Assembly (NCBI GenBank): GCA_007693455.1
Contig: REDP01000159.1
Coordinates: 1 to 34,114 of the forward strand
Length of the DNA stretch: 34,114 bases
DNA from: Planctomycetota bacterium
GTDB lineage: Bacteria > Planctomycetota > UBA11346
Direction: 5' to 3'
In this document: positions 1-34,114 of the stretch, in pieces
Position numbering within the stretch: the first letter of the stretch is position 1
Layout of the letters: each line of letters starts with the position of its first letter
Notes under the pieces: generated by a model
Told to the model about the DNA's origin: nothing
Databases searched by the model: none
What the model saw: the letters and a program-made list of their open reading frames with translations, nothing else
Made by a program: the position numbers and the translations under genes

Positions 1-1005
1 GAGGTCCATTTCACTCCCGTTTCTGAACAAGAGTACCGTGATTGGGTGGCTGAGCAGGGCCAGCAGCGCCACTCGGTGACGGTTTTAGGGCGCGGCTTGT
101 CGGCGGAACAAATCAGTGCCGTAACCCACGTGGTGAGTGAGCAGGGCCTTAATATTTTTGCCATTCAACGTCTTTCAGGCCGCGTTGATTTAGATGCCGA
201 AGATGGCGATGGTCGCTCCTGCGTAGAGTTGCTTGTACGGGGCACACCGCGTGATGGGAGTGTGATGCGCGAAGCCTTGCTTGCCCTCTCGCGGCAATTG
301 GGCGTAGATATTGCAATCCAAGCTGATGATGTGTATCGACGCACTCGGCGGTTAGTGGCGTTTGATATGGATTCAACTCTGATTCAGGCCGAGGTTATTG
401 ATGAACTGGCGAAGGCGCATGGTGCTGGCGAGCAGGTTGCTGCGATAACCGAACAGGCCATGCGTGGAGAGATAGATTTTACTCAAAGTTTTCGTGCTCG
501 TGTAGCGTTGCTTGAGGGTCTTGATGCCTCGGTTATGGCTGAGATAGCCGATAATCTCGCGCTTACCGAGGGGGCTGAGCGTTTGTGTCGTATTTTGCGG
601 CATCTCGGTTATCGCTTGGCGATTATATCGGGGGGATTCACTTTCTTTGGGGGCTATTTGAAGCGGCGCTTGGGAATCGACCATGTGGTAGCCAATGAGT
701 TAGAGATTATTGATGGTCGGTGTACGGGGCGCCATCAAGGAGAAATCATTGATGCCGAGGCCAAAGCGCGGCATCTCCAGCGTATATGTGAGTTAGAAGG
801 TATTCGTCCGCAGCAGACCATCGCCGTGGGGGACGGAGCCAATGATCTGCCAATGCTTTCCCGAGCTGGACTTGGTATCGCTTTCCATGCTAAACCCGTG
901 GTGCGCACCCGTGCCCAGCATGCCATCAGTACCTTGGGTCTGGATGCGATCCTCTATATGATTGGGCTGCGAGACTGGCAGTTGGAAGCGTATGACCTTG
1001 CTTAA
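1..1005 (+). CDS. serB: Phosphoserine phosphatase SerB with N-terminal ACT-like region, 5' end truncated by the window
   Basis: HAD motif FDMDSTLIQAEVIDELA, IISGGFTFF and VGDGANDLPML. The frame stays open from base 1 to the ORF-track GTG at 46 (EVHFTPVSEQEYRDW), so the true start is probably outside the window. Confidence 0.93.
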   Translation, partial: EVHFTPVSEQEYRDWVAEQGQQRHSVTVLGRGLSAEQISAVTHVVSEQGLNIFAIQRLSGRVDLDAEDGDGRSCVELLVRGTPRDGSVMREALLALSRQLGVDIAIQADDVYRRTRRLVAFDMDSTLIQAEVIDELAKAHGAGEQVAAITEQAMRGEIDFTQSFRARVALLEGLDASVMAEIADNLALTEGAERLCRILRHLGYRLAIISGGFTFFGGYLKRRLGIDHVVANELEIIDGRCTGRHQGEIIDAEAKARHLQRICELEGIRPQQTIAVGDGANDLPMLSRAGLGIAFHAKPVVRTRAQHAISTLGLDAILYMIGLRDWQLEAYDLA

Positions 1006-1095
1006 GAGAGTGCTTTCACAGAAACTATAAGCTGGTATGATGTTAAGGCTGATGAGTGGTAAAGATCCCACTTTGTATGCTTACAGGAGTACAGT

Positions 1096-4000
1096 GTGGT
1101 TGAATTCCCCTTGGTGGATACGTCTTTTTTGGCACGAGTCGCTAAGGAAACCAGTCAGGCAGTTATCATCACCGACTGTGAACAGAATATTATTTGGGTG
1201 AATGATAGTTTTTGTCGCATTAGTGGCTATCGGCGCGACGAGGTTGTGGGGTGCAAGCCTGGAGCCATTCTTCAGGGGGAAGGGACCGATAGAGCTGTAA
1301 AAGCTGGCATCCGGCGTGCCATTCAAGAACGCAAAACATTCCAGGGTGATATACTCAACTATACCAAACATGGGCACCCCTACTGGACCAACGTGGTCAT
1401 TGACCCCATGTTTGATGATGATGGTCAGGTAACTGGCTTCATTGGTGTGCAGGGGGATATTACTGCCCGGAAAAGCGCCGAAGGTCTCGCCAGAAGTGTC
1501 TTTACCGCTGCTGGAGAGGCCATGGTGGTGACCAATTTATCGGGAGTCATCATCCTTTTTAATCCTGCAGCAGAGAATCTTTTTGGCTGGTCTGCTGGTG
1601 AGTTGGTTGGCCACAAGGGGGCAGAGGCACTCTTTGACCCAGGAAGTCTGTTGCAGCATATGCCCCAATGGTCATCAGTGGCTTCTACCTGTCTATTGGC
1701 GGTGATTACCCAGAGCAATGATGAGCGTCTCAGTCGCGAAGCCCGTTGGACGGCTCGAGATCAGCAGGGCCGTCCCTTTCCAGTGTTGATGACTGTTACG
1801 CCCGTGCGCAGTGTCCACGGCGATACAGAAGGATATTTGGCTATTATTCGAGACTTGCGTGACCTTGAAGAAGGTTTTGCTGCTCGCGAACAGCTTGCCG
1901 CCATTGCGGTCCAGGTTCCGGGGCTCATCTATCAATTCCGTCTCCATCCCGATGGCCACATGAGTATGCCGTATGCGAGTGGGCGCCTGAATACCCTTTT
2001 CGGCCATCCCCCACAAGTGGTAGAGAATGATGCCTTTCCTGTCCTGCAGAGCATTCATCCCGATGATCGCGACCGTATTGAAAAATCGATTAAGATGTCA
2101 GCCCGTAGCCTAGAGGCCTGGCGTCAGATTTTCCGTGTGTGTGCGCCTAATGCTCCGGAGGTTCTATGGGTACACGCTGAATCGTATCCTATCCGCCAGG
2201 ACGATGGAAGTGTGCTGTGGCATGGGTATTTACATGATATCACGCGTGAACAGGAACGGGATGAAGCGATCCGGGAGCTTTCCGAGCGCTTGCAAATAGC
2301 CACTGACTCCAGTGGTATCGGTATTTGGGAATATCGCATTGCCGCAGACACGCTTATTTGGGACGCGCAAATGCGCCGACTCTACGGCAGCCAGGAAATC
2401 GGTACAACCTTATCGTTGGCTGATTTCTGGCCGTGGGTTCTTGAGGAAGATAGGGAGTCTGTGCGCAAGGCACTGAGGGCGCTGGTGATGCGTCAGGATC
2501 CCTTTGCCGTGGAATTTCGCATACGCCGCAGTGATACCCAGGAAATTCGCTGGATCCGTTCACGAGCTGTTTTTTTGCCTGGAGCCAATCCTGATCAGAG
2601 TCGCGTTATTGGCATTAACGATGACATTACCATGCGTAAAGAAAATGAATTAGCGCTGATTGAGGCCCGAGATCGAGCCGAAGCTGCCAGTCGAGCTAAA
2701 AGTACCTTTTTGGCGACAATGAGCCATGAAATCCGTACCCCCATGAATGGTATTATGGGAATGACACAGATGCTCACGGAAAGTCAGTTGAGCGATCAGC
2801 AGCGCTCATGGCTGCAATCCATCGATCAGTCGGCGGAGCATCTTTTGCGGGTTATTAACGGTGTCCTGGATTTTTCCCGCATTGAGGCGGGGAAGCTCAG
2901 TGTTGATACGGGTCCAGTCGATTTGCGTACCATTATCTATGAAGTGCTGCACCTGCTGCGCAGTCGTGTCGACCATCAACGTGTGGAACTCGTTGTCGAT
3001 ATTGAAGAGGATGTGCCGTGGTTGATTGTCAGCGATGAGATACGTTTGCGGCAGATAATTATGAATATTGTTGGCAATGCCATCAAGTTTACAGATGAAG
3101 GGCATATTACCATTCAGGTACAGGTTATTGCGCAGTCCTTGACCATTGCCGTACGCGATACGGGTTATGGCATAGACGAAATGCAACAAAAGCGGCTCTT
3201 CCAACCCTTTGAGCAGGTAGAGGGAGGTTTTTCAAGGCGTTTTGAAGGAAGTGGCCTTGGTCTTGCTATCAGTCAACGTTTGGCGGAGCTTCTTCTTGGA
3301 AGTTTGAGTGTGGAGAGTCAGGAAGGCGTTGGTTCGGTCTTTACTCTTCGGATACCATTGCGGGTCCAGCGACAGGCTGCGCCAGAATCGCTGGTGGCAG
3401 GTATTGATATTGCTGGCAAGCAGGTCCTCTTTCACGATGATCGTCTTGCAAATGCTAGGGTATATGATCGCACACTACGCATGCTTGGGGCTGGGGTGCG
3501 CAACAGTAGGTCAATGGGCGAGCTGTACCAGGAGATCGAAGGGAATAATGTCGATATCATTGTGGTGAACAATGCTTTGCTGGCGGGGCAGTCCTGTCTT
3601 ACCGTGGCCCGAAGTCTGCGAGCCTGGTCGCAACAAAAAGCGAGGCGCATGGCTCTTCCTCCTTTGGTTGCCCTGTTGCAGGAGGAGCGCCCTGATTACA
3701 TCGCCTCACTGGCGGCGCATGGCTATCGTGGTTATGTCCTTATGCCCTGTCGTCCGGAGGTTTTGGCGGGTGTGGCTGAAGGTGTTTTTGAGGGGCATCC
3801 TGGCATGATGTCTGCCGCCCGTTGGCAGCGCTTGCAACGGCAGCGGCAAGGGCCAGAGCCACTGGATCGCAAAGCCTTGGAGGGACTGGATGTCCTTGTT
3901 GTCGAGGATAACCTGGTTAATCAGCAGGTAGCCTTGGCTATGCTGCAGAGCTTAGGAGCCAAGGTGCGATGTGTGGACAATGGCAATGAGGCCTTGCGGT

Positions 4001-4269
4001 ACCTTGCAGATCAACGACCGGCAGTGGTATTGTTGGATATCCATATGCCAGAGTTGGATGGATTTCAGGTCATTGCCCATATTCGCCAGGAGGAGCGTCG
4101 CTTGAACTTGCCGCGTTTGCCTGTGATTGCGTTTACTGCCAATGCCATGCAGGGCGACCGTGAGCGATGTATTGCCGCTGGGATGGACGGGTATGTCTCT
4201 AAGCCATTGAAAAAGATTGATTTAATGAACGCAATTCTGCGTGGTCTGGAATGCAGGCCCAATCATTAA
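1096..4269 (+). CDS. Cytoplasmic multi-PAS hybrid sensor histidine kinase with pseudo-receiver and C-terminal receiver
   Basis: Several PAS/PAC segments (e.g. GFIGVQGDITARK, IIRDLRDLEE, RVIGINDDITMRK); H-box FLATMSHEIRTPMNGIMGM; N/G boxes NAIKFTDEGHI, DTGYGID, GSGLGLAI; REC domain VVEDNLVNQQVA...VVLLDIHMPELDGF. GTG start at 1096. No obvious transmembrane segment. Confidence 0.93.
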   Translation: MVEFPLVDTSFLARVAKETSQAVIITDCEQNIIWVNDSFCRISGYRRDEVVGCKPGAILQGEGTDRAVKAGIRRAIQERKTFQGDILNYTKHGHPYWTNVVIDPMFDDDGQVTGFIGVQGDITARKSAEGLARSVFTAAGEAMVVTNLSGVIILFNPAAENLFGWSAGELVGHKGAEALFDPGSLLQHMPQWSSVASTCLLAVITQSNDERLSREARWTARDQQGRPFPVLMTVTPVRSVHGDTEGYLAIIRDLRDLEEGFAAREQLAAIAVQVPGLIYQFRLHPDGHMSMPYASGRLNTLFGHPPQVVENDAFPVLQSIHPDDRDRIEKSIKMSARSLEAWRQIFRVCAPNAPEVLWVHAESYPIRQDDGSVLWHGYLHDITREQERDEAIRELSERLQIATDSSGIGIWEYRIAADTLIWDAQMRRLYGSQEIGTTLSLADFWPWVLEEDRESVRKALRALVMRQDPFAVEFRIRRSDTQEIRWIRSRAVFLPGANPDQSRVIGINDDITMRKENELALIEARDRAEAASRAKSTFLATMSHEIRTPMNGIMGMTQMLTESQLSDQQRSWLQSIDQSAEHLLRVINGVLDFSRIEAGKLSVDTGPVDLRTIIYEVLHLLRSRVDHQRVELVVDIEEDVPWLIVSDEIRLRQIIMNIVGNAIKFTDEGHITIQVQVIAQSLTIAVRDTGYGIDEMQQKRLFQPFEQVEGGFSRRFEGSGLGLAISQRLAELLLGSLSVESQEGVGSVFTLRIPLRVQRQAAPESLVAGIDIAGKQVLFHDDRLANARVYDRTLRMLGAGVRNSRSMGELYQEIEGNNVDIIVVNNALLAGQSCLTVARSLRAWSQQKARRMALPPLVALLQEERPDYIASLAAHGYRGYVLMPCRPEVLAGVAEGVFEGHPGMMSAARWQRLQRQRQGPEPLDRKALEGLDVLVVEDNLVNQQVALAMLQSLGAKVRCVDNGNEALRYLADQRPAVVLLDIHMPELDGFQVIAHIRQEERRLNLPRLPVIAFTANAMQGDRERCIAAGMDGYVSKPLKKIDLMNAILRGLECRPNH

Positions 4270-4294
4270 ATGGCCAGATGGATTGGCTCAAATG

Positions 4295-4323
4295 CCTAGC
4301 CGCATGCAAGGCATGCGGCTAGG
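4295..4323. terminator. Candidate bidirectional terminator hairpin between convergent genes
   Basis: CCTAGCCGCATGC-AAG-GCATGCGGCTAGG: 13-bp perfect stem with 3-nt loop, between the kinase stop and the gltA stop. No clear T-tract. Confidence 0.55.
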
Positions 4324-4341
4324 GTCGGACTTAGGCCCCGT

Positions 4342-5640
4342 TTACGAACGTTTTTCGCGGGGTGTATAGCCGGTTTTCATCGGGCCTGTGTAAATCTGCC
4401 GCGGCCGGGTTATGCGCCCCTTCTCGTCGTGCTGCTCTTTCCAATGGGCGATCCACCCTGGCATGCGACCGATGGAGAACATAACCGTGAACATATTTTC
4501 AGGAATACCCAGGGCGCGGAAGATAATGCCAGAATAGAAATCTACATTGGGGAAGAGTTTACGATCAATGAAATAAGAGTCAGTAAGCGCGGTTTCCTCG
4601 AGGGCGCGGGCGATGTCGAGGAGAGGGTCGTTGGCCTTACACAGGGCAAGGACACGGTCACAATGCTTTTTGAGGATCTTGGCACGCGGGTCATAGTTTT
4701 TATAGACGCGATGGCCAAAGCCAAAGAGACGGAAGGGGTCTGACTTATCCTTGGCACGGGCAATGGCGTGTTCGGCATTCATGCCGCCTTCGTGGATCTC
4801 GCGGAGCATATCAAGCACAGCAACATTGGCTCCGCCGTGGAGGGGGCCCCATAAGGCGCTGACCCCTGCAGCACACGAGGCAAAGAGGTTGGCTTTACTG
4901 GAGCCAACCACGCGCACCGTGGATGTGGAGCAGTTTTGCTCATGATCTGCATGCAGGATTAAGACCAAATTGAGGGCGGCCTCGATTTCAGGATCAATCA
5001 GGTACTGATCATAGGGCTGAGAAAACATCATGTGCAAAAAGTTGGCACAATAGCGCAGTTTGGGATCGGGATAGGTGAATGGGCGGCCGCGGCTATGACG
5101 ATAGGCATAGGCAGCAATGGTACGCACCTTGGAAAGCAGGCGAGCTGCGAGCTCGGTAAAGGCCTCTTCGCTGATATCATCGGGCTCGAGAAACTGCGGG
5201 TGAAAGCATGCCAAGGAGTTGATCATTGCTGACATCACGGCCATGGGCGGAGCGTCAATGGGAAAGCCTTCAAATTGATGCTTCATGGATTCATGAAGAT
5301 GGGCGTTGCTTTTGAGGAGTTCTGAAAATTTCGCCTGTTCTTGGCCGTTGGGGAGATGGCCAAAAATGAGCAACCACGCCACCTCGATAAAGTTCGCTCG
5401 GTTCTCAAATTCCTCAATGGGGATGCCACGATAGCGGAGGATGCCATGTTCGCCGTCAATATAGGTAATGGCGCTTTTACATGCTCCCGTATTGCCCAAG
5501 CCAGGATCAAGGGTGATGGCTCCTGTTTGTGCACGTAGTTGTGAGATGTCGATGCCCACCTCGTTTTCACTGCCGAGTACAAGTGGGCAGTCCAGGCTTT
5601 GGTCGCCGATGGTGATGGTGGCATGATCCGGTGTACTCAT
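4342..5640 (-). CDS. gltA: Citrate synthase (type II)
   Basis: Citrate synthase motifs GILRYRGIPIEEFE, LHGGANVAVLDML, FGFGHRVYKNYDPRA, VDFYSGI. ATG at 5640 (MSTPDHATITIGDQ) preceded by AGGAG; the ORF track starts 7 codons upstream. Confidence 0.95.
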   Translation of the reverse strand: MSTPDHATITIGDQSLDCPLVLGSENEVGIDISQLRAQTGAITLDPGLGNTGACKSAITYIDGEHGILRYRGIPIEEFENRANFIEVAWLLIFGHLPNGQEQAKFSELLKSNAHLHESMKHQFEGFPIDAPPMAVMSAMINSLACFHPQFLEPDDISEEAFTELAARLLSKVRTIAAYAYRHSRGRPFTYPDPKLRYCANFLHMMFSQPYDQYLIDPEIEAALNLVLILHADHEQNCSTSTVRVVGSSKANLFASCAAGVSALWGPLHGGANVAVLDMLREIHEGGMNAEHAIARAKDKSDPFRLFGFGHRVYKNYDPRAKILKKHCDRVLALCKANDPLLDIARALEETALTDSYFIDRKLFPNVDFYSGIIFRALGIPENMFTVMFSIGRMPGWIAHWKEQHDEKGRITRPRQIYTGPMKTGYTPREKRS

Positions 5641-5874
5641 GGACAACTCCTCTGGTGGCAAGTGCGAGGCGCCATTGAAGCACGGCTCTCCGCCCCCGCA
5701 AGTAAAAGGCTTGCTGGTGGCACCAACCGTATTCGTGGTATTCCCGATGCGTCCTCACCCCCCTGGGGGGCTGCGAGGTGGCTGATGGACCCCGAAAAGC
5801 TTTCCCTTGGCGAGCTCGTGGAGCATTTCCGACATCGGCTTGCGCTGCAGCAGACAGTTTCACACTGGGCACCC

Positions 5875-6690
5875 ATGTCCATGATGCCCCCCACTACGAT
5901 CCTCGACCAGATTATCGCCCACAAGCGACAGGCAGAGTTGCCCCACCTGCCGCCTGTGGATCGCCAGGCTTTGAGTGCTCTCCCAGCATGTCGCGGTTTT
6001 GCTGCTGCTGTGCGACGGAAAAAGGGTGAGTCGATTCAGGTGATTGCTGAAAGTAAAAAGGGGAGTCCCTCAAGGGGTGTCTTCCATGAAGATTATGACC
6101 CAGTGCGCAACGCCTATCATTATCAGCTTGGCGGGGCTGCCTGCGTGTCGGTGCTTACCGATGAGCGTTTTTTCTACGGACACTGTGATCACCTTGTAGC
6201 GGTACGCGAAGCTGTGAACCTGCCCATTATTCGCAAGGACTTTGTGATTGATGAGCGACAAATCGCCGAGGCGCGATTACTGGGGGCCGATGCGATCCTC
6301 CTCATTGCCGCCTGTCTAGAACAGGGGCAACTGCGCGATCTTCAGGGTTTTGCCCATGACCTGGGTCTGGATGTACTCATTGAGGTGCATAATGCTGTCG
6401 AGGCCGAAATGGCCTTGCAGGTACATGCCTCGCTTGTTGGGGTCAACAATCGCAACCTTCATGATTTCTCAGTAGACTTGCAAACCACCTTTGATCTTCT
6501 CCCAGCCTTACTTGGTAACGATCGCGTGGTGGTGTCTGAGTCGGGAATCATTGAGCGTGAGCAATGTCGGCGTTTGGAAGATGCGGGTGTGGATGCTATC
6601 TTGGTGGGAGAAACGCTGATGCGCGCGGATGATCCCGCAAGCGCATTGCGACGTTTACGGGGGCAGATTGCTTCCTCGGGCTTGGCCTAG
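5875..6690 (+). CDS. trpC: Indole-3-glycerol phosphate synthase
   Basis: TrpC motifs TTILDQIIAHKRQAEL, IAESKKGSPSRGVF, VSVLTDERFFYG, IIRKDFVID, GVNNRNLHDFSVDL, VSESGI. Start uncertain (5785 ATG is an in-frame alternative). Confidence 0.93.
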   Translation: MSMMPPTTILDQIIAHKRQAELPHLPPVDRQALSALPACRGFAAAVRRKKGESIQVIAESKKGSPSRGVFHEDYDPVRNAYHYQLGGAACVSVLTDERFFYGHCDHLVAVREAVNLPIIRKDFVIDERQIAEARLLGADAILLIAACLEQGQLRDLQGFAHDLGLDVLIEVHNAVEAEMALQVHASLVGVNNRNLHDFSVDLQTTFDLLPALLGNDRVVVSESGIIEREQCRRLEDAGVDAILVGETLMRADDPASALRRLRGQIASSGLA

Positions 6691-6733
6691 TTTCAGCATG
6701 AACTCAATGCAGCGTCAGTAGGGAGTGTGGGGA

Positions 6734-7387
6734 ATGCGCGTGCACGTGAAGATCTGTGGTTTTACCCGCGAGCAGGATGTGCGCGATGCAGCCGCTTTGG
6801 CAGTGGATCTCTTTGGTTTTAACTTGGCACTAGGACCACGTCGCATTTCGGTTGCTCGCGCTGCCCATCTCCGTCGTCAGGTTCCCCTTTTTGCTCGCAG
6901 TGTGGCTTTGTTTGTGGATGCCCAGGCCAATAGGGTGCTCAGTGATGCCGCTGCTTGTGGCTGCGATGTGGTGCAATTGCATGGAGCCGAGCGGCCAGAC
7001 GATGTGGCATTCTTGGCTCGTCGCATGCCGGTTATCAAGGCTTTGCGGGTGCGTAGTGCTGAGGATGTACAGGCGGTGCAGGATTATGTTGATGCTGGCG
7101 TACAAGCGGTGTTATTGGATGCGTGGACGCCGCATGCGGTGGGTGGCAGTGGTGCATCCTGGGATTATGGTCTATTAACCCAGCGTCGCTGGAGTTGCCC
7201 CTTGATCCTTGCTGGGGGATTGCGCCCTGAGACCGTTCGGGCGGCAATCGACACGGTGCGCCCCCAGGCAGTTGACGTGGCATCGGGGGTAGAGTCTGCC
7301 CCTGGAATCAAGGATTGCGCTTTAATGCGGCGCTTGTGTGCTGCTGTAGAAACCCATTCGGGGGAGAATCCATGTCCAATGTGGTAA
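6734..7387 (+). CDS. trpF: Phosphoribosylanthranilate isomerase
   Basis: KICGFTREQDVRDAA, VQLHGAERPDD, LILAGGLRPETV, VDVASGVESAPGIKD. Confidence 0.93.
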   Translation: MRVHVKICGFTREQDVRDAAALAVDLFGFNLALGPRRISVARAAHLRRQVPLFARSVALFVDAQANRVLSDAAACGCDVVQLHGAERPDDVAFLARRMPVIKALRVRSAEDVQAVQDYVDAGVQAVLLDAWTPHAVGGSGASWDYGLLTQRRWSCPLILAGGLRPETVRAAIDTVRPQAVDVASGVESAPGIKDCALMRRLCAAVETHSGENPCPMW

Positions 7388-8487
7388 CCATAGCTGTAGA
7401 TGGTCCTGCTGGTGCCGGCAAAAGTACGGTGGTCCGGCGTGTGGCAGAAGCCCTCAATTTACTGTATCTGGATACTGGCGCCATGTATCGTGCAGCCACG
7501 GTGGGCATGTATGATCAGGGTATTGATCCCGATGATGCTGCGGCCATTGCTGCTTGGTGTACCCATCGGGCGATAGATTTTGATGCCCATGGTGCCGTGC
7601 GCCTGGATGGCAACGTGGTAGACCCTCAACGCCTGCGTAGCCCGGAAACTACCGCCGAGATTTGGCGGATTGCCAATAACGCCGCCTGCCGTGCGCATCT
7701 TGTCAACCTGCAGCAAGGCATTGTCCAAGGCCGAGGCGCGGCCTTGGAAGGTCGCGATGCAACTACCGTAATTTGTCCTGAGGCGACGCTGAAAGTCTAT
7801 CTTGATGCCAGTCCTGAAGAGCGCGCGCGCCGCCGACTTGCTCAGTGGTCAGGTGATGGAGCTTTAGCTCCGGACTTTGCATCCCTGGTTGAGGACCTGC
7901 GATTGCGTGATGAACGCGATCGCACCCGTGCCAGTGGAGCCTTGCAGTGCGCCGATGATGCCGTGCCCTTATTGACCGATGGTTTATCGGTCGATCAGGT
8001 GGTGGCGCGCATTATTGCCCTGGCCGTGCAACGCCGTCCCATGGTGCTGGAGGCCTGTGTTCAGGACGCCGTTATCGTAGGGCGATCGCGGCAAAGTGGA
8101 TATGTGCGAGTGGCCCAAGGAAGTATTGCCGATCCCCCGGCTCCGTGGCAGTTGGGCTTAAGTAATCCCAGTCCCGATCGCCAGCCGAGCTGCACCACCT
8201 CCATGACTCGCAATAGTGGTGGCCGCCAGGCGGGTATTTTATGTCAGGGCAAGGCCGTTTTGGTATTAGGCGGCAAGGAAGCGCATCCAGCATGGCCCAT
8301 GGCCATGCCCATGCTCCCGCAGACCTGGTATGTGATTGAGCCCCATGTGTGGCATGCCGTGGTGCAAGCTCCTGGAACCATCTGCGCATGGGCCGAAGCA
8401 AGCACCATTAGTGAAGAGCGCTCACCTTTAAGTGAGTACCACCAAGATATTTTGGCAAGTTATTTTCAGGTGTATTTTCCGCAGTAG
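7372..8487 (+). CDS. cmk: Cytidylate kinase with ~145-aa C-terminal cupin-like extension
   Basis: Cmk motifs TIAVDGPAGAGKSTV, LYLDTGAMYRAAT, EGRDATTVICPEA, LKVYLDASPEERARRR. The ORF continues past the normal Cmk end into a cupin-like region (WYVIEPHVWHAVVQAPGTICAWAEAS). ATG at 7372 overlaps the trpF end. Confidence 0.88.
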   Translation: MSNVVTIAVDGPAGAGKSTVVRRVAEALNLLYLDTGAMYRAATVGMYDQGIDPDDAAAIAAWCTHRAIDFDAHGAVRLDGNVVDPQRLRSPETTAEIWRIANNAACRAHLVNLQQGIVQGRGAALEGRDATTVICPEATLKVYLDASPEERARRRLAQWSGDGALAPDFASLVEDLRLRDERDRTRASGALQCADDAVPLLTDGLSVDQVVARIIALAVQRRPMVLEACVQDAVIVGRSRQSGYVRVAQGSIADPPAPWQLGLSNPSPDRQPSCTTSMTRNSGGRQAGILCQGKAVLVLGGKEAHPAWPMAMPMLPQTWYVIEPHVWHAVVQAPGTICAWAEASTISEERSPLSEYHQDILASYFQVYFPQ

Positions 8488-8508
8488 AAGATTATTTCAA
8501 GGTGCTGC

Positions 8509-9600
8509 CTACATCAAGCCGCCACCGTCCGAAGTGCTAATGCCACTCATGGTCATGCGCAGTTCCTCGGCATTGGGGGAAGCGCGCACAGCGGTGTCTT
8601 TACTAATGAGTTTGCGGCGGAAGAGATCACTTAAGGCGACATTAAAGGTTTGGCAGCCATATTCTTTGTCGGCTTTAATGGCTTCATGCAATTTTGCATC
8701 TTCGCCATCCTGTAGCAGCTTTTTCACCATAGGTGTGTTAAACATGAGTTCGAGAGCCGGCACCCGAGGGTGGTCTTTTTGCGCTCCTTTGAGTAACTTT
8801 TGGTTCATAATTGCGCGCATATTAAAGGCAAGACTGGTGCGAATTTGATCGTGTTTGCTCTCGGGAAAAAGATCCAAAAGTCGGCCAATGGTTTGCGCCG
8901 CACCTGAAGAGTGAATGGTCCCGAAAACCAGGTGCCCCGTTTCAGATGCAGTAAGGGCGGTTTCAAAAGTTTCGGCATCACGCATTTCACCCACCAACAT
9001 AACATCGGGATCTTGGCGCACGGCCGAGCGCAGGGCATCATCAAAATCCATCACATCAATACCAATCTCACGCTGGTTGATAATGGCTTTATTGTCTTGA
9101 AAAAGGTATTCGATGGGATCTTCAATGGTGAGGATATGGCAGCGACGGTGGGCATTAATTTCGTTAAGGATGCTTGCCAGAGTGGTGGACTTACCCGACC
9201 CTGTGACACCGCCAATCAAGACTAAACCTTGTTCGAATTGGGCAAGCTGGCCCACTGCCGAAGGGAGGTTTAATTCCTCGTAATGGGGGATGTGGAGGTT
9301 CACCTTGCGGATGGCGGCGGACAGGGCGCCACGCTGCATAAAGATATTACAACGAAAACGTCCCACGCCAGGCAGGCTATAGGCAAAGTCCACATTACCG
9401 CGCTCCTGAAGGGTCTCTTGTTGGTCCTCGTTCAAAAGGGGCAAGAGGAGCCGTTGCGTATCTTCACCGCTCAGCGGGGCTTGATTCTGCATGCGGGAGA
9501 GGGATCCCTGCATGCGAAACACGGGTGGCTGCCCCGCTTTGATATGTAAGTCGGAGGCATTGTGCTTGACCATAATTTCAAAAAGCTTGTGAACGTCCAT
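8509..9600 (-). CDS. pilT: PilT-type retraction ATPase
   Basis: GGVTGSGKSTTLASIL Walker A, HILTIEDPIEYLF, REIGIDVMDFDDALRSAVRQDPDVMLVGEMRDAET, TGHLVFGTIHSSGAAQTIGRLLDLFP. Start at 9600 (MDVHKLFEIMVKHNASDLHIKAGQPP). Confidence 0.94.
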   Translation of the reverse strand: MDVHKLFEIMVKHNASDLHIKAGQPPVFRMQGSLSRMQNQAPLSGEDTQRLLLPLLNEDQQETLQERGNVDFAYSLPGVGRFRCNIFMQRGALSAAIRKVNLHIPHYEELNLPSAVGQLAQFEQGLVLIGGVTGSGKSTTLASILNEINAHRRCHILTIEDPIEYLFQDNKAIINQREIGIDVMDFDDALRSAVRQDPDVMLVGEMRDAETFETALTASETGHLVFGTIHSSGAAQTIGRLLDLFPESKHDQIRTSLAFNMRAIMNQKLLKGAQKDHPRVPALELMFNTPMVKKLLQDGEDAKLHEAIKADKEYGCQTFNVALSDLFRRKLISKDTAVRASPNAEELRMTMSGISTSDGGGLM

Positions 9601-9858
9601 GTGAAAAATCCCCTTGTGGTATCGCGATGACACGCATCGATACTTCTATGCGCGGCATATTCCATGCTATAGGGAAATGCTCAGATGCCAAAGGTGGTGT
9701 CTAGGCCACGAGTAGTGGTGAATCATTTGCCCCAATCAATGCCTCTTCAGGAAGCGTTGATCTGAGGATCGCCTTGAAAAAAAAGCTGTTCTGGAGGTGG
9801 GAATGCGCGCCGCGCACGGTCTTTTTTTTTGCTCAGACAGCCTGTGTGATGCCCTGAT

Positions 9859-10000
9859 CATGGCGGCTCAAAGCTCTCCCCCGGGATCGCCGATCTCCTG
9901 ATCGGCCTGCAAAAACGCCGTGAATAGGGCGCTTTTTGCGCCAAAAGCATACACCGCGAAGCGGGAATTCCTTACCCAAGGTGAGCTTTGAGCCGCCTTG
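9859..10000. mobile_element. MITE-like palindromic element (~142 bp) with terminal inverted repeats
   Basis: Left end CATGGCGGCTCAAAGCTC (9859-9876); right end GAGCTTTGAGCCGCCTTG (9983-10000), whose reverse complement is CAAGGCGGCTCAAAGCTC (17/18 identical). Flanked by direct repeats ATGCCCTGAT at 9849-9858 and 10002-10011. Internal hairpins GCCGATC-TCCT-GATCGGC and GGCGC-TTTTT-GCGCC. Confidence 0.7.
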
Positions 10001-10057
10001 TATGCCCTGATACCCTTCTGCTTGCGCACAATCAGGTTCTTGCAGACTGCTGCGCTT

Positions 10058-11812
10058 ATGTCTGTTGATCTTATAAGCCCCATTGCCCAGCATCTTGCCG
10101 TCCACCTTGATCTTCCCTTTGCCCAGGTGGCTGGATTGTTGGGTCCTCCGAGTCGTCCTGCAGGAGATTTAGCTCTCCCATGCTTTGTCTTGGCCAAGGC
10201 CAAGCAGGTTGCGCCACCACAGTTGGCGCAAGATCTGGTGGCAGTGGTGGAGGAGCTTCCTGGTGTGAGTGCTTCTGCGGCAGGCCCCTTTCTCAATATT
10301 GATTTGGCACCGGAAATGGTTGCAGAAGCAGTGTTTACGGCCTTGTTGGACGATCCCGTGCAGGCCTTGCGCAGTGATCAAGGAGCGGGCAAACGGGTGT
10401 GTATTGACTACTCCAGTCCGAATATTGCGAAACACCTCGCCTTTCACCACATTCGCTCAACGATGATTGGCAATGCCTTGGCACGGTGCTACCGCGCTGC
10501 GGGATGGGATACGGTGCGTATTAACTTCCTCGGCGACTGGGGCACGGCATTTGGTCGTCTCATAGCTGGTTGGCAGCGTGAGGGTCTATGCGTTGAGGAC
10601 TTGCAAGCGGCTGATGATGCGGTCACTTTTCTCAATACCTTGTACGTACGCATATCCCAAGCGGCCAAAGAAGATCCCAGTGTGGCGGAGGAGGCTCGCG
10701 CTTGGTCGCGGCGTCTCGAAGAGGGTGATGCGCGCGCGCGTGAGCTGTGGCAGTTGTTTAAAGAAGCCAGTCTCAAGGAGTTCCGCAAGGTCTACGACCT
10801 TCTTGGGGTGGAGTTCGACTCCTGGAAGGGTGAAGCCTACTACGAAGATAAAATGCAGCCAGTGGTGGACGAGCTTCAAGATCAGGGCCTTTTGACCGAA
10901 GACCAGGGAGCTTTGGTGGTTGATCTGACTGCGCAGGGGCTCAAAAAACCCTGTCTGATCCGTCGCGCCGATGGTGGTAGTTTGTATGCCACGCGAGATT
11001 TAGCAGCCTGTGACGACCGCTTTGCAGACTATGCCTTTGATCGCTCTTTGTACGTGGTGGATCTCGGTCAGGCGCTCCACTTTAAGGAATGGTTTGCCGT
11101 GGCCCAGTGTCTGCAACGGCCGTATGTAGATCGTTTGCGTCATATCGGTTTCGGTGTGGTGCTGATGTGGAACGAGGAAGAAAAATCCTGGGCGAAAACC
11201 GCAACTCGTAACGGTGTACCCATGCTATTGGTTGATGTCCTCGAAGAAGCTATTCGTCGTGCCCGAGCAATTGTTGATGAGAAAAATCCTGAATTAGATG
11301 AAGATGAGCGGCAGACAGTAGCGCAGAGTGTAGGCATTGGCGCAGTCGTGTTTAATGATCTCAAATCTGGCCGTCGTGGGGATGTGAAGTTCCACTTTGA
11401 TGATGCGTTAAGTATGCAAGGTGAAACAGGGCCCTATTTGCAGTATGCCCATGCCCGCCTGTGTTCGATTGAACGTCGTTTTGCGGCAACGTATGCTGAT
11501 CCACCATCGGCAGATCCGCAGTTGCTCCAGCGCAGCGATGAAAAAACGGTGCTGCTGCATCTCGCGCGCCTGTCGGGGGCTTTGCTACGGGTGGTCCAAG
11601 AAGATGAGCCCAGTGCCTTGGCCCAAGCGCTTTTGGCCATGGCTGCAGCGGTATCAACCTGGCTGAGTGCTGGTAACCAGGATCATTCCGCACGGGTCGT
11701 GTGTGACGATCCTGCGCGTGCTGCTGCCCGTGTTGCCCTGGTGCGTATGGCGCGGGTGGCCTTAGGTGAAGGTTTATATGTGCTTGGGCTACAGGCTCCG
11801 CAACGCATGTAA
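10058..11812 (+). CDS. argS: Arginyl-tRNA synthetase
   Basis: IDYSSPNIAKHLAFHHIRSTMIGNALAR, NFLGDWGTAFGRLI, LYATRDLAAC, VLMWNEEEKSWAKTATRNGVPMLLVDVLEEA, SMQGETGPYLQYAHARLCSI. Likely start MSVDLISPIAQHL at 10058. Confidence 0.92.
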   Translation: MSVDLISPIAQHLAVHLDLPFAQVAGLLGPPSRPAGDLALPCFVLAKAKQVAPPQLAQDLVAVVEELPGVSASAAGPFLNIDLAPEMVAEAVFTALLDDPVQALRSDQGAGKRVCIDYSSPNIAKHLAFHHIRSTMIGNALARCYRAAGWDTVRINFLGDWGTAFGRLIAGWQREGLCVEDLQAADDAVTFLNTLYVRISQAAKEDPSVAEEARAWSRRLEEGDARARELWQLFKEASLKEFRKVYDLLGVEFDSWKGEAYYEDKMQPVVDELQDQGLLTEDQGALVVDLTAQGLKKPCLIRRADGGSLYATRDLAACDDRFADYAFDRSLYVVDLGQALHFKEWFAVAQCLQRPYVDRLRHIGFGVVLMWNEEEKSWAKTATRNGVPMLLVDVLEEAIRRARAIVDEKNPELDEDERQTVAQSVGIGAVVFNDLKSGRRGDVKFHFDDALSMQGETGPYLQYAHARLCSIERRFAATYADPPSADPQLLQRSDEKTVLLHLARLSGALLRVVQEDEPSALAQALLAMAAAVSTWLSAGNQDHSARVVCDDPARAAARVALVRMARVALGEGLYVLGLQAPQRM

Positions 11813-11856
11813 CTATGGTGCCATTTTTTGTCGCAACGGCACAAGGAGACTGTTTT

Positions 11857-12672
11857 ATGACCATGATTAGCGCCAGCGCTGGTATATCCTACGGCCCCGA
11901 TCCACGGCAGCAGTTGGATGTTTGTGTCCCCAGTAGTATGCAGGGGAGCGATGATCCACTTCCGTTATTGGTGGCCTTACATGCAGGTTGGTGGATTCGT
12001 GGCGGGCGCAGTGATCTGTTGCCTGTATCGTGGGAGCTATGCCAGCGCGGTTTTCCCGTGGCCCCAGTGGATTTTCGTCTCCTCCAAGGTTCGCGTACGG
12101 GTGCGGATTTGATTGCCGATGTGGTGTCGGCCTGCACCTTGGCCCTGGAAGAATATCAGGTGATGGGTGGGGTTGAGCAGCTGGTTATCGTTGGCTCAGG
12201 TGCGGGTGGTTTGCTGGGAATGTGTGCATTGCCACAACTACAAAAGGCCCTGCCTGGGGTGGTGCGAGGGGTTGCTATGGTCGGGACGGCTCCTGGCTTG
12301 CAGCCCTGGGACGGCTGTCCCAGTGAAGTGCAGGCAGTGCTGGAGCATTTCCGCGGAACTGGCTGCGATGACCCGCTGTGCAATCCTGATGAATCCATAC
12401 CGCCCATATTGCTCGTACATGGCGATCAGGATGATGAGGTTCCCTGTGCTTTGGCGCGCAAGGTGCATGCTGCCTTGGTCGAGCGTGATGTATCCTCTAC
12501 CTTAGCCATTATTGCTGGCGCTGGGCATCGCTTCCTTGAGGACCCTAGTTCGCAAGCGGGGCGGAGTGCTTGTACTCGCTTAGTTGATTGGCTGGGGCGG
12601 CTGCCACAGCTGCGCAGCGGAAGTGAAGATGGGCCTATAGTGGCAGAGCCGACATGGTTATCACGCTTCTGA
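11857..12672 (+). CDS. Alpha/beta hydrolase, BD-FAE-like esterase/lipase
   Basis: LPLLVALHAGWWIRGGRSDL, VIVGSGAGGLLGM, ILLVHGDQDDEVP, AGHRF. ATG at 11857 preceded by AAGGAG. Confidence 0.75.
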   Translation: MTMISASAGISYGPDPRQQLDVCVPSSMQGSDDPLPLLVALHAGWWIRGGRSDLLPVSWELCQRGFPVAPVDFRLLQGSRTGADLIADVVSACTLALEEYQVMGGVEQLVIVGSGAGGLLGMCALPQLQKALPGVVRGVAMVGTAPGLQPWDGCPSEVQAVLEHFRGTGCDDPLCNPDESIPPILLVHGDQDDEVPCALARKVHAALVERDVSSTLAIIAGAGHRFLEDPSSQAGRSACTRLVDWLGRLPQLRSGSEDGPIVAEPTWLSRF

Positions 12673-13793
12673 CGTTCGCCCGCTATATCGCCGTTCTTGT
12701 GTTGTGCATTGCCAGCATCGCCTCTGTGGCGGCGCATCCGCATATATCCCGAGATGATGCAGCGGCGATGCTGGACCAGGCGCAAAACGCCCTCGCAGAG
12801 ATGCTCGGTCGCCATGCTGGCGCCCCTCCGCCAGAAGGGCATCCCGATGCTGAACAATGGCGCATATTATCCCTGCAGCGCGCAGAGTGTTGGTATCTTC
12901 TTGGCGAATACGACAAGGCCTTGCAGGCCTGCAATGACCTCGCCCAACAGTGGTCGACGTGGCCCGATGTCTACAGCCTGCGGCGGGTGGTGCATTTGCA
13001 GCTCGGCGACGATGCGGCGGCAGATGCCGATGGCGAGCGGTATTTAGAGCTAGGAGCAGGGGATCCGCAGTTGGCGGTCGCATTGGCGCGGCGGCCAGTG
13101 CCAGAAGATAACCCTGAAGAAGCGCGGCAAACCCGTCACATGCAGTTGCGCTTGGTGCGCACTGCGCGCCAGCGTTGGCCCCAGGATGCAAGTCTCCTGC
13201 AGCAAGAGATACGATTGCTCTCAGCGTTGGCAGATCACGCCTCTCTCCACGCCTTGGCCCAAGAAATCTTGCAGCAGGGCTCGGATACCCAGCGCGTTGC
13301 AGTTGTGCAGGCGTTGCGGCAGGCTGGCCAGGGCGCAGCTGTCCGCGATATCTTGGAACAGCTTGACCCCGCATGGTTGATCGCGCCACCACCCCAAACC
13401 ACCCTTGGTGATCGCCTGCAATTGGCGGTAGAGTTTCACCACCTTGGTCTACGAGAGTCCGCGCGCCAAGCCGCAGCTGGGGCCCTGTTGGTTATTACCA
13501 TGGCACATGATGCCATTGATCCTGATGAAATGCTGGGTACCTACCGTCGGCTGACCTTGCGCGGTGAACGTGCCCGAGCCTTGGCTGTATTGGGCCGCTG
13601 GCAAGAAGCCTTGGAGCTCGTTGAGTCGCTCCTACGAGATGACCATGACCATCTGCGTTGGTTGGCAGCACGTGTGGTATGTCTGCAGGCCCTGGGTGAT
13701 GATGATCGCGCGCAAGCGGCCAAGGAACAATGGCGAGACTATTTTGCTGAAGTAGGCTTGCGTCCGGACCCGGATTTGCTGCAATGGCCCTAA
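12654..13793 (+). CDS. Secreted/periplasmic TPR-like repeat protein
   Basis: N-terminal signal-like hydrophobic stretch (LTFARYIAVLVLCIASIASVAAHPH) followed by TPR-like helical repeats (RAECWYLLGEYDKALQACNDLAQQW; RALAVLGRWQEALELVESLL). Start overlaps the esterase end. Confidence 0.7.
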   Translation: MVITLLTFARYIAVLVLCIASIASVAAHPHISRDDAAAMLDQAQNALAEMLGRHAGAPPPEGHPDAEQWRILSLQRAECWYLLGEYDKALQACNDLAQQWSTWPDVYSLRRVVHLQLGDDAAADADGERYLELGAGDPQLAVALARRPVPEDNPEEARQTRHMQLRLVRTARQRWPQDASLLQQEIRLLSALADHASLHALAQEILQQGSDTQRVAVVQALRQAGQGAAVRDILEQLDPAWLIAPPPQTTLGDRLQLAVEFHHLGLRESARQAAAGALLVITMAHDAIDPDEMLGTYRRLTLRGERARALAVLGRWQEALELVESLLRDDHDHLRWLAARVVCLQALGDDDRAQAAKEQWRDYFAEVGLRPDPDLLQWP

Positions 13794-15283
13794 GTAGTGC
13801 ATGGCTGCCATTGGCATTCGCCCTGTTCACCCTGGCGGCTGATGATGCGCCAGTACCTGATCACATCTACGGTGAGACGGCCACTGATCAGTATCTGCTC
13901 GTGCAGCTGCACGACCAGCAATTGCAGCTGTGGGTGTATACCGATTACGCGGAGTTTCCTGGCGCCCGGCAACGTCAGCGTTTTGATGCATCAGGTGATG
14001 GCGTGTTCAGCGAAGACGAGATGCAGCATTGGCAGCAGCAGGCTGGCATCTTCGCCTTGCGCCATACACGGGTCACGGTTGATGATCAGGTACTGCCCCT
14101 GCGGATAGGGCAAACCCCACGTATAGACCTCTATGACTTTGCGCAAACCGGAGCCAAGCCTGTGCGTGAAGGCGTCTTGCTGGTGGGCGAGCTCCCTGCA
14201 CAGCCATTGGTGTTGGACATTGCTACCACCTGGCAGCAGAATCGTCCGCAGCATGTGAGTCGCATCATGGTGGAGGCCAAGTCCCCGTGGCGGATTATTG
14301 CCAGTGAAGGTGCTAACAGCGATGGTTTTTCTCTTGCTGAACTCTGGCGCGCCAGTGAAGCACGCCGCAAGCCCGAAGGCTTTGACCCCACCCCAGAATA
14401 TCATCGACGCGTGTATCTGGCCCATGGCGATGACGATCTCGAAGACGCCCGACTCCCCCATGATAATGATGCCGTGTTTCCCAGTCCAGAGAGCCCCTAT
14501 AGTCAGGGAATCAATCGGCTTGGCGAATTGCTGTTTGATCGCGAGCGAGCGGTGGTGTGGTGGTTGGGATTGATGCTGGCATTTGCTTACGGTATGGGCC
14601 ACGCCTTTGCACCAGGTCACGGTAAAGCGCTTATTAGCGCCTGGCTTCTCGGGCGTCGAGGAACCATCAGTGATGCGCTAGTGGCGGGGATAGCAGCCAC
14701 TGCTACCCATACGGCCATGGTATTTGCCCTTGGTATCGCTTTTACGGTGGTCAAAACCTTTAGCGTAAACCACTTGGACGCCCTCGATCGATGGATCTCG
14801 TTGGCTGCTGGGATGGTGATCCTGGCCTTGGGTTTATGGCTGTTACACAGTGCAATACTGCGACTACGCGGGATAGCAGCGGGCCATCACCACCATCACC
14901 CCCACCCCCACCCCCACCCCCACGACCACGACCATCATCACAGTCATGGTCACCATCATCACCATCATCGGCAAGCGGGCTTGGTTGGTATGCTGGCTGG
15001 CATCGCGCCCTGTCCTGCTGGAATCTTGATTGTGGTTTTTGCCGCGGGCCAACAGGCTCCAGCGTTGGGATTGCTCTATGCCTTGGTGTTTAGCATAGGT
15101 ATGGCCAGCGTCTTGGTAGCCATTGCGATCTGCGTGAGTCTTGGGCTGCGGCTCACCCTTGGCTCACATCCAGGCATTCAGCGGGCAATGGTCGTGATTC
15201 CCGTCTTCAGCGCCAGCGTGGTAGTGGTCTTAGGCATCTGGCTAGGAGCTGATGCGGCTGCCCGTCTCGGACTTATTGGTTGA
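13784..15283 (+). CDS. NicO-family nickel/cobalt transporter or efflux protein with EF-hand-like N-terminal domain and His-rich loop
   Basis: GMGHAFAPGHGKALISAWLLGRRGT, ATATHTAMVFALG, GIAPCPAGILIV; His-rich loop HHHHHPHPHPHPHDHDHHHSHGHHHHHH; EF-hand-like loop DASGDGVFSEDE. Confidence 0.87.
   Translation: MALSSAWLPLAFALFTLAADDAPVPDHIYGETATDQYLLVQLHDQQLQLWVYTDYAEFPGARQRQRFDASGDGVFSEDEMQHWQQQAGIFALRHTRVTVDDQVLPLRIGQTPRIDLYDFAQTGAKPVREGVLLVGELPAQPLVLDIATTWQQNRPQHVSRIMVEAKSPWRIIASEGANSDGFSLAELWRASEARRKPEGFDPTPEYHRRVYLAHGDDDLEDARLPHDNDAVFPSPESPYSQGINRLGELLFDRERAVVWWLGLMLAFAYGMGHAFAPGHGKALISAWLLGRRGTISDALVAGIAATATHTAMVFALGIAFTVVKTFSVNHLDALDRWISLAAGMVILALGLWLLHSAILRLRGIAAGHHHHHPHPHPHPHDHDHHHSHGHHHHHHRQAGLVGMLAGIAPCPAGILIVVFAAGQQAPALGLLYALVFSIGMASVLVAIAICVSLGLRLTLGSHPGIQRAMVVIPVFSASVVVVLGIWLGADAAARLGLIG
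14884..14973 (+). repeat. Low-complexity His/Pro-coding tandem tract inside the NicO gene
   Basis: CATCACCACCATCACCCCCACCCCCACCCCCACCCCCACGACCACGACCATCATCACAGTCATGGTCACC...; includes several tandem CCCCCA units. Confidence 0.85.
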
Positions 15284-15284
15284 G

Positions 15285-15298
15285 TGGATAATTATCCA
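15285..15298. promoter_or_regulatory. Perfect 14-bp palindrome, candidate operator
   Basis: TGGATAATTATCCA is identical to its reverse complement; it lies 2 bp after the NicO stop. Confidence 0.35.
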
Positions 15299-15468
15299 GA
15301 GACGCCTGAGTGACGGCATCAAAGAAAAAGCGGGCTCCCCGTGGCGCATGCATGATCACGCATGATGTGCGGACATGCAACGCTGCGTTGCTATTAACCG
15401 TAAGAGCATATCGCCTGTCGATGGAGATTGGTGTGGCTATGTGCGACCTATAAATTTTAGGGAGTCTT

Positions 15469-17670
15469 ATGCGTGTTCTTTGCGTCTTGATGATATTGGT
15501 ATGTACTGCGGGAATTGCAGGCGCCGCCGAATGGCACGTCCGTATGTCGAGTTTATGGGGAGGAAGTAGTAAAAGCGATATTACTGCTGTGGCTATGGAT
15601 GCCCAGGGTGTTGCTTATGTGGGTGCTGGCGCATATCACAGTGTGGCGGGGGTTCCTCGTTGGCAGGTTGCTGATTCAAGCCGAGGCGGAGTGCTTCTGG
15701 CGATTGATAGTGCCCTGGGTGAAGTCATATGGGTGGCAGATGTCCCTATAACCCCACGCGGGATGCTGATGACCAGCGATGAGCACTTGATGCTCATCGG
15801 CTCAGGCCAAGTCCTAAAAATAGATCTGGATGAGCAGGTATTGCTCTGGCAAGTGCGCGCCGCGGGGGATCGCCTAGTGTGTGATGGTTATGGCGGGGCA
15901 TGGACCTATACGGGGCGCCAGGCCACCCACCTCAGCGCCGATGGCGAACAGCTGCGCAGCCTTTCCATACGCGGTGCCGATCTGGCGGTAGACCCCCAGG
16001 GCGAACGCTTGTTTACCTGCGGATTTAATTCTGGTCGCAGTACCATTAAGGAACGCAATCCCGTGCATGTGCCCTGGGTGCGGGCGTTTGACTACGAGGG
16101 CAACCAGCTTTGGCAAATGTGGGGCTTTACTCCCACCGAGGTTGATGAAGTCGGTGATATGGCCGACTCCCACCCCCAACGCCTCTACTTTAGTCCCAAT
16201 GGTCACCTCTATATGTTTGGTGATAGTGATGGTGGTAATACTCCCTATCGTCACAGCCCCCATGAACCAGGGGCAAGCCACCCTGAAGGCACCCTTTCAG
16301 GAACCCCATTCCGTGAAATGTGGCGCGCCTTTCGCAGTGTGCGCATGCTTTTTGTGTGCCGTATCAACCCCGAAAATGGTGATGTTTTGCGAGGAAGTTT
16401 CTTTTACGGACTATGGTTCAATGAAGAGCGTAATCGACAAGAAGTGGGCGATGCCCAGGCGATGGGTCTGCATGTGGACGAAAACGACCGTGTCTATCTG
16501 ACCGGTGTTATGCGCGCCGCTCCGCCCTGGACTTCTACCGCCGTCCATCAGCAGGCCGCCCCCGTCGATCGCCGCGGCTATTGGAATAATCATGTGGCAA
16601 CCGATGAAGCCTATGTGGCAGTTATGGATCAGGACTTTACTCGCCTAGCCTTCTGCAGCGGCTTTAATCAAAATGGCAGCCCGCGAGCATGGTCGCGCGG
16701 CTTGGCCGTGGCTGCTAATGGCGATGGCTTGGTTATGGCTGGCACGGTGCGGGAGAATAATGACTACGCACCCAGTGAGCTGAACTACCTCCTCGCCCCT
16801 CTGCAGGACTCCTGGAGCGGGGGAGGTGAAATAGGATATTTTACCGTGCTTCATCGTGGCCGCTTTAATGACCATCCCCTTGAGCACCTCCAGCACACCG
16901 TGACCCATATATATGGCGATGACCATGAATTACTTCAGGAGTTCGCATCGATTGATCATTTGACCCCATTTATGGACAGCCTGGAAGCCTCAGACGAGCC
17001 GTTTGCCGAAACCCTCTCACAACTCCTCGCTCGCCTCAGTGGCCAAGCCCTTCAACGAGCAGTGGTTACCATTGCTGCTGATCCCTATGATGCATTGCAG
17101 CGTTTCCAGGTAATTCAATCAACGTGGCGCGATCATGATGTCGGCGAGGCAGCCAGCACTCAGATTGAAGCCATGCGTAACGATCCAAGCCTGCAAACCG
17201 ATTTACGGGCAGGTCAAGCTCGCGATCGCGTCATGGCCATCCTTAACGACCTGCAGGAAGTGCCCCAGGCTGAAGAAGAGAGCCTGCTTGATCGCCAGTT
17301 TGCCCGCCGCAATGGTCGAGTCTTGCAGCGCTTTCAGGCTGCCGCCAAAGACATGTATGAGCAATTCCCCGAACACCAATTTACTGAGCAGATGTTGGCC
17401 ACGGCAGCGAGTTACGCAGTCCCTGTCACCGAAAAAGACGAAGAAATGCTGGAATATTATGCCCAGATGATGAATCTTAAAAGCCGCTTCCGTCGTGTGC
17501 CTGGTGCCCAACCATCCTATGCCGACAGACGTTTCCGTGAGGGGAATTCCGAAACCTTTCGGGAAATGAAGCGCATTCTGCAGCGTATGCAGCGCAGTGA
17601 TGCCCGCCATCCCTTTACCCGTGGTGCCCAGAACTTTGCCAATCGTCTACAGCTACCAGTCGAGGACTAA
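15469..17670 (+). CDS. Secreted beta-propeller/PQQ-repeat-like protein with helical C-terminal region
   Basis: Signal peptide MRVLCVLMILVCTAGIAGAAEW; repeats of the kind GGVLLAIDSALGEVIWVADVP, LKIDLDEQVLLWQV, VAVMDQDF; C-terminal ~230 aa charged and alpha-helical. Confidence 0.7.
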   Translation: MRVLCVLMILVCTAGIAGAAEWHVRMSSLWGGSSKSDITAVAMDAQGVAYVGAGAYHSVAGVPRWQVADSSRGGVLLAIDSALGEVIWVADVPITPRGMLMTSDEHLMLIGSGQVLKIDLDEQVLLWQVRAAGDRLVCDGYGGAWTYTGRQATHLSADGEQLRSLSIRGADLAVDPQGERLFTCGFNSGRSTIKERNPVHVPWVRAFDYEGNQLWQMWGFTPTEVDEVGDMADSHPQRLYFSPNGHLYMFGDSDGGNTPYRHSPHEPGASHPEGTLSGTPFREMWRAFRSVRMLFVCRINPENGDVLRGSFFYGLWFNEERNRQEVGDAQAMGLHVDENDRVYLTGVMRAAPPWTSTAVHQQAAPVDRRGYWNNHVATDEAYVAVMDQDFTRLAFCSGFNQNGSPRAWSRGLAVAANGDGLVMAGTVRENNDYAPSELNYLLAPLQDSWSGGGEIGYFTVLHRGRFNDHPLEHLQHTVTHIYGDDHELLQEFASIDHLTPFMDSLEASDEPFAETLSQLLARLSGQALQRAVVTIAADPYDALQRFQVIQSTWRDHDVGEAASTQIEAMRNDPSLQTDLRAGQARDRVMAILNDLQEVPQAEEESLLDRQFARRNGRVLQRFQAAAKDMYEQFPEHQFTEQMLATAASYAVPVTEKDEEMLEYYAQMMNLKSRFRRVPGAQPSYADRRFREGNSETFREMKRILQRMQRSDARHPFTRGAQNFANRLQLPVED

Positions 17671-17753
17671 GCGCAGTTGTGCCGTAGGATTCTGTGGTAC
17701 GTGGCGATGGGTTATGGGTGATCCAGGGCCACTGCAAGGTTGCCATGGAAATC

Positions 17754-17824
17754 CCCTATTGAGGGCATTTTTTGCAGGGCAATCTGGAGATCGGCGGTCT
17801 CGATGGCGCGCTTTAAGTCACCCT
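17754..17824 (+). repeat. Diverged partial copy of the 9859-10000 element (opposite orientation)
   Basis: CCCTATTGAGGGCATTTTTTGCAGGGCAATCTGGAGATCGGCGGTCTCGATGGCGCGCTTTAAGTCACC aligns with the reverse strand of about 9861-9930 (CCCTATTCACGGCGTTTTTGCAGGCCGATCAGGAGATCGGCGATCCCGGGGGAGAGCTTTGAGCCGCC); about three quarters of positions match by eye. Confidence 0.6.
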
Positions 17825-18258
17825 GCTGGGTGATCGAGATCGGGTAGAGGAAATCCTGCCCGCTGGATATGGTGTAGGCACTGTTGCGAAGAGAGGTCGC
17901 GCATGACCCCCATGGCGGAGATCACTTGCCAGGGATGTGGATTGGCGCTTCCAGGTCCAAAGGCAATAAGCCGATGTTCATAGGACCAGAGCGGACAATC
18001 TTCCAAACGGCCATGCAACCAGCCTCGTCCAGCCTGCTGCCATGGTTCGCCACAGACGATTAAACGCTGGAGAAGGATGCTGGCCAAGGCTTCTTGCATG
18101 CCGCTGATGCCAGAATCAAGGCCACCGCAATCAGGACAGCGCTGCCATTCAACCGCAGGATCAAGAACGACGCGCCACTCTCGACGATACCAACCGGCGG
18201 CAGCCCCTTTAGGAACCCAGCCAAAGTCATCACAGGTCGCGCACTGAGGTGCTTTCAT
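17818..18258 (-). CDS. Hypothetical protein with CxxC...CxxC zinc-ribbon-like motif
   Basis: MKAPQCATCDDFGWVPKGAAAGWYRREWRVVLDPAVEWQRCPDCGG. ATG at 18258 overlaps the plsC stop (ATGA). Confidence 0.6.
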   Translation of the reverse strand: MKAPQCATCDDFGWVPKGAAAGWYRREWRVVLDPAVEWQRCPDCGGLDSGISGMQEALASILLQRLIVCGEPWQQAGRGWLHGRLEDCPLWSYEHRLIAFGPGSANPHPWQVISAMGVMRDLSSQQCLHHIQRAGFPLPDLDHPAG

Positions 18259-18941
18259 TGGGGCGGTCTCAGGGTGTAGAGTCGTTGCTCCTGGGCTTGC
18301 AGCCATAACTCGATGCGAGTGGTCAATTCAGCATCACGTTCGCGGACTGACAGGGATTGATCTGGCCACATCCACGGACCGAAGACAATGTGCACCTTGC
18401 CGCGTCCAGGTATGGGCAGGGGGGCGCCGCGCGGCCATGAGCCTTCGGTGTCTTTAAGGTAGACGGGGATCACTGGAACCTGTGCGCGTCGTGCGATGAG
18501 GCTGGGCCCATCGCGGAAGCGCCCCATACGCCCCGTGCGAGTGCGGGTTCCTTCTGGAAATACCAGTAAAGGTCGGCCTGCACGTAAGACGCCCACTGCG
18601 GCGGCAATGGTTGTGGTCTGTGGCTTGGCACGATCTACAGGAATACCGCCAAATAAATCTAACACCCAGCGAATAGGAGGAATCTTCCAGAGGCTGGCAC
18701 GGGCAAAATAATGGATGCGACGGCGCAATGTGCAGCCCAAAGCCAGGGGATCAAGAAAGGAGCGATGGTTGCATGCCAGTACATAGCCACCCCGAGGCAC
18801 GGGACCCTGGTAATCAATACGTAGGCGCGCAGTCATGCGAAACCACCAGCGTATAAACTGTCCTAAAAAGCCATGAATATAATCCACGGGAAAGGCCAAG
18901 GGCGGGCGCACGTTCCACGATTGATGAGCAGGTTTGGGCAT
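18255..18941 (-). CDS. 1-acyl-sn-glycerol-3-phosphate acyltransferase family (PlsC-like)
   Basis: NHRSFLD (HX4D motif), FGGIPVDR, FPEGTRTRTG, IPVIPV-type motif (VPVIPVYL). Start at ATG 18941 preferred over the upstream TTG at 18992. Confidence 0.85.
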   Translation of the reverse strand: MPKPAHQSWNVRPPLAFPVDYIHGFLGQFIRWWFRMTARLRIDYQGPVPRGGYVLACNHRSFLDPLALGCTLRRRIHYFARASLWKIPPIRWVLDLFGGIPVDRAKPQTTTIAAAVGVLRAGRPLLVFPEGTRTRTGRMGRFRDGPSLIARRAQVPVIPVYLKDTEGSWPRGAPLPIPGRGKVHIVFGPWMWPDQSLSVRERDAELTTRIELWLQAQEQRLYTLRPPQ

Positions 18942-19021
18942 AATGGTAAAGCCTAGCGGACTCGCCACCAGAACAAGCTCATGCCCTCGCAACCCTTCCC
19001 TGTCATCGTGTTGACGACTTG

Positions 19022-20647
19022 CTACGGATGATCGGCAAAAACGAGATGGTATAATGTTTGTCGCAACCGCTCTTTTTCTCTCGCGTATGCCGGATTATCC
19101 GCTTGGTTGTGCCAGGAGTGAGGGTCGTTTTTGAGATCGTACAGTTCTTCACTGCCGTCACTACAGAGCGTGTAACGGTAACGCTGGTCGCGGATAGAAT
19201 GATGCTGATCCTCTATGGGTGCAGGTTGATGGGGTTCAACGTGATGTGGCCCATGCAGCACGCTCAGGGCAACACTGGGACCATCCCATGTGGCATCCGC
19301 ATCTTCGAGGAAGGGGCGCAGGGAGTGACCATCGAGTGTTGCATCATATTCATTGGTCGGGATATGAAGCAGATCGAGTACCGTAGGGTAGATATCAATA
19401 AGGCTCACAGGGTGCGAAACGCTTGCTCCTGCACTGACTCCAGGTCCGCTGATGATCATGGGAATCCGAGTGACTTCCTCCCAAATGGTGGTCTTTTTGA
19501 GGTGATCCTTTTCTCCCAGATGGAAACCATGGTCGCTGACAATGATGACCAGGGTATTGGCGGCATGAGGGCTGTCTTCGAGGGCATCCAGGACCACGCC
19601 GATTTGCGCATCGACAAAGGCGACACAGGCAAGATAGCTGCGCACCGATCGCCGCCACCACTCTTCTCCCCCCGCAGCCAGTAACCGTGGGAGCCATTGT
19701 GCCTGCCATTGTCGCGATCCGTCCTCATTCTGCCAGAGAATGGTTGGTACATCCTTGAGATCATCCTCTTTGTAAGCAGGTAATTGCACCTCATCCAAAG
19801 GAAAGAGGTCGAAATATTCATCGGGAGCATAGCGTGGAGCATGCGGACGATTCATGCCCACGACCATAAAGAAAGGGGTGTCATGCTCGTGTTGGAGGCG
19901 CTGCGCAGCCCATTGTGCGTTCAATTCATCGGGCATGAGGTCGCGGTCTTCATTGCTGCGCCAGTGAAAAGCGCCGTCGCCCAGCACCCAGCCCGTGTAA
20001 CCGGGGCTCTCATCGGTGGCGGGAACCTGAGGGATATCAGAGAGTGGGCCGAATCCATCCCAGCGAAACCCCGCGAATTCTCCTGGCATGCGCGGATGCC
20101 CCACGCCATGCCGTCGGCCCCAACGAATGGTTGTTCCATCCCAGGGCCAGGGTCCGAAGTCTGATGGATAACCACTCCCGCTGATAACGCCCTCTGTCGA
20201 CCACACGCTGTTATCTTCATGCCCGTTATGAAATACTTTGCCTGTACCGCCGACCTGCATGCCATGGTCACGGAGTCGTTCCATTAGGGTGGGGGCGTGC
20301 GCCAAGGCGGGAAATTGCCGCCAGTGGTTGCGCTGTTGCTGATAGCCATAGTAGCCGGTGCTGATGGGATGGAGCCCCGTCCACATGCTTGCTCGCGAAG
20401 GACCACATATGGGAGCGTTGCAGTGGGCGTTGGTAAAGGTAGTGGCGCGCTGGCGTAGGCGGTCAAGATGAGGGGTTTTGGCTTGGGGATGACCGCCAAA
20501 GCCAGCAATGCTATCGTTGAGATCATCGACCACGATAACAATGACATTGCGTGGGATGTGGCGTTCGGGTTCTTGCCCAGGAAGTAAGACACAGCCCAGT
20601 CCCAGAAGGAAAACTGATAGAGCGCAGGTGAAGGGCCGCATGGTCAT
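19022..20647 (-). CDS. Secreted sulfatase (iduronate-2-sulfatase/choline-sulfatase-like)
   Basis: Signal peptide; NVIVIVVDDLND; formylglycine motif CGPSRAS in NAPICGPSRASMWTG; VIIVSDHGFHLGEKDHLKK. TAGGAG-type RBS before the ATG. Confidence 0.9.
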   Translation of the reverse strand: MTMRPFTCALSVFLLGLGCVLLPGQEPERHIPRNVIVIVVDDLNDSIAGFGGHPQAKTPHLDRLRQRATTFTNAHCNAPICGPSRASMWTGLHPISTGYYGYQQQRNHWRQFPALAHAPTLMERLRDHGMQVGGTGKVFHNGHEDNSVWSTEGVISGSGYPSDFGPWPWDGTTIRWGRRHGVGHPRMPGEFAGFRWDGFGPLSDIPQVPATDESPGYTGWVLGDGAFHWRSNEDRDLMPDELNAQWAAQRLQHEHDTPFFMVVGMNRPHAPRYAPDEYFDLFPLDEVQLPAYKEDDLKDVPTILWQNEDGSRQWQAQWLPRLLAAGGEEWWRRSVRSYLACVAFVDAQIGVVLDALEDSPHAANTLVIIVSDHGFHLGEKDHLKKTTIWEEVTRIPMIISGPGVSAGASVSHPVSLIDIYPTVLDLLHIPTNEYDATLDGHSLRPFLEDADATWDGPSVALSVLHGPHHVEPHQPAPIEDQHHSIRDQRYRYTLCSDGSEELYDLKNDPHSWHNQADNPAYAREKERLRQTLYHLVFADHP

Positions 20648-20711
20648 AATCTACTCCTAAGTGCCGACGAGCCATATCTGACCGCCCTGGCGCGAGAGGT
20701 GTCGGTACAAG

Positions 20712-22124
20712 CTATCCCTTATGGGGCAGACGCAGACTGTGCTGCAGCAGTTCGCTTCCTACAGGCACAGTAAAGGCATGGCCGCAGGTCTGTCCCTTGC
20801 CGCCTTGAGCGAGGCGGAGGCTATACTCGCCATGAAAGCCTCGGAAACGAAGCTGCCCATCGCTATCGGTGGTGGCGCTGGTGTGGGTGCGCCATTCTTC
20901 ATGCAGCAAGCGCTTGAGGTGGCCATAGAGGGGTTTGGCTTCGATGCCGCCATTGCCAAAACGCTTGAAGAGATCTTTACTCATGCCCCAGAAGAAAAAC
21001 GCTTCCACCGCCTCTGAGCCAAAAGCACAGGTGACGCAGTTGCGGACGTATTCCCATTGGCGGGCTTGGATTTCATCCTCGGGCATGCCAGCTTTTTGCA
21101 GATGGTTGGTATGCGCCCAGAATTCAGTAATGTGCACTGGCAGCCCGCAGCGTTCTTGAATCATCTCATAGGTACCCACGTCACGATCATGGTTCCCCCA
21201 GCCGCCGGTGTGTCCTTGAAGGCCCACGGCATCGGGAGCTGCGCCGCGTTGCCGTAATTCGTCCATAAGATCAAGGTAGCGCATGAACTGGCTATGCGGG
21301 GTGACTGTACTGCCATCACTGCCAGGCATGCCACAGGGTTTATGGTCATCCAGGCAGACCCCATATTCGTTAATCAAGTAGCAGGCATCAGGATCTTCTT
21401 CGCGTGCCCAACGGAGTACGGGTTCGATGTAATCGGCGATATCTTTAATCGCAGTCATATGGGGCCAATTGCGCTGGGGAAGGTCCTTGAAGGCTGGTTC
21501 CCACATGGGTTCGTTGATCGCATCGTAGATACGAATTTTTCCCTTGAAGCGATTGACAATAGAACGAATGCGTACCTCTAAAAAGGCCAGACGCGTTTCG
21601 TAGTTATCGTAGGCTTGAATCCAGTCGGGGACTGCTTTGGGTACAGTCCAAAACAGCGGGTGCCCTTTTACCGTGAGCCCTTCGCCATTGGCCCAATCGA
21701 CACACCACTGCAAATGCTCGTAGGTGGGATAGCCCAGTTGATCTTCACTTTTTGGGCCATCATTACGTGGACGTTCGGTCCAGTAGTGCAATGCGTTCAT
21801 GGCGTTGAGCAACTGACTCATCATCCGGCATTCAGTGCGCACGTCATCGTGGTTTTGCCGACCCTCGCGCACTGCCGTATCCAGACTCCAGAGATTATGG
21901 CCCCAGAGGAACGCCGATTCGGTTTGGGCAATCTCTACCTGAGTATTGGCGAGCGGCTTACCGGCGCGGTCAACCAGGCGCAAAGAGACATCCCGCTGGC
22001 GAATCTGTGGAATGCGGGCTGCCGCGCTATGGATGGTTTCGGCTTCGGCTTGCGGATTGTAGCCAGTGGTTTCGTCCATAGCTAGCCATTCTTCGCCGCC
22101 AGCGCCAATGGGTTGTGTGGTCAT
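20712..22124 (-). CDS. Glycoside hydrolase family 10 (xylanase-like), no evident signal peptide
   Basis: VKGHPLFWTVPK, RIYDAINEPMWEP (acid/base Glu), GLQGHTGGWG, HITEFWAHTN (nucleophile Glu); N-terminal accessory domain RDVSLRLVDRAGKPLANTQVEIAQTESAFLWGHNLW. Confidence 0.87.
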   Translation of the reverse strand: MTTQPIGAGGEEWLAMDETTGYNPQAEAETIHSAAARIPQIRQRDVSLRLVDRAGKPLANTQVEIAQTESAFLWGHNLWSLDTAVREGRQNHDDVRTECRMMSQLLNAMNALHYWTERPRNDGPKSEDQLGYPTYEHLQWCVDWANGEGLTVKGHPLFWTVPKAVPDWIQAYDNYETRLAFLEVRIRSIVNRFKGKIRIYDAINEPMWEPAFKDLPQRNWPHMTAIKDIADYIEPVLRWAREEDPDACYLINEYGVCLDDHKPCGMPGSDGSTVTPHSQFMRYLDLMDELRQRGAAPDAVGLQGHTGGWGNHDRDVGTYEMIQERCGLPVHITEFWAHTNHLQKAGMPEDEIQARQWEYVRNCVTCAFGSEAVEAFFFWGMSKDLFKRFGNGGIEAKPLYGHLKRLLHEEWRTHTSATTDSDGQLRFRGFHGEYSLRLAQGGKGQTCGHAFTVPVGSELLQHSLRLPHKG

Positions 22125-22162
22125 GGTTCATTCCTTATGTATAATGTATTCGTATAAGCGAT

Positions 22163-23764
22163 TTAGAGTGAGAGATAGGTAAAGGATAGGAAGTCGGCAT
22201 GGTTGCCCTGGCCACTGAGATCCTGGCAGGCAAAGCCCATCATGCCCCCAGTAAAGTGGCCATGATGGCCATATTCATCACCCAGAAAATCTCCTGGGCG
22301 GGTGGGACCAACCGGCTGCCACTCGCTATCGCAGCGGACAAAGAAGCGCAGTTCCAGGTGGCGCAGTTCGCAGGCGATGTCCACTGGTCCCTGTGCGGGG
22401 AGTATAAGCAGGTCGTCGTTGACTCCGCCAAACCCTCCATCAACGCTCCATTCCATGCGCAGAACACGTTGCCCGGTGTCATTGGCCGATACATAGCAGT
22501 AGCACCAGGAAGCGCTGTCGTAGATGGCCACCAATCCCGCCATGTGCTGGAAATCGCGCGGAGTAACATCAAGGCGTATTTCCGCGCGGGCATGGAAATC
22601 TACGAGACGCCGTGCCAGGAGTGAGGTGCGATGGCGCGAAGCAAGGCTTTCTTGGCCATAGAGACGGAGTGCTCCTGGCCGCGCAGTGAGACTGACCCAC
22701 GACTCCTCTGCGGGAATGCGCAATGACTGCAGGCAGGCTGGGATGCGCTCGGTATCGAAGCTCAGGGTAGCGGGGGTGCTGGGCTGTGGGTGGGTGGCGA
22801 GGTTTGGCGCATCCCACTCAACCCGAGGCTCTCGCCCCCCGCCAGCCAAGCGCGGCCAGCCATCAGAGCACCATTCCAGGCGTTGGGCGCAGGTTTCGCG
22901 GCCCAGGATGGATTGTCCTGCAAGAGGGCGCGATGCCAAATGAACCATCCACCATTCCCCTGTGGCCGTCTCCACCCAATCAGCGTGACCAGCGTTTTGC
23001 AGGACCAGTCCCAGGTCATGGCGACTGGTAAGGATGGGGTTGTCGGGATGGATTTCATAGGGCCCTAAAAGATCGCGCGAGCGGGCCACGGTGACGCAGT
23101 GATGCCGCGCAGTACCGCCTTCAGCGGTGAGTAAATAATACCAGCCATCCTTATGATACAGGTGGGGGCCTTCGCATACGCGGGCGCTACTCCCCTGGAA
23201 AATATTGCGAATGGGGCCAACTAAGCCCTGGCCCGCGGGGTCAAATTCTTGGATGACAATACCGGCAAAAGGGTGGCGCCCTGGGCGATGATCCCAGAGT
23301 TGATTGAGCACCCATTTGCGCCCATCCAGATCATGGAACAGTGAGGGATCAAATCCTGAAGCATTGAGATAGATTGGGTCAGACCAGGCACCAGCTTCGA
23401 TATCATCGCAGGTTACCACAAAGTTATGGACGTCTTTATATCCCTGCTGCCACGTTTTCGTGTCGGAATACACCAGCCAAAACGAGCCATCGGCATAGCT
23501 CAGACAGGGGGCCCATACCCCACCGGAATCGGGATTGCCCAGCATATTAATCTGTTCTCGCCGCGTCAGGGCAGGACCAATGAGGCGCCAGTGACGCAGA
23601 TCACGAGAGTGATAGATCATCACCCCGCCAAACCACTCGAAGGTGGATGTGGCGATATAGTAATCATCAATAGTTTGGCCTGTGTCGGCACAGGTACGAG
23701 GTACGCGGCAGATAGAGGGGTCTGGGTTAAACCCAGGCAGGATGGGATTGGTGAGTGTGGTCAT
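22163..23764 (-). CDS. Glycoside hydrolase family 43 (beta-xylosidase/arabinofuranosidase-like) with C-terminal concanavalin-like domain
   Basis: NPILPGFNPDPSICR, ASGFDPSLFHDLDGRKWVLN, VCEGPHLYHKDGWYYLL, GEWWMVHLASRPL; C-terminal FHARAEIRLDVTPRDFQHMAGLVAIYD. Confidence 0.88.
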   Translation of the reverse strand: MTTLTNPILPGFNPDPSICRVPRTCADTGQTIDDYYIATSTFEWFGGVMIYHSRDLRHWRLIGPALTRREQINMLGNPDSGGVWAPCLSYADGSFWLVYSDTKTWQQGYKDVHNFVVTCDDIEAGAWSDPIYLNASGFDPSLFHDLDGRKWVLNQLWDHRPGRHPFAGIVIQEFDPAGQGLVGPIRNIFQGSSARVCEGPHLYHKDGWYYLLTAEGGTARHHCVTVARSRDLLGPYEIHPDNPILTSRHDLGLVLQNAGHADWVETATGEWWMVHLASRPLAGQSILGRETCAQRLEWCSDGWPRLAGGGREPRVEWDAPNLATHPQPSTPATLSFDTERIPACLQSLRIPAEESWVSLTARPGALRLYGQESLASRHRTSLLARRLVDFHARAEIRLDVTPRDFQHMAGLVAIYDSASWCYCYVSANDTGQRVLRMEWSVDGGFGGVNDDLLILPAQGPVDIACELRHLELRFFVRCDSEWQPVGPTRPGDFLGDEYGHHGHFTGGMMGFACQDLSGQGNHADFLSFTYLSL

Positions 23765-23891
23765 TGGGAGGAGAATAGTGCTCGCCTGTGCCAGTGGTCA
23801 ACCGCAGTCCCGCAACTGCTGCTACAAATCCTGCCTTTGGGAAGAGTGTAAAATGGATAAGCACTGATTGGCGATTGCAGCCGGCCCTCAT

Positions 23892-23909
23892 ATGATATCT
23901 TGATATCAT
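23892..23909. promoter_or_regulatory. Candidate operator: perfect 8-bp inverted repeat
   Basis: ATGATATC-TT-GATATCAT in the divergent intergenic region between GH43 and the DUF1989 operon. Confidence 0.4.
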
Positions 23910-23994
23910 TATGTCATGTATGGCGCCAGGGCTGTAGCTAATAGCAGTTCTGTGCGTCACTGCACCAGTAGGGCTTGTAAGAAGGAGTAAGGGT

Positions 23995-24744
23995 ATGAGC
24001 ACTGAGGAAGACTCGCAGGGACGTCTGCTGTTTTCGGAATCCATACCGGGTGGCGCTGGTTGGTCCTGGGTGTTGCAGCGCGGGCAGCGCCTGCGCATTA
24101 CCGATGTCGATGGGGGAGCGAATGTGCCCCTTATGGCATTTAACGCCGCGCAGCCTCTGGAGCGCTACAATATGCCCGACACCCTCAAAGGCCAGCACAC
24201 GGCATACCTTACCACAGGTAATGTTGCCTATTCGGATATGGGCCGCTGTCTGTTGTCCTTCGTCGATGATAGCGTTGGCTGGCACGACACCATTACAGGG
24301 TATAGCGATAGCGCTGCAGTAGCGGCCAAATATGGTAATCGGAGCTATCAGCAGGCACGCAATAAGTTTTACCGCAGCGCCAAGGAATTACTGCTTATTG
24401 AATTGGGCAAGCACGGACTGGGCAAGCGTGATGTCACCGCGAGCATCAATTGCTTGAGTAAAGTCGCGGCTAATGAGCGGGGGCAACTGAGCTATGTCGA
24501 GGGGCATTCGATCCCTGGATCGCATCTTACTTTGCGCGCCGACATGACGGTCTTGGTGGTATTATGTGCCATTCAGCACCCCCTGGATCCCGATCCCGAG
24601 TACCGCCCCCGCCGTATCGCCCTTGATGTGTATGCTGGATCTGCCGCCGCGTCAGATGACATATGTCGGACGCATTGTGAGCAAAACGCTCGTGCTTTCA
24701 CCCTTACCGACCGACTCTTTGCCCCAGAAGGAGTTCTTGTATGA
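23995..24744 (+). CDS. Urea carboxylase-associated protein 1 (DUF1989; carboxyguanidine deiminase subunit-like)
   Basis: [94 protein letters not shown] before ATG. Confidence 0.88.
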
Positions 24745-25391
24745 CTACTGTCACTGAATCGCCGCGACAATTGTCCGATGCCTGCTATGATTTCTGTATG
24801 GAATCAGGAACGGGCTGGATGTACGCTCTGCAGCCTGGGCAGGTATTGCGCATCATTGACTGTGAAGGCAATCAAGCAGTCGACACCATTTTCTATGCAA
24901 CCGAATGTATTGAAGAGCGTTATTCCGCTACGGATACTATTCAGCGTCAAGGCTCGCTCTATCTTACCACAGGCTCGCAGCTCATCAGTACCGAGGGTCG
25001 AGTCATGCTCACCATTGTGGCTGACACCTGTGGTCGCCATGATACCCTGGGTGGGGCCTGTGCTGCGGAGAGTAATCAGGTGCGCTATAGCCTTGATAAG
25101 CGTTGGATGCATAATTGCCGCGACACCTATCTTTATACTTTGGCAACGCACCCTCTTGGCGCAGGGCGTGGCAAACGCGACCTTTGCCATAATGTTAATT
25201 TCTTTATGAATGTGCCGGTGAGTCCCGATGGGCATCTCTCCTTTGAGGATGGTATTTCTGGGCCAAATCGCTACGTAGAGATGCGTGCAGAGATGCCAGT
25301 GACAGTATTGATTAGCAACTGCCCACAGCTCAATAATCCCTGTAACGCCTACAATCCTACTCCCGCGCGCCTGGTGGTATGGGATGACTGA
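24741..25391 (+). CDS. Urea carboxylase-associated protein 2 (DUF1989; carboxyguanidine deiminase subunit-like)
   Basis: [89 protein letters not shown] overlap with the upstream gene. Confidence 0.9.
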
Positions 25392-28059
25392 GGCGGCAGT
25401 CCAGTCGAGACGATTGCCGCCGCGTCATGCCTTGCGGGCATTGGCCCAGCGCATGCGGATTCCTATGGGTCCGCGGAGTGCTGGTGCGCGAATTGTCGAA
25501 TGCGGCTTTGATCGCGAGGGGCGTTGGCGGAGTCGTGATGTGACGATTTGCCATGGCGCAACGGTGCTTCTGGCAGAATCACCTGCGCCGGCTTTGTCGG
25601 CAGGGCTCATTGCTGAACTGAGTCATGCTACGCGCAGTATCATATCGGCTGATGAAGTCTCGGGACATCAGGCGGTGGTCGTATTCGCCCTTACTGGGTC
25701 GAGTAATTGGCATCTTTTGCATGTGAGTATTGATCACGATCAGTGGTGGGCCAGTCATGGCTCATGTGCAATGCGCTTGGCTGTACGCTGCTGGCGTCCG
25801 CAGGGTTTGCCCGCTGATGCCGAAGATGATCCGTTGACTGCAATCAATGGTATTGATCCTAAACACTGTCGTGTGCATGTTGGTGACCGGCCAGGTGCGG
25901 GTACAGTTGTTGCCCAGCTTGAGACTGTCGGCAGCCAGCGCAGCGAGGCTCTCGCTGGCATGCGCGAACGCTTGGGTCTCCTGCTCTTAGGTGGCATTTC
26001 CCATGATGCCCGTGCGTGGTGTGAGCAACTGTGTGGTGAAGCCGCCAGGAGCGGTCAATGGCATCCGGGGCAGGCAGTGCTTCGCCAGTTCACCTCTGGC
26101 ACTTGTCATGTTGAACATCCTGGCATGGAAACCACGGTTCAGGATTGGCCTGGTCGGCAGGGGGCCTGGGAAGTGGGAGTGCCGCCCAGTGGTCCCATGG
26201 ATGACCGCAACTTTCGCTTGGCAAATCGGGCGGTGGGCAATGACCCAGGCGCTCCAGCTTTGGAAGCTTTGCTGCGGGGGCCAACCCTGCGCTTTGCCGA
26301 TCCTACGGTGGTAGCGGTTACTGGGGCACCAGTGGAGGTGTTGGTAGATGGTGTTGCGCACACAATGTTTGCGCCCATTACCGTGCCCGCAGGAAGTACA
26401 CTTGTGGTGGGGGCTGTACGCGAGCGTGGTTTGCGGGTCTATATTGCCATACGTGGGGGAATCGATGTGCCGCGCTACTTGGGGAGTGCAGCGACCTTTA
26501 CCCTCGGTGGTTTTGGTGGGCATGCTGGTAGGCCCTTGGTCTGTGGCGATGTGCTGGCAGTGGGTGCCGACACGGCGGCAGCACCAGAAGCCATTGCTCC
26601 ACGAGAGCAGCCCCGCTGTCAGCAGCACTGGCACATCGGTATTACGCTTGGCCCGCATGCGGCGCCGGAATTTCTTACTCCAGCGGGCTTGGAGCAGTTC
26701 CTTGACGCGCGGTGGCGTGTGTCTCCGCGATCGAATCGCACCGGCATTCGCTTGGATGGTCCCAAGCCGCAGTGGGCACGAGAAGATGGTGGAGAGGCAG
26801 GCCTGCATCCCTCCAACATTCATGATAATGGTTATGCCATTGGCGCTGTGGATTTCACGGGCGATACTCCAGTGGTGCTTGGGCCTGATGGCCCCAGCTG
26901 TGGTGGCTTTGTATGTCCCGTGGTGGTGCCATCGGGGGAGCGCTGGAAACTGGGGCAGCTACGCCCCGGAGATACCGTGCAGTGGCAGGTTATCGACGCC
27001 GATCAGGCGGTGGCAGTGCGCCGCCAACCAGGCCTGGCATTGCGCCCCCAGCGCCCCTATCCCAGTGCCATAGCCCATCAACGCCCAGCCAGTCCCGACC
27101 ACCCAGGCTTGTGTATGCGCGTAGTCGGGGATGGCTACTGCTTGCTAGAATATGGCCCAGCCGAGTTGGATATTGCTCTGCGCCTGCGCGTACATCTCCT
27201 CGACCAATATCTCCGCCAAGCCGCAATCAGTGGTATCATTGATCTGGTCCCAGGTATTCGCTCCTTATTGGTGCACGTGGATCCAGATGTGCTTTCATTG
27301 CCGGCCGTGCACCGGCTCTTATTAGACGCCGATGAGCGCCTTGATCCCGAGCAAGCCCGTGTGCCCACACGTCGCTTACGCTTACCCCTGAGTTGGGACG
27401 ATCCAAGCACGCGCACTGCGAGTGAACTCTATCAGCGCACAGTGAACCCCGATGCGCCATGGTGTCCGTGGAATATTGAATTTATTCGCCGTATTAACGG
27501 CCTATCCAGTGTTGATGAGGTATTTGACATTGTTTTTGGCGCAGAATATTTAGTGATGGGTCTGGGGGATGTGTACCTGGGAGCCCCGGTTTCCACGCCT
27601 ATCGACCCACGTCATCGCCTCGTAACCACCAAGTACAACCCCGCTCGCACGTGGACTCCCGAAAATGCGGTGGGAATTGGTGGGGCGTATATGTGTATTT
27701 ATGGGATGGAAGGCCCTGGTGGCTATCAGTTCGTGGGGCGAACGGTTCCAGTGTGGAATACCTGGCGGAGTACGCCTTGCTTCGAGCCCGGCACGCCGTG
27801 GCTTTTGCGCCAATTTGATACCATCAGCTGGTATTCGGTGGGCCATGAAGAGCTACTGGATTTACGTAGCGATATGCGCTCGGGGCGTTTTGTCCCAGAC
27901 ATCCAAACAGGTAGCTTTGATTTGTCTGAGCACCTGGCGTTCTGTGAACAGCATGCTGACTCGATCACCGCTGCTCGCCAGCGTCAAACCCAGGCCTTTA
28001 GCGCCGAACGCCAGCGCTGGGCACAGGCCGCACAGGCATCCTCGGTGAACCAAAGGTGA
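25384..28059 (+). CDS. Urea/guanidine carboxylase-like protein: degenerate biotin-carboxylase remnant plus AHS2/AHS1 (KipA/KipI-like) carboxyltransferase region, lacking a BCCP domain
   Basis: AHS2: [59 protein letters not shown]1: [88 protein letters not shown]. Protein ends [21 protein letters not shown] with no AMKM biotinyl motif. Confidence 0.85.
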
Positions 28060-28147
28060 TAAAGCGGAGGTGAGCTCCCGCTCCAGGTAGAGTATTGAGC
28101 ATTCGTGCGTTGCCTCTATAACCTTCCGCCTACCATGCTACTGATAT

Positions 28148-28234
28148 GCCGGGGTGGCGGAATGGCAGACGCGGGGGACTTAAAATCCCCTGACCGAAAA
28201 GGTCGTGCGGGTTCGAGTCCCGCTCCCGGTACCA
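28148..28234 (+). tRNA. tRNA-Leu (anticodon UAA), CCA encoded
   Basis: GCCGGGG...TCCCGGT acceptor stem + ACCA; anticodon arm GGGGA-CTTAAAA-TCCCC; long variable arm TGACCGAAAAGGTCG; T arm GCGGG-TTCGAGT-CCCGC. Confidence 0.95.
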
Positions 28235-28271
28235 CAGTAGAGTAGGTGGCGTGTCGCCGAAGGGACTGCTT

Positions 28272-28694
28272 ATGCTTGGTTCCACCACTGCTAATATGGT
28301 GCACAGCGGTATACTCTGGCAGGATCATCAGCATGCCGAGCTGCTGCGTTGCATGCGCCGTTTGCAACGGGGCATTATGGAGCAGAGCCTCGATCACCAA
28401 GGCCTGCTTGAGATAAAAGAATTTTTGCAGTGGTATGTGCGCATGCACTTTGATGGTGAAGAAGCCTATATGGAGCATTATCACTACCCCCAGGCCGAAC
28501 AGCATTGCCAGCAACATGCCGCCCTACGGCAGCAACTCCATGACACCTTCACTGTTTTGGAAGACGAATTGGGCAACCCAGATCTCCACGCCTGTGCGGA
28601 TTTATGCGTGCGCCTCAATCAATGGTACCTCACCCACATTGCTGGGCCGGATCAGGAGTTGGCAGCATTTCTGCGTGACCAGGGCGTGCGCTGA
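28272..28694 (+). CDS. Bacteriohemerythrin-like protein
   Basis: ILWQDHQHAELL, FLQWYVRMHFDGEEAYMEHYHYPQAEQHCQQHAAL, WYLTHIAGPDQELAAFL; His/Glu/Asp spacing as in hemerythrins. Confidence 0.85.
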   Translation: MLGSTTANMVHSGILWQDHQHAELLRCMRRLQRGIMEQSLDHQGLLEIKEFLQWYVRMHFDGEEAYMEHYHYPQAEQHCQQHAALRQQLHDTFTVLEDELGNPDLHACADLCVRLNQWYLTHIAGPDQELAAFLRDQGVR

Positions 28695-29912
28695 CTACTC
28701 GACTCCAGCGTAGGCATCGAGATCGCCTGGCTTGAGGAGGTCACGACTGCCACTGACATCCATGCCGAGATCATGAGCCAAAAGTGAGATAAACGAACCA
28801 TAGCGACTCAGGGCGATATGCCCATCACGCACCGCCTGCTTTACCGCACAGTCTGGCTCGTGGGTATGGGAGCAATTGGGGAAGCGGCACTGTGGATGGT
28901 AGTGGGCAATATCACTGTAAAGTAAAGCTGCGTCCACCGCCGTCGCCACGCGAACCCCCAGTTCACGGATCCCAGGAGTATCGATCAGGCGCGATCCATC
29001 ATCCAAGAGGTATGATCGGGCCGAAGTGGTGGTATGCCGGCCTTTGTGCAGGACTTGAGAAACATCTCCCACGCGTGCTTGAAATTGGGGGTAAAGGGCG
29101 TTGATTAAACTGGATTTACCAACCCCACTGTGACCAGCGAAGACGCAGGCCCGACCACGCAGATGCTGGCGCAAGGCGGCAATCTCTGGAAGGTAGTGGG
29201 GGCTGGTGGTGCTGGTGCAAAAGACGGGAATGTGTAAGCGTTTATAGAGCTCGGCGGCCGTGTCGCTCTCGGCCAAATCACATTTATTGATGACTACCAC
29301 CGCTGGAATATCGGCAAGCGCTGCGATTAAGAGATAGCGGTCGATGAGACCCGTCTTGAGATGTGGGTCACGCACCGCACTGACGACCACCAATGCATCC
29401 ACATTGGCGGCAAAGACATGGTCAAGGCTTGCGTTGTGGCTATCGCGCCGAACTAATTGATTGTCGCGGGGATGCACCCCTTCGATCACCCGATCACCCT
29501 CGGCGGTCGTAGACACCCGTACCCGATCACCAATGGCGAGGGGGGATTTTTCTCCCCGCAGTAGTTTTTTTATACGCCGTCGCAATTGGCAGGGAATTTC
29601 CTCACCGTCATCAAAGCGCACGACAATGGTGGGGCCTTCAAAACCACAGACCTCGCCATTAACGCATGCGGTATCATTGCTGGCCTGGTTGAGGTGCGCG
29701 CTCATTTGATTGAAGCGCGCTAAGAGCGTACCACTGGTGTCGGCATGGGCGTCATCACTATGCTTGAGCAGAAGATCCTCATCCAGTTCCAGGCGTTGGA
29801 GGTTGCCTGGTCGGGTGCGGCTTTTGCTATGTGCACGGCGCAGGCGGGCAATGCCATTGCGTGCCAGCCCAGCGTTCTGGTGCCCCTTGTCTTTTCCTCC
29901 GCGCGTACTCAT
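28695..29912 (-). CDS. rsgA: Ribosome small-subunit-dependent GTPase A
   Basis: Circularly permuted GTPase: VVINKCDLAE, AGHSGVGKSSLINALYP, TTSARSYLLDDGSRLIDTPGIRELG; Zn-binding CRFPNCSHTHEPDCAV. Confidence 0.95.
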   Translation of the reverse strand: MSTRGGKDKGHQNAGLARNGIARLRRAHSKSRTRPGNLQRLELDEDLLLKHSDDAHADTSGTLLARFNQMSAHLNQASNDTACVNGEVCGFEGPTIVVRFDDGEEIPCQLRRRIKKLLRGEKSPLAIGDRVRVSTTAEGDRVIEGVHPRDNQLVRRDSHNASLDHVFAANVDALVVVSAVRDPHLKTGLIDRYLLIAALADIPAVVVINKCDLAESDTAAELYKRLHIPVFCTSTTSPHYLPEIAALRQHLRGRACVFAGHSGVGKSSLINALYPQFQARVGDVSQVLHKGRHTTTSARSYLLDDGSRLIDTPGIRELGVRVATAVDAALLYSDIAHYHPQCRFPNCSHTHEPDCAVKQAVRDGHIALSRYGSFISLLAHDLGMDVSGSRDLLKPGDLDAYAGVE

Positions 29913-32401
29913 CGCACCTCGGCGACAGCGTCAAGCCACGCCTGCACCGTGTTTTGAACCGTCTCCGCATCAGGAGCATCTGGGTCAAGGTCCTCGGGTG
30001 TGGCAGTCATAGCGGTAGCAATGACCTCAGGCAGAGTGCTGGGCTCAATATTGCGCCATGGCACGATCATTTGCCCGCCATCGGGAATGCTGATCAGTAC
30101 TCCGTTGGCAGTCATATCATACAAGTCAGGATTAGTAAGGCCGCGAATGGTCCCTCGGTAGCGTGGAGGCTGACGATGGCGTTGGGCTTGAAGGCCAGCC
30201 GAAAGACGTTTGATGACGGCTTGTAGGTCGTGACTCAGGGACAAGAGTGCGTTAAGTTGTTCACGGAACGTTTCGTTGTCACTGCGCTCGAGATGACTTT
30301 CAGTCATGGTTTGCAGCTCGCTAAGATTCATCGTCAGGAGTAATTGATGACCTTCATTGATAATGGTTTGCTGGGTGCGCAGTGCATCGGCTTCCAGGCC
30401 ACGAATATCCCCCTGGATTTGCTCGCTGATCTCATGTTCGAGAAGAGAAGCAGGGATGCTATCGCGTAATTCCCGCAAGGCGGCAGTGTCGCGTTGTAGA
30501 ACCGCTCGTTGACGACGTCGATCCAGATTGGCAATAAAGCGCTCCTGATCACGTTCGATGCGCTCGTTGAGGCGTTCAATGCGATCTTCGAGTCCCGGGC
30601 TGTGTTCGGGAGTAAATGCCTGGAGGCGACTGCGTGCGGTGTTGAAATCCCCTGCCTCTATAAGTTCTCGAACATCATCTTCCAAACGCGAGAAACGATT
30701 GCGCTCTTCTTGCACGAGCGTGGCTTGAATGCGACTGCTGGCAGTCGCCTCCATGCGTTCAATGCGTTCAATAACAGCCGCTTGTTCAGTTTCTCGTCGT
30801 AGCAGGCGTAGCGATTCGACCAGGGCCGCCAATTCCCTCGTGCTTTGTGCATTGGCCAATTCATCGCTAATGCGTTGGAGATTGCGACTCAGAGCACGTT
30901 CTTCTTCCAGCTCATGAGCCAATTCCGCAGCCTGGCGATCCGCTTGCTCTCTGTGTTCTTCTACTATTGGGTCTTCGCTGTGTTCGGGTTCCTCGTTATG
31001 AGCATCTCCACCAGCAAGGAGGCCGCGCACCACAAGAAATAGGACGACTGCCACCAAGCCAATGCCGCCAACGATGCCAGCGTTGGTTATGGCAGCCTTA
31101 CGCCCAGCCATGCCGTCATCGTCTTCATTTGCTGCGTCGCCCTGCCATTGGGTTGCGCCCTTGCTGCTGCCTCCCGGTTGCGTTTCGGTGTGACCGTGAC
31201 TTGCGCTGGCAGTTGCAGAAACCATGCGTCGTAGCATAACGGTTTCTTCTTTATTGCTGTGGTCGCTGGCGTTGGTTGGCTGAAGCGCATCAATAAGGTT
31301 TTGGATATCAAGGGCGATCCCTTCAGCGCTATTGGGGCGCTGCTCGGGATCCTTGGCCATAAGGCGAGTGATGTACTCGGCAACTGCGGGATCAAGGTTC
31401 GGCACAATATCGCCCAGCGGTCGAGGGTCTTCTTTCACATGGGCTTTCAGAATTTCTGATGCTGAACCCCCGTGGAAGGGTGTGCGGGCGCTAAGTAGAT
31501 GATAGGCGGTTGCCCCCAGAGAATAAATATCCACGCGATGATCTATACGTTGTCCCAGAGTTGCCTCTGGGGCCATATAGTGCGGCGTGCCAACGATGCG
31601 ACGTTTGTCGCTACCGTCTTCTGCCTCGTCAAAGGTTTTGCTAATCCCCAGGTCGGCGAGCTTCACCGTAAGATTGCTCGTCACCATAATATTATCAGGT
31701 TTAATGTCTCGGTGAATAATCCGATGATCGTGGGCATAGGCCAAGGCCTTGGCCGTTTGTCGTATGATTTCTAGGGCAACAAGGCTGGGGAGGGGGCCTT
31801 GACTTGAGAGCATATTCATGCTTGTTGGGCCACTAATGAATTCCATAGAGAAGTAATGGATGCCGTTTTCTGAAGCAACATCATGCACCTGAATAATGTT
31901 GGGATGATTCAGTGCTCCAGCGGCGCGTGCCTCGCGGATAAATTGTTCTACAAAGCGTGGGCGAGCAGAGAATTTTGGAGCCAATACCTTGAGGGCGACA
32001 GTGCGCTCCATGGATTTTTGCACGGCTTTATAGACAATCCCCATCCCACCTTCGCCAATTTTCTCGAGGATGGTGTATTTGCTGGTAAGGAGGTCTTTGA
32101 TGTCGACATCGCCATCCTCCTTGACGAAAAGGAATTCGGCGCTGCCAACCCGAACGACATCACCAAACTCCAGGTGACGCTCACTTACCTTGCGATCGTT
32201 GAGATGGGTTCCATTGCGAGAACCCAAGTCGACCAAGGTGTACAGACTGCCGTCTCTGCGCACTAAGAAATGTTCGCGACTGGCCATGGAATCTTTGATC
32301 TGAACATCGCAGCTACGTTGCCTGCCAAAGAGCACCTTGTCTTTGCTGAGGCGGTATTCATGACCGGCATCTGAGCCGGTTTGGCAGACCAATTTTGCCA
32401 T
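29909..32401 (-). CDS. FHA-domain transmembrane Ser/Thr protein kinase with extracytoplasmic coiled-coil
   Basis: FHA: LFGRQRSCDVQIKD...REHF...DLGSRNGTHLND; kinase: IGEGGMGIVYKAV, VALKVL, HRDIKPDNIMV, DLGISK, GTPHYMAPE; TM: NAGIVGGIGLVAVVLFLVVRGLLAGG; C-terminal coiled coil rich in E/R/L. Confidence 0.94.
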   Translation of the reverse strand: MAKLVCQTGSDAGHEYRLSKDKVLFGRQRSCDVQIKDSMASREHFLVRRDGSLYTLVDLGSRNGTHLNDRKVSERHLEFGDVVRVGSAEFLFVKEDGDVDIKDLLTSKYTILEKIGEGGMGIVYKAVQKSMERTVALKVLAPKFSARPRFVEQFIREARAAGALNHPNIIQVHDVASENGIHYFSMEFISGPTSMNMLSSQGPLPSLVALEIIRQTAKALAYAHDHRIIHRDIKPDNIMVTSNLTVKLADLGISKTFDEAEDGSDKRRIVGTPHYMAPEATLGQRIDHRVDIYSLGATAYHLLSARTPFHGGSASEILKAHVKEDPRPLGDIVPNLDPAVAEYITRLMAKDPEQRPNSAEGIALDIQNLIDALQPTNASDHSNKEETVMLRRMVSATASASHGHTETQPGGSSKGATQWQGDAANEDDDGMAGRKAAITNAGIVGGIGLVAVVLFLVVRGLLAGGDAHNEEPEHSEDPIVEEHREQADRQAAELAHELEEERALSRNLQRISDELANAQSTRELAALVESLRLLRRETEQAAVIERIERMEATASSRIQATLVQEERNRFSRLEDDVRELIEAGDFNTARSRLQAFTPEHSPGLEDRIERLNERIERDQERFIANLDRRRQRAVLQRDTAALRELRDSIPASLLEHEISEQIQGDIRGLEADALRTQQTIINEGHQLLLTMNLSELQTMTESHLERSDNETFREQLNALLSLSHDLQAVIKRLSAGLQAQRHRQPPRYRGTIRGLTNPDLYDMTANGVLISIPDGGQMIVPWRNIEPSTLPEVIATAMTATPEDLDPDAPDAETVQNTVQAWLDAVAEVR

Positions 32402-32445
32402 AGTCCTGGTTACTCCACGCTCTAGTGTTCATTGCATGCGACCTG

Positions 32446-32461
32446 CCGCGAATTGTCGCGG
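32446..32461. promoter_or_regulatory. Inverted repeat in the divergent kinase/lpxB intergenic region
   Basis: CCGCGA-ATTG-TCGCGG: 6-bp perfect arms. Confidence 0.3.
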
Positions 32462-32745
32462 TACTTTTCCGCCTTCACCGCAAGTCGCCAGATGCTGCAG
32501 TCTATGTCCAAAGAAAGAGTTTACCATGGGTCAAGCGGAAGCCAACCAGAGGTTGTTCTCCCTGGTGTTGGGTGTGCATATTGCTTACAGCCGTTCTCAG
32601 CGAGCCCTTCTAGGCCTGGAGCCGCATCAGGATTGGTAATTGTCGATAGCTGTTGCAGTTCTGCCGCGAGAGTGACCATGGCATTTATGGAACACGCAGC
32701 GAATGGCGCAAGCCGCAATCTCTATGGTTCTTGGTGGCCGATCCT

Positions 32746-33996
32746 ATGGTAGGTCCACAGGTTCCTCGTTGCGATATCTTTATTCTGGTTGGCGAGCCCT
32801 CGGGAGATGCCTATGCCGCATCAATCATTACCGCATTACAGGAGCGATTTCCCCATCTGGTGATCGCTGGTGCAGGGTCCCATGCTATGCGTGCAACGGG
32901 CATTGATGTTGATGTGGCGATGGATGATTACGCCGTCATGGGTCTCTTGGCTGTCTTGCGTCGGCTCGGAGAATTTCGCCGCCTGGGAACCCAGGTTCGC
33001 GAGGCCATTCGTGCACGCTCACCCCGTCTCCTGCTGACCATAGATTACCCAGGATTTAATCTCCGTATGCATGCGGCGGTGCGAGGATTACGATCTCAGG
33101 GCATGGTGAGTTGTCATATGGTAGCTCCCCAGGTGTGGGCTTGGAAGCCACGGCGGGCTAAGAAAGTCGCCGCCTTAGTGGATCGCCTCCTCTGTTTTTT
33201 TCCCTTTGAACCGCCCTTGTTTGAACGTCATGGCGGCGATGCCCAGTTCATCGGCCACCCCTTGCTTGATGCGATACCAGATCCCAGTCAAGTGATTCGC
33301 GATGAATCAACCGATACCTGGTGGTATGAGCAATATCACCTCCGGCCACAAGACCGCGTCCTGCTTCTGGCGCCTGGTTCTCGAGAGCACGAAGTGTCGC
33401 GTCTTCTTCCTGTGTTTGACGAGGTCTGGTCCCTAATTGGGCACCGCCTTGGAGCTCCAGAAGGGGGACGAGTGGTGCCGATTATCGCCAAGTCGCCCCA
33501 TTTGGATCACAGTCTCTATCGCCGCTTTACCCATCATCAGTTGATAGAGGGCTCCTATCGACATCTCTTGCGCCGCGCCCACGCAGGTCTCATTGCCTCG
33601 GGCACGGCGACGCTAGAGGCGGCACTGGCGGGAGTTCCGCATATTATTGCCTATCGTGGCGATTACCTCACGGCGCGGGTGGTGCGCTATCTCATCCGAA
33701 CCCAGCATGTGGGTCTTCCCAATATTGTTGCCAACCATCGTATTGTCCCCGAATTACTGCAGGACCAGTGCGAGCCAGTGCGTATGGCTGCCCATCTTGA
33801 GCGCTTATGGGACGGGGCGCATCGCCAACAATGCTGCCAGGATCTTGCTGATGTGCGGAGGCGCTTGGGCTCCCCTGGCGCCCTTCTGCGGGCTGTCGAT
33901 GCGCTCATTGATATCTGCCCCGATCTCTCGATGCCGCGTGGTGCAAGCACCGATGGCGCGCCGTCAGGCCCCAATCGAGCTGATAGTTGGGCCTAG
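32746..33996 (+). CDS. lpxB: Lipid-A-disaccharide synthase
   Basis: DIFILVGEPSGDAYAASIITAL, MDDYAVMGLLAVL, IDYPGFNLRMH, SCHMVAPQVWAWKPRRAKKVAALVDRLLCFFPFEP, FIGHPLLD, LLAPGSREHEVSRLLP, ASGTATLEAALAGVPHIIAYR, GLPNIVANHRIVPELLQ. Start uncertain (32653 or 32746). Confidence 0.93.
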   Translation: MVGPQVPRCDIFILVGEPSGDAYAASIITALQERFPHLVIAGAGSHAMRATGIDVDVAMDDYAVMGLLAVLRRLGEFRRLGTQVREAIRARSPRLLLTIDYPGFNLRMHAAVRGLRSQGMVSCHMVAPQVWAWKPRRAKKVAALVDRLLCFFPFEPPLFERHGGDAQFIGHPLLDAIPDPSQVIRDESTDTWWYEQYHLRPQDRVLLLAPGSREHEVSRLLPVFDEVWSLIGHRLGAPEGGRVVPIIAKSPHLDHSLYRRFTHHQLIEGSYRHLLRRAHAGLIASGTATLEAALAGVPHIIAYRGDYLTARVVRYLIRTQHVGLPNIVANHRIVPELLQDQCEPVRMAAHLERLWDGAHRQQCCQDLADVRRRLGSPGALLRAVDALIDICPDLSMPRGASTDGAPSGPNRADSWA

Positions 33997-34114
33997 TTAG
34001 GCGGGTTGAGGTATGGCGAAGAGAAAAGCAGGTTGACACTTCAGGTGAACCCTCCATCATCCGCGCCCTCGCAGCAACTGGTGGTCATCTGACTGCTGGG
34101 CGCTGGTTGGCCTC

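Follow-up and report, generated by a model that had tools for sequence, protein, structure and literature searches.

The window, a 34,114-nucleotide stretch of DNA from a Planctomycetota genome (G000), contains an operon of two carboxyguanidine deiminase-type genes, UCA1 and UCA2, and a gene for an 891-aa carboxyltransferase (CT). Because this protein fails to show two defining features, a working biotin carboxylase (BC) and a biotin-carrier (BCCP) domain, it was not classed as a full-length guanidine carboxylase, and it most likely works as the carboxyltransferase subunit of a split enzyme. We assign a probability of about 0.57 to a split guanidine carboxylase in which the CT is charged in trans by AccC and AccB of acetyl-CoA carboxylase. 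Since the CT is apparently intact and its own ATP and biotin parts are lost, it is probable that activated CO2 is borrowed from the fatty-acid enzyme.

Under this model, AccC would carboxylate the biotin on AccB, these two being the BC and BCCP of acetyl-CoA carboxylase, and the 891-aa CT would take the carboxyl group from AccB, making carboxyguanidine from guanidine. UCA1 and UCA2 (CgdAB type) would deiminate carboxyguanidine to allophanate, which an allophanate hydrolase encoded on a separate contig (C131) would convert to ammonia and CO2. A guanidine pathway with a carboxyguanidine deiminase has been described (PMC11410670, PMC12186494). In our case, we infer both the CT activity and the carboxyl transfer from AccB. 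Support for the split enzyme comes from the loss of domains, which is shared by several genera and arose separately in Mycobacteriales. Counting against it, the window has neither a guanidine riboswitch nor an adjacent allophanate hydrolase, R688 and other CT residues are changed, and, to our knowledge, all known urea and guanidine carboxylases carry their domains in cis.

Organization of the locus

A preliminary description of this DNA reported three overlapping genes followed by a tRNA gene. All three open reading frames (ORFs; positions 23995 to 28059) are intact, with the boundaries it gave, and the tRNA is a tRNA-Leu (Table 1). The overlaps are 4 nt between UCA1 and UCA2 and 8 nt between UCA2 and the CT gene. 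A sulfatase-like gene and two glycoside-hydrolase-like genes, so called from their sequences only, adjoin the operon on the minus strand (19022-23764); a link between them and guanidine is not apparent from sequence.

TABLE 1 Features of the UCA1-UCA2-CT locus in the window
Feature	Position	Strand	Evidence
Inverted repeat ATGATATCTTGATATCAT, near-perfect, 5' of UCA1; possible transcription-factor operator	23892..23909	.	Shuffles, sister genome
UCA1/UAAP1 (DUF1989), carboxyguanidine deiminase-type subunit	23995..24744	+	TIGR03425, PF09347
UCA2/UAAP2 (DUF1989), carboxyguanidine deiminase-type subunit	24741..25391	+	TIGR03424
Guanidine-carboxylase-type CT, 891 aa, without working BC and without BCCP	25384..28059	+	Pfam, NCBIfam, alignment
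C-terminal half-BC, predicted to be folded, catalytically empty, residues 32-229	25477..26070	+	hhalign, AlphaFold
CT_A_B (AHS2) domain, residues 264-535, with Asp490 (26851-26853)	26173..26988	+	Pfam E 8.7e-90
CT_C_D (AHS1) domain, residues 578-800, with Asp729 and Lys750	27115..27783	+	Pfam E 9.7e-40
tRNA-Leu, 3' of CT gene	28148-28234		

UCA1 scored 297 bits against the NCBIfam model UAAP1 (TIGR03425; cut-off, 206) and matched PF09347 with an E value of 3.6e-56, and UCA2 scored 307 bits against UAAP2 (TIGR03424; cut-off, 285). We take these two families to be the subunits of the carboxyguanidine deiminase CgdAB. Among the residues that are invariant in full-length operons, UCA1 retains 11/11 and UCA2 retains 52/56. 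With both cut-offs exceeded and the invariant residues mostly kept, the earlier reading of an intact, CgdAB-like DUF1989 pair holds.

The N terminus resembles half of a biotin carboxylase

Pfam matched the 891-aa ORF only to CT_A_B and CT_C_D; even at E<=10, it gave no match to a BC, ATP-grasp, or biotinyl domain. Against the full-length urea_carbox model (TIGR02712), the protein scored 924 bits, where the cut-off is 1304. These results agree with the preliminary description, which had the AHS2+AHS1 region complete and the BCCP absent: both CT domains were matched, the protein ends before the biotinyl domain, and the intact ATP-grasp or biotinyl domain that would contradict that description was looked for and not found. 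All complete truncated relatives likewise stop short of the biotinyl domain.

Single-sequence searches with residues 1-240 of the window protein were uninformative, and the N termini of the family matched Biotin_carb_C weakly (best E, 7.8e-5). With a profile built from seven family N termini, hhalign aligned window residues 32-229 to BC residues 202-437 of 458 of full-length enzymes (probability, 98.4; E, 8e-15). Thus, as had been proposed, only the second half of a BC aligns. The N-terminal ~200 BC residues are missing, including much of the ATP-grasp, and E276, E288, N290, R292, and E296, the BC catalytic positions (E. coli AccC numbering), are kept as a set in no truncated member. AlphaFold modeled the isolated window N terminus (residues 1-243) with a pLDDT of 89 and a pTM of 0.85, and all of the top 50 PDB matches to the model (50/50) were structures containing a biotin carboxylase; this fold is not independent of the BC homology, since the input alignment included true BC rows. 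Alignment and model together indicate that the N terminus is a half-BC, predicted to fold and to be incapable of the BC reaction. We suggest that it helps folding or docking; the Mycobacteriales proteins described below manage without it.

Between the window and its same-genus sister, G001, pN/pS was 0.46/0.78 for the N terminus and 0.22/0.71 for the CT, a comparison that is only rough because synonymous sites are close to saturation. By this rough estimate, the half-BC is under weaker constraint than the CT and yet is not neutral.

The CT retains the residues of guanidine carboxylases

The closest solved structures by sequence were those of K. lactis urea carboxylase and urea amidolyase; the alignment to them begins at residue 242 (or 234). 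In guanidine carboxylases, the residues at K. lactis positions 1330 and 1584 are both Asp (PMC11410670), and the CT general base is Lys1605 in the same numbering (PMC5770610). In the window CT, the corresponding residues are D490, at the position that distinguishes guanidine from urea carboxylases, D729, and K750; the last two positions are invariant in alignment A1. Asp occupies both guanidine positions in the truncated relatives, except G002, and in all 11 Mycobacteriales proteins. In the truncated CT of G002 (L108 8074-10713, contig C27), the guanidine-signature site is occupied by Asn, as in urea-type enzymes, and 22/205 of the invariant residues are changed, despite guanidine-II riboswitches at UCA genes elsewhere in that genome.

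Of 205 residues that are invariant among 20 full-length enzymes, the window CT retains 193, the truncated CTs overall 183-204, and the Mycobacteriales proteins 201-204, while the Pxp-type homologs of the window genome retain only 56. Given this difference, carboxybiotin-using chemistry apparently is still selected. The window and G001 CTs each have 12 otherwise invariant residues changed, including R688, which is altered in 5/6 truncated proteins.

These changes, together with the complete loss of the BC active site and the overlap of the CT gene with UCA2, would also fit a non-catalytic or changed role, in which the CT binds guanidine or carboxyguanidine as a partner of the deiminase pair or serves as its scaffold. 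We consider such a role rather unlikely: conservation extends to the general base and the two substrate Asp residues, constraint is far stronger on the CT than on the half-BC (the pN values given above), and without a carboxylase the deiminase has no known source of carboxyguanidine.

With regard to substrate, the preliminary description had left urea-, guanidine-, and lactam-like compounds open. Asp490 and the guanidine-II riboswitches of relatives favor guanidine and disfavor urea. A lactam, 5-oxoproline, was rejected, since 5-oxoprolinase is encoded separately in the window genome, by PxpB-PxpA-PxpC genes (L206 6287-8498, contig C65). There, PxpA (LamB/YcsF) adjoins PxpB and PxpC; no PxpA lies within the window operon.

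Distribution of the truncated form

Among 23 genomes of the bacterial family to which the window genome belongs, 8 encode a urea carboxylase (UC)-type CT. Complete truncated CT genes are present in six genomes of five genera (the window genome, G001, G016, G003, G005, and G002). A seventh CT, in G021, has a short N terminus and is interrupted by a contig end, and G008 is the sole full-length member, with LEVNCRLQVEH and AMKM motifs intact. A sample of 392 genomes from the phylum yielded two other strong matches outside the family, with long open frames of 1209 and 1116 aa. A single origin of the truncation in the family is possible; an AU test did not reject it (p, 0.177).

A sequencing artifact or frameshift was ruled out, as the same truncation is found in G001 and five further genomes; being common to the sister and other genera, it is not an assembly artifact. 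Full-length homologs in sister genomes had been named as evidence against the truncated reading. Within the family, G008 does encode one full-length homolog, but truncation is seen in the sister and in five further genomes.

A second, shorter form was found at 11 loci in Rhodococcus, Mycobacterium, and relatives (L029, L035, L052, L058, L071, L081, L088, L091, L093, L095, and L098), where UCA1 and UCA2 are followed by a CT of ~660 aa that has no half-BC. No BC or BCCP was found near these 11 CTs in the flanking DNA covered, which in most cases was 7 kb. The Mycobacteriales clade (support for the clade itself, 100/96) nests among full-length actinobacterial enzymes, apart from the window family; this placement implies at least two losses of the biotin machinery. 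A full-length enzyme was also found in 5/11 of these genomes and was not found in the other 6/11; in Rhodococcus erythropolis, none was found. MSMEG_2187, a nitrogen-stress gene of M. smegmatis annotated as urea amidolyase (PMC3662644), may belong with these BC-less CTs.

AccC and AccB are the probable donors of activated CO2

At the 17 complete truncated loci, no BC or BCCP was found in cis or nearby. A BC query returned exactly one real BC, AccC, in each of the seven truncated-CT genomes; other weak matches resembled carbamoyl-phosphate synthase and other ATP-grasp proteins. An AccB-like biotinyl domain adjoins AccC in nearly every one of these genomes, and the G001 contig begins inside AccC. 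With no dedicated partner in sight, AccC and AccB are the obvious donors. Use of this pair in trans had been raised in the preliminary description; the two are the only BC partner pair that we found, and from this we infer the charging.

Dedicated BC and BCCP subunits might nevertheless exist, either absent from the assemblies or too diverged to detect. The genomes are drafts (86-94% complete, up to 550 contigs), and each encodes several biotinyl/lipoyl-domain proteins besides AccB, identified in part. However, only AccC appears in the seven truncated-CT genomes, four CT-less relatives (G009, G006, G015, and G004) have the same BC set, and no riboswitch-linked BC was seen, all of which makes dedicated subunits very unlikely.

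A possible precedent for a CT charged by acyl-CoA carboxylase subunits is PDB entry 9YX5, known here by chain composition alone, in which AccA3, AccD4, and AccD5 occur with CT subunits of the AHS2/AHS1 type. This composition is suggestive, but the CT pair is of the distant Pxp type and the contact could be regulatory or incidental. In the openly accessible literature, we found no paper on a BC-less urea or guanidine carboxylase or on 9YX5.

A biotin-independent CT, with guanidine carboxylated or otherwise activated without biotin, for example, by an ATP- or carboxyphosphate-dependent route, is also consistent with the 17 loci lacking BC and BCCP and with the independent loss of biotin machinery in two lineages. 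PxpB and PxpC, the CT homologs of 5-oxoprolinase, act with ATP and without biotin. The CT nonetheless stays UC-like rather than Pxp-like in its invariant residues, and a search for a new ATP-binding domain found none. This option, which the preliminary description had proposed, is thus possible but unlikely, and less likely than borrowing of the BC and BCCP of acetyl-CoA carboxylase. A variant in which guanidine carboxylation is biotin-free and the half-BC is now a regulatory or substrate-delivery domain seems quite unlikely; if true, a biotin-free carboxylase would have descended from a biotin enzyme, and would have evolved at least twice.

Riboswitches, palindromes, and allophanate hydrolase

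Guanidine-II riboswitches were found at the UCA operons of G016, G003, G005, G021, and the full-length G008, and several of those in the family also adjoin divergent ABC-importer genes. In G002, they are located on a contig other than that of the CT, flanking UCA genes and an ABC transporter. Among 13 genomes compared, both guanidine-II riboswitches and an allophanate hydrolase above the cut-off occurred only in CT-bearing genomes. No guanidine riboswitch was found 5' of the window operon at E<=5, no guanidine-II riboswitch was found in G000 or G001, and none was found in nine Mycobacteriales loci at the gathering threshold.

The ATGATATCTTGATATCAT repeat (0 expected in shuffles) is the only perfect match in the window genome. 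It is kept just 5' of UCA1 in G001 with 1 mismatch (L103 1909-1926) and was not found 5' of the allophanate hydrolase gene. It is perhaps a candidate operator that replaced the guanidine-II riboswitch in G000 and G001.

The preliminary description saw no allophanate hydrolase. This is correct for the neighborhood of the operon but not for the genome, which encodes one above the cut-off on contig C131, beside a GntR-type regulator gene; in G001, the gene lies directly 3' of the CT. A perfect palindrome, ATCTTGTATACAAGAT (L204 5068-5083, contig C131), is located 5' of the allophanate hydrolase gene, and the GntR-type gene follows. This arrangement looks like a putative autoregulated GntR operon.

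The missing riboswitch in the window genome and its sister and, in the window, the missing adjacent hydrolase could mean that the pathway is being lost and that the window operon is a non-functional relic. All ORFs are open, however, the CT is under purifying selection, the invariant residues of UCA1 and UCA2 are largely retained, and the same protein shape occurs in other genera. The hydrolase found elsewhere in the genome and the palindrome conserved in the sister also argue against decay, which is highly improbable and the least favored of the alternatives.

Comparison with known systems

The UCA pair has no obvious difference in sequence from CgdAB (UAAP1/UAAP2): both subunits are present, above the cut-offs, and in operon order. 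The CT shares with full-length guanidine and urea carboxylases (TIGR02712; K. lactis 3VA7) the AHS2-AHS1 order, the guanidine Asp, Asp1584, Lys1605, and the UCA1/UCA2 neighbors, but it is without the N-terminal 200 BC residues and BCCP, and its BC remainder is catalytically empty. The PxpB/PxpC (KipI/KipA) proteins of 5-oxoprolinase are homologous CT halves that also have no BC or BCCP; however, they are two polypeptides that work with PxpA, whereas the window CT is a single chain.

In 2011, Lombard and Moreira (PMC3199775) raised the question of whether carboxyltransferases of the urea type work together with other BCs or serve another reaction. With the CT tied to guanidine by its residues and, among relatives, by riboswitches, and the genome offering only AccC and AccB, this question is now testable with a few purified proteins. 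If trans charging is true, guanidine breakdown draws activated CO2 from the fatty-acid enzyme, and annotation that demands a full-length carboxylase misses organisms that use guanidine, Rhodococcus and mycobacteria among them. The arrangement would differ from that of the acyl-CoA carboxylases, in that the AccD-type CT belongs to another fold family and AccC and AccB of the window genome are separate chains, but it would resemble that of mycobacterial AccA3 with its several AccD proteins, where one charged biotin subunit serves several carboxyltransferases.
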